64,000 nucleotides of DNA from Solimonas terrae. Its GTDB lineage: Bacteria > Pseudomonadota > Gammaproteobacteria > Nevskiales > Nevskiaceae. The stretch is from assembly GCF_011067135.1 (NCBI RefSeq), contig NZ_JAAMOW010000002.1:1-64000 (forward strand), given 5' to 3'. Numbering within the stretch: the first letter of the stretch is position 1; every line of letters starts with the position of its first letter. A program made the translations under genes and the position numbers. The notes under the pieces are model-generated. The model saw only the letters and a program-made list of their open reading frames with translations, did not search any database and was not told where the DNA came from. Below are positions 1 through 64,000 of this stretch, piece after piece.

Positions 1-1
1 G

Positions 2-121
2 CCGGAGTTTCACATCCGGCCGAACAAGCTGGTCGAATACAAGTACGTCGCCGCCGTGCTGGCCAGCGCCCAGCGTCTCGGTGTCACCAACATCGGACTC
101 GTCGGCAACGAGGCGATGTAG
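2..121 (+). CDS. exbD: ExbD/TolR biopolymer transport protein, C-terminal end only
   Basis: Only the last 39 codons lie in the window; the start is off the left edge. The visible residues (FHIRPNKLVEYKYVAAVL, then QRLGVTNIGLVGNE) match the end of the periplasmic domain of ExbD, the proton-channel partner that energises TonB-dependent transport with ExbB. The family places one membrane helix at the N terminus and this domain in the periplasm. The gene stops at TAG 119-121. Which of the several ExbD paralogues common in these bacteria it is cannot be told from the fragment. Confidence 0.85.
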   Translation, partial: PEFHIRPNKLVEYKYVAAVLASAQRLGVTNIGLVGNEAM

Positions 122-128
122 AGCGGTC

Positions 129-158
129 CGGGGCTTGCGCGCAACGCTGCAAGCCCCG
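129..158 (+). terminator. Hairpin after exbD; the remainder to 424 is empty
   Basis: A 10-bp stem (129-138 with 149-158) with a 10-nt loop lies 8 nt after the exbD stop. It lacks a clear T-run, so it may be a weak or Rho-assisted terminator or a 3'-end stabiliser. From 159 to 424 I see no supported gene or RNA. Confidence 0.4.
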
Positions 159-424
159 CTCCGTCATTCCGGACGTCACGGCACGGATGCCGATGGAAGG
201 GCGTCGCGGAACATCGGCCTGGCATCGCGCCGCGACACGACACGACACGACCAGCATCGCTGCGTGTGGACCTGCGGCGGTGATGGTTCGCGAGCCGTTT
301 TCGGCGGCTGCCGTGAAGCCTGCTCGACACCTGCATTCCACGTTCAGTGTGGGTGCAGCGATCATCGCCAGAATGCACGCGTGCGCCGATCGCCGGTGCA
401 TGCCCGCGGTCTTCGGAGTGCGCA

Positions 425-724
425 ATGGCGTTTCCACACGGATGTGGTGACCATCATTTTCTCTATCTCAGGAAGTTGTTCCGCGGCGAGCCGGTCGCGA
501 CGCTGTTTCATGAAGACGAAGAGCGCCTGACGCGCGCCGGCTGGCTGCGACGAAACGGCGATGGCTTGCCGGAAGTGACCGCGACGGTCGCTGCGTACTT
601 CATGGCGGCGCGACGACCGCCGGCGAGCGTCGCCAGGCCGCGTACCGAAGAAGACCTGATGCGCGAGCGCCTGCTGTCGGCGCGACCGATCACGCAGCGA
701 CGGCTGCGCAAGCGCGGCAGCTGA
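425..724 (+). CDS. Small protein of unknown function (99 aa)
   Basis: I do not recognise this protein. The frame opens further upstream, but the ATG at 425 starts where the translation becomes protein-like: MAFPHGCGDHHFLYL, then an acidic stretch (ATLFHEDEERLTRAGWLRRNGDGLPEV), ending in a basic tail (QRRLRKRGS). There is no signal peptide or membrane helix. No strong ribosome-binding site precedes the ATG. It lies on the same strand as the next small ORF. It could be spurious. Confidence 0.4.
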   Translation: MAFPHGCGDHHFLYLRKLFRGEPVATLFHEDEERLTRAGWLRRNGDGLPEVTATVAAYFMAARRPPASVARPRTEEDLMRERLLSARPITQRRLRKRGS

Positions 725-808
725 TCGGTCGTTTCCCGCGTCTCGTCGGGGGCACGCTTGATTGCGTTGCCAAGGCCGGGCAGCATGAACCCAGCCGAGG
801 AGGACGCA

Positions 809-1075
809 ATGAACGAATTCGACAGCGAGGTCGAAGCCGCGCGGCATCTGCTGGATCAGCGCCACGAGCGCCACGGCGACTTCTGCTTTCACAAGAAAGA
901 CCGGCCGGTCGTGCAGTGCAGCGACGGTCATTGCGTCCATGCCTACGACGTTGAAGTGACGACCAAGCGTCGCGGCGTGAAGATCGCGACTTATGTCGGG
1001 GGGCAGGAGCCGTCGTGGCTGACGCAGTTCGAGGCGGATCTGCAGGCGCGGCGTTTTTCACCGGAAGGTGATTGA
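809..1075 (+). CDS. Small conserved-looking protein of unknown function (88 aa)
   Basis: The ATG at 809 is chosen because a strong Shine-Dalgarno (GAGGAGGA) ends about 5 nt upstream; an ATG at 785 is possible but less well served. The 88-residue product is acidic at the start (MNEFDSEVEAARHLLDQRH) and has an FCFHKKDRPVVQCSDGHCVHAYDVEVTTK segment with three Cys and several His, so metal binding is conceivable. It has no signal peptide or membrane segment. Function is unknown. Confidence 0.6.
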   Translation: MNEFDSEVEAARHLLDQRHERHGDFCFHKKDRPVVQCSDGHCVHAYDVEVTTKRRGVKIATYVGGQEPSWLTQFEADLQARRFSPEGD

Positions 1076-1120
1076 GCGCCGTCCGCGGCTGCACGCTCCG
1101 ATCCGCGGTTTCGGCGGCGC

Positions 1121-1549
1121 TCAGCCGAGCAGCCGCCGGTGTTCGACCATCAGGCAGCGATCCTGGACGACGATGATGCCGGCCGCACGTAGTGCCGTCG
1201 CCACGTCGTCGTTGCGGATGCCGAGCTGCAACCAGACACAGCGCGGTCGTTTGCCGAGGATGTCGGCAACATGCACCGGCAAGTCCTGCGGTCGCCGGAA
1301 GACATTGACGATGTCGATCGCACCGGGAATCGCAGCCAGCGTCCGGTAAACCGGACGGCCGAGTATCGATTGCACGTCCGGGTAGTAGACCGGCACCGGC
1401 ACGATCTCGTAGCCGGCGGCGTCCATGTACTGCGGCACGTAGAACGCGGCCTGTGCGGCGTGCGCCTCGGTCTTGATGCCGAGTACGGCAATGCGCCGGG
1501 TTTCGCGCAGGATCTGCGTCAGGCCGCTGTCGTCCACTTCAGGCTGCAT
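1121..1549 (-). CDS. CoA-binding domain protein (YccU-like)
   Basis: A single Rossmann-type CoA-binding domain of 142 residues. The N-terminal strand and turn (RRIAVLGIKTEAHAAQAAFYVPQYM) is followed by the family signatures PVYYPDV and GRPVYRTLAAIPGAIDIVNVFR. The C-terminal half (VWLQLGIRNDDVATALRAAGI, then QDRCLMVEHRRL) is typical. Members bind CoA or related nucleotides in the cytoplasm; the metabolic role is not established. The frame is open upstream, but ATG 1549 has GGAGGA 6 nt before it and gives the usual family length. Confidence 0.85.
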   Translation of the reverse strand: MQPEVDDSGLTQILRETRRIAVLGIKTEAHAAQAAFYVPQYMDAAGYEIVPVPVYYPDVQSILGRPVYRTLAAIPGAIDIVNVFRRPQDLPVHVADILGKRPRCVWLQLGIRNDDVATALRAAGIIVVQDRCLMVEHRRLLG

Positions 1550-1722
1550 CCGAGTTCCTCCGCAAACGGCGCGTGTCGCCGGTATCCGGCCGATGATGCC
1601 TGCTCCGGAAGCGGCTGAGCAGCGTGGCGGCAAGGGCAGCGACATTGTGCGCGAGCGTGCGGTCGCTGCGCTTCATGGCGCGGTGTAGCATTGCGCCTCG
1701 GATCGACGAGGAGAGTGCGGCA

Positions 1723-1950
1723 GTGGAAGAAAAATGCCCCTTTGAATTCAATTTTGCGCCGGACACGTTCAAGGTCGGCGACACCGTCAGCTACCGCGTG
1801 CCAAGCCTGGCGGGCTTTCCGTTCGCCGCGACCATCACGGCAGTGCATGCCGACTACATCGAGATCGTCGATGCCAGCGAGCCGGGCAAGACCCTGCGCG
1901 CGACACGCGAGAGCCGGCCAGTCGTTCGCAACGAAGACGCGCTCGGCTGA
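1723..1950 (+). CDS. Small protein of unknown function, GTG start (75 aa)
   Basis: The start is taken at GTG 1723, preceded by GAGGAGAG at a good distance; upstream in-frame residues do not look coding. The product (VEEKCPFEFNFAPDTFKVGD, then DTVSYRVPSLAGFPFAATIT and a VHADYIEIVDASEPGKTLRATRESRP segment) reads like a small beta-rich, SH3-like domain. No catalytic motif, signal peptide or helix is visible. Function unknown. Confidence 0.55.
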   Translation: MEEKCPFEFNFAPDTFKVGDTVSYRVPSLAGFPFAATITAVHADYIEIVDASEPGKTLRATRESRPVVRNEDALG

Positions 1951-2114
1951 GCGCCTTCAGTCGCGCCGCGCGAGCTTCCATCGAAAACCGACGCGGCGCC
2001 GATCGCCGGGCGTCGGTGGTCGAAGGATGCGATTGACGGCGACCGGCGCGCCGTCGGGGTGGGGCGCCGACTCGGCGTGCGGCCGTATCCTCCGGCCATT
2101 ACGGAGACATCAAC

Positions 2115-3758
2115 ATGAGTATTGCCGATCGCTATCTGACGCACGACGTCGAGAATCAGGCGCCACCGCTGCAGAACTACAACGCTTATCTGAGCGATGC
2201 GGCCCTGCGTGAAACCGTCGCCCGCGAAGGCGGTGCCTGGGCCGAGGCGCATCTGACGGCATACGGTGCCGTCGTCGGGGGCGAGATGGTGGCGCTGGGT
2301 TACGCGGCCAACGAGAACAAGCCGAAGCTCAAGACTTTCGACCGCTACGGTCATCGCATCGACGAGGTTGAATTTCACCCGTCCTATCATCGTGTCATGC
2401 AGCTCGGCATGCAGTACGGTGTTCACGCGTACGCCTGGCGCAACGCCGACAAGCCGGGTGCGCACGTCGCACGCGCGGCGATTTCCTATCTGCACAATCA
2501 GGCGGAGTCCGGCACCAGCTGTCCGCTGACGATGACGCACTCGGCGGCGCCGGCCCTGTTGCATGCACCGCAGCTCGCGGCGCAGTGGCTGCCGAAGATG
2601 CATTCCTGTGAATACGACGCACGCGTGCTGCCGGGTCTGCAGAAGACCGCCTGCACGATCGGCATGGGCATGACCGAGAAGCAGGGCGGCTCGGACGTGC
2701 GCGCCAACACCACCAAGGCCTATCTGCAGGCCGACGGCAGCTACGAGATCGTCGGCCACAAGTGGTTCTTCTCGGCACCGATGTGCGATGCCTGGCTGGT
2801 GCTCGCTTACGTCGATGCCGGCCTGAGCTGCTTCCTGATGCCGAAGCTGCGGCCGGACGGCTCGCGCAATGCGATCCGCATCCAGCGTCTCAAGGACAAG
2901 CTCGGCGACTGGAGCAACGCGTCCAGCGAAGTCGAGTTTCTCGGCGCATGGGCCGAACGCGTCGGCGACGAGGGTCGCGGTGTCTCGACGATCCTCGAAA
3001 TGGTCGCGCTGACGCGGCTCGACTGCATGATCGGTTCGTCGAGCCTGATGCGGCAGGCGACGGTACAGGCCATCCATCACGCGCGGCATCGCAAGGTGTT
3101 CGGCAAGTTGCTTGCCGAACAGGCGCTGATGCAGAACGTGCTGGCCGATCTGGCGCTGGAGACGGAGGCATCAACGGCGCTGACGATGCGGGTGGCACGC
3201 GCGGTCGACGCCTCCGCGCGCAACGCAGCCGAGGCGGCGTTTGCGCGGATCGCAACGGCGATCGGCAAGTACTGGATCTGCAAGCGCTGCCCGCCGCTCG
3301 TCAACGAAGCGCAGGAATGCCTCGGCGGCGCCGGCTATGTCGAGGACGGCATCATGCCGCGGCTGTATCGCCAGGCGCCGCTCAATTCGATCTGGGAAGG
3401 CAGCGGCAACGTCCAGTGTCTCGATGTGCTGCGCGCGCTGTCGAAGGAACCGGAGACACGCGAAGCCTTCTTCGCCGAGCTGCTCGCAGCGCGTGGCGCG
3501 CACGCCGATCTCGATCGCGAAATTCACTGGCTGACACAGGCATTCGATGATCGTGCGACGCTGGAATTGCGCTCACGGACGATCGTCGAACGCATGGCAT
3601 TGGCACTGCAGGCTTCGGTGCTGCTGCGCGCGGGCCATGATGCGATCGCGCACGCCTGGTGCAGCAGCCGGCTCGGAGGCGAGCACGGCATCAACTACGG
3701 CACCCTGGATTCGCAGACGCCGTTCGCGGCGATGCTGGAGCGTGCTTTCGTCAATTGA
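2115..3758 (+). CDS. aidB: AidB-type acyl-CoA dehydrogenase
   Basis: A full-length (547 aa) flavoprotein of the AidB branch of the acyl-CoA dehydrogenase superfamily. The AidB N-terminal extension comes first ([22 protein letters not shown]). The FAD-contact segment [20 protein letters not shown] lies near residue 185, the middle beta-domain around 200-280, and the helical C-terminal part carries [19 protein letters not shown] and SIWEGSGNV with E428. AidB proteins keep FAD and bind DNA in E. coli, where the gene belongs to the alkylation (Ada) response; many homologues are annotated as isovaleryl-CoA dehydrogenases. Substrate here is unknown. No Ada-box was identified upstream. Confidence 0.9.
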
Positions 3759-3828
3759 CGGGTTTCGCAAGGACGCCCCCCTGCAAGGGGGCACGAAGCG
3801 CGCTCAAGCTGCGACGGGCGGAAAAGAT

Positions 3829-3906
<78 letters not shown>

Positions 3907-3980
3907 CACGAGGCTTGAGAACTGCGGAAAAGCGGGGGCGCGCAGTGTAGCGAACGGCGCCCTTGATGAGAAGGCGAGGC

Positions 3981-4400
3981 CTACTCGGGGAACAGGCGCA
4001 GCAGCGATTCCAGCTCGTCGCGCAGATGCTCGATCTGCGCGCTGCGCGTGGTCGGTGCCGGCCGCGGTTTGCCGACTGCCAGCACGGTGCCTGTTGTCCG
4101 CACGATGTCGTGACCATTGCCGCCGCGCGGGCTTTCCTTCAGGCGCTGCCGCGCACCGCCGATCGTGAAGCCCTGTTCGTACAGCAGGCTGCGGATGCGT
4201 CGCACCATCTGCACATCGTCCTGCTGGTAGTAGCGGCGGTTGCCGCGGCGCTTGACCGGCTTGAGCTGCGGGAACTCCTGTTCCCAGTAGCGCAATACAT
4301 GCGGCTTGACGTCGCACAGCTCGCTGACTTCACCGATCGCGAAGTAGCGCTTGCGCGGAATGTCCGGCAGCACGGCAAGCGGGCGATCAGCGGGCCGCAT
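3981..4400 (-). CDS. MerR-family transcriptional regulator linked to ihfA
   Basis: A 139-residue MerR-type regulator. The winged-helix N terminus reads [20 protein letters not shown], then [20 protein letters not shown] and [21 protein letters not shown], followed by a short C-terminal coiled part ([17 protein letters not shown]). This lone MerR gene directly after ihfA is a recurrent arrangement in gammaproteobacteria; its ligand and targets are not known. The start ATG 4400 overlaps the end of ihfA by 14 nt and has GGAAG just upstream; an in-frame start 12 nt earlier is possible. Confidence 0.9.
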
Positions 4401-4680
4401 CGGCTTCCACACGCAGGCGCAGCTTCTGTCCGGGACGGAAGGTGACGACGCGGCGCGCGGAGATCGGAATCTCTTCGCCGGTTTTCGGATTGCGGCCGGG
4501 GCGCTGGTTTTTCGAGCGCAGCTCGAAGTTGCCGAAACCGGAAAGCTTGACCTCTTTGCCGGCTTCCAGGCGACCGCGGATTTCTTCGAAGAAAAGGTCG
4601 ACGAATTCCTTCGCCTCGCGCTTGTTCAGCCCGAGATCTTCGAACAATGCTTCAGCCAGTTCGGCCTTGGTCAATGCCAC
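4387..4680 (-). CDS. ihfA: Integration host factor subunit alpha
   Basis: A 97-residue HU/IHF-fold protein. [20 protein letters not shown] is the canonical IHF-alpha start, followed by [20 protein letters not shown] and the DNA-intercalating arm [23 protein letters not shown]-alpha pairs with IHF-beta to bend DNA by about 180 degrees at specific sites, affecting transcription, replication and site-specific recombination. It follows pheT with a 19-nt gap, so it is probably cotranscribed; the same order occurs in E. coli. Confidence 0.97.
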
Positions 4681-4699
4681 CGGACGGTTCCCCTTGTCG

Positions 4700-7069
4700 T
4701 CACTGCCGAATCGCGGCTTTCAGCTCACGCGCCAGTGCTTGCGTGACAGCCGAAGTTGCCGTGTCGATCTCTGGCAAAGTTAGCGTGCGCGAGGCGTCAT
4801 TGAAAAGCAAGCCCAATGCCACGCTTTTGTCGCCTTCAGCGAGACCTTTTCCACGATAAATGTCGAAAATCAGGGCCTGCGTCAGCAGCTCGCCGCCGGC
4901 GGCGCGGACACAGTCCAGAATCTGCTCGGCACGCACCGATTCGGCGACGACGATCGCCAGATCGCGGCGTGATGACGGGAATTCGGATAGTGCCGCCGCT
5001 CTGGGCACGCCGACGCCGCGAATCGCTTCCCAGTCGAGTTCGAACAGCAGCGGCGCTTCCGGCAGGTCCAGCGAGGCGACCAGTTGCGGATGCAGTTCAC
5101 CCAGCCAGCCGCAAGCCTGGGTGCCGCGATAAACGCGCGCCGAGCGCCCCGGATGCAGGGCCGGGTGGCTTTCGGCGACGTAACGATAGTCGCGCGCGGC
5201 ATTGCCGAGCAGGGCGACGACTTCGGCTTTCAGATCGTGGAAATCGGCCGGACGCGTGGCGCTGCCCCACTGCTCGGGCAGCGCGCGACCGGCGAACAGG
5301 CCGGCGAGGCGTGAGGTCTCGACGACGGTTTCGCCGTCGAGCCGGAAGCAGACCCCGGCTTCGAACAGGCGCAGGCGGTCCTGCTGGCGCGCGCGGTTGT
5401 ACAGCCACGCCGGTATCAGCCCGGCCCACAGTGTCGTGCGCATCACCGACAGGTTGTCGGCGATCGGATTGTCGAGCGGGATCGACGGTGCCTGCAGATC
5501 GAGCGCCTGCTGCAGGCCCGGCTCGACGAAGGCCAGACTGATGATTTCCTGCCAGCCGCGCGCCGCCAGCTGTTCCTTGACGCGGATCAGCGGCCGCACG
5601 CTTTCCTGCGGGCGCGACGGCGCCAGCTGTGCCGCGTAGGGACGGGCTGGAATCCGGTCATAGCCGTACAGACGGCCGACTTCCTCGATCAGGTCGGCCT
5701 CGATGCGCAGGTCATAGCGATGGCTGGGCACGCGTGCCATCCAGGCATCGCCGACTTCGGCGCGCAGGCCGATGCCGAGTCGGCTCAGCGAGGCTTCGAT
5801 CTCCTTGGCCGGAATCTCGAGACCGAGCACCTGGCTGACGCGCGAGCGACGCAGGCGGATCGTGACGGCTTCGGGCTGACTGCGGCCGGCCTGCGTGACC
5901 GGGTGCGTCTCGCCACCGCAGATCTGCAGCACGAGCTGCGTCGCGCGTTCCAGCGCCTGACGCTGCAGCCCGGGATCGACGCCGCGCTCGAAGCGGTAGG
6001 ACGCGTCGGAGAACAGCTTGTGACGTCGTCCGCTGCCGGCCACCGCCGTCGGGGCGAAGCAGGCCGACTCGAAGAACACGCGCGTCGATCCGCTGTGCAC
6101 GGCGCTGCCGAGACCGCCCATCACGCCGGCCAGTGCAACCGGCCCCTTGTCGTCGCAGATCAGCAGTTCACGGTGTTCGCAGACCACCGACTGCTCGTTC
6201 AGCAGCTGCAGGCGTTCGCCGGCCGCTGCGCGGCGCACCTTGAGGTTGCCGGCGAGCTTGTCGGCATCGAAGGCGTGCATCGGCTGGCCGAGTTCGAGCA
6301 TCACGTAATTGGTGATATCGACGATCGCCTGAATGCTGCGGATGCCGGAACGGCGCAGGCGTTCGCGCATCCAGTCCGGCGTGCGCGCTTTCGGATTGAG
6401 CCTGGAGATCACGCGGCCGGCATAGCTCGGGCAATCGTCGAGACTCTCGATCTCGACCTTGAGCTGCTGATGGCCTTCGACCACGGCCTGCGCCTGGGTC
6501 GGGCGCTTGACCGGTACGCCGAACAGCGCCGCGACATCGCGCGCCAGGCCGAGCACCGACAGGCAGTCGCCACGGTTCGGCGTGATTTCCAGGTTGAGGA
6601 TGTTGTCGGCCAGATTCAGATACGTGCCGATCGGCTGGCCGACCTTGGCGTCGGCATCGAGCTCCAGCAGGCCGTCCGACTTGTCCGACAGCGTCAGTTC
6701 CTTGGCCGAGCACAGCATGCCGAAGCTGTCGACACCGCGCAGTCTGGCTTCGGTGATGGCCATGCCGCCCGGCAGGGTCGCGCCGACCAGCGCGCACGGC
6801 ACCTTGATGCCGACGCGCGCGTTCGGTGCTCCGCAGACGATCTGCAGCGGCGCGGTCTGTCCGGCATCGACTTCGCAGACCTGCAGGCGGTCCGCCTGCG
6901 GATGGCGTTCGGCCTTGACGATCAGGCCGACCACGACCTGGTCGATGTGTTCGGCGAGTGCCGGTTCGATTTCCAGCTCGAGGCCACCCATGACGAGGCG
7001 CTCGGCCACCTGTTCAATGCCGACGCTCGGGTTCACCCACTCGCGCAGCCAGTTTTCACTCAGCTTCAT
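4700..7069 (-). CDS. pheT: Phenylalanine-tRNA ligase beta subunit
   Basis: 789 residues, the normal length. In order: the B1 core start ([14 protein letters not shown]), an EMAP-like tRNA-binding domain at about 40-150 ([17 protein letters not shown]-like [11 protein letters not shown]), the B3/B4 editing region ([19 protein letters not shown]), B5, the catalytic-like core, and the C-terminal FDX-ACB anticodon-binding domain from about 695 ([17 protein letters not shown], then [20 protein letters not shown]). With PheS it forms the alpha2beta2 enzyme charging tRNA-Phe. It is 27 nt downstream of pheS. Confidence 0.97.
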
Positions 7070-7096
7070 GTTGTTGTTCCTTGTTCTTCGTGCGGC

Positions 7097-8098
7097 TTAG
7101 CGAAACTGCTCGAGAAAGCGCAGATCGTTGTTGAAGAACAGGCGCAGATCGTCGACGCCGTAACGCAGCATCGCCATCCGCTCCATGCCCATGCCGAAGG
7201 CATAGCCCGAATACTTCTCCGAATCGATGCCGACCGCTTCGAGCACCTTCGGGTGCACGACGCCGCAGCCCAGCACTTCGAGCCAGCGCGAGCTGCCGTC
7301 CGGTTGCTGCCAGCGGATGTGCACATCGGCGCCCGGTTCGACGAACGGGAAGTACGACGGCCGGAACAGCGCCTCGATATCGCGCTCGAAGAAGCGCGAC
7401 AGGAAGATCTGCAGGTCGTACTTGAGGTCGGCGACCGACACCTTCTCGGCGACGTACAGACCTTCCATCTGGTGGAACATCGGACTGTGCGTGCGATCCG
7501 AATCGACGCGGTAGACGCGGCCCGGGCAGATGATGCGGATCGGCGGCTGGCGCTGCTGCATCGTGCGTATCTGCACCGGCGAGGTATGCGTGCGCAGCAG
7601 GCGTTCGCCGTTCAGCACATAGAACGTGTCCTGCATCGCCCGCGCCGGATGCGCCTCGGGAATGTTGAGCGCGCCGAAGTTGTGGAAGTCGTCCTCGATC
7701 TCCGGACCTTCGACGACCTCGAAGCCCATCTCGCCGAAGATGTCGGCGATGCGCTTGATCGTGCGCGTGATCGGATGCAGGCCGCCGATCGTCTCGCCAC
7801 GTCCGGCCAGCGTCACGTCGACGCGTTCCGAGGCGAGGCGCGCGTCGAGCGCCACTTTCGCCAGATCGTCACCCCGGCTTTCCAGCGCTGCGCTCAAGGC
7901 TTCCTTGGCGCGATTGACCTGCTCGCCGAAGGCCTTGCGCGCGTCCGGTGCCATGCCGCCGAGCTGCTTGAGCAGCTCGGTCACGCGGCCTTTCTTGCCC
8001 AGCAGTTCGACGCGCAGGGTTTCCAGCGCGCGGGAATCGGCGCAGGCGGCAATGTCGGCCTGTGCGCCTTGAACCAGTTGTTCGAGGTCGTTGCTCAT
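7097..8098 (-). CDS. pheS: Phenylalanine-tRNA ligase alpha subunit
   Basis: A 333-residue class II synthetase subunit. An N-terminal coiled coil (about 1-90) precedes the catalytic core with motif 2 region ([39 protein letters not shown]) and motif 3 ([20 protein letters not shown]). It binds Phe and ATP and forms the active site of the tetramer with PheT. An intrinsic terminator separates it from rplT upstream, so pheST expression is likely a fraction of the ribosomal-protein transcript or uses its own promoter. Confidence 0.97.
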
Positions 8099-8139
8099 CG
8101 GTCTGGAAACGGCAACCTTCGTGGCGTTCAGAAACAGAA

Positions 8140-8167
8140 AAGGGGAGCGGCAGGCGCCGCTCCCCTT
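8140..8167 (-). terminator. Intrinsic terminator/attenuator between rplT and pheS
   Basis: A perfect 12-bp stem with a 4-nt loop (8140-8151 pairs with 8156-8167). On the minus strand it is followed by TTCTGTTTCTG, giving a TTTTCTGTTT tract with the end of the stem. It starts 28 nt after the rplT stop and ends about 40 nt before pheS, the place where E. coli has the pheM attenuator. No convincing Phe-rich leader peptide is visible. Confidence 0.75.
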
Positions 8168-8195
8168 CGCAAACAGCTATACGACGCGAGCTTGC

Positions 8196-8561
8196 TTAGG
8201 CGGCGAGGCCGAGCTGGGCTTTTGCCTGGGACACCAGTACGCCGAATGCGGGCTTGTCGTGGATCGCCATGTCCGCGAGGACCTTGCGATCGAGTGCCAC
8301 GCCGGCCTTGGTGAGCCCGTTGATAAATCGGTTGTACGACAGGCCGAGTTCCTTGCTCGCCGCGCCGATGCGCACGATCCACAGCGAACGGAATTCGCGC
8401 TTCTTCACGCGACGGTCGCGGTAGGCGTACTGCCCCGACTTGATGACCTGCTCCTTGGCGGAGCGGAACTGGCGCGATTTGGCGCCGTAATAACCCTTGG
8501 CCTTCTTGAGGACTTTCTTGTGCTTGGCGCGAGCGGTGACGCCACGTTTGACGCGTGCCAT
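8196..8561 (-). CDS. rplT: 50S ribosomal protein L20
   Basis: 121 residues with the characteristic start [20 protein letters not shown] and the [19 protein letters not shown] segment. Further conserved blocks follow ([51 protein letters not shown]). L20 binds 23S rRNA early in 50S assembly and in E. coli represses rpmI-rplT translation by binding their leader mRNA. It lies 19 nt after rpmI. Confidence 0.98.
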
Positions 8562-8580
8562 ATATCGTTCTCCTTAAGTA

Positions 8581-8778
8581 TTAAGCGTACGGCAGCATCT
8601 GCTTCACTTCGCGGACGTCGGACGCGTGAATCTGCGCCTCGCCACGGAGCTGACGGATGCGCTTGCCCGACTTCTTGGTCAGGATGTGGCGCTTATGCGA
8701 ATGGGAACGCTTGAAGCCACCTTTGCCGGTCTTGGCAAAGCGCTTGGCCGCGCTTTTTACGGTTTTCAGCTTTGGCAT
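8581..8778 (-). CDS. rpmI: 50S ribosomal protein L35
   Basis: 65 residues, very basic: [20 protein letters not shown], then [20 protein letters not shown] and a C-terminal VKQMLPYA. Length and sequence are typical of L35, a 50S component. It is preceded by a 176-nt structured spacer after infC and followed closely by rplT. Confidence 0.97.
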
Positions 8779-8954
8779 TGAAACACTCCTGCATCTTCAT
8801 CGTTGCCGATATCACAACCCTGCCACGGGCGCTGATCGGGCCTTCCCCGGCGGGGAAGGACTTGTCTTCGGAGTCGGGATTTTCGCCCCTTCCCGGCTGC
8901 CCCCGGATCGTGCCGACTCCGTGGGTCGTGGACCGCGTCGCGAACGGCGTGGTC
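8779..8954 (-). promoter_or_regulatory. Structured infC-rpmI spacer, possible L20 control region
   Basis: This 176-nt spacer carries two strong pairings on the transcript: an 8-bp hairpin (8841-8848 with 8852-8859, 3-nt loop) and a 9-bp long-range stem (8869-8877 with 8913-8921). In E. coli a long-range pairing in the same position forms the L20 repressor site. The match here is positional and structural only; no sequence homology to the E. coli site is claimed. Confidence 0.4.
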
Positions 8955-9473
8955 CTACTTCTTCTTGGCTGCCATCACCATGACGGACTGGCGGCCTTCC
9001 ATGCGCGGATGCTGCTCGACGATCGCCATGTCGACGAGTTCCGTCTTCAGGCGATCCATGATCTGCATGCCCAGTTCCTGGTGCGCCATTTCGCGACCGC
9101 GGAAGCGAACCACGATCTTGACCTTGTCACCTTCCTCGAGAAAACGCGTGATCGAGCGGAACTTGGTCTGGTAATCGCCATCTTCCGTGGTCGGACGGAA
9201 TTTGATTTCCTTGATCTGGATCTGCTTCTGCTTTTTCTTCGCAGCGTGCGAGGCCTTGTCCTTTTGGTAAAGGTACTTGCCGTAATCCATGATCTTGCAG
9301 ACCGGAGGCTCTGCGTTCGGCGACACTTCGACCAGATCGAGGCCTTCTTCTTCGGCCCTGGCGACAGCATCGCGCGTCAGCATGATGCCGAGCTGTCCAC
9401 CATCGTCCGCGATCACGCGGACCCGCGGCGCCGTGATCTGATTGTTGCGCCGATCTTCACGTTCAAAAGCGAT
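8955..9473 (-). CDS. infC: Translation initiation factor IF-3, probable ATC start
   Basis: The body is unmistakable IF-3: [61 protein letters not shown], and a C-terminal [20 protein letters not shown]-3 binds the 30S subunit and checks the start codon. The frame stays open to an ATG at 9593, but the family N terminus is only a few residues before NNQI. At 9471-9473 the codon is ATC, with AGGAGA 8 nt upstream. A rare AUU/AUC start is the known basis of infC autoregulation, so I take ATC (172 aa). thrS is not upstream. Confidence 0.9.
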
Positions 9474-9724
9474 TGGGTCATCTCCTGAAGAGCCCGCCCC
9501 GCGGCGGACCGGAACCCCAGCGGTGGGCAAAAATTGCCCGTCCGGATTGAGGACAAGGGCGCGCATTCTACGGGCAGCCGCGACGTCTCTCAAGTCGAAT
9601 CAGGCATTTCGCGCCAGTTCGCGGGCCCGCTCTGTGTCTGCGGCCACGATCATCGAGGGTGGCCGACCGCGGCCGATGCTCCACATGCGACGATCGAATG
9701 CCATCCGCAAGCCGAGAAAACGCC

Positions 9725-10213
9725 ATGACCGATCCCGAAAACACGCGCCGGCTGCCGGCGACGCTCCCGCATGGCGAGGCGCTGGTCGCCGAAGCCGGCA
9801 CCGGCAATTACAGCTGCGACCTGCGCTTGGGGCCACACCACGGGATGGCCGACGAGCCGGCCGACCTCGGCGGTCAGGACGCCGGCCCCAATCCCTACGA
9901 ATACCTGCTGGCCGCGCTCGGCAGCTGTACCGGCATTACCCTGCGCATGTACGCCAATCTGAAAAAGCTGCCGCTGACACGCGTGGTCGTGCAGCTGAAG
10001 CACCGCAAGGTTCACGTGCAGGACTGCGCCGATTGCGCCGAGCATCCGGAACGCTCGGTCAAGATCGACGAGATCGAGCGTCACATCACGCTGGAAGGTG
10101 CGCTCGATGCCGCGCAACGCCAGCGGCTGCTGGCGATCGCCGACCGCTGTCCGGTGCATCAGACCCTGAAGTCGGAAATCCGCATCGTCACCTCGCTGGT
10201 CGAATCGGCATGA
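9725..10213 (+). CDS. OsmC/Ohr-family protein
   Basis: A 162-residue cytoplasmic OsmC-fold protein. The two reactive cysteines of the family are present, in LLAALGSCTGITLRMYAN (about residue 71) and in IADRCPVHQTLKSE (about residue 140). Family members reduce organic hydroperoxides through this Cys pair. The long variant with an HRKVHVQDCADCAEHPERS insert carries extra cysteines, resembling the YhfA-like OsmC branch. The start is ATG 9725; upstream in-frame residues are not family-like. It is divergent from infC. Confidence 0.88.
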   Translation: MTDPENTRRLPATLPHGEALVAEAGTGNYSCDLRLGPHHGMADEPADLGGQDAGPNPYEYLLAALGSCTGITLRMYANLKKLPLTRVVVQLKHRKVHVQDCADCAEHPERSVKIDEIERHITLEGALDAAQRQRLLAIADRCPVHQTLKSEIRIVTSLVESA

Positions 10214-10424
10214 GGGCGGCAATCCGCACGGCGCGGCCTTCTCCGGAGTGACTTGCTTGCCCTGTAAAAAGGGTCGGAACCGGTCGATGACAGGCCGACC
10301 ATTGTGCGGCGACCGGACAGGGCGATCTGCGCCTGCCGCGGCCATGATCGCAAGAGGGATTTCCACCGCGGCGCGCCGCGAACGCGGGCATATACTCGCC
10401 GCACTCTGCCGTTGAGGATCGGGC

Positions 10425-13400
10425 ATGCGATCGGAAGCCGTCGAAGAACAGGCTCAGTTGCTGGAGCGTTTGCAAGACCTGGCGCGACAGCGCGCGCCCC
10501 GCGAAGTGCGCGATGGCTTCGTGAGCTTCGTCCGTGCGTACTACGAAATGGCGTCGGTCGATACGCTGCGCATGCGCAGCCTCGAAGAACTGACCGACGC
10601 TGCCTTGCGGCACTTTCTGTTTGCGCAGCGACGTGCTCCCGGCGAAATGCTGATTCGCGTGCTGCCGCCGGCCGATCTGGCGGCGCGTGGCGGCCGCGGT
10701 CTGGCGCGGCTCGAAACCGTGGTCGACGACATGCCGTTTCTGGTCGATTCGCTGAGCATGGCGATCCGCGACACCGGCGCCCCGATCGACTGGCTCGTGC
10801 ATCCGATCCTGAATGTCGCGCGCGAGGCGCAGCAATGGGACGAACTCGCTGCCGACGGCGACGCCGAATCGCTGGTCCACATCGAATTCGAGGCCTTTGC
10901 GCAGGCCAGCGGCTATGTGGCGCTGGAGGCGACGGTCGCCGCGCTGCTTGCCGACATTCGCGTGGTCGTCGACGACTTCTCGGCGATGCGCACCAGGTCC
11001 GTGGAGCTGGCCCGGCATCTGGCCGCGATCGATCCGCAGGCGACCAGCGACGACGGCAACGAGGCCGCCGAATTCCTGCGCTGGCTCGACGACGGACACT
11101 TCACCTTCCTGGGCTGCACCGAAACCGACGTGGTCAGCGGCAACGACGGCCGTCCGCGTTTCGAGACCCGACCGGAGACCGCGCTCGGTCTGGCTCGACC
11201 CGGCAAGCGCTACGCCGATGCCGACGCCCTGATCGCTCCCCGCGAGGAGCTCGACAAGTACAGCGAATCGTCGCGTCTGGTGGTCATCACCAAGGGCAAC
11301 CAGCGCTCGCACATCCACCATGCCGAATTCGTCGACGTGGTGTCGGTCAAGCGGGTCCGTGACGACGGCAGCATCGGGGGCACCTGCCGCTTCATCGGCC
11401 TGTTCTCGGCGGACGCCTACATCGACCGGCCGCGCAGCATTCCCCTGATGCGCCGCAAGGCCGAGCAGGTCATGCTGCGCTCGCGCCTGCCGGAGCATTC
11501 GCATTCCGGGAAGTATCTGCGCGAGATCCTCTACCAGCTGCCGCGTGACGAGCTGTTCCAGTCCAACGAGGACGAGCTGTTCGAACTGTGCATGGGCGTG
11601 CGCGCGCTGCGTGAACGCGCACAGCTCAAGCTGTTCATGCGGCGCGACCGCTACGGTCGCTTCTTTTCCTGCCTCGTGTTTCTGCCGCGCGAACGCTACT
11701 CGCGCGAATTGCGCGACCGCATCGGCAGCGAGCTGCTGGCCGCCTGCGGCGGCAGTGGCATGGATCGCAGCATGGATTTCCTGCGGCATGGCATGGCGCG
11801 CATTCACTACATCGTCCGCACACCGGCCGGCACGGAACTGACGCAGAGCACCGCACAGATCGAGCAGCGCCTGCTGGCGGCGACACGATCCTGGCGCGAA
11901 CAGCTGCGCGAAGCCTATGCACGACGCCAGCGCGGCGACACCGTGCTCGCGGCGCGGTTCTTCGACGCGTTCCCGACCTCGTATCAGGAACTGACGACGG
12001 CCGACGAGGCCGCCACCGATCTGCAGAGCCTGCTGCAGCTGTCGACCGGTCGTGACCTGCTGCCGCGCCTGATCGTGGACACGGCGGGCGCCGCAGCCGG
12101 GCGGCCGACCGCCTTGAAGCTGTACTGTCGCGGCAAGCCGGTGCCGCTGTCGGACGTGCTGCCGACGCTGGAAAACTTCGGCCTGCGCGTGATCTCGCAG
12201 GACCCGCACGAACTGCACCCCAAGGACGGCGATCCGGTCTGGATCCAGCAGTTCACGGTGCAGCTGGTCGGCGACTGCGTGCTGACGCCGGAACAGCAGC
12301 GCACCTATTTCGAATCGGCGTTCCTGCAGACCTGGCGCAATGAAACCGAGAACGACGGACTCAATCGCCTGGTACTGACCGCCGGACTCGAGGCGCGCCA
12401 GGTCGTCTGCCTGCGTACCTTGACCAAGTACCTGATCCAGACCGGCCTGCCATACAGCCAGGACTACAAGGAGCGATTGCTCGCCGAGTACGCGCCGATC
12501 GCGCGCCTGCTGGTGCAGTTGTTCGAAGCCCGGTTCGATCCGCAGCTGTCGGCCGACCAGCGCCGCGACGGGGAAATCAAGATCGCGCAGGCGCTTGATG
12601 CGGCGCTCGACAAGGTGGTCACGCTCGACGGCGATCGTGTGCTGCGCGCCTATACCGCGGTGGTGCGCGCGGCACTGCGTACCAACTATTTCCAGAAGGA
12701 TATAGGCGGCGGCAACAAGCGCTACGTGTCGATCAAGCTCGATCCGCGCAAGGTGCCGGAGCTGCCGGCACCGTTGCCGATGTTCGAAGTATTCGTCTAT
12801 GCGCCGGATGTCGAGGGCATCCATCTGCGTGGCGGTCGCGTTGCGCGCGGCGGCTTGCGCTGGTCCGATCGTCGTCAGGACTTCCGCACGGAGGTACTCG
12901 GCCTGATGAAGGCGCAGATGGTCAAGAACGCGATCATCGTGCCGGTCGGCGCCAAGGGCGGATTCGTCGTCAAGCAGGGCGATCCTGCCGATCGCGAGGC
13001 CTGGGCCAGGCAGGGCATCGAGTGCTACAAGACGTTCCTGCGTGGTCTGCTCGACATCACCGACAACCGCGTCGGCGACGGCATCGTTGCGCCGACCGAT
13101 GTGGTGCGGCTCGATGACGACGATCCGTATCTGGTCGTGGCCGCCGACAAGGGCACCGCCACGTTCTCCGACATCGCCAATGGTCTCGCGGCCGAGTACA
13201 ACTTCTGGCTGGGCGATGCGTTCGCGTCCGGCGGCAGCGCCGGCTACGACCACAAGAAGATGGGCATCACCGCGCGCGGCGCCTGGGAAAGCGTCAAGCG
13301 CCACTTCCGCGAAGTGGGCAAGGATATCCAGAGCGAAGCGTTCACGGCCGTCGGTGTCGGCGACATGAGCGGCGACGTGTTCGGCAACGGCATGCTGCTG

Positions 13401-15248
13401 TCGCCGCAGACGCAGCTGATCGCCGCCTTCGATCATCGGCACATCTTCATCGATCCCGCGCCCGACGTGGCAGCGAGCTTTGCCGAGCGCGAGCGATTGT
13501 TCGCGATGCCGCGCTCGTCGTGGGACGACTACGACAAGACGCTGATTTCCGAAGGCGGCGGCGTGTGGTCGCGCAACAGCAAGCTGATCAAGCTGTCCGA
13601 GGCGGCACAGAACGCGCTCGGCATTAGCCGCGCCAATGTCACGCCGCAGGAGCTGATGCGGGCGATCCTGCTGGCGCCGGTCGATCTGCTCTGGAACGGC
13701 GGCATCGGCACGTATGTGAAGAGCCATCTGCAATCGCACGAGGAGTGCGGTGATCGCGCCAACGATGCGATCCGTGTCGACGGCCGCCAGTTGCGCTGCC
13801 GCGTGGTCGGCGAAGGCGGCAATCTCGGTTGCACGCAGCTCGGGCGCATCGAGTACGCGCTCGATGGCAGCGGCGGCGCCGGCGGCCGAATCAATACCGA
13901 CTTCATCGACAATGCCGGCGGCGTGCACACGTCCGATCGCGAAGTGAATATCAAGATTCCGCTCAATCGCCTGATGCTCGAAGGCGAGCTGACGCGCGAA
14001 GTGCGTGATCCGCTGCTCGCGAAGATGACCGGCGACATCGGCGAGGCGGTGCTGGCCGACAACTATGTACAGAGTCTGGCGATCAGTCTGATCGAACGGG
14101 ACGCGGCGAGTCAGCTTGGCGAACACAACGAAGTGATGCGCACGCTGGAGCGCGACAACCAGCTCAACCGCAGCGTCGAGTACCTGCCTGACGATGAAGC
14201 GCTCAAGGAGCGCCGCGCGCGCAATCGTGGCCTGACGCGTCCCGAGCTTGCCGTGCTGCTGTCGTACAGCAAGATCTCGCTGTTCGATTCGCTGCTGCAG
14301 TCCGGCGTTCCGGACGAACCGTTCTTCGATCGCGATCTGCTCGACTACTTTCCGCACGAACTCGTCAAGCAGCAGCGCGACCTGCTGCTGCGGCATCGCC
14401 TGCGTCGCGAGATCATCGCGACGATTCTGGCCAATGCCGTCGTCAACCGCATGGGCTTTTCGTTCACGCACCGATTTGCAGACGATCACGGCGTACCGCG
14501 CGCCGAGGTCGTCAAGGCGTATGCGATCGCACACGAAATCTATGATGGCGACCGTTACTGGTTGCCGATCCAGCAGCTCGACAATGCGCTGCCGGCGGCA
14601 ACGCAGTTGCGCCTGTTCGGTCGCGCGATCGGGCTGATGAAGCATGTCACGACCTGGCTGCTGAACTATCGCTGGACCGATAGGCCGATCGATGAAGCGG
14701 TGGCCGGATTCGGCAAGGGCATCGACAACCTGACGGCGATGCTGCCCGACGTGCTGCCCGGCAGCTATCGCGGCGATTGGGAGAAGGCCGTCGCGGCAAT
14801 GCTTGCCGACGGCGTGCCGGTCGGCATCGCCAATCAGCTGGCCAATACCATGGTGCTCGGCAGTGCCCTCGACATCATCGAGATCGCGGGCGACGCGAAA
14901 CTGCCGCTGGACGAAGCCGCGCAGGCCTACTTTCTGGTCGGTGATCGGCTCAACATGTTGTGGCTGCTGTCGACGATCATCGCGTTTCCGGTGCAGAGCA
15001 AGTGGCAGGCGCTGGCGCGGTCCAATCTGCGCGAGGACAGCTACCGACTGCATCGACGCATCGCCGCGCGCGTGCTGCAGATGCCGGGTGCGTCGGCGCA
15101 GGCCCGCGTCGATGCCTGGCTGCTGGGCAATCCCGCCAAGCTCAGGTTCGGCATCCAGCGCTTGCACGATCTGCAGGCCAGCGGCGTTCCCGACTTCATG
15201 ACACTCGCGGTCGCCGTCCGCGAATTGCGCAAGCTCAGCGGCCTGTAG
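10425..15248 (+). CDS. gdhB: NAD-specific glutamate dehydrogenase, large (180-kDa) type
   Basis: 1607 residues, the size of the NAD-GDH L180 class, which converts glutamate to 2-oxoglutarate and ammonia and feeds amino-acid catabolism. A long N-terminal region with ACT-like segments (VDDMPFLVDSLSMAIRD, GCTETDV) precedes the catalytic core at about 780-1200: the GGRVARGGLRWSDRRQDFRT block, then VGAKGGFVVK, TFSDIANGLAAEYNFWLGDA and the GVGDMSGDVFGNGMLLS Rossmann segment. The C-terminal portion is the class-specific helical region. It stands alone, with no neighbouring partner gene. Confidence 0.96.
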   Translation: MRSEAVEEQAQLLERLQDLARQRAPREVRDGFVSFVRAYYEMASVDTLRMRSLEELTDAALRHFLFAQRRAPGEMLIRVLPPADLAARGGRGLARLETVVDDMPFLVDSLSMAIRDTGAPIDWLVHPILNVAREAQQWDELAADGDAESLVHIEFEAFAQASGYVALEATVAALLADIRVVVDDFSAMRTRSVELARHLAAIDPQATSDDGNEAAEFLRWLDDGHFTFLGCTETDVVSGNDGRPRFETRPETALGLARPGKRYADADALIAPREELDKYSESSRLVVITKGNQRSHIHHAEFVDVVSVKRVRDDGSIGGTCRFIGLFSADAYIDRPRSIPLMRRKAEQVMLRSRLPEHSHSGKYLREILYQLPRDELFQSNEDELFELCMGVRALRERAQLKLFMRRDRYGRFFSCLVFLPRERYSRELRDRIGSELLAACGGSGMDRSMDFLRHGMARIHYIVRTPAGTELTQSTAQIEQRLLAATRSWREQLREAYARRQRGDTVLAARFFDAFPTSYQELTTADEAATDLQSLLQLSTGRDLLPRLIVDTAGAAAGRPTALKLYCRGKPVPLSDVLPTLENFGLRVISQDPHELHPKDGDPVWIQQFTVQLVGDCVLTPEQQRTYFESAFLQTWRNETENDGLNRLVLTAGLEARQVVCLRTLTKYLIQTGLPYSQDYKERLLAEYAPIARLLVQLFEARFDPQLSADQRRDGEIKIAQALDAALDKVVTLDGDRVLRAYTAVVRAALRTNYFQKDIGGGNKRYVSIKLDPRKVPELPAPLPMFEVFVYAPDVEGIHLRGGRVARGGLRWSDRRQDFRTEVLGLMKAQMVKNAIIVPVGAKGGFVVKQGDPADREAWARQGIECYKTFLRGLLDITDNRVGDGIVAPTDVVRLDDDDPYLVVAADKGTATFSDIANGLAAEYNFWLGDAFASGGSAGYDHKKMGITARGAWESVKRHFREVGKDIQSEAFTAVGVGDMSGDVFGNGMLLSPQTQLIAAFDHRHIFIDPAPDVAASFAERERLFAMPRSSWDDYDKTLISEGGGVWSRNSKLIKLSEAAQNALGISRANVTPQELMRAILLAPVDLLWNGGIGTYVKSHLQSHEECGDRANDAIRVDGRQLRCRVVGEGGNLGCTQLGRIEYALDGSGGAGGRINTDFIDNAGGVHTSDREVNIKIPLNRLMLEGELTREVRDPLLAKMTGDIGEAVLADNYVQSLAISLIERDAASQLGEHNEVMRTLERDNQLNRSVEYLPDDEALKERRARNRGLTRPELAVLLSYSKISLFDSLLQSGVPDEPFFDRDLLDYFPHELVKQQRDLLLRHRLRREIIATILANAVVNRMGFSFTHRFADDHGVPRAEVVKAYAIAHEIYDGDRYWLPIQQLDNALPAATQLRLFGRAIGLMKHVTTWLLNYRWTDRPIDEAVAGFGKGIDNLTAMLPDVLPGSYRGDWEKAVAAMLADGVPVGIANQLANTMVLGSALDIIEIAGDAKLPLDEAAQAYFLVGDRLNMLWLLSTIIAFPVQSKWQALARSNLREDSYRLHRRIAARVLQMPGASAQARVDAWLLGNPAKLRFGIQRLHDLQASGVPDFMTLAVAVRELRKLSGL

Positions 15249-15368
15249 GGCTCTCTCGACCTGGGTGATTCCCCCGCTGGTCCGAATCCTCCCTGCGGTG
15301 CACCCTCGACCCGTGCCGTACCAACAAACGGGGCGTGCGGCGCGCACTTCGAACTTCAGGGAGCTTTC

Positions 15369-18300
15369 ATGATCAAGAAGACTGCAATTGCAGCCGCGGC
15401 CTGCGCGCTTGCGGCCGGTTCCGGTGGCGCCGCTGCATCCGTTGCACGTGTGCCGCAATACGATCAGTTTCTCGCGTCGGCGAATGCCGTCGGGGCTGGC
15501 AGCTCGGCGAAGCGCAGCTTCGAGCAGCAGGGCAAGCTGGCGCGACATCTGACCGCAAAGCTGAAGAGCGCGGATGTCGGCCCGCGCGGTCTCAGATCCA
15601 ATTTCGATGCCCGCCTCGGCGGCAATACCTTCCTCTGGATCAAGAACGGCAGCGCGGTCGCCGCGAAGTCTGCGACGGCGCCGGTGAAACGTTCGGCGCT
15701 GGCGGACAATGTCGGCCGCGCGGCGATCAAGGCCAATGCATCGGCGCTGGTCGCCGGACGCACGGCCATCGACAGTGCCAAGCTGGTCGACGTGCAGGAC
15801 GACGGCAAGGGCATCGTCGTTGCCCGCTACCAGCAGCGTGTCAACGGCCTCGAGGTCTTCAACCGCCAGATGGCGGTGCTGATGGACCACGATCTGTCGC
15901 CGAAGGCGATTTCCGGCTACTTCGCGCCGGAGGCGCAGCAGCTCGCTGCCAAGAAAAATCCGGGAAGCTTCTCGCGCAGCGGCGCCGACGCCGTGGCGAT
16001 CGCTTTCGCCCAGCTCGGCGGCCAGCTGTCGCCGGCCGCCTTGCAGATCCGCAAGACCGTCGGCGACTACTCGCTGTACAACATTCCTGCGATGTCCGGT
16101 GACTACCGCCTTGCGGCCGCTCCGCGCGTGAAGCAGGTGCTGTATGCGAGCAAGGACCGCCTGATTCCCGCCTACTACGTCGAGATTTCCGGTGGCCCCT
16201 TCGACCAGGGCCCGAAGGACCAGTACGCGTTCGTCATCGATGCCGACAGCGGCAAGGTCTTGTTCCGCAACAGTCAGGTCGCCTACGAGGCCTATACCTA
16301 CGGCGTCTACGCCGACGCGGACGGCATTCACAAGCCCTACGACGGTCCGCTGGGCAACGATCTGGAGCCAGTGACCGCGGGGCCGACCGGACCGTTTGTC
16401 CGTACGCCCGCGATACCCAATTACCTGACGCTGACCAGCGGTCCGATCGCGAGCAACGATCCCTGGCTCGGCGCCGGCGCGACCGAGACCACCGGCAACA
16501 ACGTCGACGCCTACCTGGACCTCGACGACTACCTGCTTTCGGACGGCCAGACTCACGGTCCCTTCGACGGCTATACGCCGGAGAACGGACAGGACTTCCG
16601 CGGCGCGGCACTGCCGGGCGGGCAGTTCGTCTACCCGTACACGCCGGATGCCGATCCGGCGACCCACCAGCAGCGCGAGGCGGCGGCGGTCAACCTGTTC
16701 TACATGAACAACTGGCTGCACGACTGGTGGTACCACAACGGCTTCGACGAAGCGGCCGGCAATGCCCAGCTCGACAACTATGGCCGAGGTGGCGTCGACG
16801 GCGACCCGATCCACGCCGAAGGTCAGGACGGTTCCGGCACCAACAACGCCAACATGGCGACGCCTTCCGATGGCGGCTCGCCGCGCATGCAGATGTACAT
16901 CTTCAACGTCGTCGAGAGCAAGCTGACCGTCAACAGCCCGGCGTCGGTGGCCGGCGTGCTCGACCACGGCACCGCCCAGTTCGGTCCGCAGACCTTCGAT
17001 CTGACCCAGGATGTGGTGGCCGCCGTTCCGGACGATGGCTGCACGCCGTTGACCAATACGGCGGCGGTGTCCGGCAAGATCGTGCTGATCGCCCGCGGCG
17101 CCTGCGCATTCACCAGCAAGGTCAAGGCCGGGCAGGTGGCGGGCGCTGCTGGTGTGATCATCAGCAACAATGCCGCTGGCGGCGGTCCGATCGGCTTTGC
17201 CGGCACGGATGCGACGATCACGATTCCGTCGCTCGGCATTTCGCTGGAGGATGGCGACGCGCTGCGCGCTGCGCTCGTCGACGGGCCGGTCAACGTGACC
17301 ATGCACGAGCTGACGAAGACCAATCGCGACGGCACGATGGACAACGGCATCATCGCGCACGAGTGGTTCCACTACGTCAGCAATCGTCTGGTCGGCAATG
17401 CGAACGGCCTGTACAACAATCAGGGCCGGTCGATGGGCGAGGGCTGGAGCGATTTCTCGACGATGATGCTGATCGTGCGTCCCGAGGATCGTCTGGTGAC
17501 CGGCAACGACCACTGGCAGGGCGTCTATTCGACTGGCACCTACGTCGACGACAACCAGTATTTCGGCATCCGACGTGCGCCGTACTCGACCGACATGGCG
17601 GTCAATCCGCTGACGTTCAAGGACATCGAGGACGGCGTACCGCTGCCGACCTCCGCGCCGATCGCCTTCGGTCAGGGCGGCGTCGACAACGCCGAGGTCC
17701 ACAACTCCGGCGAGATCTGGGCCAACGTCCTGTGGGAGATCTACGCCGCCCTGCTCAACGATCCGCGCTACAGCTTCGATCAGGCGCAGGACCGCATGAA
17801 GGATTACGTCATCGCCGGCTTGAAGATGACGCCGAATGCGCCGACCTTCCTGGAAGCGCGCGATGCGTTGCTGGCGGTCGCCGCGGTCAAGGACGAAGGC
17901 GATTTCGAATTGATGGCCAAGGCCTTCGCCAAGCGCGGCATGGGCTTTGGCGCGGTGGCACCGGATCGTGGCGACGACACCCACGCCGGGGTTGTCGAAA
18001 GCTTCACGCCTTTCGGCAGTTCGTTTGCGGTCGACGATGTATCGATGGACTTCGCGTTCGACAACGGCCTGCAGGGTTACTGCGATCTGGACGGCGTGCT
18101 GGATGCCGGCGAGACCGCGCAGCTGACGCTGACGATCCGCAGCACCGGCACGAAGCCGATCAGCGGGCCGATCACGGCGCGTCTGTCGCGGCCGGCCGGC
18201 GTCTCGTTCCCGGAAGGCGACACCATCACCTTCAACTCGCTCGGCCTGATCGGCGACACGATGACCGGCACCGTACTCGTCCGCCTCGATCGGGCCAGCA

Positions 18301-19745
18301 CCGCCCAGAGCCTGCCGCTGCAGATCGAATTCCTGCCGGTTGACGGCGATGACAGCGTCGTCGAGCCCGATGTCGCGGAAATCGACCTGATCGTCAACTA
18401 CGATCTCGTGCCGGCGACAAAGTCGGACGGCATGGAAAACCCGGTGACCTCGCAACACGACTGGACGGTCGGCGATCTGGCGGCATCCGGGCTGCCGTCG
18501 TGGAGCATCGTCGATGGCGCCGACCTCGACGGCGACGGCTCGTTCTTCGATTCCGGCCATGTCTGGTATGCCCCGGACAACGATGCGACCTCGGACGTGG
18601 TCCTGACGACGCCCGATCTGGTGGTCGGCAGCGGCACGTTCACGTTCGGGTTCACGCACTATTTCCAGATGGAACTGGCCGGGTACTACCCGGACGGCAC
18701 GCCGGTCGGCTGGGACGGCGGCATCATCGAAATGAGCGTCGACGGCGGTGCCTGGCAGGATGCACTGGAGTCGGTCGACTTTCCGGCCGTCGTCACCCAG
18801 GGGACGGGCTACAACGGCAGCGCGATCGTCTTCGATCCGGTGAATTATCGTGACGCATTCGTGGACTACAACACCAATGGCTTCGAGCCGGTGACCTTGA
18901 GTTACGGCACCGCGCTGGCCGGACACCACGTCCGCCTGCGCTTCCACGAAGGCAGCGACGAAGCCAGCGGCGAGTTCGGCTGGGTGGTCGACAACGTGCA
19001 TTTCACGGGCATCACCAACAAGCCGTTCTCGGCGATCGCCGACAACGCCATGGACTGCACCAACCGGCCGACGCATGTCGACGCGGGTGCCGACACGAGC
19101 ACGCCCGGCGCCAAGTACGGCGAGACGCGCGATCTGTCGCTCAGCGGCACCGTCAACGATCTCGACGGCACGAGCGGACTGACCTACGCCTGGACCCAGG
19201 TGTCGGGTCCGACGGTGACGATCTCGGGTGCCGACACGCTGACGCCGAGCTTCCGCGTGCCGCGTGTCGATGCGGACACGGATCTGGTCTTCCGGCTGAG
19301 CGTGGACGACGGCAGCCAGACGACGAGCGACGATGTGACCGTCACGGTCGGCGAATCGCCGCTACCGCAAGCCGATGCCGGAGCGGACCAGACGGTGGCC
19401 GGCGCGAAGAAGAACGACAAGCCGACGCTGATGCTGAACGGTACGGTCACCGACGTCGCCAGCACCGACGGGCTGACGTATCAGTGGACGCAGGTGTCCG
19501 GTGATTCGGTGGCGCTGACCGACGCCCAGACCCTGACGCCGACGATCCGCGTGCCCTATGCCAGCGCCGCCAAGGCGCTCGCGTTCCGGCTGACGGTATC
19601 GGACGGCACGCACTCGACGTCGGACGACGTGACCGTCAACGTCACGCCGTCGCCGAAATCGAACGGCGGCGGTGGCAGCTTCGGCCTCGGCATCCTGCTG
19701 TTTGCGCCACTGGCCCTGCTGCGTCGGCGCCGCCGGCTGCGTTAA
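15369..19745 (+). CDS. Secreted M36 (fungalysin-like) metallopeptidase with PA and PKD-like domains and GlyGly-CTERM tail
   Basis: A 1458-residue exported zinc peptidase. A signal peptide (about 1-23) is followed by an FTP-like inhibitory propeptide. The M36 catalytic domain has the zinc motif HEWFH (H664, H668) and third ligand E691 in MGEGWSDF. A protease-associated (PA) domain is inserted at about 520-640, before the HEXXH. The C-terminal half has a jelly-roll-like part and two Ig/PKD-like repeats (TYAWTQVSGPTVTISGAD, TYQWTQVSGDSVALTDAQ). It ends in GGGGS, a hydrophobic helix and RRRRRLR: a GlyGly-CTERM sorting signal, normally processed by rhombosortase after type II secretion. Confidence 0.92.
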   Translation: MIKKTAIAAAACALAAGSGGAAASVARVPQYDQFLASANAVGAGSSAKRSFEQQGKLARHLTAKLKSADVGPRGLRSNFDARLGGNTFLWIKNGSAVAAKSATAPVKRSALADNVGRAAIKANASALVAGRTAIDSAKLVDVQDDGKGIVVARYQQRVNGLEVFNRQMAVLMDHDLSPKAISGYFAPEAQQLAAKKNPGSFSRSGADAVAIAFAQLGGQLSPAALQIRKTVGDYSLYNIPAMSGDYRLAAAPRVKQVLYASKDRLIPAYYVEISGGPFDQGPKDQYAFVIDADSGKVLFRNSQVAYEAYTYGVYADADGIHKPYDGPLGNDLEPVTAGPTGPFVRTPAIPNYLTLTSGPIASNDPWLGAGATETTGNNVDAYLDLDDYLLSDGQTHGPFDGYTPENGQDFRGAALPGGQFVYPYTPDADPATHQQREAAAVNLFYMNNWLHDWWYHNGFDEAAGNAQLDNYGRGGVDGDPIHAEGQDGSGTNNANMATPSDGGSPRMQMYIFNVVESKLTVNSPASVAGVLDHGTAQFGPQTFDLTQDVVAAVPDDGCTPLTNTAAVSGKIVLIARGACAFTSKVKAGQVAGAAGVIISNNAAGGGPIGFAGTDATITIPSLGISLEDGDALRAALVDGPVNVTMHELTKTNRDGTMDNGIIAHEWFHYVSNRLVGNANGLYNNQGRSMGEGWSDFSTMMLIVRPEDRLVTGNDHWQGVYSTGTYVDDNQYFGIRRAPYSTDMAVNPLTFKDIEDGVPLPTSAPIAFGQGGVDNAEVHNSGEIWANVLWEIYAALLNDPRYSFDQAQDRMKDYVIAGLKMTPNAPTFLEARDALLAVAAVKDEGDFELMAKAFAKRGMGFGAVAPDRGDDTHAGVVESFTPFGSSFAVDDVSMDFAFDNGLQGYCDLDGVLDAGETAQLTLTIRSTGTKPISGPITARLSRPAGVSFPEGDTITFNSLGLIGDTMTGTVLVRLDRASTAQSLPLQIEFLPVDGDDSVVEPDVAEIDLIVNYDLVPATKSDGMENPVTSQHDWTVGDLAASGLPSWSIVDGADLDGDGSFFDSGHVWYAPDNDATSDVVLTTPDLVVGSGTFTFGFTHYFQMELAGYYPDGTPVGWDGGIIEMSVDGGAWQDALESVDFPAVVTQGTGYNGSAIVFDPVNYRDAFVDYNTNGFEPVTLSYGTALAGHHVRLRFHEGSDEASGEFGWVVDNVHFTGITNKPFSAIADNAMDCTNRPTHVDAGADTSTPGAKYGETRDLSLSGTVNDLDGTSGLTYAWTQVSGPTVTISGADTLTPSFRVPRVDADTDLVFRLSVDDGSQTTSDDVTVTVGESPLPQADAGADQTVAGAKKNDKPTLMLNGTVTDVASTDGLTYQWTQVSGDSVALTDAQTLTPTIRVPYASAAKALAFRLTVSDGTHSTSDDVTVNVTPSPKSNGGGGSFGLGILLFAPLALLRRRRRLR

Positions 19746-19759
19746 GCAACGGGCGATAT

Positions 19760-19793
19760 GCTCGCACGCGGGAGCCCTTTCCCGCGTGCGAGC
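19760..19793 (+). terminator. Intrinsic terminator after the M36 peptidase
   Basis: A perfect 13-bp GC-rich stem (19760-19772 with 19781-19793) with an 8-nt loop and a short T-run (19795-19798). It ends only 6 nt before the ATG of the next gene, so it also occupies the position of that gene's ribosome-binding site. Confidence 0.8.
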
Positions 19794-19799
19794 CTTTTC

Positions 19800-20366
19800 A
19801 TGCATATTTCCTCGCTGACCGGTCTGGCGCTGTTGCTTGGCCTTGTGTCCTGTGCGACCGCGGGATCGCGACAGGCCCCGGCGCCGCCCCCGACCGCGAC
19901 GGTCGACGCGCCTGCCGCGGTCGATCAGAGCCCGCTGCCGCGCGAAGGCATGCAGATGAGCGAGTTCTCGATTTCCATGCGGCGCGGTGCCTGTTTCGGG
20001 CGCTGTCCGCAGTATCGCGTGACGATCGACGGTGCCGGCGGCGTCGAGTTCGTCGGCGATCGCTTCGTCAATGCATTGGGCTCCTTCCGAGGAAGGGCCG
20101 ACATGGCGGCGGTTGCCGAGCTGCGCCGCAAGGCCGCCGACGTGTTTGCGACACTCGCCGATGTCGTGCCTGGCGCTGCCGGCTGCAGGCACTACGCGAC
20201 CGATCATCCGCAGATCACGCTTGAATTGCGCACGGCCGAAGGTGTGCGGACGCTGCGACACGACAGCGGTTGTGCAGCGCCGCCGGCGGCGCTCGGCGAA
20301 CTCGAACAGCTGATCGACAGCACCGCGCAGGTTGACGAGTGGGTCAGCGGGCGTGCCGTCCGCTGA
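19800..20366 (+). CDS. DUF6438-type lipoprotein
   Basis: A 188-residue predicted lipoprotein: MHISSLTGLALLLGLVSC is a signal peptide with lipobox and Cys18, followed by a Pro/Ala-rich linker. The domain carries RRGACFGRCPQYRVTIDG, the hallmark CFGxCPxY motif of DUF6438, and further cysteines (AGCRHYATDHPQ, DSGCAAPP). Function of the family is unknown; it is expected in the periplasm, anchored to a membrane. ATG 19800 gives the best signal peptide, but a strong hairpin lies directly upstream; an ATG at 19758 in the same frame would read through the hairpin. Confidence 0.75.
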   Translation: MHISSLTGLALLLGLVSCATAGSRQAPAPPPTATVDAPAAVDQSPLPREGMQMSEFSISMRRGACFGRCPQYRVTIDGAGGVEFVGDRFVNALGSFRGRADMAAVAELRRKAADVFATLADVVPGAAGCRHYATDHPQITLELRTAEGVRTLRHDSGCAAPPAALGELEQLIDSTAQVDEWVSGRAVR

Positions 20367-20429
20367 ATTCGAGCAATTGCGGATCGCCCTGCGCAGGATG
20401 GGCCGTCGGTGTGGCGAGCCGCCGGACGA

Positions 20430-21518
20430 TCAGGCGAGATGCGGACGTGCGAGATATTCCTCGGACTGCATTTCCGTCAGCCGCGACAGCGTGCGCTGGA
20501 ACTCGAAGCGTGATTTTTCGCCGACGTAGAGCTGATCCATCGCCACGTCGGCCGCGAGCAGCAGCTTGACGCCGCGATCGTAGAACTCGTCGACCAGATT
20601 GACGAAGCGCCGAGCGGCGTCTTCGCGGAAGGCGTTGAGCTGCGGGACGCGCGAGATCAGCACCGTGTGATGCGTGCGGCCGATCTCGATGTAGTCGGCC
20701 GCGCCACGCGGGCCTTCGCAGAGTTCGTCGAAATCGAACCAGACCACGCCGTCGAGTTCGCGTCGCGCGCGGATGATGCGGTCATGGATGCGCAGATCCT
20801 GAGCGCCGCCGCCGTCGCTGTGCGCGATCGCGGCGAACCAGCGCTGCAGATCGGCTTCGGCTGCTTCGTCGCAAGGATGCCGGTAGATGTCGGCATGGGT
20901 CAGCGTGCGCAGCCGGTAGTCGATGCCGCCGTCGACATTGAGTACGCGCACATTGCGTTTGAGGATGTCGATGAACGGCAGGAAGTTGGCGCGCTGCAAA
21001 CCGTTTTCGTAAAGCCGTTCGGCGGGGATGTTGCTGGTCGCGATCAGCGTCACGCCGAGGCTGAACAGGTTTTCGAACAGGCGGCCGAGAATCATCGCGT
21101 CGGCGATGTCGGAAACGAAGAATTCGTCGAAGCACAGCACGCGCACTTCGGCGGCATATTCTTCGGCCACCAGTTTCAGCGGATCGCGCTCCTCGGGATA
21201 GCGCTTGCGACGTTCGTGGACATCGAGCATGAAGCGATGGAAATGCGTACGCAGCTTGCGTGCGAACGGCAGTGCTTCGAAGAACGTGTCCATCAGATAG
21301 GTCTTGCCGCGACCGACGCCGCCCCACATGTACAGACCCGTGACCTTCGTCCATTGCTGGCGCCGGAACCAGCGCCGCGGCGGGGTCGCCAGCAATTCGT
21401 CGTAGACCGCCTGCAACGCATCCACGGCCTGGGCTTGTGCGGCGTCGCGGCTGAAATCGCTGCGCGCGAGGTCGTGTTCGTAGCGCGAGCGCGGCGCCAG
21501 CGGGAATTCGTGTGTCAT
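20430..21518 (-). CDS. zapE: Cell division ATPase ZapE (AFG1-like)
   Basis: A 362-residue AFG1/ZapE ATPase. Walker A GGVGRGKT is at 66-73 within TGLYMWGGVGRGKTYLMDTF. Then come KLRTHFHRFMLDVHERR, Walker B RVLCFDEFFVSDIADAM and the sensor region TLIATSNIPAERLYENGLQR. ZapE associates with the Z-ring in E. coli and reduces FtsZ polymer stability at constriction; homologues also act with mitochondrial membrane proteases. Its start abuts the stop of the upstream oxidase gene, so the two are probably cotranscribed. Confidence 0.95.
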   Translation of the reverse strand: MTHEFPLAPRSRYEHDLARSDFSRDAAQAQAVDALQAVYDELLATPPRRWFRRQQWTKVTGLYMWGGVGRGKTYLMDTFFEALPFARKLRTHFHRFMLDVHERRKRYPEERDPLKLVAEEYAAEVRVLCFDEFFVSDIADAMILGRLFENLFSLGVTLIATSNIPAERLYENGLQRANFLPFIDILKRNVRVLNVDGGIDYRLRTLTHADIYRHPCDEAAEADLQRWFAAIAHSDGGGAQDLRIHDRIIRARRELDGVVWFDFDELCEGPRGAADYIEIGRTHHTVLISRVPQLNAFREDAARRFVNLVDEFYDRGVKLLLAADVAMDQLYVGEKSRFEFQRTLSRLTEMQSEEYLARPHLA

Positions 21519-22837
21519 CAGCGCAGGGTGACGCCGAAGATGCGACCGAGATGAGGGTTCAGGAACAGACCGTGCGGATCGAGTTCGGCGCGCAAGCGGC
21601 AGAACTCGTCGAAGCGCGGATAGAGTGCGCGCAGTACGGCGGCGGTCTTGTCGTGTGCCGAGCCCCAGTGCGGGCGGCCGTCGACGCGATCGAACAGCTC
21701 GGTCGCCGCCGCGTAGTAGTCGGCATGCGCGACGTCGCGATAGGCCGGCAGCGAGATGCAGACGCTGTCGCGCTGATAGTGCGGCGACAGCCAGGCGTCG
21801 TCGCCGCGCACGAAGCGGATCTCGATCGGGACGTGCACGCGCGTGTCGAGTGCGTGCAGCACGCGTTCCAGCTGGCGCAGGACTTCATTGGCGCTGTCGA
21901 GCGGCAGGGCGTACTCGAGATGTTGCAGGCGCGTCCGGCGCGGGATGCGATAGGCGTCCTCGGCATTGCGCACGCTGCTGTCGGCCGGAATGCCGGTCGC
22001 CAGCAGCTTGCCGGCGTATTCGGCAGCCTGCGAGGAGCGTCGCGCCAGCGTGCGCAGGCTGCGCAGCACGACCTGCTCGTGAAACAGCACGCGCGCGGCA
22101 TGCGGCGTCAGCGCGCTGCTCGGCGCGCTGCGCACCTCGTCCGTATAGCGTTGCCGCACGATGTTCGCGTAGGGGAACCAGTGCAGTTCGAAGTTGCGAT
22201 GCTCGCGGCGCAGGTCGGTCAGTCGCGTCACCGTCTCGCCGAACGAGGCACGCTTCGAGCGCACGCACAGCCGGTAGTGATCGACGCACTGCAGCTCGAC
22301 ATGCGTGATGACGCCGAGCGCGCCCAGCGAAATGCGCGCGGCATCGAACAGCTCGCGGTTCTGTTCGCGCGAGCAGCTGCGCACCGAACCGTCGGCAAGC
22401 ACCAGGCGCAGGCCGGTCACCAGACTGGCGAGGTTGCCGAAGGGCAGGCCGCTGCCGTGCGTGCCGGTGGCGAGTGCGCCGGCAATCGTGACCTTGTCCC
22501 AGGACGGTGCATTTTCCAGCGCCAGTTCGAGGTTGGCGATCTCGTCGCCGAGGCGGCGCAGGGTCGTGCCGGCGCGCACCCAGACGCGCGAGCGCTGCAC
22601 GTCCACCGATTCGATGCCGCGGAAGTGCCGCAACGACATGTGGTTGTCGTCGCTTGCACACAAGGGCGAGAACGACGCGCCGCTGCCGATCACGCGCAGG
22701 CGCTGGCCTTCATCGGCGGCGCGCACGACGTCGGCCTGGATTTCTTCCAGCGTGACCGGTTCGGAGCAATACGCCGGTTCGCAGCGCACGGCGCCGGACC
22801 AGTTGCTCCAGGAATGCGGATGATCGAGACGCTTCAT
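21518..22837 (-). CDS. FAD-linked sugar-lactone oxidase (D-arabinono-1,4-lactone oxidase family)
   Basis: About 439 residues. The N-terminal FAD_binding_4 domain reads QRLRVIGSGASFSPLCASDD, then TVAGALATGTHGSGL-like AGALATGTHGSGLPFGNLAS (flavin-contact loop) and GALGVITHVELQ. The C-terminal ALO domain ends in HWGSAHDK and DPHGLFLNPHLGRIFG. This family oxidises aldonolactones, as in L-gulonolactone or D-arabinono-1,4-lactone oxidation. The substrate here is unknown. In-frame starts at 22867 (TTG) and 22861 (ATG) also exist; ATG 22837 puts the start the usual short distance before WSNWSG. Confidence 0.88.
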   Translation of the reverse strand: MKRLDHPHSWSNWSGAVRCEPAYCSEPVTLEEIQADVVRAADEGQRLRVIGSGASFSPLCASDDNHMSLRHFRGIESVDVQRSRVWVRAGTTLRRLGDEIANLELALENAPSWDKVTIAGALATGTHGSGLPFGNLASLVTGLRLVLADGSVRSCSREQNRELFDAARISLGALGVITHVELQCVDHYRLCVRSKRASFGETVTRLTDLRREHRNFELHWFPYANIVRQRYTDEVRSAPSSALTPHAARVLFHEQVVLRSLRTLARRSSQAAEYAGKLLATGIPADSSVRNAEDAYRIPRRTRLQHLEYALPLDSANEVLRQLERVLHALDTRVHVPIEIRFVRGDDAWLSPHYQRDSVCISLPAYRDVAHADYYAAATELFDRVDGRPHWGSAHDKTAAVLRALYPRFDEFCRLRAELDPHGLFLNPHLGRIFGVTLR

Positions 22838-22873
22838 CGGACGGGGTCGGGGGGAATGCATCTGCAATTGAAT

Positions 22874-23617
22874 TCAGTCTTCGCGGTCGGCGTCGGCAAT
22901 ATCAAGGCGTTCCGGTTCGCCGGACAATTGCAGCACAGCATCGCGCGCTTCGGCACGCAATACGAGTGCCGCATCGCGATCCTTGCCGATCGGGTGCAGT
23001 GGTCTGCCGATTTCGATCTCCAGCCTGCTCCAGCGCGGCAGCCGCCGGCCGCCGCCGTACAGGCGGCGAGAGCCGCGGATCGCCGCCGGCACTACCGGGA
23101 CATCGCAGCGCGCCGCCATCATGAACGCGCCGACCTTGAACGGCAGCAGCCCGGGCTCCGGCTTGAACGTGCCTTCGGCGAAGATCGCCAGCGGTTCATT
23201 TGCGCCGAGCTTGTGCATCAGGGCCCGCGTCGTCCGCGCACCAGCGCGCGCGTCGCGGCGATTGACATAGATCACGCCCATGCGCGTCAGGCATTGGCCG
23301 ACAAGCGGCCAGCCGGCCGCGCCGTCCTGGACGACGAAGCTGTAACGGCGCGGCAGCGCGGCGGTGAGCACGATGCCGTCGACGTAGCTGGCATGGTTGC
23401 AGACGACGATCGCGGCCCCGGCCGGCAGGTTCCCGATGCCGCGTACCCGCAGCGGGACGCCGATGCAGGCCATCATCAGACGCACGCAGAAGCGGCCGGT
23501 TTCGCGACGGATCGTCAGCGTCGGGCCGATGATCACGGCGATGCAGACGGGCGGAATCAGCAGCGCCAGGGCAAGCGCCGCCAGCGGGGCATAGATCAGA
23601 TCGAGAAGGCGGCGCAT
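22874..23617 (-). CDS. 1-acylglycerol-3-phosphate acyltransferase-like (PlsC family)
   Basis: A 247-residue membrane-associated acyltransferase. An N-terminal hydrophobic helix (about 8-32) is followed by the catalytic HX4D motif CNHASYVD (H75, D80) and the acyl-acceptor motif IFAEGTFKP near 147. PlsC-family enzymes acylate lysophosphatidate with acyl-CoA or acyl-ACP at the inner membrane. Several paralogues usually coexist, so this may use a different acceptor. It is followed by the lactone oxidase with a short gap and is divergent from xerD, 20 nt away. Confidence 0.88.
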   Translation of the reverse strand: MRRLLDLIYAPLAALALALLIPPVCIAVIIGPTLTIRRETGRFCVRLMMACIGVPLRVRGIGNLPAGAAIVVCNHASYVDGIVLTAALPRRYSFVVQDGAAGWPLVGQCLTRMGVIYVNRRDARAGARTTRALMHKLGANEPLAIFAEGTFKPEPGLLPFKVGAFMMAARCDVPVVPAAIRGSRRLYGGGRRLPRWSRLEIEIGRPLHPIGKDRDAALVLRAEARDAVLQLSGEPERLDIADADRED

Positions 23618-23637
23618 GGACCGCTATTATAGAAACG

Positions 23638-24561
23638 ATGCGCGCCGAAACTCCCCGTCCCAAGCTCGCCGATCGGCCGACCGATGAGGATGGCGCGGCG
23701 ATCGAGCGTTTTCTCGACCGTCTCTGGCTGGAGCGCGGCCTGTCGCGCAATACCCAGGCCAGCTATCGCTCCGACCTGTCGCTGTTGGCTCGCTGGCTCG
23801 TGCTGCGCGGCACGCCGTTGACGGCTGCCGTCGAAGCGGATCTGCGCGACTACTTCGCCGCCGCCCGCCGCAGCCCGCGCACGCAGGCGCGACTGCTGTC
23901 GGCGCTGCGCCAGTTCTACCGCTACCTCAACGCCGATCGACAGCGCGAGGACGATCCGAGTGCCCGCCTGGAGTCGCCGAAACTCGGTCTGCGCCTGCCC
24001 AGGACCCTGAGCGAACTGGACGTGCAGCGATTGCTGGATGCGCCGGTCACGGACGATCCGCTGGGCATGCGTGATCGCGCCATGCTCGAGCTGATGTACG
24101 CCAGTGGCCTGCGCGTCAGCGAGCTGGTGACGCTCAAGCGTGCCGGCATCGATCTGCGCCAGGGCGTTGTGCAGATCGTCGGCAAGGGCGGCAAGGAGCG
24201 CCTGGTGCCGACCGGCGAGGAGGCCATGCACTGGGTCCAGCGCTACGTGGCCGAGGCCCGCGGCGAGCACGCCGGTGCCGGCGTCGACGCCCTGTTCCTG
24301 ACGGCGCGGGGCGAGGCGATGACACGCCAGAATTTCTGGATGCGCATCAAGCGCCACGCCCTCAACGCCGGTATCCGCAGCGCCCTGTCACCGCATACCC
24401 TGCGTCACGCCTTCGCCACGCATCTGCTCGAACATGGCGCCGACCTGCGATCGGTGCAGGCGCTGCTCGGCCACGCCGACCTGTCGACCACGCAGATCTA
24501 CACCCATATCGCCCGTGCGCGCCTGCTGGAACTGCACGCCCGCCACCATCCTCGGGCCTGA
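23638..24561 (+). CDS. xerD: Site-specific tyrosine recombinase XerD
   Basis: 307 residues. The N-terminal SAM-like core-binding domain ([19 protein letters not shown]) is followed by the tyrosine-recombinase catalytic domain. The full catalytic set is visible: R159 (ASGLRVSEL), K183, H253 and R256 ([15 protein letters not shown]), H279 ([16 protein letters not shown]) and Y288. XerD acts with XerC at dif to resolve chromosome dimers. Length, sequence and the absence of mobile genes nearby favour the housekeeping XerD over a phage integrase. It precedes a DsbC-like gene, an order also seen elsewhere in gammaproteobacteria. Confidence 0.95.
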
Positions 24562-24645
24562 TTCCCCCACTGGCGGCGCTGAACTGCAGGCGGGCGCTGC
24601 TGTCATAATGCCGGCCTGTCTGCCGCCTTCTTTTCGGACCCGTCG

Positions 24646-25410
24646 ATGAAACCCTCGTTGCGTACCTCGATTGCCTTTGCCGCGCTCGCGGCCCTGACCG
24701 CCTGCGCGCCGAAGCAGGGTTCCCAGATCGATACGGTGCGGGCGAGCCTTCAGGAAGTCCTGCCGGGCCTGAAGGCCGATGCCGTGCGTCCGTCCAGCGT
24801 GCCCGGTCTTTACGAAGTGCAGGACGGCTCCAACTTCGGGTACGTGACCGCCGACGGCAAGTACATGATCGAAGGCGATCTGCTGAACCTGAAGACCGGC
24901 GAGAGCCTGACCGAGAACCGTCGCAAGACCGACCGTCTGACCAAGCTTGCCGAGCTTGGCGAGGACAACATGATCGTCTTCGCGCCGGAAGGGCAGACCA
25001 AGCACGTGGTCACCGTGTTCACCGACGTCGATTGCGGATACTGCCGTCGCCTGCATAGCCAGATGGCACAGTACAACGCCGAAGGCATCGAGATTCGCTA
25101 TGTCTCGTACCCGCGCACCGGGCCGGATTCGGAGTCTTTCCGCAAGGCCGAGGCGGTGTGGTGCTCGGCCGATCGCAAGACGGCATTGACCGAGGCCAAG
25201 CTCGGCGCGCCGGTCAGCGGCGGCGAGAAGTGCGCGGACATCGTCCATCGCGAATGGGACCTCGGCAACGACTTCGGCCTGCGCGGCACGCCGCTGCTGG
25301 TGCTCGACGACGGCAGCATCGTCAACGGCTATCTGCCGCCGGACGCGCTCGAACAGCGGCTTGACGCACCGCCCGGCTCGGTTTTCAACGGCCAGCCGCG
25401 CCAGGGCTGA
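24646..25410 (+). CDS. dsbC: DsbC-family disulfide isomerase, predicted lipoprotein
   Basis: A 254-residue DsbC/G-type thioredoxin-fold protein. The N-terminal dimerisation domain ([20 protein letters not shown]) is followed by the thioredoxin domain with active site CGYC (C130, C133) in [18 protein letters not shown] and the cis-Pro loop [13 protein letters not shown]. DsbC shuffles wrong disulfides in the periplasm and is kept reduced by DsbD. The signal peptide ends LAALTAC with Cys20, a lipobox, so this copy may be membrane-anchored, unlike soluble E. coli DsbC. It follows xerD by 84 nt. Confidence 0.92.
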
Positions 25411-25564
25411 GACGACGCCGGCCTGCTCGCGCCCGCCGGTGCCGGCGATCTTCTGATCGGCACCAGAACCGGCTGGCACTCCGCTAGAATTTTCCCGCCG
25501 TCGTCGTCGTGACGCCGGCGCTCAACCACTGTTTCAAGTCCGTTGCCGGGGTCGTCGTTTCGCG

Positions 25565-28168
25565 ATGTCGGATTCGTCTTCTCTCAGTACCGGAGTACGG
25601 CAGCCGCTGCCGCCGGAAGTCCCGCGTGAGTTGAGCTGGACCCGGCTCCGCACCGGCATGACGATCGTCGCCGCCGTCGTGTTGACGGCGCTGATCCTCT
25701 ACGCGCTGCAGCACCTCACGAAGGAAATCCGCTACAGCGATCTGCTGGCGGCGATCCACCGCACCTCGGCGACGCGCATCCTGCTGGCGATTGCCGCGAC
25801 CGCGGCCAGCTTCCTGACCCTCAGCGGCTACGATTTTTCGAGCCTGCGCTATATCGGCGCCGCGGTGAAGCCGCGCGTCGTGGTGCTGACGTCGTTCATT
25901 GCCTACGCGCTCGGCAACACCGTCGGCCTCGGCGTGCTGACCGGCGGCGCGGTGCGCATGCGCATGTACAACGCCGCCGGGGTCGAAGCGCCCCAGGTTG
26001 GTCGCGCGATCGCCTTCAACGCGCTCGCGTTCGGTGTCGGCATCTCGACGCTGGGTGCACTGGGCCTGTTGTGGGGTGGCAAGCAGGTCGCCGGCATCGC
26101 CGGCCTGTCGCCGAACCTGTTGCGCAGTGTCGCCGTGCTGCTGCTGATGGCAGTGGCCGCCTTCCTCACTCTGTGCGCGGCAAGGCCGGAATTGCCGCTC
26201 GGTCCGAAAATGACGCTGCGTCTGCCGGCGGCGAAGCTGGCGCTGCAGCAGCTGGCGATCTCGGTGGTCGAACTGGTGTTCTCGGCGGCGGCGCTGTGGT
26301 TCCTGCTGCCACATGCGGCGATCGGCTTCCCCGGCTTTCTCGCGTTCTACGCGATCGCCATCACGCTCGGCATCATCAGCCACGTTCCCGGCGGTCTGGG
26401 GGTGTTCGAAGCGACCATGCTGCTTGCGTATCGCGGCGATCTGCCGATCGACCGTCTCGCCGGTGCACTGGTCCTTTATCGCGGCATCTACTATCTGCTG
26501 CCGCTGCTGGTGGCGGTGGCGACGCTGGCGATCTTCGAAATGCGCGTCGGCGTCGCCGCGCCGGTGACGCGCGCCGCGGCGCGCCTGTCGCCGATGTTCC
26601 TGTCGGCGTTCTCGCTGGTGATCGGCTGCATGCTGCTGGTGTCCGGCGTCACGCCTGCCAGCGACGCAGCCTCCGATCTGCTGGCCTTGAAAGTGCCGCT
26701 GCCGCTGGTCGAAGCCTCGCACTTCATCGGCAGCATTACCGGCGTCGCCTACCTGTTTCTCGCGCGCGGCATGCTGCACCGGCTCGATGCGGCCTGGTGG
26801 GCGGCGCTGGTGCTGACCATCGTCAGTTTCGTGCTGGCCCTGCCGAAGGGCATCGCGATCGGCGAGATGGTGCTGCTGGCATTCCTGTTCATCACCCTGT
26901 CGGCGTCGCGCCGCGAGTTCTACCGGCGCGCGTCGCTGCTCTCGCAAAGTTTTTCGCTGGCCTGGTTCATCGCCGTCGGCTGTCTCGTGGCGGGCGTGTT
27001 CTGGGTACTGTTCTTCGCCTATCGCGACGTGCCCTACGGCAGTGAGCTGTGGTGGCAGTTCGCGTTCGACGCACATGCGCCGCGCTCGTTGCGGGCGATC
27101 ACCGGCATTGCGGTGGTCATGCTCAGCTACGCCTTCTGGCAATTGCTGCGGCCGACCTCCGGCAGCATGCTGCGTCCGAACGCCGAGGAGCTGGCCCGGG
27201 CACAGGCCATCATCCGCCGTCAGCCGCGCGCCGAGGCCTTGCTGGCGATGACCGCCGACAAGGGGCTGCTGTTCTCGGCCTCCGGCAATGCCTTCCTGAT
27301 GTACGGCAAGCACGGTCGTTCCTGGGTCTCGCTGTTCGACCCGGTCGGGCCGAGCAAGGAATGGCCCGAGCTGATCTGGCGCTTCATCGAAATGGCGTCG
27401 GCGCATGGCGGCCGTGCCGCGTTCTATCAGGTCCGTCCGCAATCACTGCCGGTCTACCTCGACGCCGGCCTGCACGCGCTGAAACTGGGTGAATACGCCG
27501 CGGTGTCGGTGCCGGAGTTCACGCTCAAGGGCAGCGCGCGTGCCAACCTGCGGCATGGCGCCAGCCGTGGCGAACGCGAAGGTCTGAGCTTCGAATGGCG
27601 GGAAGGCGAGGCTGTGGCCGAATGGCTGCCGGCGCTGCGCGAGGTTTCCGGTGCCTGGATGAAAGAGCACGAAGCGCGCGAGAAGAGCTTTTCGCTGGGC
27701 CGCTTCGACGACCGCTACCTGTGCAGCGGCGGCGTCGGCGTGGCCCGGCACGGCGAGCGCATCGTCGCGTTCGTCAGCATCCAGATCACCGATCAACGCA
27801 TCGACTCGGTCGTCGATCTGATGCGCTACGTTCCGGACGCGCCGAAAGGCACGATGGACTATCTGTTCGCGCAGACGCTCGCGAAACTGCAGTCGCTCGG
27901 CTATCAGAGTTTCGGCCTCGGCATGGCGCCGATGTCCGGCATGATCGATCACCCGCTGGCGTCGCGCTGGCATCGTTTCGGCCGCCTGCTGTTCGCGCAC
28001 GGCGAGCAGTTCTACAACTTCCAGGGTCTGCGCGCGTTCAAGGAAAAGTTCGCGCCGGAGTGGGAGCCGCGCTATCTGGTGGCGCCCGGAGGCCTCGGGC
28101 CGTTCTTTGCGCTGACTGATATCGCCGCGCTGGTCGCCGGCGGCTTCAAGGGTGTGATCGGCAAATGA
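25565..28168 (+). CDS. mprF: MprF: phosphatidylglycerol aminoacyltransferase/flippase
   Basis: 867 residues. The N-terminal two thirds hold about 14 hydrophobic segments (the flippase part, with FVAYALGNTVG-like FIAYALGNTVGLGVLTGGAV and HVPGGLGVFEATMLL). The C-terminal cytoplasmic DUF2156 synthase domain (about 530-867) has TADKGLLFSASGNAFLMYGK, a YVPDAPKGTMDYLFAQ segment and FRAFKEKF-like LRAFKEKFAPEWEPRYLV. MprF transfers an amino acid, usually Lys, from aminoacyl-tRNA to phosphatidylglycerol and flips the product outward, lowering surface charge. Its stop overlaps the next gene (acvB) by 4 nt, the lpiA-acvB pairing known from Agrobacterium and Rhizobium. Confidence 0.95.
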   Translation: MSDSSSLSTGVRQPLPPEVPRELSWTRLRTGMTIVAAVVLTALILYALQHLTKEIRYSDLLAAIHRTSATRILLAIAATAASFLTLSGYDFSSLRYIGAAVKPRVVVLTSFIAYALGNTVGLGVLTGGAVRMRMYNAAGVEAPQVGRAIAFNALAFGVGISTLGALGLLWGGKQVAGIAGLSPNLLRSVAVLLLMAVAAFLTLCAARPELPLGPKMTLRLPAAKLALQQLAISVVELVFSAAALWFLLPHAAIGFPGFLAFYAIAITLGIISHVPGGLGVFEATMLLAYRGDLPIDRLAGALVLYRGIYYLLPLLVAVATLAIFEMRVGVAAPVTRAAARLSPMFLSAFSLVIGCMLLVSGVTPASDAASDLLALKVPLPLVEASHFIGSITGVAYLFLARGMLHRLDAAWWAALVLTIVSFVLALPKGIAIGEMVLLAFLFITLSASRREFYRRASLLSQSFSLAWFIAVGCLVAGVFWVLFFAYRDVPYGSELWWQFAFDAHAPRSLRAITGIAVVMLSYAFWQLLRPTSGSMLRPNAEELARAQAIIRRQPRAEALLAMTADKGLLFSASGNAFLMYGKHGRSWVSLFDPVGPSKEWPELIWRFIEMASAHGGRAAFYQVRPQSLPVYLDAGLHALKLGEYAAVSVPEFTLKGSARANLRHGASRGEREGLSFEWREGEAVAEWLPALREVSGAWMKEHEAREKSFSLGRFDDRYLCSGGVGVARHGERIVAFVSIQITDQRIDSVVDLMRYVPDAPKGTMDYLFAQTLAKLQSLGYQSFGLGMAPMSGMIDHPLASRWHRFGRLLFAHGEQFYNFQGLRAFKEKFAPEWEPRYLVAPGGLGPFFALTDIAALVAGGFKGVIGK

Positions 28169-29652
28169 TGCGTCGTCTGGTCTGCGCCCTGGCGCTCGCT
28201 GCGTTCGCGGTGTCGGCAGCCGCACATCCGTCGTCCCACAGGCAGCGGTCTTCGCATGCCCGGCACGTCGGCGAGCCGCGGCCGCCACCGCCGGTTCCGC
28301 TGGCACCCGGCGCGCGCGAAATGATCTCGCACGGCCGCTTCGACGGTGTGGCGATCTATCCGCCGCAAGGCAAACTCGCCAGCTTCGCGTTCGTGCTGTC
28401 CGGTGCCGACGGCTGGCAGGCGCGGGAAATCGAAATCGCACAGCAACTCAGTGCGCGCGGCGCGCTGGTTGCCGGCATCGACACGAAGCGGCTGTACGCG
28501 GCGCTGGAAGCGGCCGACGACGACTGCCTGTTCCTGGACGGCGACTTCGAGAATCTCGGTCGTTTCATCGAGGCCTATGAAAACGTGCCCGGCTACCTGC
28601 CGCCGATCCTGGTTGGCGAAGGGCGCGGCGCCACGCTCGCGTACATGCTCGACGCCCAGGGGCCGGTCGGTACTTTCACCGGCGCGATCTCGCTGGGCTT
28701 CTGCCCGCAGAGCGGCCTGCGCCGCCCGTTTTGTGCGGCCGATGGCCTGCGCTATGTCGGCGGACCGGTACAGCCGCCGAAGCCCGATCAGCACCTGATC
28801 CTGCCCTCGACACCCGGGATTCTTGCGCCGTCGTCGACGCTGTCGGCGCCGTGGACCTGGATCGACGCCGGTGCGCCGGCCTGCGGGGTCGCGATCGATG
28901 CCGGCTTCCCGAATCTCAAGCAGGCGCGCCGCATCGTGTCGGCCGCCAGCAATCGCGACCGTCTCTATCTGAAACAGTACGACGCGCTCGCAGCCTCGCT
29001 GCAGCATCTGATCTCGGCACCGCCGGCTTCGCTCGCCGATCTGCCGCTGATCGAGATTCCCGACAATGCGCCGGGGGACAGCTTCGCCGTGCTGTTGTCC
29101 GGCGACGGTGGCTGGGCCGGACTCGACAAGGATGTCGGCGAGGCGCTGAAGGCGCACGGCATTCCGGTGGTCGGCGTCGATTCGCTGCGCTACTTCTGGG
29201 GCAAGCGCAGCCCCGACGTGCTGGCCAGGGATGTCGATCGCATCATTCGCTATTACGCCGCGCACTGGCACCGCGGCCGCGTCCTGTTGATCGGCTACTC
29301 GCAGGGCGCCAACGTGCTGCCGTTCGCGTACAACCGGCTGCCGCAGGCAACACGCGACATGATCGCCGTCACCGCGATGATGGGCCTGGAGGCGCGCGCC
29401 GACTTCGAGTTCCATGTGACGAACTGGGTCGGCAGCAGTGGCGGCCTGCCGATCGCACCGGAAGTGCACGCACTGGCCGGCGGCCACCCGCTGTGCGTTT
29501 ACGGCACCGAGGAGGACGACTCGCTGTGTCCCTCACTCGACCCGGCAAAGATCCGGCTCGTGAAACTGCCCGGTGGCCATCACTTCGACGGCAACTACGA
29601 TCATCTCGCGCAGATCATTCTCGAGACCGCCGGCGTCACCGCGCCGCGATGA
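28165..29652 (+). CDS. acvB: AcvB/VirJ-type periplasmic aminoacyl-PG hydrolase
   Basis: A 495-residue protein with a signal peptide (about 1-20). Two alpha/beta-hydrolase-like halves follow. The first (about 50-260, AFVLSGADGWQAREIEIA) has a degenerate nucleophile region (VGEGRGATLAY). The second (about 300-495, LLSGDGGWAGLDKDVGEAL) has nucleophile elbow GYSQGANVLPF with S379 and a C-terminal His in LPGGHHFDG. Agrobacterium AcvB hydrolyses lysyl-PG in the periplasm and is needed for VirB-dependent virulence. The ATGA overlap with mprF gives translational coupling, so synthesis and breakdown of aminoacyl-PG are made together. Confidence 0.92.
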   Translation: MMRRLVCALALAAFAVSAAAHPSSHRQRSSHARHVGEPRPPPPVPLAPGAREMISHGRFDGVAIYPPQGKLASFAFVLSGADGWQAREIEIAQQLSARGALVAGIDTKRLYAALEAADDDCLFLDGDFENLGRFIEAYENVPGYLPPILVGEGRGATLAYMLDAQGPVGTFTGAISLGFCPQSGLRRPFCAADGLRYVGGPVQPPKPDQHLILPSTPGILAPSSTLSAPWTWIDAGAPACGVAIDAGFPNLKQARRIVSAASNRDRLYLKQYDALAASLQHLISAPPASLADLPLIEIPDNAPGDSFAVLLSGDGGWAGLDKDVGEALKAHGIPVVGVDSLRYFWGKRSPDVLARDVDRIIRYYAAHWHRGRVLLIGYSQGANVLPFAYNRLPQATRDMIAVTAMMGLEARADFEFHVTNWVGSSGGLPIAPEVHALAGGHPLCVYGTEEDDSLCPSLDPAKIRLVKLPGGHHFDGNYDHLAQIILETAGVTAPR

Positions 29653-30326
29653 GCCGGGCCGTGCGCCACGTGCTGCTCGATCTCGACGGCACGCTGACCG
29701 ATTCCGAAGAAGGCATCGTGCGCAGCATGCGCCATGCGCTGCTGACAATGCAGAGGCCGGTGCCGGACGACGCTGCGCTGCGCCGCCTGATCGGTCCGCC
29801 GACGCATGAGACATTCCGGCGGTTGCTCGGCACTGACGACATGGGCTCGATCGACGAAGCCGTCCGACTGTACCGCGAGCGCTATGCGCGCGTCGGACTG
29901 TTCGAGAACCGGCTGTACCCGGGCGTGGCGGAAATGCTCGAAGCGCTGCGGATGCTCGACTGCACGCTGTTTCTCGCGACCTCGAAACCGATCGTTTATG
30001 CGCGTCGCATCGTCGCGCACTATGGCCTGACGGCACACTTTGCGGGACTCCACGGCGCCGAATTCGACGGCACGCGTGCCGACAAGACCGAACTGATCGG
30101 GCATCTGCTTGAAACCGAACGGCTCGATCCGGAGCACTGCCTGATGGTCGGCGATCGCAAGCACGACATCCTCGGCGCGCGCGCCAATGGCGTGCGCACC
30201 TGCAGCGCACGCTGGGGTTACGGCGAACCCGACGAGATTCGTGCCGCGGCGCCGGATTTCGAATGCTTCGCGGCAGGCGAACTGCCGACAGTGGTGCGCA
30301 TGCTGATCGCTCAGGCATCTTCATAG
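29649..30326 (+). CDS. HAD-family hydrolase (phosphoglycolate phosphatase-like)
   Basis: A 225-residue HAD phosphatase with a C1 helical cap. Motif I is VLLDLDGTLTDSE (nucleophile D11, D13), motif II LFLATSKP, and motif IV CLMVGDRKHDILGARANGV. Enzymes of this subclass remove phosphate from small metabolites such as phosphoglycolate. ATG 29649 overlaps the acvB stop as ATGA, making it the third gene of the mprF operon; whether it acts on a lipid-derived phosphate is unknown. Its 3' end overlaps the converging VOC gene by 16 nt. Confidence 0.9.
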   Translation: MSRAVRHVLLDLDGTLTDSEEGIVRSMRHALLTMQRPVPDDAALRRLIGPPTHETFRRLLGTDDMGSIDEAVRLYRERYARVGLFENRLYPGVAEMLEALRMLDCTLFLATSKPIVYARRIVAHYGLTAHFAGLHGAEFDGTRADKTELIGHLLETERLDPEHCLMVGDRKHDILGARANGVRTCSARWGYGEPDEIRAAAPDFECFAAGELPTVVRMLIAQASS

Positions 30327-30706
30327 AATTCCAGCGGCAGTCCATCGGGATCGGCGAAGAAGCAGAAGCGCCGGCCGGTGTATTCGTCGACGCGGATGTC
30401 TTCATGTGCGACGCCGTGTTCACGAAGCTGCGCGAGCGCCACGTCGAGGTCGGCGACGCGCAATGCCAGATGACGCAGGCCGATCGCCTCGGGCCGTGAC
30501 GGCCGCGGTGGCGCGTCGGGAAACGTGAACAGTTCCAGTTGCAAGCCGCCGGGGCCGCGCAGATCGAGCTTCCAGGAGCGCCGTGCGTCGCGATAGTGTT
30601 CGGCGATGATGTGCAGGCCCAGCACGTCGACATAGAAACGTTTCGCGCGCGCGTAGTCGCCGACGATCAGCGCGACGTGATGGATGCCGTCGATCACCGA
30701 GGGCAT
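30311..30706 (-). CDS. VOC-superfamily protein, glyoxalase I-like (GloA2/YaeR type)
   Basis: 131 residues forming one vicinal-oxygen-chelate domain: GIHHVALIVGDYARAKRFYV, then GLQLELFTFPDAPPRPSRPE, GLRHLALRVADLDVALAQL and a final FFADPDGLPLEFYE. The metal ligands of the family are seen as H9 (HHVALIV), E53 (LELF), H78 (LRHLAL) and the C-terminal E in LEFYE. YaeR-like proteins are of undetermined substrate. It is the last gene of a minus-strand set with the glycosyltransferase. Confidence 0.9.
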   Translation of the reverse strand: MPSVIDGIHHVALIVGDYARAKRFYVDVLGLHIIAEHYRDARRSWKLDLRGPGGLQLELFTFPDAPPRPSRPEAIGLRHLALRVADLDVALAQLREHGVAHEDIRVDEYTGRRFCFFADPDGLPLEFYEDA

Positions 30707-30858
30707 GCGGCATTCCCGAGCGTGCCGGTTCGCAGCGCCATCGCCCGGTCGCCGCGGCCGTTTTGTTCAGCCAGCCGCGCCATCGGCTCGAAGTCGTCCG
30801 GCGCCGCAATGAGAACCGGCAGATTGCCGTGGATGTCGGAGAGCAGGGAAAATTTCAT
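30694..30858 (-). CDS. Short ORF starting with a metallophosphoesterase-like motif (54 aa)
   Basis: ATG 30858 opens MKFSLLSDIHGNLPVL, which looks like the DxH start of calcineurin-type phosphoesterases. The frame ends after 54 codons (ending GTLGNAACPR) at a TGA inside the first codons of the VOC gene, a 13-nt overlap. None of the downstream GD/GNH metal motifs is present. It could be a truncated phosphoesterase, a small protein in its own right, or a coupling ORF for the VOC gene. It lies 51 nt after the glycosyltransferase stop. Confidence 0.45.
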   Translation of the reverse strand: MKFSLLSDIHGNLPVLIAAPDDFEPMARLAEQNGRGDRAMALRTGTLGNAACPR

Positions 30859-30909
30859 GTTCGTGCAAGGGCCGATTCCGATGATGGTGCTTGGCAGGTG
30901 CCGCCTGGC

Positions 30910-32367
30910 TTATCCGTCGTGCGCGGCAGTGTTGGCGAGCACGCCCTCACGGTTCTGCCGTGCCCATTGGCGACGTCCGCTCAGGAACGACCACCAACCC
31001 ATCACCGCGCCGCTGTGACGCAGCAGCTGAAACGAGAACGGCTCGGCGAGCGCAGCGAGCAGCGCAGCGCCCAGGCCGATGCGCCGGGTGTCTTGTACCC
31101 ACAAGCGGTACCAGCGCACCGACGCCATGTGAAAGGCCAGATCGATGGCGATCTTCGTGCCGATCACGGCGGATACCGGCAGCAGGATCTTGAACTGGCC
31201 GCCAACAAGATAGGCAAGCAGCAGCACGAAAGCGCTCAGGCCATAGAACGGCTGCAGCGTATCGACAGCCTTGATGGGCAGCATCAGCGTGCCGAGCTTG
31301 CCGTAAGTGTTGCTGCCGACCATCGCGCGATACCAGTACTGCGTCTGCAGGAAACCGCCGAACCAGCGTTGGCGCTGGCGCAGAAAAGCAGGCACGTTGT
31401 TCGGCGCGTCGGTGCGGGCCTGTGCGTCGCCGAGCACCCGGAATCGCCAATCCGTGGCGTGTACGCCGGCGTGACGACGCAAGCGATGCACGAGTTCGTA
31501 GTCCTCGACCAGGCAATCGGGGTCGAAGCCGCCGACGGCCAGCATTTCCCTGCGGCGGAACCCGGCGAAGGCTCCGGAGATCAGCAGCAGACTCTCGGCG
31601 CGCATCCAGGCATAGCGCGAAAGGAAGTTGCGAATGTATTCGTAGGTCTGGAACCACTGCAGGATCGACGCGCCGAACGAACGGCCGCAGATGGGCGTCA
31701 GCACGCCGGTGGCGGCGACGAGTTCGGGTTCGGTGCTGAATGCGTGACGAAAAGCGGCGACCGCGTCCGCGTCCAGCAGCGTGTCGGCGTCCACCGTGAG
31801 TACGACGTCGGTGTCCAGATGCAGCGCCGCCGCGTTCAGCGCGCGCGCCTTGCCGCCGTGCGCAACGCGTAGCCAACGCAGCGATGGATGCGCCGCCGCC
31901 GGCTCGCTCAGGGCATTCGCTGCCGGCATTTCGAGACCGTAGCGCTGGATGAGCAGCTCGGCAGTGCCATCGGTCGAACCGTCGTCCGCGATGACAATCC
32001 GATCCGGCGCATCGACCTGCTGCAGCAGTGCAGCAATCGTCAGCGGCAGCGCCGCCGCCTCGTTGTAGGCTGCGACGATGACGCCGAGGCTCACTGGCAG
32101 CGTATCTGCTGCCTGCGCCGGTGACTGCGCTGAGGTGCGGGCAAGGTGTCGCAGCTGCCAGCTGACGAACATCAGCAGCACCGTGTCATAGACGATGTAG
32201 GCAATGCCGACGGACCAGGCAAACACGCCGCCGAGCCTGAAAGCGGCCAGAATCAGCAGCAGCCACAGCATGAGCACGCAACCGTGGATCAACAGACTGC
32301 GCAGCGGCGTGGCGGGCGGCCGCAGGCGCGGCGAGGATTCCATCAGCGCGAGTGTGAGGGTGTCCAT
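30910..32367 (-). CDS. Membrane glycosyltransferase family 2
   Basis: 485 residues from ATG 32367 (a TTG at 32403 is in frame). Two N-terminal hydrophobic helices (about 25-70) precede a GT-A domain with SLGVIVAAYNEAAALPLTIA, the ADDGSTDGTAE nucleotide-sugar segment and DADTLLDADAV (DxD). The acceptor-side D is in DCLVEDYELVHR, and the QxxRW motif reads RQRQRWFGGF, followed by C-terminal helices. The QxxRW signature is typical of processive or membrane-linked GT2 enzymes such as cellulose, hyaluronan and poly-GlcNAc synthases. The product is unknown and no polysaccharide export genes are adjacent. Confidence 0.9.
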   Translation of the reverse strand: MDTLTLALMESSPRLRPPATPLRSLLIHGCVLMLWLLLILAAFRLGGVFAWSVGIAYIVYDTVLLMFVSWQLRHLARTSAQSPAQAADTLPVSLGVIVAAYNEAAALPLTIAALLQQVDAPDRIVIADDGSTDGTAELLIQRYGLEMPAANALSEPAAAHPSLRWLRVAHGGKARALNAAALHLDTDVVLTVDADTLLDADAVAAFRHAFSTEPELVAATGVLTPICGRSFGASILQWFQTYEYIRNFLSRYAWMRAESLLLISGAFAGFRRREMLAVGGFDPDCLVEDYELVHRLRRHAGVHATDWRFRVLGDAQARTDAPNNVPAFLRQRQRWFGGFLQTQYWYRAMVGSNTYGKLGTLMLPIKAVDTLQPFYGLSAFVLLLAYLVGGQFKILLPVSAVIGTKIAIDLAFHMASVRWYRLWVQDTRRIGLGAALLAALAEPFSFQLLRHSGAVMGWWSFLSGRRQWARQNREGVLANTAAHDG

Positions 32368-32474
32368 GACAGATCTGGATAGCAGGTTTCCAATCAAGTG
32401 CAATGGACATGCCGCCGCGGCAATGATCTCAGTTACGCGCTAGTGTTGCATCCAGATTCATTCGGCGTGCTTTC

Positions 32475-33050
32475 ATGTCCAAATCTTCATCGGTGCCGCC
32501 ATTGCGTTACACCCGCACGGCTGTCGTACTGCATTGGCTGATCGCGGCCTTGATGGTCGTCAACGTCAGCCTCGGTCTCCTGGCGCAGTGCCTGCCGGAC
32601 AAATGGGTCCGGCTGACGATCGACACGCACAAATCGGTCGGCATTACCGTGCTGGGGCTTGGCATGCTGCGCCTGTTGTGGCGCTTCGCACACACGCCGC
32701 CGCAGTACCCGGCACGCTACCGGACATGGGAGCGGCGCCTGTCGATGTTCGTGCACGGTTTGCTTTACACACTGATCTTTGTACTGCCGCTATCCGGCTG
32801 GGCGCACGATTCGGCGTGGAACGCCGCCGCTACACATCCGATGCGCCTGTTCGGCATCGTGCCCTGGCCGCGCATCGGCATCATCACGGCGCTTGAGCCG
32901 ACGCTCAAGGACTCTTTGCACACACTGTTCGGGCAATGGCATACCGTATTCGGCTATCTGCTCTACGCCGCCGTTGGCTTGCACGTCGCCGGCGCGCTGA
33001 AGCACCAGTTCGTCGACCGGGAACCGTTGCTGCGACGCATGGGTTGGTAG
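32475..33050 (+). CDS. Cytochrome b561
   Basis: A 191-residue inner-membrane dihaem cytochrome of the CybB type with four hydrophobic helices. Haem-ligand histidines sit in AVVLHWLIAALMVVN (helix 1), TIDTHKSVGITVLGL (helix 2) and YAAVGLHVAGALKHQFVDRE (helix 4). CybB in E. coli oxidises superoxide and passes electrons to ubiquinone. It stands alone between the glycosyltransferase operon (divergent) and the left border of the genomic island. Confidence 0.92.
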   Translation: MSKSSSVPPLRYTRTAVVLHWLIAALMVVNVSLGLLAQCLPDKWVRLTIDTHKSVGITVLGLGMLRLLWRFAHTPPQYPARYRTWERRLSMFVHGLLYTLIFVLPLSGWAHDSAWNAAATHPMRLFGIVPWPRIGIITALEPTLKDSLHTLFGQWHTVFGYLLYAAVGLHVAGALKHQFVDREPLLRRMGW

Positions 33051-33169
33051 CGTCCAGAGCGCACCGTGAACGCCCGGCCACGGAGGGCCGGGCCGGGTAA
33101 ATCGGGAAACGAGCCACGCCATGAATGGCACCACAACCGTGTCGTGGGTTCGAGGCCGCCACAACGCAA

Positions 33170-33194
33170 AAAACCTCGGCGAATGGCCGAGGGT
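33170..33194 (-). terminator. Intrinsic terminator just outside the island's left end
   Basis: A 7-bp stem (33174-33180 with 33186-33192). On the minus strand it is followed by a T6 run, so it acts on leftward transcripts. Since it lies about 12 nt beyond the tRNA-Val remnant at 33205-33220, it was probably the original terminator of tRNA-Val before the island inserted. From 33051 to 33169 I see no gene. Confidence 0.65.
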
Positions 33195-33204
33195 TCTTCC
33201 GGTG

Positions 33205-33220
33205 TTGGTAGGCGCGATTG
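33205..33220. repeat. Left direct repeat of the island (tRNA-Val 3'-end copy)
   Basis: The 16-bp sequence TTGGTAGGCGCGATTG is identical to 43104-43119, where it forms the 3' end (CCA, discriminator, acceptor strand and first T-arm bases) of the intact tRNA-Val. The flanking bases differ on both sides. This is the expected left attachment site of an element integrated at a tRNA 3' end. Confidence 0.85.
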
Positions 33221-33450
33221 CTACCTGAAGTACCGGTAATGTATTTGAATTAAAAGATAATATCGTCGCGCCGAATTGAGAGTTGGTGCGATAGTTGTGC
33301 GTTCGGTGCAGAGTATCCAGCCATTTTCAGAAAAGCCAAGCATTGCTGGTGCTGGGCACCTGAGTATTCTTTCCCGATTTGTCCGACGAACGGTCGCTGT
33401 GTGCGCAGGATGCTGTCGGCTTTTGCGCGGTCAGGGTGCAGGACAAGGGG

Positions 33451-36400
33451 CTAGCCTTGTGCGGCCCGCGCCGTCTCGGCTCGTTCCCGCAGCGCTTCGT
33501 ATAGTCGAGCCGGCCCGAGCAAGATGTCCTTGAGCCCCTGCCGCACTTTCTCCGAATCGAGTGCCTGCTTGCTCATGGCAGTGTGTGCGGACAGCGCGTC
33601 CATGATCGCGTTCATCAGCTCGGCATTGAGGTCCGGAGAGTTCGCGAATTGCTCCTTGGTGTTGCCCTTGGCCTGCGCGACGAGCAGTCCCGATTCGAGC
33701 AGCTTTCCCTTGATGACATTGTTCACATAAACGAGCTTGTCTTCATCCGTCAGCTCGCCCTCGAACAGGTCGTTGAGCTTGGCGATGATCTGGCTGAGAA
33801 ATACCTTCTCCGGCTCGCGTACCTCGCCGCCACCCGTGTCGGTCATCGGCCCCAGCTTTTCCGTCTCGCCCTTGTACAGGCTCAGTGTCTGTGCGCCTTG
33901 CGATTTGAGCTTATGGTGGGTCAGCACGACTTTCGACAGATCGACTCCGCTGCGTTCCCGGCCGAACTCCAGCAATGGCAACAGGCGTTTGAAGAAGATC
34001 GCGCGCTTCTCTAATGCCGTGTTGCCGTAGTCGAAGATCTGCGACAGGAAGGCGTAGACGCGGCCGAAGCCGCCAATATCGCGCCGGAACAGCTCCAGCG
34101 CCTCGATCTCGTTACGTGCCGATTGTTCGGCGTCGGCGTTCTTTGCGGTCTGGGCCGCTGCGAGCGCTTCCCGGGCCGCCTTGTGCCGCTTGAGTAACCG
34201 GTCGGCGACTGGTTCGATGGCAGCGGAAAGCTCGGCCTGCGATCGCGCATTCAACTCGGCGGTGACGACGCGCTCGACCTCCTGATCATCGTAGTACCCC
34301 TGCGCGTCGAGCTTGGCGCGCAGATCGTAGACGAGATTCGGATCAGTCACGTTCTCCAGCTCGGCCGTCTCGTGATAGGTCTTGAACGCGGCGAGAATCT
34401 CGAGCGGATCGTTGACGAAGTCGAGAATGTACGTTGTGTCCTTGCGCGGATAGGCGCGATTGAGGCGTGAGAGTGTCTGCACCGCCTGAATGCCTGCCAG
34501 TCGCTTGTCGACGTACATGCCGCACAGCAGCGGCTGATCGAACCCGGTCTGGAATTTGTTGGCGACCAGCAGAATCTGGTACTCGTCACTGGCGAAGGCC
34601 TGACGGATGTCGCGGCCCTTCAGATTCGGATTGAGCGTGGCCGAGTTCTCAGTGAACGGATCGGGTCCGGAATCCGGGTCTGTCACTTCTCCTGAAAATG
34701 CGACGAGCGTTCCCAGTCGATACTTCTGTGATGCAATGTAGCGATCGATCGCGAGCTTCCAGCGCACCGCTTCCTGGCGGCTACCCACAACCACCATCGC
34801 CTTCGCGTAGCCGTCGAGCAGCGGCGCGACGTTTTCGCGGAAGTGCTCGATGACGACCTGCACCTTCTGCGCGATGTTGTAGGGGTGCAGCTTGACCCAG
34901 CGCATCAAGCCTTTCATCGCCTGACTGCGCTCAATGGCTTTGTCGTCCAGTTCCTGCTCGCCGGTCGCCAGCTTGAAGGCAAGCTTGTACGGCGTGTAGT
35001 TCTTGAGAACGTCGAGGATGAAACCCTCCTCGATGGCCTGGCGCATCGAGTACACGTGAAACGGCGCCGGCAGGTTGGTGGCGCTGGCTGGCTGGTCCGG
35101 CAGGGGACGACGCCCGAACAGCTCCAGCGTCTTGGCCTTGGGTGTGGCTGTGAAGGCCACGTACGTGATGCCGCTCTCGGCTGCGCGCGCCGACATCTGC
35201 GCAGCGAGAATGTCCTCGTTACTGATCTCGCCGCCGTCGGCCAGCTCTTTCAGTTCCTCGGCCGACAGCACCTGCTTCAGCTTGGACGCCGCCTCGCCAG
35301 TTTGCGAGCTGTGCGCCTCATCGGCGATGACCGCGAAGCGCTTGCCCTGCGTGGCCGCCAGCTCCTGCACGGCGGCCAGTGCGAACGGAAACGTCTGGAT
35401 CGTGCAGACCACGATCTTCTTGTTGCCAGACAGCGCTTCCGCGAGCTGTGCGCTCTTGGAACCGTGCTCGTTCGTGATCGTCGCGACCACGCCGGTGGTG
35501 CGCTGGAAGTCGAAGATCGCTTCCTGAAGCTGCGAGTCCAGTACCGTGCGATCACTCACCACCAGCACGGTATCGAACAGCTTTTGGTGCCCGCCGTCGT
35601 GAAGGTCGGCGAGAAAATGCGCCGTCCAGGCAATGGAATTGGTCTTGCCGGAGCCGGCCGAATGCTGGATCAGGTACTTCTGGCCAGGGCCTTCTGCGCG
35701 CACCGCCTCAACTAACTTTCGCGTGGCATCGAGCTGGTGGTAGCGCGGAAAGATGATGGCCTCGATCTTCTTCTTGTCGTCGCGCGGGGTGACGAGATAG
35801 CGGCCTAGAATCTCCAGCCAGCTCTCGCGCGCCCAGACCTGCTCCCACAGATAAGCCGTGCGATGGCCGTTCGGGTTCACCGGGTTGCCGGCACCGCCAT
35901 GATCGCCCTTATTGAATGGCAGGAAGGTTGTGATCGGCCCAGCGAGCTTGGTGCACATCCGCACTTCACTGTTGCTGACGGCGAAATGCACCAGCGCACC
36001 GCGTGGAAACTCCAGCAGCGGTTCGGCTGCCGTCTGACCCTTCTGGCGGGGTTGCCGGTCGAAGCGATACTGATCGACGGCATCTTCGACGCTCTGCGTG
36101 AAGTCCGTCTTCAGCTCGACCGTGGCCACCGGAACGCCATTCAGAAACAGCACGAGGTCGATGCAGTTCTCGTTGTGCAGCGAATACTTCACCTGCCGCA
36201 CCACCCGCAACCGGTTGGCTTCATAGCGGGCCATGATCTCCGGGTTCATGCCCAGCGCCGGCTTGAACTGCGCCAATGTCAGCGGCTGCTTCAAACCGAT
36301 GATCTCGACACCGTGGCGCAATACGTCCAGCGCGCCGCGATCGTCCATTTGCTTGCGGATGCGATCGAGCAATACGGACTGCGCAGTGCCGCCGTGCGTC

Positions 36401-36579
36401 TTGCTCAAGGCCTCCCAGGCTTTCGGCTGCGAGGACTGCACCCAGGCGACGACATCGGCCGGAAACAGCGCACGGGCGCGGTCGTAGCCGGCGGCATCGC
36501 CTTCGGCGTAGAACCAGCCGTGTGCTGCGAGATGTGCGCAGACATCGTTCTCGAACTCGATTTCCTTGTGCAGGCTCAC
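33451..36579 (-). CDS. hsdR: Type I restriction endonuclease subunit R
   Basis: 1042 residues. The N-terminal nuclease domain has the PD-(D/E)xK core (IDLVLFLNGVPVATVELKTDF, ELK near 155). The SF2 translocase has Walker A HSAGSGKTNSIAW near 309, DEAH in VIADEAHSSQTGEA near 422 and motif III TYVAFTATPKAKTLELFGR; motif VI lies near ALQTLSRLNRAYP-like AVQTLSRLNRAYPRKD. A C-terminal helical region binds HsdM. HsdR cleaves unmethylated DNA after ATP-driven translocation. Start GTG 36579 with a G-rich ribosome-binding site; the gene is intact. It is separated from hsdMS by four other genes, an unusual order. Confidence 0.96.
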   Translation of the reverse strand: MSLHKEIEFENDVCAHLAAHGWFYAEGDAAGYDRARALFPADVVAWVQSSQPKAWEALSKTHGGTAQSVLLDRIRKQMDDRGALDVLRHGVEIIGLKQPLTLAQFKPALGMNPEIMARYEANRLRVVRQVKYSLHNENCIDLVLFLNGVPVATVELKTDFTQSVEDAVDQYRFDRQPRQKGQTAAEPLLEFPRGALVHFAVSNSEVRMCTKLAGPITTFLPFNKGDHGGAGNPVNPNGHRTAYLWEQVWARESWLEILGRYLVTPRDDKKKIEAIIFPRYHQLDATRKLVEAVRAEGPGQKYLIQHSAGSGKTNSIAWTAHFLADLHDGGHQKLFDTVLVVSDRTVLDSQLQEAIFDFQRTTGVVATITNEHGSKSAQLAEALSGNKKIVVCTIQTFPFALAAVQELAATQGKRFAVIADEAHSSQTGEAASKLKQVLSAEELKELADGGEISNEDILAAQMSARAAESGITYVAFTATPKAKTLELFGRRPLPDQPASATNLPAPFHVYSMRQAIEEGFILDVLKNYTPYKLAFKLATGEQELDDKAIERSQAMKGLMRWVKLHPYNIAQKVQVVIEHFRENVAPLLDGYAKAMVVVGSRQEAVRWKLAIDRYIASQKYRLGTLVAFSGEVTDPDSGPDPFTENSATLNPNLKGRDIRQAFASDEYQILLVANKFQTGFDQPLLCGMYVDKRLAGIQAVQTLSRLNRAYPRKDTTYILDFVNDPLEILAAFKTYHETAELENVTDPNLVYDLRAKLDAQGYYDDQEVERVVTAELNARSQAELSAAIEPVADRLLKRHKAAREALAAAQTAKNADAEQSARNEIEALELFRRDIGGFGRVYAFLSQIFDYGNTALEKRAIFFKRLLPLLEFGRERSGVDLSKVVLTHHKLKSQGAQTLSLYKGETEKLGPMTDTGGGEVREPEKVFLSQIIAKLNDLFEGELTDEDKLVYVNNVIKGKLLESGLLVAQAKGNTKEQFANSPDLNAELMNAIMDALSAHTAMSKQALDSEKVRQGLKDILLGPARLYEALRERAETARAAQG

Positions 36580-36763
36580 GTATTCCCCCCGTCTGCGCTG
36601 GCTGCGTCGCTCTGATCAATCGCCATCAAATAAACTGACAATCAGTACCAGATCATAACCCGCTGATTGCAAAGCTCTTGTCTTTGAGAATGCGGAAAAG
36701 GGCACCGGCCTGTACCGCTGGCTGATCAAAAAGCGCTGCTTCATCCCCGTGTGCCACGGCGGC

Positions 36764-36787
36764 GGAACAGCCCTGTTCCATTACAAT
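36764..36787 (+). promoter_or_regulatory. Palindromic operator and -10-like element before the toxin-antitoxin genes
   Basis: A perfect inverted repeat GGAACAG-CC-CTGTTCC (36764-36779) directly precedes a TACAAT -10-like hexamer (36782-36787). The antitoxin ATG follows at 36819. Type II antitoxins usually repress their own promoter through such palindromes. No clear -35 is seen, and the call is by inspection only. Confidence 0.5.
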
Positions 36788-36818
36788 GCCGCCAATTTCA
36801 CCGGAGCCCGCCTTCGAC

Positions 36819-37505
36819 ATGGCAAAGTCCGATATCCGCAGCCAGCCGGCCTACACCCTGGCCGAAGCCGCACGCTACCTCAAGGTGGCGCCGGCGACGC
36901 TGCGCGCGTGGTTTGTCGGTCGCTCGTATCCGGTCGGCAACGGCCAAGGCCATTTCCGGCCATTGATTAAGCCTGCCAAGACGCCGCCACCCACGCTGTC
37001 GTTCTGGAACTTGATCGAGGCTCACGTGCTGCGCTCGTTGCGCACCGATCATGGCGTTTCGATGGACGCCCTGCGCCGCGCCATCGAATACGCCCAGAAG
37101 AAACTCGGCAACGATCATCTGCTGCTCAGTCCGGAGCTTCGCACTGATGCCGGCAAGCTATTGCTTGCTCACTATGGCGAACTGATCGAACTTTCCGCTT
37201 CCGGACAGATCGCCATGCGTCGCACGTTCAACGAGCATCTGGCGCGCGTCGAATGGGACGGATGGAAATTCCCGGTGCGGCTGTATCCGTACATTTCGAG
37301 CGGTGTCGCCATTGCCGACAGGCGCCCCGTCGCCATTGCGGCCAATATCGCCTTCGGCCGCCCTGTGCTCGCGCGCGGCGGCATCACCACGGCCGCGATC
37401 GCAGAACGCATCGATGCGGGTGAGAGCATGGTCGACCTCGCCGAAGACTACGATCTGAGCGCTGATGAAATCGAGGAAGCCGTACTGTACGAGCGTGCTG
37501 CCTGA
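36819..37505 (+). CDS. DUF433-domain antitoxin with N-terminal helix-turn-helix
   Basis: 228 residues. The N-terminal HTH-like segment AYTLAEAARYLKVAPATLRA (MerR/excisionase style) is followed by a middle helical part. The C-terminal DUF433 domain carries ARGGITTAAIAERIDAGESM, VDLAEDYDLSADEIEEAVLYE. DUF433 (COG2442) proteins are paired with PIN-like DUF5615 proteins as predicted toxin-antitoxin modules. Start ATG 36819 is used because the in-frame ATG at 36786 overlaps the likely -10 element. The toxin gene follows 8 nt later. Confidence 0.85.
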   Translation: MAKSDIRSQPAYTLAEAARYLKVAPATLRAWFVGRSYPVGNGQGHFRPLIKPAKTPPPTLSFWNLIEAHVLRSLRTDHGVSMDALRRAIEYAQKKLGNDHLLLSPELRTDAGKLLLAHYGELIELSASGQIAMRRTFNEHLARVEWDGWKFPVRLYPYISSGVAIADRRPVAIAANIAFGRPVLARGGITTAAIAERIDAGESMVDLAEDYDLSADEIEEAVLYERAA

Positions 37506-37513
37506 GACGCAGC

Positions 37514-37945
37514 GTGAGTCCGGTTTTCTTCACCGACCGCAACCTCGGCAAGAAATTTCCCGACATCCTGCGCGCAGCCGGCCTCACGGTGGAGCGCCAC
37601 GCCGAACATTTCGCGCACGATTGCCCGGACGAGGACTGGCTGAAAGACATCGGCAAGAAAGGCTGGATCGCCGTCACACACGATGGTCGCATTCGCTACA
37701 AGCCCAATGAACTTGCGGCGGTCATGCATCATCGCGTCGCACTGCTCGTCGTCATCGGCGCCGCGCCGTATCCGCAACTGGCGCAGGCCTTCGTCGCCAC
37801 CGCGCCGCGCATCCTGAGCTTTGTGGGGCGGCACCGGCCGCCTTACATTGCCAAGGTTTATCGGGCGGCTGCCGACGAGGCGGAGAAGAATTCTGCGGCA
37901 CCTGGTCGCATTGAACTCTGGTATCCGACCACTTCGGTCAGCTAG
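37514..37945 (+). CDS. PIN-like (DUF5615-type) toxin, GTG start
   Basis: 143 residues. FFTDRNLGKKFPDILRAAGL gives the first acidic residue (about D8), DCPDEDWLKDIGKKGWIAVT the next cluster, and VTHDGRIRYKPNEL the conserved D of PIN-like nucleases (TxD). Predicted RNase toxin neutralised by the preceding DUF433 protein. Start is GTG 37514, 8 nt after the antitoxin stop. Its end overlaps the end of the converging GIY-YIG gene by 8 nt. Confidence 0.85.
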   Translation: MSPVFFTDRNLGKKFPDILRAAGLTVERHAEHFAHDCPDEDWLKDIGKKGWIAVTHDGRIRYKPNELAAVMHHRVALLVVIGAAPYPQLAQAFVATAPRILSFVGRHRPPYIAKVYRAAADEAEKNSAAPGRIELWYPTTSVS

Positions 37946-38816
37946 CTTCGCCGGTGCTTGGTGGTGTGCCGCGGACCTCGCTCAGCGTCCGCCCCTGCGC
38001 ATCCTTCCACTCGATCAGCCCGTTGGCGGTGCGGCCGGTGACGCAGGCGGCTGCGGCGCTGGGGGAGGCGAACAGATGGTCGCGCTCGAAGTGCACGCGT
38101 CCGTCCCGCTGGACCAGCACGCCCTGCTCGAGCAGGCGATCGCGTACACGTTGATAGCCGTGCGCCTGAAACGAGGGCACCGTTTCCATGCGACCGCTCG
38201 ATCCCTTGAGCACGACAAAGCCTTCTTCCGTGAACAGGCCGCGCGCGTCGGCTTCCGAGGCGCGGCAGTAGAACAGACCGGCGTCATCCGCCTTGGCGCT
38301 GATGCGCGCCAGCGGTTCGAACAGCGGATGGCCGAGCGTCGCCAGCAGCACGCGAATCGTGTCGTGCAGTTCCGTGCACTCGGCTTGCAGCGGCGCCGGC
38401 GTATGCGGGCGGCTGCCGGCGTTGCCGTTCTCCATCGCATAGCGCCCAGCCTTGTCGGCCTGCGCGATCGACAGCCACTCCAGAAAGCCCGCATGCGTGC
38501 CGGTGAGATTGTGGGTCAGCGAGATTGCCACCAATGCGCGATTCCAGAATTCCTTCTTCTGGTTGTGCGCCGCGAGCCGCTCCGCCAGCGTACCGGTCTG
38601 GCCGATATAGACCTGCGGCCGATCACCGCTCTCGCTCTCGCCGATCAGAAAGTACAAGCCCACTTGCGCCGCCTCCGGCATCCTCAGGAAGTGCGGCAGC
38701 AAGCTGCGCGGCACCTCGATCACCTGCACGATGCGTGTGGTGATACTGGCGATGCGGATGCCCTGCGGATCGCCGGACGGCAGGAAGATCTGGATCGTTT
38801 GCGGATGCGTGTTCAT
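37938..38816 (-). CDS. GIY-YIG nuclease-family protein with DUF4357
   Basis: 292 residues from ATG 38816; the longer upstream frame is not protein-like. The GIY-YIG domain appears as VGLYFLIGESESGDRPQVYI, then IGQTGTLAERLAAHNQKKEF, followed by DUF4357 in the C-terminal third (SGRMETVPSFQAHGYQRVRD, VTGRTANGLIEWKDAQGRTL). Such proteins are common next to type I restriction genes, where their role is not established. If catalytic, it would nick or cut DNA using the GLY/YIG core, the Arg after it (RLAAH) and a downstream Glu. It lies 13 nt downstream of the UPF0149 gene. Confidence 0.88.
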   Translation of the reverse strand: MNTHPQTIQIFLPSGDPQGIRIASITTRIVQVIEVPRSLLPHFLRMPEAAQVGLYFLIGESESGDRPQVYIGQTGTLAERLAAHNQKKEFWNRALVAISLTHNLTGTHAGFLEWLSIAQADKAGRYAMENGNAGSRPHTPAPLQAECTELHDTIRVLLATLGHPLFEPLARISAKADDAGLFYCRASEADARGLFTEEGFVVLKGSSGRMETVPSFQAHGYQRVRDRLLEQGVLVQRDGRVHFERDHLFASPSAAAACVTGRTANGLIEWKDAQGRTLSEVRGTPPSTGEAS

Positions 38817-38829
38817 GCGGCGTTCGTAC

Positions 38830-39549
38830 TCAGTGAAGCGTCGGGGATTGTCCGCAGCACTTCTTGAACTTCCTGCCCGAGCCGCACGGGCAGGCGTCGT
38901 TGCGGCCCACCTTGGGCGTTGCACGCCGCATGGGCGCGGGCGCCTGTGCGGCCGCCGGCTCCGCACGCTGCTGGGCCCAATGCGCGTCGATGGCCAGCAA
39001 TGACGGCACGATGGCATCGACCCAGCGCCGGGCGTCGCCTTCCTTCTTCGTGATCTCCAGACCCTCGGCGTCACCCAGGCGCAGGAAAGGAGTGATCAGA
39101 CCGGAGCGGTTCGTATTGCCCGGGTCCTGGAACGCATCCATGGTCCAGAGCGCTGACCATGCGTCGGCGTCAAACGTCAGCGTGGCTTTGAGAAAGCCTT
39201 CACACCACTCCGCAGCGCCCCATTCGGCCCGGCGGTAGAAGACCGGCTCGAAGGCTCGCGGATTCCGCCGGAAGGTCTCGGCGATGCGATTGGACAGGCC
39301 CATGATGATAGCCAGCATCTCGTTGGCCTGCGTCGAATCGGCGAAAACGGCTTCTTCCCGGCCATCCTCGAAGTCCCAGACCCAGGGCAGCCAGGCCGAG
39401 GGCATCACCAGACGCGGGCCGATGGCCAGCGCCGTCAGCCAGCCTTCCAGCGTGGCCACGTCCATGGCCGATTCCGGCATGTCGTCCGAGGCAAGAAAGT
39501 CGTCAAGTCGTTCCAGGTCGGTGTCGGTAAGGGCATTCAGGGGCTGCAT
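38830..39549 (-). CDS. UPF0149/YecA-family protein with SEC-C zinc motif
   Basis: 239 residues. A UPF0149 domain comes first ([40 protein letters not shown]), then a linker rich in Ala and Pro. The C-terminal SEC-C zinc finger reads [24 protein letters not shown] tails bind zinc and, in SecA and YecA, the ribosome or SecB; the function of stand-alone members is not settled. It sits between hsdS and the GIY-YIG gene, a recurring kind of restriction-island passenger. Confidence 0.88.
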
Positions 39550-39688
39550 GGATGGCTTTCCGTTTCGGATACTGCTGCATGACGTATGTCGATCTGCCCA
39601 GGCGCGTCCGGATTTCGAGTCGTGATCGCGATGGGCCGGCCAGCGCCCGCCTCGATGCAGCGCGGCGGGCCGGAGACGGCGGCGCAGA

Positions 39689-41110
39689 TCACGTCGCGAT
39701 CCCTCTCACGTCGATCTGGCCGGTGACGGCGGCGGAGATCAGGGCGGCGCGGCGTTCCTTGAGGAGGGTGATGGCGCACTCGGCTTCGGCCAAAAGCGAG
39801 TCCACTTCTGACGTAAGTTTGTCCAGGGCAGTCGCAATTTGTTTCTGCTCTTCAAGCGGCGGGACGATGCATGTCATATTCGCAACGTCGTCGAGGCCGA
39901 GCTGGATCTTTGTTCCGCCGTAAGCCTGCTCGTCAAGGTACGTTTTTCCAACCGCCGACAGCACTATGTATCCAACCCATCGAGGGAGCAGCTTCGCCCC
40001 AGTCAGACGGGCAAGTGCTACGTGCTGGCTAACGTAAGCCTTCTCCATACCCTCTGGGGCGACAGCAACCGACCCGAGATAGGCCGTAATTGAGAACAGC
40101 AAGTCCCCAGGTGCCACGACGGTGCGTTCGCCTTCGGCTCCTGCTGGTGCGGAGACTCTTTGAATATCTGACCGATCAAGTTCGAGCGTTTCTCGCGTCA
40201 GGTTGCCAATTCTGATGAACAACTCGCCGTCGTCAGCGTAGTACTCAGCCCAACCACGCGAACCGCTTGTGATGAACGCCAAGTCACGCTTGAGACGCAT
40301 GATCGCCCAATGCGCCGGCACAGCCCCCAGCCACTCGATGCCGGAGGGTTTCATCGGGGCGTCTGGGTTGAGGCCCTTGGTGACGGCGTGGGAGATGACG
40401 GCCTGACGCTTTTCCTTGAGCAACGCGATCAACTTTTCTTGCTCCGCCACCAGCGCATCGATCTTGGCGGTCTCGCGGTCGAGGAAGGCGGCGATGGCGG
40501 TTTGTTCTGCGAGAGCGGGAAGCCCGATTGCAAAGTCACGGAAGAAATCCTCAGGTACGCGCTTCTGCCCCCCGGCACCATACATCGATGCCTCGCCAAG
40601 CGAGCGAAATGGTGAGGAGCTGAACAGCCAATGAAGATACTCTGAAGAGGTCAGCCCGACACGCGGTCGTGCAACTGTGAGTTCGGTGGTGCCGAAGCCA
40701 AATCCGCCGACGAGACCTCGCATCACGGCACCTTTGCCGTTCTCAAAACACGGCGTGATCTTGGCGACCGTTACATCACCTTCGCGGAAGTACGTGTAAC
40801 CGGTTTCGACTTCGCCGATCGGACGTGTGCGCTCGAGGTTCAACGAGCCATCATCGCCAACGGCTTCCATCGGCAGAAATGAAACCTCGGCATCTCGCGG
40901 CTCGTGCGCGATTTCGCTCTTGGTCGGGTTGATCTGTGCAGCGAAGCGCAAGCGTTTCACTTCCCAAGTCGCCGGTACTTCCCCTAACCAATCCACTCCG
41001 CATGGCTTGTACTCTGGATATCGCGGAAAGCTACTCGGGCGATCCATGCCCTCGCCCTTCGGGCCAGCCGCTGCGCGGCTGTTCGAACTTGTTCCAGACA
41101 AGTTCGTCAC
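39689..41110 (-). CDS. hsdS: Type I RM specificity subunit S
   Basis: 473 residues if begun at GTG 41110, whose GTGA overlaps the hsdM stop; ATG 41047 with GAGGG upstream is an alternative. Two target-recognition domains, each opened by the same type of motif ([20 protein letters not shown] and [20 protein letters not shown]), are joined by conserved helices ([40 protein letters not shown]). HsdS reads the two halves of the bipartite target and binds two HsdM. The target cannot be predicted from sequence. The recognition-domain DNA is visibly less GC-rich than its surroundings. Confidence 0.95.
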
Positions 41111-42852
41111 GCCGACAGCCCCTCGATCATCTGCTTGATCCGATCGGTGCAGGCCTTCAGCTCGGCATCGATCTCCGCGAGCGGTCGCGGTGGTTTGAAC
41201 ACGTAGAAGTGCCGGTTGAACGGGATTTCATAACCGACCTTGGTCTTGTCGTGGTCGATCCACGAGTCCGGTGCGTGCGGCAGCACTTCGCGTTTGAAGT
41301 ACGTGTCCACATCTTCGGACAGCGGCACATTCTCGGTGTCGCGCAGGCTGCTGTCCGGTTGCGGTTTGCCCTTTTGCTTGCCCTTGCTGCCGATCACCGG
41401 CTTGCCGTGCTCGTCCTTCAGCGGGCGCTCGACGGTGATGGTGCGGTAGCCGAAGTCTTCGTTCTTGAAAATGCGGCTGATCGGCCTGCCGTCTTCGCTT
41501 GCCTCCGCGAACTCGCCGAACAGACGCGTGACGCGCTCGATATGCGCGTCGCTGAGCTCCTTGCGCTTGCTGCCGAGGCTCTTGCGCATCTTCTGCCAGT
41601 AGCCGGAGGCGTCGATGAGCTGGACCTTGCCCTTGCGCGCGGCCGGCTTGCGGTTGGAGACGATCCACACATAAGTGGCGATGCCGGTGTTGTAGAACAT
41701 GTCGGTCGGCAGGCCGATGATCGCTTCCAGCAGATCGTTCTCCAGCACGTAGCGGCGGATCTCGCTTTCGCCGCTGCCGGCACCGCCGGTAAACAGCGGT
41801 GAGCCGTTGAGAACGATGCCGAAGCGGCTGCCGCCGTCCTTCGTCGGGCGCATCTTCGAAATGAGATGCAGCAGGAACAGCATCGAGCCATCGGACACCC
41901 GCGGCAGGCCGGGACCGAAGCGACCGTTGTAGCCTTGCTGCTCGTGTTCCTTGCGGACATCCTTTTCGACCTTCTTCCATTCCACGCCGAACGGCGGGTT
42001 GGACAGCATGTAGTCGAAATGCTGGCCGTGGTGGCCGTCCTCGGAAAGCGTGTTGCCGAAGGCGATACTGGCGATGTCCTGACCCTTGATCAGCATGTCC
42101 GCCTTGCAGATGGCGTAGGACTCCGGGTTCAGCTCCTGGCCGAAGACGGTGAGCCGCGCTTGCGGGTTGTGCTCGGCGAGGTATTCGCCGGCGATGCTGA
42201 GCATGCCGCCGGTCCCGGCCGTCGGGTCATAGATCGTACGCACGACGCCGGGCTTGGACAGCACGTCGTCGTCCTCGACGAAGATCAGATTCACCATCAG
42301 GCGGATGACCTCGCGCGGGGTGAAGTGCTCACCAGCGGTCTCATTCGAGATTTCCGCGAACTTGCGAATCAGCTCCTCGAAGACGAGACCCATCTGGTGG
42401 TTGTCGACGGCCTCGGGATGCAGGTCGATGCCGGCGAACTTCTCGGTGACCTGATACAACAGCTTGGCCTTGGCGAGCCGGTCGATCTGCGCGTGGAATT
42501 CGAAGCGCTCGAAGATGTCGCGCACCGCCGGCGAGAACGCCTGGAGATAGCTGTACAGGTTCTCGCGGATGTGGTCCTGGTCGCCCATCAGGGTCTTCAT
42601 GTCCAGCGGCGAGGTGTTGTACAGCCCGCGCTGGCCGCTCTTGCGTTCCAGGAACGGCTCGGGGTTCAGGCCGGCCTTGGTCTTGGCCTCGAACTCCAGC
42701 AGCACCGCGGCTTTGCTGGGTTCCAGCACGCAGTCCAGGCGCCGCAGCACCGTGAACGGCAGGATCACCCGGCCGTATTCGGATTGCTTGTAATCACCGC
42801 GCAGCAGGTCGGCCACCGACCAGATGAAGGCGGATAGAGATTGGTGGTTCAT
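41107..42852 (-). CDS. hsdM: Type I RM methyltransferase subunit M
   Basis: 581 residues from ATG 42852, preceded by GAGGGG; the frame is open further upstream but not coding-like. An HsdM_N helical domain ([39 protein letters not shown]) is followed by the N6-adenine methylase with AdoMet motif [11 protein letters not shown] near 212 and catalytic motif IV NPPF ([13 protein letters not shown]) near 285. It methylates adenine at the HsdS-defined target, protecting host DNA. First gene of the island on its strand; the 191 nt upstream, to 43043, hold no other gene. Confidence 0.96.
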
Positions 42853-43043
42853 TGCCCCTCTTGATTTCCCTTGGCCGGGATTGTGCCGCAAGAAGGGCCC
42901 GGATTCTGAGCAGCGGGTCTTATTGTGGGCTACGACAGCCGTGGGGGACGTCGGAAGGCCGACACGTAAGTTAGTGCGATTCTTATCGCGGTCAAGCAAG
43001 AGCTGCCGGTGGACGGCAGGGGACACCGAAAAACACAAAACCA

Positions 43044-43069
43044 ACAAAAAACCGCGCATGAGCGCGGTT
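43044..43069 (-). terminator. Terminator immediately downstream of tRNA-Val, inside the island
   Basis: An 8-bp stem (43050-43057 with 43062-43069) with a 4-nt loop and a T6 run on the minus strand. It lies about 35 nt after the tRNA-Val 3' end. Because the island separated the tRNA from its old terminator, this island-borne one probably now ends the tRNA transcript. Confidence 0.75.
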
Positions 43070-43103
43070 ATCTGTACCGTTCTGACCGTCCTCGGACGGA
43101 GAA

Positions 43104-43119
43104 TTGGTAGGCGCGATTG
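43104..43119. repeat. Right direct repeat of the island, within tRNA-Val 3' end
   Basis: The same 16 bp as 33205-33220. Here they form the functional 3' end of the tRNA: plus-strand TGG 43105-43107 is the CCA tail, T 43108 the discriminator, and 43109-43115 the acceptor strand. Confidence 0.85.
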
Positions 43120-43181
43120 GACTCGAACCAACGACCCCTACCATGTCAAGGTAGTGCTCTAACCAGCTGAGCTACGCGCCT
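43105..43181 (-). tRNA. tRNA-Val (anticodon GAC)
   Basis: A 77-nt cloverleaf with encoded CCA. Acceptor AGGCGCG pairs with CGCGCCT. The anticodon stem CTACC/GGTAG encloses TTGACAT, giving anticodon GAC for valine. The T-loop reads TTCGAGT. The gene is intact and serves as the integration target of the adjoining island. Confidence 0.95.
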
Positions 43182-43543
43182 GTGGGTCTCACGAAGGGCG
43201 CGGAAGATAACCTGTTTGGCGGGGCTGGGCAAGCGCTTTGCGCGTGCGCCTCGCGCGGATGTGCAGCAACCCCAGTGGTGATCGTGCATCCGCGGCTTGC
43301 GACGCGGCGGCCCGCAAGGAATTGCAGAAACATTTTGCGCAACTGCAGGAAGCTGCAGGCCGTCCGTGCCGGGCCCGATCCGCATTCGCTGACAGAAATC
43401 CGATTCATTTCATCTTCTTGCACGGCCGGCCCGTAAACGCGTGGCGCTGGCACTGCGACTGCAAGACCAGACGCAAGGTCTGTCGTGCACCCGATGCCGA
43501 GCGTTCGACGGACTCCCCTCATTACCGGAACAAGGTCGAGCGT
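43182..43543 (+). other. Upstream region of the TlpA-DUF4266-DUF3570 operon
   Basis: 362 nt between tRNA-Val and the thioredoxin gene. I see no gene I can support; an open frame runs through part of it but has no protein-like composition or ribosome-binding site. Promoters for the leftward tRNA and rightward operon must lie here, but none stands out. Confidence 0.4.
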
Positions 43544-44017
43544 ATGCGAGCTGGGCGTATCGGATTGCGACTGTTCGTCGCGTTGCTGTTATGCGGTTGT
43601 GGTGGCCTGGCACGTGCGGCCGGAACGGCACCGTCACTGGATGCCTACCGCGGCCACGTCACCTATGTCGACTTCTGGGCGTCCTGGTGCGGCCCCTGCG
43701 CGGAGTCGTTTCCGTGGCTCAATGCCATGCAGGCGAAGTACGGCGCACGCGGTTTGCACGTCGTCGGTGTCGGCGTCGATACGCAGTCGGCCAGTGCCGA
43801 CCGCTTTCTGAGGGCGCACGCCCCGCAGTTTCCGATCGTGCGCGATCCGGACGGCGCGCTGGCCGAGCAGTACGCGATCGAAGGCATGCCGTACGCGGTG
43901 CTGCTGGACGCCGACGGCCACGTCCTCAGTCGGCACAGCGGTTTTCGCGCCGGCCAGACCGACGAATACGAACACGCCATCCAGGACGCACTGTCTCCCA
44001 GGGGAACCACACCGTGA
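43544..44017 (+). CDS. TlpA-like extracytoplasmic thioredoxin
   Basis: 157 residues from ATG 43544; upstream in-frame sequence is not family-like. An N-terminal signal segment (about 1-26, RLFVALLLCGCGGLARAAG) is followed by a thioredoxin fold with active site WCGPC (C49, C52) in YVDFWASWCGPCAESFPWL and the cis-Pro loop IEGMPYAVLLDADGHV. Expected to work in the periplasm as a thiol reductant. Its TGA overlaps the GTG of the DUF4266 gene (GTGA), and the DsbD-like gene at the end of the operon could supply its electrons. Confidence 0.92.
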   Translation: MRAGRIGLRLFVALLLCGCGGLARAAGTAPSLDAYRGHVTYVDFWASWCGPCAESFPWLNAMQAKYGARGLHVVGVGVDTQSASADRFLRAHAPQFPIVRDPDGALAEQYAIEGMPYAVLLDADGHVLSRHSGFRAGQTDEYEHAIQDALSPRGTTP

Positions 44018-44226
44018 GAAACATGATTTTGCTGCTTGCCGTTGCCCTGCTCGCCGGTTGCGCGCAGATGGGAGCGAGACCCTGGCAGCGCGAGGTGCTG
44101 AGCCGGCCGGACATGAGCCCGGATCGTCAGCCGCTGCAGGCCGCGCTCGATGATCACATCTACTTCAGCAAGGAAGCCGCCAGCGGTGGACGCGGCTTCG
44201 GCGGTGGCGGCTGCGGCTGCAACTGA
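44014..44226 (+). CDS. DUF4266 small lipoprotein ending in GCGCN
   Basis: 70 residues. GTG 44014 has AGGGGA upstream and overlaps the preceding stop; an ATG nine bases later is the alternative start. A lipoprotein signal (LLLAVALLAGC, Cys16) is followed by a short helical part (WQREVLSRPDMSPDRQPLQA), an IYFSKEAA segment, a Gly-rich stretch and the terminal CGCN with C67 and C69. This is the DUF4266 family, of unknown function. The fixed Cys pair at the extreme C terminus, beside a thioredoxin gene, suggests a redox or metal-binding or modified-peptide role (inference). Confidence 0.9.
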   Translation: MRNMILLLAVALLAGCAQMGARPWQREVLSRPDMSPDRQPLQAALDDHIYFSKEAASGGRGFGGGGCGCN

Positions 44227-44243
44227 TGGGCAAGGATTCGACA

Positions 44244-45500
44244 ATGAACAAGACCAAGGCGCTCGGCGCCGCTGCCTGTGCGCTGCTCGGTGCGCCGGCC
44301 ATTGCCACGGCTGCCGATGCGAAGTGGGATATCGATACGGCTGCGCTGTATTACGCGGAATCCGGCCGCGTCTCGCTGTTCGAACCGGTGGTGTCCGCGA
44401 ATCGCAACTGGGATGAACGCAGTCTCGGCGCCAAGCTGACGCTCGATACCCTGACGGGGCCGACGCCCAACGGCGCGACACCATCCTCGACGCCGCGCAC
44501 TGTCACCGGACCGTCCGGCAGCACCAGCTACACGACGCAGCCGGGCAAGATTCCGCTCGACGATACCTTCAAGGACACGCGGGTCGCACTGGCGCTCGAC
44601 TATTCGGCGCCGCTGTTCGACGACTGGAAGGCAGCCTACGGGCTCAATGTCTCCACGGAATACGACTACCGCTCGCTGGGCGGCTCGCTGCGCGTGCAGC
44701 GCGACTTCTTCGAGCACAACACGACGCTGGCTCTCGGTGGCTCGTTTGCGGCCGACACCGTCGACCCGGTCGGCGGCGCCCCCGATCCGCTCAGCGTGAA
44801 GTCGAACTCCGGTGGCGATGACGACGGTCACGGCGGATCGAGCAAGAGCAAGAGCACCTTCGATCTGCTCGCTGGCGTCACCCAGGTGCTCGACCCGAAA
44901 AGCCTGCTGCGCGTCAATCTGATCTACAGCCATGCGAGCGGCTACCTGACCGATCCTTACAAGATTCTGTCGGTGGTCGGCAGCGACGGCGAGCCCTTGC
45001 GCTACGTCTACGAAAAGCGCCCGGGCACGCGTACCAAGACCGGCGTCTATGCCGAATACATGCGCGCGCTGGGTACCGACACGCTGCGGGCCAGCTATCG
45101 CTTCCAGACCGACGACTGGGGGATCGACAGCCATACGGTCGAGCTGGACTATCGCTGGCGCTTCAGCGCCGCCAACTATCTCGAACCGCAAGTGCGCTAC
45201 TACCGGCAGACGGCGGCCGACTTCTACCACGTCGCACTGTACGACGGGCAGGAGACGCAGGTGCAGGATGCGTCGGCCGACTACCGGCTCGGTGGCATGG
45301 ACACCTGGACCGGCGGCCTGCAGTTCGGGCACACCTTCCAGGGCGGCTCGGATCTGACGCTGCGACTTTCGTACTACGTGGAGACGCCGGATGGCAAGGG
45401 TGTGCCGGCCGCCGCGGCCGACGGCCTTTCGAAATTCGGCAAGCTGGTACCGGACACCAAGGCCGTGATGGCCACCGTCGGATATCGTTTCTCCCTGTGA
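44244..45500 (+). CDS. DUF3570 predicted outer-membrane beta-barrel
   Basis: 418 residues from ATG 44244 (AAGGA 8 nt upstream); ATG 44226, overlapping the previous stop, is also in frame. A signal peptide (about 1-25, ending AIATA) is followed by alternating aromatic and polar strands. Family hallmarks include GAKLTLDTLTGPTPNGATPS, PLDDTFKDTRVALALDYSAP, YGLNVSTEYDYRSLG and a final strand VMATVGYRFSL ending in Leu rather than the usual Phe. An Asp/His-rich loop (SGGDDDGHGGSSKSKS) could bind cations. DUF3570 has no established function; its constant partners are DUF4266, a thioredoxin and ApbE. Confidence 0.9.
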   Translation: MNKTKALGAAACALLGAPAIATAADAKWDIDTAALYYAESGRVSLFEPVVSANRNWDERSLGAKLTLDTLTGPTPNGATPSSTPRTVTGPSGSTSYTTQPGKIPLDDTFKDTRVALALDYSAPLFDDWKAAYGLNVSTEYDYRSLGGSLRVQRDFFEHNTTLALGGSFAADTVDPVGGAPDPLSVKSNSGGDDDGHGGSSKSKSTFDLLAGVTQVLDPKSLLRVNLIYSHASGYLTDPYKILSVVGSDGEPLRYVYEKRPGTRTKTGVYAEYMRALGTDTLRASYRFQTDDWGIDSHTVELDYRWRFSAANYLEPQVRYYRQTAADFYHVALYDGQETQVQDASADYRLGGMDTWTGGLQFGHTFQGGSDLTLRLSYYVETPDGKGVPAAAADGLSKFGKLVPDTKAVMATVGYRFSL

Positions 45501-46399
45501 GCAACGATGTTCCTAAACTCGCCATCGACGCGGAGGGCTGCCCCCGAGGCCAGTTCCGCGCGATGGCGAGTCCCTGGGAAGTGCATGTCGCCGGTGCCAG
45601 TGCACGCGAGACGCACCGCATCACGGTACAGGTCGCCGCCGAGGTGCACCGCATCGAACACAAGTACAGCCGCTATCGCGACGACGGTCTGGTGCACGCC
45701 ATCAACCACGCTGCCGGCAAGGCGATCGCGATCGACGACGAGACCGCGCGCCTGCTCGACTATGCGCAGGCGCTGTGGGACGCGAGCGACGGCATGTTCG
45801 ATATCACGACCGGAGCCTTGCGCCGCGCCTGGGTGTTCGACGGCTCCGATCGGGTGCCGAGCGACGCGACCATCGCCGCGCTGCTGCCACTCGTGGGCTG
45901 GGACAAGATCGACTGGAACGGCGAGACCCTGCGCCTGCCGGCGGGCATGGAAATCGACTTCGGCGGCATCGGCAAGGAATACGCAGTCGATCGCGCGCTT
46001 GCGCTGGCCGCTGCCGACAGCGCCTGTCCGGTGCTCGTCAATGGCGGCGGCGATCTCGCCGCGAGCGCGCCGCCGGCGAACGGCCAGCCCTGGCGGGTCG
46101 GCGTCACGACCGGCTTCGATGGCATTGCCACGCCGTCACTGCAGCTGTTTCGCGGCGCGGTCGCGACCAGCGGCGATGCGCATCGCTACGTGCTCAGGGA
46201 CGGCAGACGTTACGGCCATGTGCTCGATCCGCGCAGTGGCCGCCCGGTAGACGGCGCCGCGCGCAGCGTCACTGTCGTCGCAGCGAGCTGCAGCGAAGCC
46301 GGCGGGCACTCGACCATCGCCCTGCTGAAAGGGGCGGGCGCCGAGGCCTATCTTCAGGAGTTGGGTGTTGAACACTGGATCTATCGCGATGCGCACTGA
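45497..46399 (+). CDS. ApbE-like FAD:protein FMN transferase
   Basis: 300 residues from GTG 45497, which overlaps the previous stop (GTGA). ApbE motifs: AMASPWEVHV near 25, SDGMFDITTGALRRAW near 100, MEIDFGGIGKEYAVDRAL near 155, LVNGGGDLAA, VATSGDAHRY and GHVLDPRSGRPV. ApbE proteins attach FMN from FAD to a Ser or Thr of exported flavoproteins using Mg. In the last conserved block (usually ADALAT) this protein reads AGGHST, with Gly269 in place of the metal-binding Asp and T273 kept. No usual export signal is visible, which is unusual. No classic flavinylation motif is apparent in the operon's other products. Confidence 0.92.
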   Translation: MSNDVPKLAIDAEGCPRGQFRAMASPWEVHVAGASARETHRITVQVAAEVHRIEHKYSRYRDDGLVHAINHAAGKAIAIDDETARLLDYAQALWDASDGMFDITTGALRRAWVFDGSDRVPSDATIAALLPLVGWDKIDWNGETLRLPAGMEIDFGGIGKEYAVDRALALAAADSACPVLVNGGGDLAASAPPANGQPWRVGVTTGFDGIATPSLQLFRGAVATSGDAHRYVLRDGRRYGHVLDPRSGRPVDGAARSVTVVAASCSEAGGHSTIALLKGAGAEAYLQELGVEHWIYRDAH

Positions 46400-48449
46400 A
46401 ATCCGTCGGCCCTTTCCCTTCTTTCTCGCCGTTCTCTGCCTGCTGATCGCGACCTTCGGTTTCGCCCGCGTGGCGGCGGCAGCCGAAAGCCCGAGGGTGC
46501 AGGCGGAGTTGCTGTCGGAAGCATCGACGCTGGCGCCGGGTCCGAATCATTTTGCGGTGCGCCTCAGCCCCATGCCCGGCTGGCACACCTACTGGCAGAA
46601 CCCGGGCGACGCCGGCCAGCCGACGACGCTGGACTGGCGGCTGCCTGCCGGCTTCGTTGCCGGACCGATCGAGTGGCCGGTGCCGCAGGCGATCGTCAGC
46701 GGCGACATTGCCAACATCGGCTACGAGCACCCGACCCTGCATCTGGTAACCATCGACGTACCGGCCACGGCAGCCGGCCGCGACGCGAACCTGCAGGTCG
46801 AAGCGCACTGGCTCGCCTGCGCCGATGCCTGCATCCCGGAGCACGCAACGCTGGCGCTGCAGCGTCCGGTGGCGAACGAGGCCGTCCTCGATCCGCAGCA
46901 GCATGCCGCTTTCGACCAGGCGCGCGCGCAGCTGCCGCGGGCGACGACGGCGCAGATGCAGTACCGGATCGGCGACGGCCAGCTGCGTCTGCGCGTCGAT
47001 CCGGCGCCGGCTGCCTGGCGTGAGGCGCAGCTGCGGCTGTTCACCCGCGAAGGGCAGTGGCTCGATGGCAGCCAGGCGCCGCAGCCGCACTGGGACGGCG
47101 ACGCGCTGGTGCTGACGCAGGCCGTGCGCCCGGATGTCGAGGCGGTCGGCGGCATGCTGGATGGCGTGCTGGTTGTTTCCGGCGCCACCGGCATCGCGGT
47201 GCATGCCGCCCCGGCGCCGGTTGCCGTGCCGTCGTCGGAGACGGGCACGCACTACTGGCTGGCCTTGCTGCTGGCGTTCGGTGGCGGCCTGGTTCTCAAT
47301 CTCATGCCCTGCGTGTTTCCGGTGCTGTCGATCAAGGCGGTCTCGCTGCTGCAGGGCGCCGCCGATCCGGCGCGCCAGCATCGCCAGGCGCTGGTCTATA
47401 CCGCCGGCGTCGTGCTCTCCTGCGTCGCGGTCGCGGTCGCGACCGCGCTGCTGCTGGTGCGTGCCGGCGGCCAGGCGCTGGGCTGGGGCTTTCAGCTGCA
47501 GTCGCCATTCTTCGTCGGCCTGCTCGCCTATCTGATGTTCGTGATGGCGCTGTCGCTGAGCGGCGCGCTGCACATCGGCGGCGGTCTGATGGGCGTCGGA
47601 CAGAATCTCGCCGCACGCGACGGCGAGGTCGGCACCTTCTTCACCGGTGTGCTCGCCGTCATCGTCGCCAGCCCCTGCACGGCGCCGTTCATGGGCACGG
47701 CGCTGGGCTACGCGATGACCCAGTCGTGGCCGCTGGCGCTGAGCGTGTTCGCGATGCTCGGTCTCGGCCTTGCCTCGCCGTTCCTGCTGCTGGCGTGGTC
47801 GCCGCGCGCCGCGCGCCTGCTGCCGCGGCCCGGCGCCTGGATGGACACGTTCAAGCAGGCGATGGCGTTCCCGCTGTATTTCACGGTGGTCTGGCTGCTG
47901 TGGGTGCTCGGCCGGCAGGCCGGCATGGCGGCGGTCGTCGCCGCGCTGTCGGGCCTGGTGCTGCTCGCGTTCTGTGTCTGGTGCCTGCCGCGTGCGCGAT
48001 GGTTGCGGCGCGTCGGCGCGCCGGCGGCGCTGGCCGCTTCGATCGGCCTGATCGCGTGGCCGGCACAGCCGGCGGCGGTGCCGGCGATGCCGGCGGATGC
48101 TGCGTCCGCGGCGGCGCAGTGGCAGCCTTACAGCGCCGCGCACCTTGACGCGCTGCGCCAGCAGGGCCGCACCGTCTTTGTCGATCTCACGGCCGACTGG
48201 TGCATCACCTGCAAGCTCAACGAGCGCGTCGCGCTCGACAGCGCGGCCGCGCGGCAGGCCTATGCCGCGCACGACGTTGCGCTGCTGCGCGGTGACTGGA
48301 CCAGCGCCGACCCGGCGATCACCGCGCTGCTGCAGCGCTTTGGCCGCACCGGCGTACCGCTGTATCTGGTCTTTCCGCCGACGGGCGACGCACATGTGCT
48401 GCCGCAGCTGCTGACGCCGGGTACCGTCGCCGCGGCGTTCGACCCGTAG
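46389..48449 (+). CDS. DsbD/ScsB-like transmembrane thiol-disulfide reductase
   Basis: 686 residues from ATG 46389, overlapping apbE by 11 nt. A signal peptide (about 1-32) is followed by a periplasmic N-terminal domain with PMPGWHTYWQNPGDAGQPTT and its Cys pair in WLACADACIPEHATL. The CcdA-like membrane core has LNLMPCVFPVLSIKAVSLLQ and VIVASPCTAPFMGTALGYAM carrying the electron-relay cysteines. A C-terminal thioredoxin domain has LTADWCITCKLNERVALDS (C605, C608). It passes electrons from cytoplasmic thioredoxin to periplasmic acceptors, plausibly the TlpA-like protein of this operon and the DsbC-like lipoprotein. Confidence 0.93.
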   Translation: MRTEIRRPFPFFLAVLCLLIATFGFARVAAAAESPRVQAELLSEASTLAPGPNHFAVRLSPMPGWHTYWQNPGDAGQPTTLDWRLPAGFVAGPIEWPVPQAIVSGDIANIGYEHPTLHLVTIDVPATAAGRDANLQVEAHWLACADACIPEHATLALQRPVANEAVLDPQQHAAFDQARAQLPRATTAQMQYRIGDGQLRLRVDPAPAAWREAQLRLFTREGQWLDGSQAPQPHWDGDALVLTQAVRPDVEAVGGMLDGVLVVSGATGIAVHAAPAPVAVPSSETGTHYWLALLLAFGGGLVLNLMPCVFPVLSIKAVSLLQGAADPARQHRQALVYTAGVVLSCVAVAVATALLLVRAGGQALGWGFQLQSPFFVGLLAYLMFVMALSLSGALHIGGGLMGVGQNLAARDGEVGTFFTGVLAVIVASPCTAPFMGTALGYAMTQSWPLALSVFAMLGLGLASPFLLLAWSPRAARLLPRPGAWMDTFKQAMAFPLYFTVVWLLWVLGRQAGMAAVVAALSGLVLLAFCVWCLPRARWLRRVGAPAALAASIGLIAWPAQPAAVPAMPADAASAAAQWQPYSAAHLDALRQQGRTVFVDLTADWCITCKLNERVALDSAAARQAYAAHDVALLRGDWTSADPAITALLQRFGRTGVPLYLVFPPTGDAHVLPQLLTPGTVAAAFDP

Positions 48450-48459
48450 GTGCGACGAC

Positions 48460-50520
48460 TCAGCTGGCGCTGACGAGCGCCTGCTCGCGCAGCTTGCGAA
48501 TCTGGTCGCGCAGCTTCGCGGCGGCCTCGAACTCCAGGTTCATCGCGTGCTGCTTCATGTCTTTTTCGAGCTTGTTGATCTTCTTCTGCATCTCCGCCGG
48601 TGACAGTACGTCGTAGCGGGCTTTCACCTCGGCGGCCTTCAGCGCGGCGCCGACCTGATAATCCTCGTAGCCGTAGCGCATGACGTCGGCGATGCGCTTC
48701 TGCACGCCCTTCGGCGTGATGCCGTGTGCGGCGTTGTACGCGATCTGCTTGCTGCGTCGGCGATCGGTTTCGCCGAGTGCGCGCTTCATCGAGTCGGTCT
48801 CGCGATCGGCGTAGAGAATCGCCTTGCCGTTGAGATTGCGCGCCGCGCGACCGATGGTCTGGATCAACGAGCGTTCGGAGCGCAGGAAGCCCTCTTTGTC
48901 GGCATCGAGGATCGCGACCAGCGAAACCTCCGGAATGTCGAGGCCCTCGCGCAGCAGATTGATGCCGATCAGCACGTCGAACAGACCGAGGCGCAGGTCG
49001 CGGATGATCTCGGCACGTTCGACGGTATCGACGTCCGAGTGCATGTAACGGACCCTGGCGCCGTTCTCGTGCAGATAATCGGTCAGGTCCTCGGCCATGC
49101 GCTTGGTCAGCACGGTCACCAGCACGCGCTCCTTCTGCTCGGCACGCAGGCGGATCTCGCCGAGCAGGTCGTCGACCTGACTCGACGCCGGGCGGATCTC
49201 GGTCGGTGGGTCGATCAGGCCGGTTGGCCGCACCACCTGTTCGGCGATCGCGCCGCTCGAATGATCAAGCTCGTACGGTCCCGGCGTGGCCGAGACGTAG
49301 ATCGTCTGCGGGCAGATGCGCTCGAACTCGTCGAAGCGCAGCGGCCGGTTGTCGAGCGCACTCGGCAGTCGGAAACCGTATTCGACGAGCGTTTCCTTGC
49401 GTGAGCGGTCGCCCTTGTACATCGCGCCGATCTGCGGAACGGTGACGTGCGATTCGTCGAGCACGACGATCGCGTCCGGCGGCAGGTAATCGAACAGACA
49501 CGGTGGCGGCTCGCCCGGATTGCGGCCCGAAAGATAGCGCGAGTAGTTCTCGATGCCGTTGCAGTAGCCGATCTCGCGAATCATCTCCAGATCGAACTGC
49601 GTGCGCTGTTCGATGCGCTGTGCTTCCAGCAGCTTGTTCTGCAGGCGCAGCAGCTTGATGCGCTCGTGCAGTTCGTCGCGGATCGCGTCGAACATGCCGA
49701 CGATCTTCTCGCGCGGCGTGACGTAGTGCGACTTCGGGAAGATCGTCACGCGCGGCAGCTTGCGCTTGAGCTCGCCGGTCAGCGGATCGAACTCGGAAAT
49801 CGAATCGATCTCGTCGTCGAACAGTTCGACACGGATGGCCGCCGCGTCGTTCTCCGCCGGATGGATATCGATGACATCACCGCGCACGCGGTAGGTGCCG
49901 CGTTCGAGCGTGACCTCGTTGCGCACGTACTGCATCGACGTCAGCTGGCGGATCAGCTCGCGTTGCGGCAGGCGCTCGCCCTTGATCAGATGCAGCACCA
50001 TCTGGAAGTACTGCTCCGGATCGCCGAGGCCGTAGATCGCCGACACCGACGCGACGATGATCGCGTCGCGACGCGTCATCAGCGCCTTGGTTGCCGACAG
50101 GCGCATCTGCTCGATGTGCTCGTTGATCGAGCTGTCCTTCTCGATGAAGGTGTCCGTGCTCGGCACATAGGCTTCCGGCTGGTAGTAGTCGTAGTACGAG
50201 ACGAAGTACTCGACCGCATTGTTCGGAAAGAACTCGCGGAACTCGCCGTACAGCTGCGCCGCCAGCGTCTTGTTCGGCGCCATGATCAGCGCCGGCCGCT
50301 GCAGCTGCTGGATGACGTTGGCGATCGTGAAGGTCTTGCCGGAGCCGGTGACGCCGAGCAGCGTCTGGTGGGCAAGGCCGTCGCGCAGGTTTTCGGCGAG
50401 CGTGGCGATCGCCGTCGGCTGATCACCGGCCGGCGACCATTCGGCCTTCATCTGGAACAGACCGGCGTCGCGCTCCTTGAGCCGGCGGTCTTTCAGCGCG
50501 TCGCGGGGGGCTTCCTGCAT
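48460..50520 (-). CDS. uvrB: Excinuclease ABC subunit B
   Basis: 686 residues. Walker A GVTGSGKT is at 56-63, the beta-hairpin [20 protein letters not shown] follows at about 110-130, helicase motif [20 protein letters not shown] lies in the middle, and [20 protein letters not shown] and [18 protein letters not shown] near 520-560. The C-terminal UVR domain ([20 protein letters not shown]) binds UvrC. UvrB verifies damage in nucleotide-excision repair. A roughly 20-residue extension precedes the usual start, but Phe22 aligns with the Phe at the beginning of relatives, so the 50520 start is kept. No SOS box identified. Confidence 0.97.
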
Positions 50521-50633
50521 GGCAAGAATCTGGGGCCGGTGGGTCCGGTATCAAAGGGGGCGGCATAGAGTACTGCAGGGTCGGGATCATCGCTGTCGGC
50601 CGACGAACGTCACCCCTGTCGGGGTCGGAGGGG

Positions 50634-50660
50634 TCAAGTTTTTCGCTCGTCGGCCAATAA
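50634..50660 (+). promoter_or_regulatory. Sigma-28 (FliA) promoter of motAB
   Basis: TCAAGTTT (50634-50641), an 11-nt spacer, then GCCAATAA (50653-50660). This matches the sigma-28 consensus TAAAGTTT-N11-GCCGATAA at 14 of 16 positions with exact spacing, about 50 nt before the motA start on the correct strand. Confidence 0.85.
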
Positions 50661-50711
50661 AGGGGAGATGCGGCCGCCTGGCGTCGCAGTGCCTTCCAGA
50701 CGGATTTCGAC

Positions 50712-51566
50712 ATGCTGCCGATCATCGGCTCCCTACTCGTCCTGCTCAGCGTGATCGGCGGCTTCATGGCCTCGAAGGGCCATCTCGGCGCACTGTGGCA
50801 GCCGTTCGAACTGCTCATCATCGGCGGGTCGGCGCTCGGCGCCTACCTCGCGTCGAATTCGATGGGCGTCGTCAAGGAAACCTTCAGGAGCTGTCTCTCG
50901 ATCCTCAAGGGCCCCAAATACGGCAAGCCGCAGTATCTGGCGATCCTGTCGCTGCTCTACGACGTGCTCAGCAAGATCCGCAAGTCCGGCGTGATGTCGC
51001 TTGAGGACGACGTCGATAATCCGTCAGGCAGCGAACTGTTCGCGAAATACCCGGAAATGCTGGCCGACCATCACCTGCTGGAGTTCATGACCGACTGCCT
51101 GCGCCTGATGATCGGCGGCAACATCAACCCGCACGAGCTCGAGCCGCTGCTGGAACTCGAACTGGAAACCCATCATCACGAGGCGCTGGCGCCGGCGCAC
51201 GCCTTGCAGAAGGCCGCCGACGGCCTGCCGGGCTTCGGCATCGTCGCCGCGGTTCTCGGCATCGTCATCACCATGGGCTCGCTCGACGGTCCGGTCAACG
51301 AGATCGGTCACCATGTGGCGGCGGCGCTGGTCGGCACCTTTCTCGGCATCCTGCTGGCATACGGCTTCATCGGGCCGCTGGCGGCAGCGATCGAGGGGCG
51401 GGTGATCGAAGACAGCCGCGCGTTCGAATGCGTGAAGGCGGGACTGCTGGCCAGCCTGCGCGGCTACAACCCGATCGTCGCGATCGAGTTCGCACGCAAG
51501 TCGCTGAACGCGCGCATGCGGCCGCCGTTTGCCGAACTCGAGAGTCACTTGAAAGGCAGCCGGTGA
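50712..51566 (+). CDS. motA: Flagellar motor stator protein MotA
   Basis: 284 residues with four hydrophobic helices (about 3-20, 32-50, 170-190, 200-222). The cytoplasmic loop carries the conserved charged helix. The segment ADGLPGFGIVAAVLGIVITM holds the family Pro and Gly residues of the proton channel, and HHVAAALVGTFLGILLAYGF the last helix. With MotB it forms the proton-driven stator. It sits behind a sigma-28 promoter and 6 nt before motB. Confidence 0.96.
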   Translation: MLPIIGSLLVLLSVIGGFMASKGHLGALWQPFELLIIGGSALGAYLASNSMGVVKETFRSCLSILKGPKYGKPQYLAILSLLYDVLSKIRKSGVMSLEDDVDNPSGSELFAKYPEMLADHHLLEFMTDCLRLMIGGNINPHELEPLLELELETHHHEALAPAHALQKAADGLPGFGIVAAVLGIVITMGSLDGPVNEIGHHVAAALVGTFLGILLAYGFIGPLAAAIEGRVIEDSRAFECVKAGLLASLRGYNPIVAIEFARKSLNARMRPPFAELESHLKGSR

Positions 51567-51572
51567 TCCGCC

Positions 51573-52571
51573 GTGGCCGGTGACAGCGCCGAAATCATCA
51601 TCCGCCGCATCAAGAAGGTCGCCGCCGCCGGCCATCACGGCGGCGCCTGGAAGGTGGCGTATGCCGATTTCGTGACGGCGATGATGGCGTTTTTCATGGT
51701 CATGTGGATCGTCGGCATCAGCGACAAGCAGCAACGCGCGGCGATCTCGGACTACTTCAACAATCCCAGTGCGACGGTCGGCGAGGCGCAGAAACCGGCG
51801 CCGGGCGCGAACGGGCCGGGCGGCTCCGCCGATTCGGTGATCGACCTCAACGGCACGATGAATCGGCCGAAACCGGACGAGGCGCGCGAACCGCGCACGC
51901 CGGCGATGCCGAAGGACATCGAGAAGGCCGCGCGCGCGATCGACCGCCAACGCCTCGAAGCCCTGCGCCAGGATCTGCTGGAGGCGATCCGCAACAGCCA
52001 GACGCTGCAGCCGTTCAAGGACCAGCTGCTGCTCGATCTGACGAAGGAAGGTCTGCGCATCCAGATCGTCGACCAGCAGAATCGGCCGATGTTCGATCTC
52101 GGCGGCGCCACGCTCAAGCCCTACACGACGGTGATCCTCGCCGAGCTGGCCAAGTTCATCGACACGGTGCCGAACCACATCAGCATTTCCGGGCACACCG
52201 ATGTCACGCAATACGGCAACGCCGCCGGCTACACGAACTGGGAGCTGTCGACCGATCGTGCCAATGCGGCGCGACGTGCGCTGATCGCCGGCGGCATGTC
52301 CGAAGACAAGATCGATCGCATCGTCGGCCTGGCTTCGACGGTGCTGTTCGACAAGGCGCACCCGGACGATCCGACCAACCGCCGCATCAGCATCGTGGTC
52401 ATGAATCGCGACACCGACGGCAAGGAAACGGACGACGCGGGCGATGCCGCCGCGCAGGGCGTTGCCGTACCGGAAAACGGCGTGGTCGCAGCGACCGCAG
52501 ACGGCGGCACGGCCATCATCGGCGCCGGCCTGCCATCGCCGGCAGCGGCGCTGCCGAAAGCCGCGCCCTGA
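51573..52571 (+). CDS. motB: Flagellar motor stator protein MotB
   Basis: 332 residues from GTG 51573. The single membrane helix (about 28-47) reads AYADFVTAMMAFFMVMWIVG and contains the proton-binding D32, the same position as in E. coli MotB. A plug/linker follows, then an OmpA-like peptidoglycan-binding domain at about 150-285 (ISGHTDVTQYGNAAGYTNWE, LSTDRANAARRALIAGGMSE, PDDPTNRRISIVVMN). The Ala/Gly-rich tail is low-complexity. It anchors the stator to the cell wall. Confidence 0.96.
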   Translation: MAGDSAEIIIRRIKKVAAAGHHGGAWKVAYADFVTAMMAFFMVMWIVGISDKQQRAAISDYFNNPSATVGEAQKPAPGANGPGGSADSVIDLNGTMNRPKPDEAREPRTPAMPKDIEKAARAIDRQRLEALRQDLLEAIRNSQTLQPFKDQLLLDLTKEGLRIQIVDQQNRPMFDLGGATLKPYTTVILAELAKFIDTVPNHISISGHTDVTQYGNAAGYTNWELSTDRANAARRALIAGGMSEDKIDRIVGLASTVLFDKAHPDDPTNRRISIVVMNRDTDGKETDDAGDAAAQGVAVPENGVVAATADGGTAIIGAGLPSPAAALPKAAP

Positions 52572-52580
52572 ACGTGGCGA

Positions 52581-54461
52581 TCAGGCGTCGCGCAGGCTTT
52601 CCAGCGACTCCCAGCGCGCGTAGGCGGTGGCCAGGGTCTGCTCGATCGCGCTGAGGGCTTTCTGCGTTTCGACCGCCTTGCCCGGATCGCTCGCATACAG
52701 CGTGGCCAGCTTCAGTCCCAGCGCTTCCTGCTCGGCTTCCAGCTTCTCGATCTTGCCGGGCAGCTCGGCCAGCTCGCGCTTCTGCTTGCTGTCGAGCGGC
52801 GACTTCGACGCCGGTGCCGTGGCGACGACGGGCACGGCCGCCGGTTTCGGCTTGGTGCCCGCTGCCGGTCTGGCCGTGGCCACGGGGCGCTGGCGCAGCC
52901 AGTCGTCGTAGCCACCGATGTATTCGCCGATGCGGCCGTCGCCCTCGAAGGCCAGTGTGCGCATGACGACGTTGTTGAGGAATGCACGATCGTGCGACAC
53001 CACCAGCACGGTGCCGGCAAAATCGACGATCAGTTCTTCGAGCAGATCGAGCGTCTCGACATCCAGATCGTTGGTCGGTTCGTCGAGCACCAGTAGATTC
53101 GCCGGCTGCGAGAACAGCTGCGCGAGCAGCAGGCGCGAGCGCTCCCCGCCGGACAGCACATGCGTGGGGCTGCGCGCGCGGTCCGGTGTGAACAGGAATT
53201 CCTGCAGGTAGCTCATGACGTGCTTGCGCGCGCCGCCGAGCTCCACGTATTCCTTGCCGCCGGCAATGTTTTCCCAGACGGTCTTCCTTTCGTCGAGCGT
53301 CGAGCGCAGCTGATCGAACCAGGCGATTTCGAGATTGCTGCCGGTGCGCACCTCGCCGCTGTCCGCGTGCAACTGGCCGAGCAGCAGACGCAGCAACGTG
53401 GTCTTGCCGACGCCGTTCGGACCGATGATGCCGATCTTGTCGCCGCGCAGCACCGTGGTCGAAAAATTCCGCGCGATGGTCTTGCCGCCGGCTGCATAAC
53501 TCAGGTTCTTCGCCTCAGCGACCAGCTTGCCGGAGCGTTCCGCGTCCTGCACTGTGAACTGCGCCGTTCCCTGCAGATTGCGGCGCTGCGCGTACTGCTC
53601 GCGCATTTCGTAGAGGCGCTTGACGCGGCCCATGTCGCGCGTGCGGCGCGCCTCGATGCCCTTGCGAATCCAGGCTTCTTCCTGCGCGAGCTTCTTGTCG
53701 AACAGTGCGACTTCCTGCGCCTCAGCGTGCAGGCGTTCCTCGCGACGGCGCAGGTAGTTGTCGTAGTCACCGGGCCAGCTCGTCAGCTGGCCGCGATCGA
53801 GTTCTGCGATGCGCGTTGCCAGGCGCCGCAGGAACGAGCGGTCATGCGTGATGAACAGCAACGCGCCGTCCCAGTCGGCGAGAAAGTTCTCGATCCATGC
53901 GATCGAATCCAGATCGAGGTGATTGGTCGGCTCGTCGAGCAGCAACAGTTCCGGTTCCAGCGCCAGCGCGCGGCCGAGCAGGGCGCGGCGCTTGAGGCCG
54001 CCGGACAGGGCGTTGAAATCGGTATCGGCGGGCAGATCCAGCTTGGCGACCAGTGCATCGATGCGGGCGTCGAGCGCCCAGCCGTTCTGCGTGTCGAGAA
54101 TCTGCTGCAGGCTGCCGAGCCGGTCGAGGTCGTCCGGATTCTCGTGCAACAGGTGGTGGTACTCGGCGAGCGCCGCGCCGACCTTGCCGCCGCCGCTGGC
54201 GATCACCTCGCGCACCGTGCCGGACAGGCCCTTGGGCACGTCCTGCGGCATTTCCGCGATGCGCAGCCCCTGGCTGCGCATGACGTCGCCGTCGTCGGCC
54301 TGCTGCTGGCCGGTGACAATCCGCATCAGCGTCGATTTGCCTTCGCCGTTGCGACCCAGCAGACAGACGCGTTCGCCGCGCTCGATCGCGAAATTGACGC
54401 CGTCGAGCAGCGGCGGACCGCCGAAACGCAGGCTGATGTTCTTGAGCGCGAGGAGCGTCAT
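52581..54461 (-). CDS. uup: ABC-F ATPase Uup
   Basis: 626 residues with two ABC domains in one chain and no membrane segments. Domain 1 has Walker A GRNGEGKST near 36-44, FNALSGGLKRRALLGRAL and LLLDEPTNHLDLDSIAW. Domain 2 has GPNGVGKTT, HVLSGGERSRLLLAQLF and LLVLDEPTNDLDVETLDLLE. The C-terminal coiled coil (ELAELPGKIEKLEAEQEALG) is the DNA/nucleic-acid-binding tail typical of Uup. ABC-F proteins act on the ribosome; Uup also affects transposon excision and fork repair in E. coli. It is divergent from aspC. Confidence 0.95.
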   Translation of the reverse strand: MTLLALKNISLRFGGPPLLDGVNFAIERGERVCLLGRNGEGKSTLMRIVTGQQQADDGDVMRSQGLRIAEMPQDVPKGLSGTVREVIASGGGKVGAALAEYHHLLHENPDDLDRLGSLQQILDTQNGWALDARIDALVAKLDLPADTDFNALSGGLKRRALLGRALALEPELLLLDEPTNHLDLDSIAWIENFLADWDGALLFITHDRSFLRRLATRIAELDRGQLTSWPGDYDNYLRRREERLHAEAQEVALFDKKLAQEEAWIRKGIEARRTRDMGRVKRLYEMREQYAQRRNLQGTAQFTVQDAERSGKLVAEAKNLSYAAGGKTIARNFSTTVLRGDKIGIIGPNGVGKTTLLRLLLGQLHADSGEVRTGSNLEIAWFDQLRSTLDERKTVWENIAGGKEYVELGGARKHVMSYLQEFLFTPDRARSPTHVLSGGERSRLLLAQLFSQPANLLVLDEPTNDLDVETLDLLEELIVDFAGTVLVVSHDRAFLNNVVMRTLAFEGDGRIGEYIGGYDDWLRQRPVATARPAAGTKPKPAAVPVVATAPASKSPLDSKQKRELAELPGKIEKLEAEQEALGLKLATLYASDPGKAVETQKALSAIEQTLATAYARWESLESLRDA

Positions 54462-54599
54462 GCGGGAAAGCCGTGAAAACGGGCCGCGATTCTAGCGATT
54501 TTGCGTGATGCATCGCGGTTTCGGTGGGCGCGGCTGGGGGTTTCCAGTATCATCCTGCGCCGCGTTTTCAGCCGTTTCAGCGGCACTCAAGACCGGAGC

Positions 54600-55790
54600 A
54601 TGATCACCGTGGAACTGTCACTTGCGCAGCGTGTCGGCCGCATCAAGCCGTCGCCGACGCTCGCCGTCACCGCCAAGGCCGCCGAACTCAAGGCGCAGGG
54701 CAAGGATGTCTACTCGCTCTCCGCGGGCGAGCCGGATTTCGATACGCCGCAGCACATCAAGGATGCGGCCATCGATGCGATCAAGCGTGGCGTGACCAAG
54801 TACACGGCGGTCGGCGGCACGCCGGCTCTGAAGAAGGCGATCATCACCAAGATGCAGCGCGACAACGCGCTGGACTACAAGCCGAACCAGATCGTCGCCG
54901 GCACCGGCGGCAAGCAGGTCTGCTACAACCTTTGCCAGGCGCTGCTGAACGCGACCGACGAAGTCCTGATTCCGGCGCCGTTCTGGGTCTCATATCCGGA
55001 CATGGTGCTGCTCGCCGACGCCACGCCGGTGTTCATGTACACGACCGACGCGACCCGCTTCAAGATCACGCCCGAGCAGCTGGAACGGGCGATCACGCCG
55101 CGCACCCGCATGCTGTGGCTGAACTCGCCGTCGAACCCGTCGGGCATGGCCTATTCGAAGGCCGAGTTGACCGCACTCGGCGAGGTGCTGCGCAAGCATC
55201 CGCAGATCGTCATCGCCACCGACGACATGTACGAGAAGATCCTGTGGACCGCGGAGCCGTACAGCAACATCATCAATGCCTGTCCGGATCTGTATGACCG
55301 CACGGTGATCATCCATGCCGTGTCGAAAACCTATTCGATGACCGGCTGGCGTCTGGGCTGGGCGGCGGGTCCGGCCAGGCTGATCACTGCGATGGCGGAC
55401 ATCCAGTCGCAGCAGACCTCGAACCCGAACTCGATCGCGCAGGTCGCGGCCGAAGCGGCGCTGCTCGGCGATCAGGGCTGCGTCACGGAGATGGTGACGG
55501 CGTTCAAGCGTCGTCACGATCAGCTGGTCGCCGACCTCAACACGATTCCCGGCGTGAAGTGTCTGCCGGTGGACGGCACGTTCTACGCGTTCCCGAATGT
55601 CGACGGTCTGATGACGAAGCTCGGCGCCAGGGATGATCTGGAGCTGTCGGAAATCCTGCTGCAGAAGGCGCTGGTTGCGGTCGTGCCGGGTTCGGCCTTC
55701 GGCGCGCCGGGTCATATCCGCCTGTCGTTCGCGACCAGCGACAAGGTCCTGCAAGGCAGCGTCGAGCGGATCAAGGCGCTGCTCGCCTGA
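54600..55790 (+). CDS. aspC: Aspartate aminotransferase (class I, subgroup Ib)
   Basis: 396 residues from ATG 54600 with GGAG just upstream. RIKPSPTLAVTAKAAELKAQ is the typical start of the Ib aspartate/prephenate aminotransferases. The substrate and PLP motifs are SLSAGEPDFDTPQHIKDAA, LNSPSNPSGMAYSKAEL, DDMYEKILW, and the Schiff-base lysine K243 in HAVSKTYSMTGWRLGWAAGP. It transfers the amino group between aspartate and 2-oxoglutarate in the cytoplasm. Monocistronic, followed by a strong terminator. Confidence 0.94.
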   Translation: MITVELSLAQRVGRIKPSPTLAVTAKAAELKAQGKDVYSLSAGEPDFDTPQHIKDAAIDAIKRGVTKYTAVGGTPALKKAIITKMQRDNALDYKPNQIVAGTGGKQVCYNLCQALLNATDEVLIPAPFWVSYPDMVLLADATPVFMYTTDATRFKITPEQLERAITPRTRMLWLNSPSNPSGMAYSKAELTALGEVLRKHPQIVIATDDMYEKILWTAEPYSNIINACPDLYDRTVIIHAVSKTYSMTGWRLGWAAGPARLITAMADIQSQQTSNPNSIAQVAAEAALLGDQGCVTEMVTAFKRRHDQLVADLNTIPGVKCLPVDGTFYAFPNVDGLMTKLGARDDLELSEILLQKALVAVVPGSAFGAPGHIRLSFATSDKVLQGSVERIKALLA

Positions 55791-55806
55791 GTCTCCGCCG
55801 TGGTGA

Positions 55807-55834
55807 AAAGGCCTCCGCAAGCCCGGAGGCCTTT
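55807..55834. terminator. Bidirectional terminator after aspC
   Basis: An 11-bp stem (55807-55817 with 55824-55834) with a 6-nt loop, flanked by A and T runs. It begins 17 nt after the aspC stop. Confidence 0.85.
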
Positions 55835-55905
55835 CCATTTGCACCGCAGCGGCCAAAAACATTGCATCGCTGCGACCGCCTGACTAGAATTCGCACCCCT
55901 GCCGT

Positions 55906-55981
<76 letters not shown>

Positions 55982-56057
55982 CCTGATTCGACCGATAGCC
56001 GCCTCCGGGCGGCTATCGTGTTTCCGGGCTGCGGTTTTCCGTGCTGGACCTGCGCGC

Positions 56058-56951
56058 ATGCATGCTGAAGTGATTCCATCGAATTCGCCGCGCAGCCTGA
56101 CGCCGGACCTGCTGCTGATTGCGGTCACCGCGGTCTGGGGCGGCACCTTCATCGTCGTCAAGACCGCGCTGCAGTGGAGCGGACCGTTCACGTTCGTTGC
56201 GCTGCGTTTCGGACTGGCGGCAGTGCTGCTGGGTCTGGTCAGCTGGCGCGCCTTGCGCGGCTTCACCGCCAGCGAAATCCGCGGCGGCATCCTGATCGGC
56301 ACGGCCGTGTTCTTCGGCTATGGCTTGCAGACCGTCGGCCTGCGTGAAATCTCCAGCAGCGCGTCGGCGTTCTACACCGCGATGTACGTGCCGATGGTGC
56401 CGCTGCTGCAGATCGTGCTGTTCCGCACGCTGCCGCGCCTGCTCGCCTGGATCGGCATCGTGCTGGCCTGCGTCGGCATGCTGCTGCTCTCGAAGCCGGA
56501 CGGTGCGAGCCTGATCGTCGGGCATGGCGCGATCGTGACGATGGTCGGCGCACTGGCGATGGCGTTCGAGATCCTGCTGATCAGCCGCTATGCCAATCGC
56601 GGCAACCTTCGGCGTCTGGCGCTGCTGCAGTTGGCCACGGTTGCCGTGCTGTCGTCGCTGGCCGCGCTGCTGTGCCGTGAACCGGCACCGGTCTTCAGCA
56701 GTACATACCTGGCTTGCCTGGGCGCGATGGCGCTGATCAGCGCCTTCATCCAGCTGGCCCTGACCTGGGCGCAGCGCACGGTGCCGGCGACGCGCGCGAC
56801 GGTGATCTATGCGCTGGAGCCGGTGTGGGCGGCGCTGGTCGGTGTGTTCGTCGGCGATCAGCTCGGTGTCAGCGGTTTTGCCGGTGGCCTGCTGATCGTG
56901 ATCAGCGTGATCGTCACCGAATTGCGTCTGCCGCAACGCACCGCAGGCTAG
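56058..56951 (+). CDS. EamA/DMT-family transporter
   Basis: 297 residues with ten hydrophobic segments arranged as two EamA repeats: first from LLLIAVTAVWGGTFIVVKTA, second from IVTMVGALAMAFEILLISRY. Conserved SAFYTAMYVPMVPLLQIVLF and ATVIYALEPVWAALVGVFVG end each repeat. DMT permeases export metabolites or amino acids across the inner membrane; the substrate cannot be inferred. It lies 76 nt after tRNA-Asn. Confidence 0.9.
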   Translation: MHAEVIPSNSPRSLTPDLLLIAVTAVWGGTFIVVKTALQWSGPFTFVALRFGLAAVLLGLVSWRALRGFTASEIRGGILIGTAVFFGYGLQTVGLREISSSASAFYTAMYVPMVPLLQIVLFRTLPRLLAWIGIVLACVGMLLLSKPDGASLIVGHGAIVTMVGALAMAFEILLISRYANRGNLRRLALLQLATVAVLSSLAALLCREPAPVFSSTYLACLGAMALISAFIQLALTWAQRTVPATRATVIYALEPVWAALVGVFVGDQLGVSGFAGGLLIVISVIVTELRLPQRTAG

Positions 56952-57046
56952 GGCGGCTGCGACGGGCCGGTTCAGGCCCGCGACAGCCGTGCTGGCGTTT
57001 CCTGTGACACGGGCCGACAAGGAGGTCGGCGACGCAGGGAAGCGAC

Positions 57047-58198
57047 GTGTTCGACAGTGCAGGCGAGAACGCAGGGCCCGTCACCACCACGGCCGCGACG
57101 TCCCTGCGCGGCACGCTCGATCTGCGCAGTGCCGCCCTCGCGGTGCTTGCGGTGCTGGCCTGTGTGGCGGCACTGAAACTGGCTGCCGACGTGCTCGTGC
57201 CGATCACGCTCTCGATGTCGCTGAGCTATGTGTTGATGCCGCTGGTGTCGACGCTCAGGCGGCGCCTGCGGATTCCGGAAGCGCTCGGTGCCGGACTGGC
57301 TCTGGTGCTGGTGGTCTCGATCATCGGTTTTGGCGCCGTCGAACTGCAGCCGCGGGTTTCGGCGATTCTCGACACGATTCCGACTGCGACCCAGCGGCTC
57401 GGGCGGCTGCTGCACAGCACCGCGCTCGACAAGACGGGTGCGATCCGCAAGCTGACCAGCGCCGCCGATGCGCTGCAGCGGGCGGCGAGTTCCGCGCCGG
57501 CGCACGATGTGCCTTCGAGCAGCGCCGTGCCGAGCCTCAAGGATCATCTGTGGTCGGCCACCGGCGCAACCCTGAAGGGGCTGGGCGAAGCGGTCGTGGT
57601 ACTGGCGCTGAGCTATTTCCTGCTGGTCTCCGGACATTCGTTCAAGCGCAAGCTGGTCCGGATCAGCGGCGCGACGCTGAGCGAGAAGAAACTGACGGTG
57701 CAGATCCTCGACGAAATCGATCTGCAGATGCAGCGCTATCTGCTGATCCAGCTCGGAACCAGCGCGCTGGTCGGCATCGGCACCGGCCTGTTCTTCGCCG
57801 TGATCGGCCTCGACAACGCGGTGTTCTGGGGTGTCGCGGCGGCAATCCTGCATCTGGTGCCGTACATCGGCGCCACGTTCGTGGTCGCGCTGTCGGCGAT
57901 GTTCGCCTATCTGCAGTTCGGCGATGTGCAGAGCACGCTGCTGGTTGCCGGCGGTGCACTGGCGATTGCCGGTGTGATCGGCCTTGGCGTCGTACCGTGG
58001 CTGACCGAACGGGTGGGGCGGATCAATGCGGTCGCGACCTTCGTCACCCTGCTGCTCTGGGACTGGCTGTGGGGCGTGCCCGGCCTGCTGCTCGGCATTC
58101 CGATCATGATGGTCGTGATGGCGGTCTGCGAGCGGATCGACAGTCTGCGGGCGGTGGCCGAACTGCTGGGTGTCGATGCCGAGCGACGTACCAACTGA
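57047..58198 (+). CDS. AI-2E (PerM/TqsA) family membrane protein
   Basis: 383 residues from GTG 57047 (GGGAAG upstream). Paired hydrophobic helices near the N terminus (LAVLAVLACVAALKLAADVL, VPITLSMSLSYVLMPLV) are followed by a long amphipathic region (about 100-200) and a C-terminal helix bundle. That bundle includes the family signature AAILHLVPYIGATFVVALSA and LLLWDWLWGVPGLLLGIPIM. Family members include the AI-2 exporter TqsA and Na/H antiporters; most remain uncharacterised. Confidence 0.9.
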   Translation: MFDSAGENAGPVTTTAATSLRGTLDLRSAALAVLAVLACVAALKLAADVLVPITLSMSLSYVLMPLVSTLRRRLRIPEALGAGLALVLVVSIIGFGAVELQPRVSAILDTIPTATQRLGRLLHSTALDKTGAIRKLTSAADALQRAASSAPAHDVPSSSAVPSLKDHLWSATGATLKGLGEAVVVLALSYFLLVSGHSFKRKLVRISGATLSEKKLTVQILDEIDLQMQRYLLIQLGTSALVGIGTGLFFAVIGLDNAVFWGVAAAILHLVPYIGATFVVALSAMFAYLQFGDVQSTLLVAGGALAIAGVIGLGVVPWLTERVGRINAVATFVTLLLWDWLWGVPGLLLGIPIMMVVMAVCERIDSLRAVAELLGVDAERRTN

Positions 58199-58464
58199 AG
58201 CCGGATCGCGTGCCGCATCCGCGACTCGCCAGCGGGTCCGCGGGCGGGCGAGAATCCGGCCGCAAGTGCGGGTTTATAGGCGATATTCGACAAATGACTT
58301 GTGATCGCGTAGTGTGCGCTCCGCAGTCGCCTCAAGCAGAGTTATCCGTTGGTAGCCATCCTTTCAACCGGATGGACGAAATACCCGATGCGTTCCTCTT
58401 GACCGTTTGCAACCCTACGGGCGGGTCGTAGCCCGCTTTTATCAACGTTTAAAGGAATGTATCC
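58199..58464 (+). promoter_or_regulatory. Long structured leader of the cold-shock gene
   Basis: The 266-nt region before cspA holds no gene. It contains a 6-bp hairpin (58356-58361 with 58370-58375) and, close to the start codon, two mutually exclusive 5-bp stems: 58415-58419/58427-58431 and 58421-58425/58432-58436, the latter followed by TTTT. A long 5' UTR with alternative folds is typical of temperature-responsive csp mRNAs. The ribosome-binding site AAGGA lies just 3' of these stems. Confidence 0.55.
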
Positions 58465-58677
58465 ATGAGCAATGTTTCCACCGGCACCGTGAAGTGGTTC
58501 AACGACGCCAAGGGCTTCGGCTTCATCACGCCGAGCGAAGGCGGCGAAGACCTCTTTGCCCACTTCAAGGAAATCCAGGGCACGGGCTTCAAGACCCTCG
58601 CCGAAGGCCAGCGCGTCGAGTACAAGGCTGCCCGCGGCCCGAAGGGCATGCAGGCAACGCAGATTCGCCCGCTCTAA
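58465..58677 (+). CDS. cspA: Cold-shock protein (CspA family)
   Basis: 70 residues, a single cold-shock domain. RNP1 is KGFGFIT and RNP2 DLFAHF, within [20 protein letters not shown] and [19 protein letters not shown]. These proteins bind single-stranded RNA and DNA and melt mRNA structure at low temperature. It is monocistronic, with a long leader and a strong terminator right after the stop. Whether it is cold-induced cannot be read from the sequence. Confidence 0.95.
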
Positions 58678-58697
58678 GCTGGTAAAGCAGTAAAAAG

Positions 58698-58723
58698 AAC
58701 CGCGGCTACGGCCGCGGTTTTTT
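58698..58723. terminator. Bidirectional terminator between cspA and the histidine kinase
   Basis: A 9-bp stem (58698-58706 with 58711-58719) closed by a C(TACG)G tetraloop, an exceptionally stable loop in RNA. T6 follows on the plus strand and A-rich sequence on the other side, so it ends both cspA and the converging kinase gene. Confidence 0.88.
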
Positions 58724-60077
58724 ATTGCCCGCGATCTGTCGCGACCGGCAGGCGCACCCGCACGCGCAGGCCGCCGCCGGGCCGGTCTTCCAGTCGCAGC
58801 TCGCCGCCGTGGCGGCGCACGATGTCGGCGACGATCGCCAGACCCAGCCCGGAACCGCCGTCGTCGAGATTGCGCGCGGTGTCGCGCCGGTAGAACGGTT
58901 CCAGCACCGCCTCGCGTTCGGCGGCCGGTATCCCCGGCCCGCGATCATCGACCGTGATCTCGGCAAAGCCGGCATCGCGGGCGATGCGCAGTTCGGCATG
59001 GCCGGCGTACCTGACGGCGTTGCCGACCAGATTGCCGAGCACGCGTGCGAGCGCCACCGCGTCGCCGCGTATCGACAGTTCGGCAGGCGCGTCGAGCGGG
59101 ACCGCGGTGCCGCCGGCGCGCCGCTCGTCGCATTCGCGCCTGGCCAGCGCGACCAGATCGACCTGTTCGCGATGTTCGGTTCGCTGATCGGCACGCGCCA
59201 GCGCAAGACTGTCGCGCAGCAGCAACTGCATGTCGCCGAGATCGCGTTCCGCCCTGGCGCGCTGCCCGGGGTCTTCGATCAGCTCGATGCGCAGCCGCAA
59301 GCGCGTCAGATACGTGCCGAGATCGTGACTGATGGCGGCGAGCATGCGGGTCCGGCCTTCGATCAGCAGGTGAATGCGTTCGCGCATGCGATTGAAGGCG
59401 CCGACCAGCTGGCGCACTTCGCGCGCGCCGCGTTCGGGTAGCGGCGGCCCTTCGGCGGCCGTGCCGACGCGTTCGACTTCACGGGCCAGCGCCTCGATCG
59501 GGCGCAGCTGGCTGCGCAGCGCCCACAGCGCGGCCAGACCGATCGCGCCGACCAGCAGCAGAACCGCCAGCGCGAAGGGCCGGCCGAGCACGCGGCGCAG
59601 TGCGACGCCGCGCACGTCGATGTCGAGCACGCGGCCGTCGCGCAGTTCGACGGCGATGTGCAGCGGCTGACCGCCGCCCATCCCGTCGCGGCCGAACACG
59701 GAACGCAGGCTGCGACGGCGCGGTTCACGCTCGTCACCGACGCCGACCCAGATGCGGTGCGGCTCCGGACCGAGGCTGTGTTGCAGCACCCGCGCGACAC
59801 GCGGCAGTTCGGATGCGTCGCCGGACATGGCCAGCGGACCGGCACGCAGCGCGAGCTGAAAGTCGGTTGTCGAGGCGGCATGCAGCACCTTCGTGGCATC
59901 GCTCGCTGCAGTGTGTTCGAGCAGCCAGACGATCGCGTCGATCCGTTGCGGCAACGGTGCGCGTCGCTCGCCGCTGTCGTCGACGCCCTGCAGGTAGAAC
60001 GCGCCGAGGATCGTCATCGTCACCAGCAGCAGGGTGGCGACCATCAGCGCCGCGATGCGCAGCGCCAGACCGATCAT
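58722..60077 (-). CDS. Sensor histidine kinase (OmpR-partner type)
   Basis: 451 residues. Two membrane helices (about 6-28 and 165-190) enclose a periplasmic sensor of about 135 residues with no recognisable fold. A HAMP domain follows (LRPIEALAREVERVGTAAEG), then HisKA with phospho-acceptor H251 in MLAAISHDLGTYLTRLRLRI. The HATPase region has N box LGNLVGNAVRYAGH, G1 VDDRGPGIPAAE and G2 DGGSGLGLAIVADIV. Signal unknown. Its ATG overlaps the stop of the regulator gene by 4 nt. Confidence 0.94.
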   Translation of the reverse strand: MIGLALRIAALMVATLLLVTMTILGAFYLQGVDDSGERRAPLPQRIDAIVWLLEHTAASDATKVLHAASTTDFQLALRAGPLAMSGDASELPRVARVLQHSLGPEPHRIWVGVGDEREPRRRSLRSVFGRDGMGGGQPLHIAVELRDGRVLDIDVRGVALRRVLGRPFALAVLLLVGAIGLAALWALRSQLRPIEALAREVERVGTAAEGPPLPERGAREVRQLVGAFNRMRERIHLLIEGRTRMLAAISHDLGTYLTRLRLRIELIEDPGQRARAERDLGDMQLLLRDSLALARADQRTEHREQVDLVALARRECDERRAGGTAVPLDAPAELSIRGDAVALARVLGNLVGNAVRYAGHAELRIARDAGFAEITVDDRGPGIPAAEREAVLEPFYRRDTARNLDDGGSGLGLAIVADIVRRHGGELRLEDRPGGGLRVRVRLPVATDRGQ

Positions 60078-60796
60078 GCGAGACGCTCGACGCCGACGGC
60101 GAACAGGTAGCCGCCATTGCGCACAGTCTTGATCAGCGCCGGTCGCGCGGGATCGGCTTCGATCTTGCGGCGCAGGCGCGAGGCGGCGATGTCGATCGAG
60201 CGATCGTAGACTTCCCAGCTGCGGCGCCTGGTGAACTCCATGATCTGTTCGCGTGACAGCACGCGTTGCGGATGGCGCACGAACATCGCCAGCAGATCGT
60301 AGTCGCCCGCCGAGAGGTCGATCTCATGGCCGTCGTCGTGGGTCAGACGCCGCGCCGCGAGATCGAACACGTACTGCGCGAAGCGCAGGCGCTCATGGCC
60401 GGCGGGGCCGAGCGAGCTGGCTGGTGCCGCACGCCGCAGCACGGCGCGAATCCGCGCCAGCAGTTCGCGCGGGTTGAACGGCTTGGCCAGATAGTCGTCG
60501 GCGCCGAGTTCCAGGCCGATGATGCGATCGAGGTCCTCACCCTTCGCCGTCAGCATCACGATCGGCAGGTTCGCTGCCGCTGCGCGCAGCCGGCGACAGA
60601 TCGACAGACCGTCCTCGCCGGGCAGCATCAGGTCGAGCACGACCAGATCGACGCGTTCGCGGACCAGCGCGGCGTCGAGTTCGCTGCCGGAGCGCGCCCA
60701 CTCGGCGGCATAACCGTCGCGAACCAGCAGCTCGCGCACCAGAGGACCGATCTCACGGTCATCCTCGACGATCACGATGCGGTGGCTGATCTCCAT
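60074..60796 (-). CDS. OmpR/PhoB-family response regulator
   Basis: 240 residues. The receiver domain has acidic pocket E11, D12, D13 (VIVEDDREIG), phospho-acceptor D55 in LVVLDLMLPGEDGLS and the LTAKGEDLDRIIGLELGADD block with YLAKPFNPRELLARI. The C-terminal winged helix (DYDLLAMFVRHPQRVLSREQ, VYDRSIDIAASRLRRKIEAD, IKTVRNGGYLFAVG) binds DNA. First gene of the two-component operon, divergent across 171 nt from the EF-hand protein gene, a likely target (inference). Confidence 0.95.
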   Translation of the reverse strand: MEISHRIVIVEDDREIGPLVRELLVRDGYAAEWARSGSELDAALVRERVDLVVLDLMLPGEDGLSICRRLRAAAANLPIVMLTAKGEDLDRIIGLELGADDYLAKPFNPRELLARIRAVLRRAAPASSLGPAGHERLRFAQYVFDLAARRLTHDDGHEIDLSAGDYDLLAMFVRHPQRVLSREQIMEFTRRRSWEVYDRSIDIAASRLRRKIEADPARPALIKTVRNGGYLFAVGVERLA

Positions 60797-60967
60797 CTGT
60801 GCTTGCGTCCCTGTCCGTGTGGCGATCTTTATAGCCGAGCAAGTGCGCAGAACGCAGCCTTGTTACACGCCGTCACACAGGGCCATCGTGCAGACACCGA
60901 CGCGCGCCGCGCGGCAGGCAAGCTGCACGCACTGGCACCAATCCGGCGCCGACGAGCGAGAGTTCCG

Positions 60968-61291
60968 ATGAAAAAGCATGTTGTGGTTCTGGCCGTTGTC
61001 GCCGGCATGGGCTTGCTGGCCGGCCCTGCGTTCGCGCAGGACACGTTCGGCCCCGGCCGCATGAAAGCGGTCGACACCGACGGCGACGGTGCGATCAGTC
61101 GCGACGAAGCGCAGGCGGCGCTGAAGTCCGAATTCGCCAGACTCGATCGCAATCACGATGGCCAGATCAGCGAAGACGAGTTCGTCGGCGCGCGCATGGA
61201 GATGTTCGACGCGGCCGACACCGATGGCGACGGCAAGCTGACGCGCGCCGAACTGCGCCAGCGTTTCCTCGCCATGCGCAAGCAGCAGTAG
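60968..61291 (+). CDS. Secreted EF-hand calcium-binding protein
   Basis: 107 residues from ATG 60968. A signal peptide (about 1-23, ending AGPAFA) is followed by three canonical EF-hand loops: D36-E47 (DTDGDGAISRDE), D60-E71 (DRNHDGQISEDE) and D84-E95 (DTDGDGKLTRAE). It should bind calcium in the periplasm. Divergent from an OmpR-type regulator, as EF-hand proteins and calcium-responsive two-component systems are in several gammaproteobacteria; direct regulation here is inference. Confidence 0.9.
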   Translation: MKKHVVVLAVVAGMGLLAGPAFAQDTFGPGRMKAVDTDGDGAISRDEAQAALKSEFARLDRNHDGQISEDEFVGARMEMFDAADTDGDGKLTRAELRQRFLAMRKQQ

Positions 61292-61352
61292 GCGCCGGCC
61301 CGGCCCCAGGTTCCGCAATCCATCCCCCGCTGTTCCACACAGGAGTTCCCCC

Positions 61353-61856
61353 ATGAAGACACTCGACATCACGCCGCGCAGCCTGCTCACGGCCGCCGCG
61401 ATCGCGACCCTGGCGCTGAGCTTTGCGATGCCGCTGCAGGCCGAAGCGCGCGAGCGCAGCCGCTCGGTTTCGCGCACCGGGCCGAACGGCAATGCCGTCC
61501 ATCGCAGCGCGAACGTGCAGGCCGGTCCCGGCTATCGCGATGTCACGCGCACGCAGCAAGGTCCGAACGGCGGCAAGCGCGAGGCCGAGCGCGGCTATGA
61601 CGCAGCGAGCGGCAGCGCCTATCGCAGCGTGACGGCGACCGGCCCGAACGGCGCAACTTACAGTCGCGGTGGCCAGACCACGATCGATGCCGGCAGCGTC
61701 AGTCGCTCGCGCAGCGTGACCGGGCCCGACGGCGCCACGGCGTCGCGTTCGGCGACACGCGGCTATGACCCTGCCACCGGCGCCTACTCGGCCGAGGTCA
61801 GCAGGACCGGTCCGAATGGCGGCACCGTGGTTCGCGATGTGGAACGCACGCACTGA
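61353..61856 (+). CDS. Secreted TGPNG-repeat protein of unknown function
   Basis: 167 residues. A signal peptide (about 1-30, ending LQAEA) is followed by a low-complexity mature part with five imperfect copies of a [ST]xTGP[ND]G motif (SRTGPNGNAV, TQQGPNGGKR, TATGPNGATY, SVTGPDGATA, SRTGPNGGTV) and two RGYD-A-TG segments. It is rich in Arg, Ser, Thr and Gly with no Cys. Repeats of this kind suggest an extended or beta-type envelope protein. A clear AGGAG ribosome-binding site precedes ATG 61353. No function is known to me. Confidence 0.75.
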   Translation: MKTLDITPRSLLTAAAIATLALSFAMPLQAEARERSRSVSRTGPNGNAVHRSANVQAGPGYRDVTRTQQGPNGGKREAERGYDAASGSAYRSVTATGPNGATYSRGGQTTIDAGSVSRSRSVTGPDGATASRSATRGYDPATGAYSAEVSRTGPNGGTVVRDVERTH

Positions 61857-61924
61857 GTCCCGGCCCGCGCCCGACGATGTCGCCGGGCGCGGGCTTCCAC
61901 ACAAGCGCGTCATCGAGATCAGCG

Positions 61925-62764
61925 ATGCCTGAAACCTTCAGCGGTACCGCGCAGCGGCATCCCTTCATGCTGCTGGCACTGATCGGGCTGGCGCTGGCCG
62001 AAGTCGCCTGGCTCGCGTGGCGGCGGCGCAGTGGATACGACTGGCGCGAAAGCGGCACGTCGATGGCAATCGCCGCGGGCAATGCGCTGGTCCGTCCGCT
62101 CAATGCGCTGCTGCTGGCGCCGGTGTTCGCCTGGGTCTATGCGCACCGCGTGGCGCACATCGAAGTGCAGGGTCCGCTGGCGTTCGCGGCGCTGGTGATT
62201 GCCGTCGATTTCATCTACTACGTGTTTCACCGTTGCAGTCACCGATTGCGCTGGATGTGGGCAACGCACGGCGTGCATCACTCGTCGACGCAGATGAATC
62301 TGTCGGCGGCCTATCGGCTCGGCTGGACCGAGCTGCTGTCGGGTTCCTGGCTGTTCCTGCTGCTGCCGGTCGCACTCGGCGTTCCGCCGGTTCTGGTATT
62401 GGCGGCATTCGCCTTGAATCTGGCGTACCAGTTCCTGCTGCACAGCCGCCTGATCGGTCGGCTCGGCGTGCTGGAACGGGTCTTCAACACGCCAGCGCAC
62501 CACCGCGTGCATCACGCGATCAACGAGGGGCTGGTCGATCGCAATTTCGGCGGCATCCTGATCATCTGGGACCATCTGTTCGGCACTTTCGCCGCCGCCG
62601 GCGACGAGGTCGACCTGCGCTTCGGCGTGATCGGCCAGACGGCGAGCTACAACCCGCTGCGCATTGTGTTCCTCGAATGGCAGGCGCTGTTCGGCGACCT
62701 GCGTGCCGCGCCGGACTGGCGCCAGCGGCTGCGGGTGCTGAGCGGCACCTCGGCGGTATCCTGA
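61925..62764 (+). CDS. Sterol desaturase/fatty-acid hydroxylase family protein
   Basis: 279 residues from ATG 61925. Hydrophobic helices near 15-30, 65-80, 85-105 and 140-180 surround the di-iron histidine boxes HRCSH, HGVHHSS and HHRVHH, the last in RVFNTPAHHRVHHAINEG. This family adds hydroxyl groups or double bonds to lipids or sterol-like molecules in the membrane, using O2 and two irons. The substrate is not predictable. It ends 41 nt before the converging DUF4169 gene. Confidence 0.9.
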   Translation: MPETFSGTAQRHPFMLLALIGLALAEVAWLAWRRRSGYDWRESGTSMAIAAGNALVRPLNALLLAPVFAWVYAHRVAHIEVQGPLAFAALVIAVDFIYYVFHRCSHRLRWMWATHGVHHSSTQMNLSAAYRLGWTELLSGSWLFLLLPVALGVPPVLVLAAFALNLAYQFLLHSRLIGRLGVLERVFNTPAHHRVHHAINEGLVDRNFGGILIIWDHLFGTFAAAGDEVDLRFGVIGQTASYNPLRIVFLEWQALFGDLRAAPDWRQRLRVLSGTSAVS

Positions 62765-62805
62765 GCGCTCGCACCGCGCCAGGCGTCTTCGCGCAGCGGC
62801 CGTGT

Positions 62806-62994
62806 TCAGGACTCGTCGTCGGATTCGAGACGCAGCTGATCGAGCCGGTGTTTCGCGGCTTCGGTCTCCGCAGCATCCTTCTGCCGCTCGGCCTTGCTGC
62901 GACCAAAGCGCACGCGGTTGTCGGCGGCGAGGCGCTCGGCTTCGGCGCGTTCCTTCTGCTTGCGATGCTTGTTGAGATTGATGATGTCGGCCAT
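62806..62994 (-). CDS. DUF4169 small protein (62 aa)
   Basis: MADIINLNKHRKQKERAEAE opens a strongly charged helix, followed by RLAADNRVRFGRSKAERQKD and a C-terminal RLDQLRLESDDES. This matches the DUF4169 pattern (short, basic then acidic, with RxxFGRSKAER). Function unknown. The frame continues upstream but ATG 62994 is the family start. No signal peptide or helix bundle. Confidence 0.85.
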   Translation of the reverse strand: MADIINLNKHRKQKERAEAERLAADNRVRFGRSKAERQKDAAETEAAKHRLDQLRLESDDES

Positions 62995-63158
62995 GACGAC
63001 GATGTCGATGACGGGGGAGCCCCGAGCATAACGGAGCCCGGCGCACGGTGTCCTACGCCTGCTGTCAGTGCTTGCTGACAGCGGCGTCGGGGCGGCCCCA
63101 GATGGCGGCGGCGCGCCCGCATCGGACAATCGAGTCACGATTGCGAGCCCCGAGTGCC

Positions 63159-63440
63159 ATGAAAGAGCCGACCGCCGCTGTAGCCCCCGCCCGTCCTGCC
63201 AGCCAGTGGCCGATCGGCATCCGCCTGCGCTTCCACCCGCGCGCGAGCCTGCAGGCGCAGCACCGTGCCCTGCGCGGCAAGCCGGTGCTGGTACTGTCCA
63301 AGCTCAAGCTGATGGGGCCGAGTCACGGTCAGTATTCGTGGCGCCAGCAGGTGCTGGTGCTGAGCACCGGCAAGCTCGGCTGGGCGCGCCCCGAGCAGCT
63401 GGACCTGCCGATCGACGATCTCGACGACGGCATTTTCTAG
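63159..63440 (+). CDS. Small protein of unknown function (93 aa)
   Basis: From ATG 63159: a Pro/Ala-rich start, then WPIGIRLRFHPRASLQAQHR, VLVLSKLKLMGPSHGQYSWR, a QQVLVLSTGKLGWARPEQLD segment and an acidic end (DLPIDDLDDGIF). It looks like a small, compact cytoplasmic protein with SH3-like strands. I do not recognise the family, and the ribosome-binding site is weak. Confidence 0.5.
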   Translation: MKEPTAAVAPARPASQWPIGIRLRFHPRASLQAQHRALRGKPVLVLSKLKLMGPSHGQYSWRQQVLVLSTGKLGWARPEQLDLPIDDLDDGIF

Positions 63441-63535
63441 TGTGCCTGCGTGCCGCGTTCATCTCGCGCTCGGTTGGCGCGCCTATCCTTGCCGTGTCCG
63501 TCGCTTGGGCCGACGCCGCAGGAAGGGGAGCAGGG

Positions 63536-64000
63536 ATGATGCGTACACGTGCCGGTATCGCGGTTCTGGGGTTCATGCTCGCGTTTCTGATGCCGGTGTC
63601 TCAGGCTGCGCCGGATTTCGCGCCGGCCTGGCATTTGCAGACCCCGGACGGCACCAGCGTGCAGTTTCCGGAAGACGCCCGGCACCAGCCGTCGGTGCTG
63701 CTGTTCTGGCCGTCGTGGTGCCCCTACAGCCGTGCGCTGCAACCCTATGTGCAGGACATCTGGAACGACTACCGCGATGCCGGCGTGCACGTCTGGACCA
63801 TCAACATCAAGGAAACCGGCGATCCCGTGCAGGCGATGAAGGATCGCGGCCTGAGCTTTCCGCTGCTGCTCAACGGTGACGCCCTGATCGACAGCTACGG
63901 CATTGTCCGCACGCCGTGGCTGGTCGTCGTCGACGGCGACAATCGCATCGTCTACACGCGGCCCGGCAACAGCAGCTCGCCGATCGAAGTCGCGCGCAAG
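63536..64000 (+). CDS. Thioredoxin-like (TlpA/AhpC fold) exported protein, truncated by window end
   Basis: 155 codons visible; the 3' end is off the right edge. Start ATG 63536 has GGAAGGGGAG upstream. A signal peptide (about 1-24, ending VSQA) precedes a thioredoxin fold with SVLLFWPSWCPYSRALQPYV, then VWTINIKE and the cis-Pro-like RTPWLVVVDGDNRIVY. The redox motif is CPYS (C62, S65), so the resolving cysteine is replaced by serine. That argues for a monothiol or non-classical redox role rather than a disulfide reductase. Confidence 0.85.
   Translation, partial: MMRTRAGIAVLGFMLAFLMPVSQAAPDFAPAWHLQTPDGTSVQFPEDARHQPSVLLFWPSWCPYSRALQPYVQDIWNDYRDAGVHVWTINIKETGDPVQAMKDRGLSFPLLLNGDALIDSYGIVRTPWLVVVDGDNRIVYTRPGNSSSPIEVARK

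Follow-up and report, generated by a model that had tools for sequence, protein, structure and literature searches.

Introduction

Gene clusters that combine DsbD, ApbE, DUF3570, a thioredoxin-like protein and DUF4266 have already been described, and it was shown that a DUF3570 is flavinylated by ApbE (Méheust et al. 2021; PMC8238504). Neither "barrel" nor "porin" occurs in the main text of that paper. The acceptor rule for ApbE is D-x-x-[ST]-G-A-[ST], and in Klebsiella pneumoniae the target of a cytosolic ApbE is a soluble fumarate reductase (PMC12052999). In Shewanella, an effect of dsbD on extracellular disulfide reduction was attributed to cytochrome maturation and the Mtr system, in passages that make no mention of DUF3570 (PMC10986466).

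Here we analysed a window of 64,000 nucleotides from Solimonas terrae that carries these five genes. The original prediction for this DNA was a candidate extracytoplasmic redox system built from a gene set that is not known from any named pathway. The redox assignment is supported, as a thiol/flavin set, and the gene set turned out to be the published one. In the window, ApbE, DUF3570, DUF4266, the thioredoxin-like protein and DsbD are adjacent and overlapping, which places the locus among the clusters as defined in PMC8238504. The new leads are the likely place of the flavin at the cell surface and the odd form of the ApbE that attaches it. The barrel, the strand position of the acceptor, the co-occurrence of the genes and the divergence of ApbE were all computed in this analysis.

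The five genes of the window

All five ORFs were confirmed on the forward strand in the order TlpA-DUF4266-DUF3570-ApbE-DsbD (Table 1), as were the four overlapping junctions of the prediction, namely GTGA (a 4-nt overlap) between TlpA and DUF4266, TGATG (1 nt) between DUF4266 and DUF3570, GTGA between DUF3570 and ApbE, and an 11-nt overlap between ApbE and DsbD. DUF3570 could also start at 44244, where an in-frame ATG preceded by AAGGA at a distance of seven bases is at least as good a start; its use would leave a small gap to DUF4266 instead of the 1-nt overlap. In a profile search, the Pfam families of all five products matched far above cut-off: Redoxin (5.7e-20) and AhpC-TSA (2.2e-16) for the TlpA-like product, PF14086 (3.1e-22) for DUF4266, PF12094 (1.6e-119) for DUF3570, PF02424 (2.5e-65) for ApbE, and PF11412, PF02683 and PF13899 for the DsbD-like product. 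A promoter scan of the operon gave no promoter-like site, and a tRNA was the sole match in an Rfam search. PADLOC returned no match, so a reading as a defence system was dropped. Spread on plasmids was also discarded as a reading: when 72,556 plasmid records were searched by tblastn with the window's DUF3570, only 3 distant, partial matches in Vibrio were found.

Table 1. Features of the operon, in window coordinates
Feature	Position	Strand	Description
TlpA/ResA-like periplasmic thioredoxin	43544..44017	+	N-terminal signal sequence, active site WCGPC
DUF4266 lipoprotein	44014..44226	+	lipobox LLAGC, Gly-rich tail ending GGGGCGCN, GTG start
DUF3570, predicted 16-strand outer-membrane beta-barrel	44226..45500	+	PF12094, AF2 model
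ApbE acceptor motif D-T-L-T-G-P-T in DUF3570	44445..44465	+	acceptor Thr 44463-44465
ApbE-family FMN transferase	45497..46399	+	PF02424, GTG start
DsbD-like reductase	46389..48449	+	DsbD_N, DsbD_TM, C-terminal thioredoxin domain

Conservation of gene order

Of 398 Pseudomonadota genomes, 29 had DUF3570 above cut-off, and the same 29 had DUF4266 above cut-off. The order TlpA-DUF4266-DUF3570 was present on one strand within 2 kb in 119 of 137 loci, and the order TlpA-DUF4266-DUF3570-ApbE in 92 of 137, in a sample where 60 larger stretches were chosen by us from the search matches, the named loci are the best 80 of 362, and loci of one order are over-represented and non-independent. The arrangement is not due to chance. 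Conservation beyond this genome, on which the original prediction depended, thus stood for four genes and not for DsbD, which was detected in few clusters only.

DUF3570 sorts into three types, A, B and C, which we assigned from motif and neighbour patterns, and the window belongs to type A (89 loci). A quick FastTree tree recovered type A with 89/89 members and one truncated intruder (split support 0.0), type B with 28/28 and one intruder (0.575) and type C with 9/9 (1.0). The four-gene order was found in 72/89 type A loci, 14/28 type B loci, 0/9 type C loci and 6/11 others, and TlpA lay within 2 kb in 79/89 type A loci. An ApbE is encoded in all nine type C genomes, and in six its distance to DUF3570 is about 6-18 kb. 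The idea that type C works without flavin, for want of an adjoining ApbE, is weakened because ApbE is present in 9/9 genomes and the acceptor Ser is kept in 9/9.

On gene order, DsbD is a loosely attached member of the cluster. An HMM built from three close sequences detected it in 7/89 type A loci and missed L072 and L078, which were grouped with DsbD by BLAST, so these counts are lower bounds. The window DsbD, one of two DsbD_TM matches in the genome, has a Cys pair in each of its DsbD_N, DsbD_TM and thioredoxin domains (CADAC, MPC/SPC and CITC), which we take to be the functional cysteines. Most clusters gave no DsbD match, and the second DsbD of this genome might take over the role.

The predicted DUF3570 barrel and its acceptor site

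AlphaFold (AF2) predicted 16 long strands for the window DUF3570 (pLDDT 95.5, pTM 0.90) and likewise for a type B protein (pLDDT 94.0), and the 50 best fold matches listed for each model were outer-membrane barrels. The protein also has a signal peptide, an even number of antiparallel strands and an aromatic C-terminal strand (YRFSL). The outer-membrane assignment of the original prediction holds for DUF3570 in the form of this predicted 16-strand barrel.

The acceptor Thr, residue 50 when counted from Asp31 of the precursor, lies directly after strand 3 with lumen-facing parity. Since it follows strand 3 it falls on the extracellular side, and strand order and parity make it likely that the flavin sits inside the lumen at the extracellular end of the modelled barrel. 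Parity gives no such lumen-facing placement for Ser80, the second site of type B, which precedes strand 4. Among the 40 most conserved positions, 35 in the window type (binomial p 0.003) and 36 in type B (binomial p 0.0003) were in extracellular loops or extracellular strand halves; a strand-flip test for the window type gave p = 0.064.

The acceptor Ser or Thr, and the Gly two residues before it, are kept in 89/89 type A proteins. In residues 1-260 of the frame, one canonical motif was found in 82/89 type A proteins and none in seven, including the window; 26/28 type B proteins had two or more. The window protein has Pro in place of the canonical Ala (TGPT at site 1) and no second [S/T]GA[S/T] site. 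Ala occupies this position in 81/89 type A proteins and Ser or Gly in seven others, so that TGPT is the only Pro among the 89 sites; a congener, L106, has TGSS. Because of this Pro, flavinylation of the window copy may be poor or absent.

DUF4266 and TlpA

The C-terminus of DUF4266 is CGC followed by one last residue in 137/139 relatives, which agrees with the tiny lipoprotein with a terminal Cys pair that had been predicted; in the window it reads GGGGCGCN, the C-terminal CXC of the clusters in PMC8238504. The [ST]GA[ST] motif was absent from the last 62 residues in all relatives (0/139), and the published ApbE substrate is DUF3570; modification of DUF4266 by ApbE, with DUF4266 as the cofactor recipient of the original prediction, was rejected on these grounds. 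At one locus, L151, DUF4266 lacks the CGC tail and no DUF3570 was found in the 8 kb downstream. The WC..C motif was present in 119 of the 122 TlpA relatives detected.

A divergent ApbE

The window ApbE keeps the Ser and His of the triad (TSG and HxxDP motifs), but the position of the catalytic Asp, residue 285 in V. cholerae ApbE, is taken by Gly269. This replacement was found in 110/110 readable sequences, across types A, B and other, with 1/111 gapped at the position, and a nearby Gly is replaced by Glu (Glu161 in the window) in 111/111 linked ApbEs. A hydropathy rule, used instead of SignalP, detected no hydrophobic N-terminus in 84 of 85 anchorable loci (113 with ApbE), the window included; eight of the 84 had no start codon at least 14 residues before the anchor and were scored as signal-less. 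Under a similar, not identical, rule, 17 of 26 control ApbEs that a script had labelled unlinked likewise lacked a hydrophobic N-terminus; the missing signal is therefore not specific to linked ApbEs. Six of these 17 belong to the same Gly subfamily, and one, L218, adjoins a DUF3570 fragment; among the nine signal-positive controls, two entries, L213 and L232, represent the same gene, scored from an internal start. Signal-less ApbEs are common elsewhere in the order.

Neighbouring genes

A protein with 2-3 CXXCH motifs was encoded on the same strand within 5 kb in 24/37 type B and C loci and in 1/89 type A loci (Fisher 2e-15, with the relatedness of loci ignored). All nine type C loci adjoin multi-haem proteins. 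The haem-motif proteins were RoxC-, PSCyt- or hydrazine-synthase-alpha-like in 23 of the 24 loci, as classified by HMMs seeded from the same loci, with L099 the only RoxC-like protein named by a curated model. In 12/89 type A loci a two-component system, a cupredoxin, an EfeU/FTR1-like permease and a further envelope protein were found together; this unit was present neither in the 22-kb surroundings of the window nor in 77/89 type A loci. A single query found no EfeU/FTR1-like permease in this genome, which shows little alone.

Discussion

The best explanation, to which we give an even chance, is a thiol-to-flavin electron relay across the envelope, from thioredoxin to an extracellular acceptor. 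DsbD would take electrons from thioredoxin in the cytosol and hand them across the inner membrane to TlpA. TlpA would then reduce the Cys pair of the CGC in which the flexible, Gly-rich tail of DUF4266, taken here to be an outer-membrane lipoprotein, terminates. DUF4266 would in turn reduce a covalent FMN on DUF3570, placed at the extracellular mouth of the lumen, and the FMN would pass the electrons on, either within the pore or outside the cell. The acceptor in type A, and so in the window, would most likely be a metal ion, for example ferric iron; for types B and C, a multi-haem partner that is secreted or lies at the surface is probable. The divergent and apparently cytosolic ApbE would be made coupled to DUF3570, and the barrel would be flavinylated before export. 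We infer the direction of flow, the order of the carriers, the place of flavinylation and the acceptor. The relay is supported by the DUF3570/DUF4266 pairing, the barrel models, the kept acceptor, the extracellular conservation, the cupredoxin/permease unit and the haem neighbours. It is weakened by the clusters in which DsbD was not found, which are the majority, by the Pro in the window motif, by the restriction of the iron-type unit to a minority of type A, by the permease query without a match in this genome, by a lumen placement of the flavin that depends on strand order and parity, by the parity at Ser80 of type B, by the strand-flip value for the window type, by L151, and by the signal-less ApbEs elsewhere in the order.

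A more far-reaching version, which we regard as doubtful, joins a haem-free conduit, a surface reductase, a cytosolic ApbE subfamily and one module for all types. The FMN would lie within a 16-strand pore, at its extracellular mouth, and form a thiol-flavin surface reductase, which the CGC tip of the Gly-rich DUF4266 tail, reaching up the lumen, would charge from the periplasmic side. A distinct ApbE subfamily, which has lost the catalytic Asp and acquired a Glu next to the metal site, would flavinylate the precursor in the cytosol, probably recognising it by its unusually conserved signal-peptide core. Type A would use this module to reduce metals, and types B and C would use the same module for secreted multi-haem proteins that are RoxC-, PSCyt- or hydrazine-synthase-alpha-like.

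The best-known role of TlpA/ResA/DsbE-like proteins is that of a reductant in the assembly of cytochromes and copper centres, and multi-haem proteins lie next to all 9 type C loci and many of type B. TlpA and DsbD might accordingly keep the cysteines of DUF4266 or of apocytochrome CXXCH motifs reduced for maturation, with DUF4266/DUF3570 as an assembly or export unit and the flavin structural or accessory. We consider this unlikely, since type A keeps TlpA (79/89) with a haem-protein neighbour in 1/89 loci, and assembly leaves unexplained the conserved acceptor (89/89) and the conservation at the extracellular mouth. It is equally unlikely that TlpA delivers or reduces copper or iron for binding by the CGC of DUF4266, with DUF3570 as a flavin-equipped metal pore, even though the cupredoxin unit of 12/89 type A loci and the VIT1 genes in 25 published DUF3570 clusters (PMC8238504) fit such a path. 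The cupredoxin unit is absent from the window's surroundings and 77/89 type A loci, and for type A the metal path overlaps the best explanation. We know of no metal-site motif in DUF4266 other than CGC. Such a path is the original reading with the flavin shifted to DUF3570.

The DsbD and TlpA families act as reductants in known cases and the window DsbD keeps all three cysteine pairs, which makes it highly improbable that electrons reach the DUF3570 flavin from a reductant outside the cell, or that this flavin oxidises thiols through DUF4266. The direction is, however, not fixed by sequence, and reversal is possible in principle (PMC8238504). The unit could also be decaying in this genome, with the Pro of TGPT, unique among the 89 type A sites (the congener has TGSS), abolishing flavinylation. 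This is improbable too, as all five frames are intact with their overlaps, the Thr and preceding Asp of the motif are retained, and seven other type A proteins carry Ser or Gly at the Pro position.

A flavin at the extracellular mouth of the barrel raises the testable question of a surface reductase, and a haem-free path through the outer membrane would, if true, widen the range of extracellular electron transfer. The Asp-less, apparently non-exported ApbE is a testable claim on how covalent flavins reach exported proteins.

The clusters of PMC8238504 and the window share the same five gene families and CXC at the DUF4266 C-terminus, with DUF3570 as the ApbE substrate in that paper. They differ in that ApbE-associated DUF3570 was described with two [ST]GA[ST] sites, whereas the window type has one site position, degenerate TGPT in the window; and the published stand-alone thioredoxin is PF13899, whereas that of the window is Redoxin/AhpC-TSA and PF13899 sits in DsbD. 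Canonical periplasmic ApbEs (V. cholerae 6NXI, Salmonella 3PND, T. maritima 1VRM, P. stutzeri 5MGY, Listeria 7ESA/7F39) are of the same family over about 220-260 residues and share the triad Ser and His. In the alignments listed, all five solved sequences have Asp where the window has Gly269, and Gly where it has Glu161, a site that precedes the conserved Tyr-like position in the xxKG motif by two residues; unlike them, the window ApbE has no detectable export signal. The cytosolic K. pneumoniae ApbE is likewise a transferase without a signal peptide, but its target is soluble, whereas the linked target of the window ApbE is an exported, predicted outer-membrane barrel. Barrels such as OmpG, OprD, FadL and BcsC (PDB) have the outer-membrane barrel fold in common with the DUF3570 models, with query-normalised TM of 0.34 to 0.56 and identity of at most 14% among the 50 best matches per model. 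Porin-cytochrome conduits of the MtrAB type share the idea of electrons passing through a barrel across the outer membrane. In contrast to these, the modelled window system would have no haem, 16 strands, a covalent flavin and a CGC lipoprotein in place of the cytochrome.

The operon and its surroundings

The original prediction described five genes joined by four overlaps at 43544-48449; the reading frames agreed with this description when checked, and Pfam confirmed the family names of all five. DUF3570 is single-copy in the 4.42-Mb genome. An AAGGA lies seven bases 5′ of the ATG at 44244, so translation of DUF3570 may begin there instead of at 44226. Across the loci, 65 of 135 matches to the pattern Cys-Gly-Cys-Asn-stop had ATGCAA in their codons, where a DUF3570 start in another frame is possible; this type of ATG is absent from the pattern in the window. 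The restriction-modification genes beside tRNA-Val are possibly an inserted block.

Features of the operon, its flanks and the comparison loci
Feature	Position	Strand	Remark
Type I restriction-modification genes (hsdS/hsdM-like), adjoining tRNA-Val	39689-43131 and 43105-43181	-	just upstream of the operon; hsdS/hsdM names read from translations
TlpA-like	43544-44017	+	
DUF4266	44014-44226	+	
DUF4266 stop overlapping DUF3570 start	44210-44246	+	
DUF3570	44226-45500	+	
Cys in DUF3570 signal-peptide core	44277-44279	+	
Acceptor motif DTLTGPT	44445-44465	+	acceptor Thr at 44463-44465
ApbE	45497-46399	+	
DsbD-like	46389-48449	+	
uvrB	downstream of the operon	-	name read from translation
DUF4266 frame in Anaerolineae MAG contig	L151:96-317		
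912-residue DUF3570	L041:1390-4125 (= L071:8766-11501)		
RoxA/RoxC-profile multi-haem proteins	L081, L082, L087, L089, L091-L093, L097-L099		beside type B DUF3570

Conservation of the gene set

The tabulation of co-occurrence and neighbours that the original prediction called for was carried out. DUF3570 and DUF4266 were found in the same 29 of 398 Pseudomonadota genomes (a draw that includes the genome of the window, with a thirtieth DUF4266 match below the cut-off), and DUF3570 was found in 33 of 61 genomes of the window's relatives. We then considered 139 loci, namely the window, 60 stretches that we selected from DUF3570 matches and 78 named loci found via DUF4266 (the best 80 of 362, less two duplicates). 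All but two of the 139 had a DUF3570. One of these two, L161, ends about 50 bases past DUF4266. The other, L151, had no DUF3570 in the 8 kb downstream of DUF4266, whose frame stops ahead of the CGC tail, and is a real exception to the pairing. The order TlpA-DUF4266-DUF3570 was present on one strand within 2 kb in 119/137 loci, and ApbE came next in 92.

Based on the motif and the neighbours, the DUF3570 loci were assigned to type A (long, as in the window; n = 89), type B (short; n = 28), type C (n = 9) and others (n = 11). A quick tree reproduced these types apart from a single intruder in A and another in B, and its splits for these two types were weakly supported. Within 2 kb of DUF3570, ApbE was present in 82/89 A, 20/28 B, 0/9 C and 7/11 other loci, and TlpA in 79/89, 22/28, 9/9 and 11/11, respectively. 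DsbD was found at seven type A loci (four on the same strand) and also at L072 and L078, two of the others, by BLAST cluster. A histidine kinase lay within 4.5 kb in 38/89 A, 1/28 B, 0/9 C and 2/11 other loci. One DUF3570 of 912 residues (in L041, and the same gene in L071) contains a linker rich in His and Met, and its C-terminus is extended by a long region that has no assigned family and reads like a second barrel.

Possible redox partners of the three types

At 12 of the 89 type A loci, a response regulator and kinase came together with three further proteins: one of the Cupredoxin_1 family, one of 255 residues that matched no family, and an EfeU-like permease, whose NCBIfam EfeU match (3.8e-8) fell short of the model's cut-off and which had no match in Pfam. 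This unit fits the handling of a metal, probably iron. Proteins carrying two or three CXXCH motifs were encoded within 5 kb, on the strand of DUF3570, in 15/28 B and 9/9 C loci versus 1/89 A loci (Fisher 2e-15, kinship among loci ignored). Ten of the 15 type B proteins matched a RoxA/RoxC profile that we built, four matched a DUF1592/PSCyt profile and lay beside DUF1552, and one had no assigned family. The only RoxA/RoxC-profile protein compared with NCBIfam, from L099, was RoxC (1246 bits, cut-off 900). No ApbE was found in the examined stretch at seven of these ten loci; related genomes carry ApbEs of the same subfamily away from DUF3570 (L214, L216, L219, L222, L226). In type C (L060-L068), DUF3570 lies within a large cluster with TPR proteins, an SH3/OMP protein, ExbB in 6/9 examined stretches and, in 9/9, a diheme protein resembling hydrazine synthase alpha; the one tested matched the middle domain of that subunit. 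Different redox partners thus appear to go with one and the same module.

A barrel with a predicted surface-side flavin

AlphaFold2 models of DUF3570 reached pLDDT 95.5 and pTM 0.90 for type A (67 sequences) and 94.0 and 0.89 for type B (32 sequences), each with 16 strands when short strands were left out of the count. The 50 best PDB fold matches shown per model, out of 914 (A) and 1022 (B) at E ≤ 10, were outer-membrane barrels, none of them close. The models and matches support the earlier guess that DUF3570 is located at the outer membrane. Barrels of this kind have their N- and C-termini in the periplasm, so the loops after odd strands are extracellular, and all long loops in the models follow odd strands. 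The window's acceptor motif is predicted at the end of strand 3. In the type B model, two acceptor sites stand on either side of that same loop, one closing strand 3 and the other directly ahead of strand 4. Hydropathy alternation gives the first site lumen-facing parity in both types, but not the second type B site, Ser80. When the 40 best conserved positions are placed on the models, 35 in A and 36 in B fall either in loops outside the cell or in the outer half of strands, regions that hold 67% and 65% of residues. Conservation of strand residues is highest in the lumen-facing upper half (3.12 bits in A and 2.75 bits in B); a stricter strand-flip test gave p = 0.064 (A) and 0.0035 (B).

The acceptor was Ser or Thr in 89/89 type A sequences, all of which kept the Gly two positions ahead. 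At the position in between, 81 sequences have Ala, four have Ser and three have Gly, and the window alone has Pro. According to a review, the motif is D-x-x-[S/T]-G-A-[S/T], and in one target an Ala-to-Val change reduces modification to about 50% (PMC12052999). Since the window keeps both the Asp and the acceptor Thr, flavinylation of its DUF3570 is plausible. The other assignment, in which DUF4266 was the cofactor recipient, found no support.

An ApbE subfamily lacking the catalytic Asp

No hydrophobic N-terminus was found for the linked ApbE in 84 of the 85 loci with an anchorable start (113 loci have ApbE). A similar rule does assign one to the classical ApbEs L200-L204, L227 and L229, which come from the same order. 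However, it found no signal in 17 of 26 other ApbEs labelled unlinked, so the lack of an export signal is only suggestive. Two substitutions appear more telling. The Asp of the catalytic center, one of only three residues conserved there according to PMC12052999, was Gly in all 110 readable linked ApbEs (82 A, 21 B and 7 other; one further A sequence was gapped), and in 111/111 the xxKG motif had Glu in place of the Gly that follows its Lys. Gly269 of the window stood opposite an Asp in alignments to each of five solved ApbEs. Of 54 comparison rows, 36 have Asp at the Gly269 position and 16 have Gly; the remaining two, both type C ApbEs, have Glu. Eleven Gly rows came from DUF3570 loci (L215, L217, L218, L220, L223-L225, L228, L249-L251) and five from same-subfamily genes elsewhere in DUF3570-holding genomes (L214, L216, L219, L222, L226). 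The Lys-Gly motif presumably borders the metal site, and the lost and gained carboxylates may represent a swap.

DUF3570 signal peptides also share a hydrophobic core that is conserved in sequence. The best 11-residue motif scored 18.4 bits for type A (70 sequences) and 19.8 bits for type B (22 sequences), whereas shuffled input scored 6.3-6.5 and 7.6-8.3, respectively. The signal regions of TlpA at these loci gave 8.0 and 11.1 bits (shuffled 6.6-7.1 and 8.9-9.1), and those of DUF4266, where a lipobox is expected, 14.7 and 9.3. The conserved core could mark the precursor for flavinylation in the cytosol, and there may be other reasons for it. Many type A cores contain a Cys, in A-[TS]-C-A-L-L-G, unlike a lipobox.

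Comparison with described flavinylation systems

The five-gene set is real, conserved and already published. Méheust et al. 2021 (PMC8238504) describe DsbD in 285 flavinylation clusters, which typically include ApbE and of which 227 have DUF3570, 221 DUF4266 and 183 a thioredoxin-like protein, and report 316 further clusters of the other four families without DsbD. They also report that the Chlorobium luteolum ApbE flavinylates its DUF3570 at two [S/T]GA[S/T] sites, and leave the function open. The view that no named pathway uses this set was thus fair, and calling it uncharacterised was not quite right. The words barrel, beta-barrel and porin are absent from the main text of that study, which was the only one found in the literature searched for DUF3570, DUF4266 and PF12094; a wider search of titles and abstracts that combined flavinylation with the outer membrane, barrels, thioredoxin or DsbD gave nothing more on DUF3570. 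A 2024 study (PMC11334425) models FMN-bind, NqrB/RnfD, DUF2271, Flavodoxin_4 and FMN reductase. The reading we favor, with belief and doubt in equal measure, is that of a thiol-flavin relay reaching the outer surface. The novel elements, all predictions from sequence, would be a surface-side flavin in a barrel, a switch of partner between types and an ApbE subfamily without the catalytic Asp.
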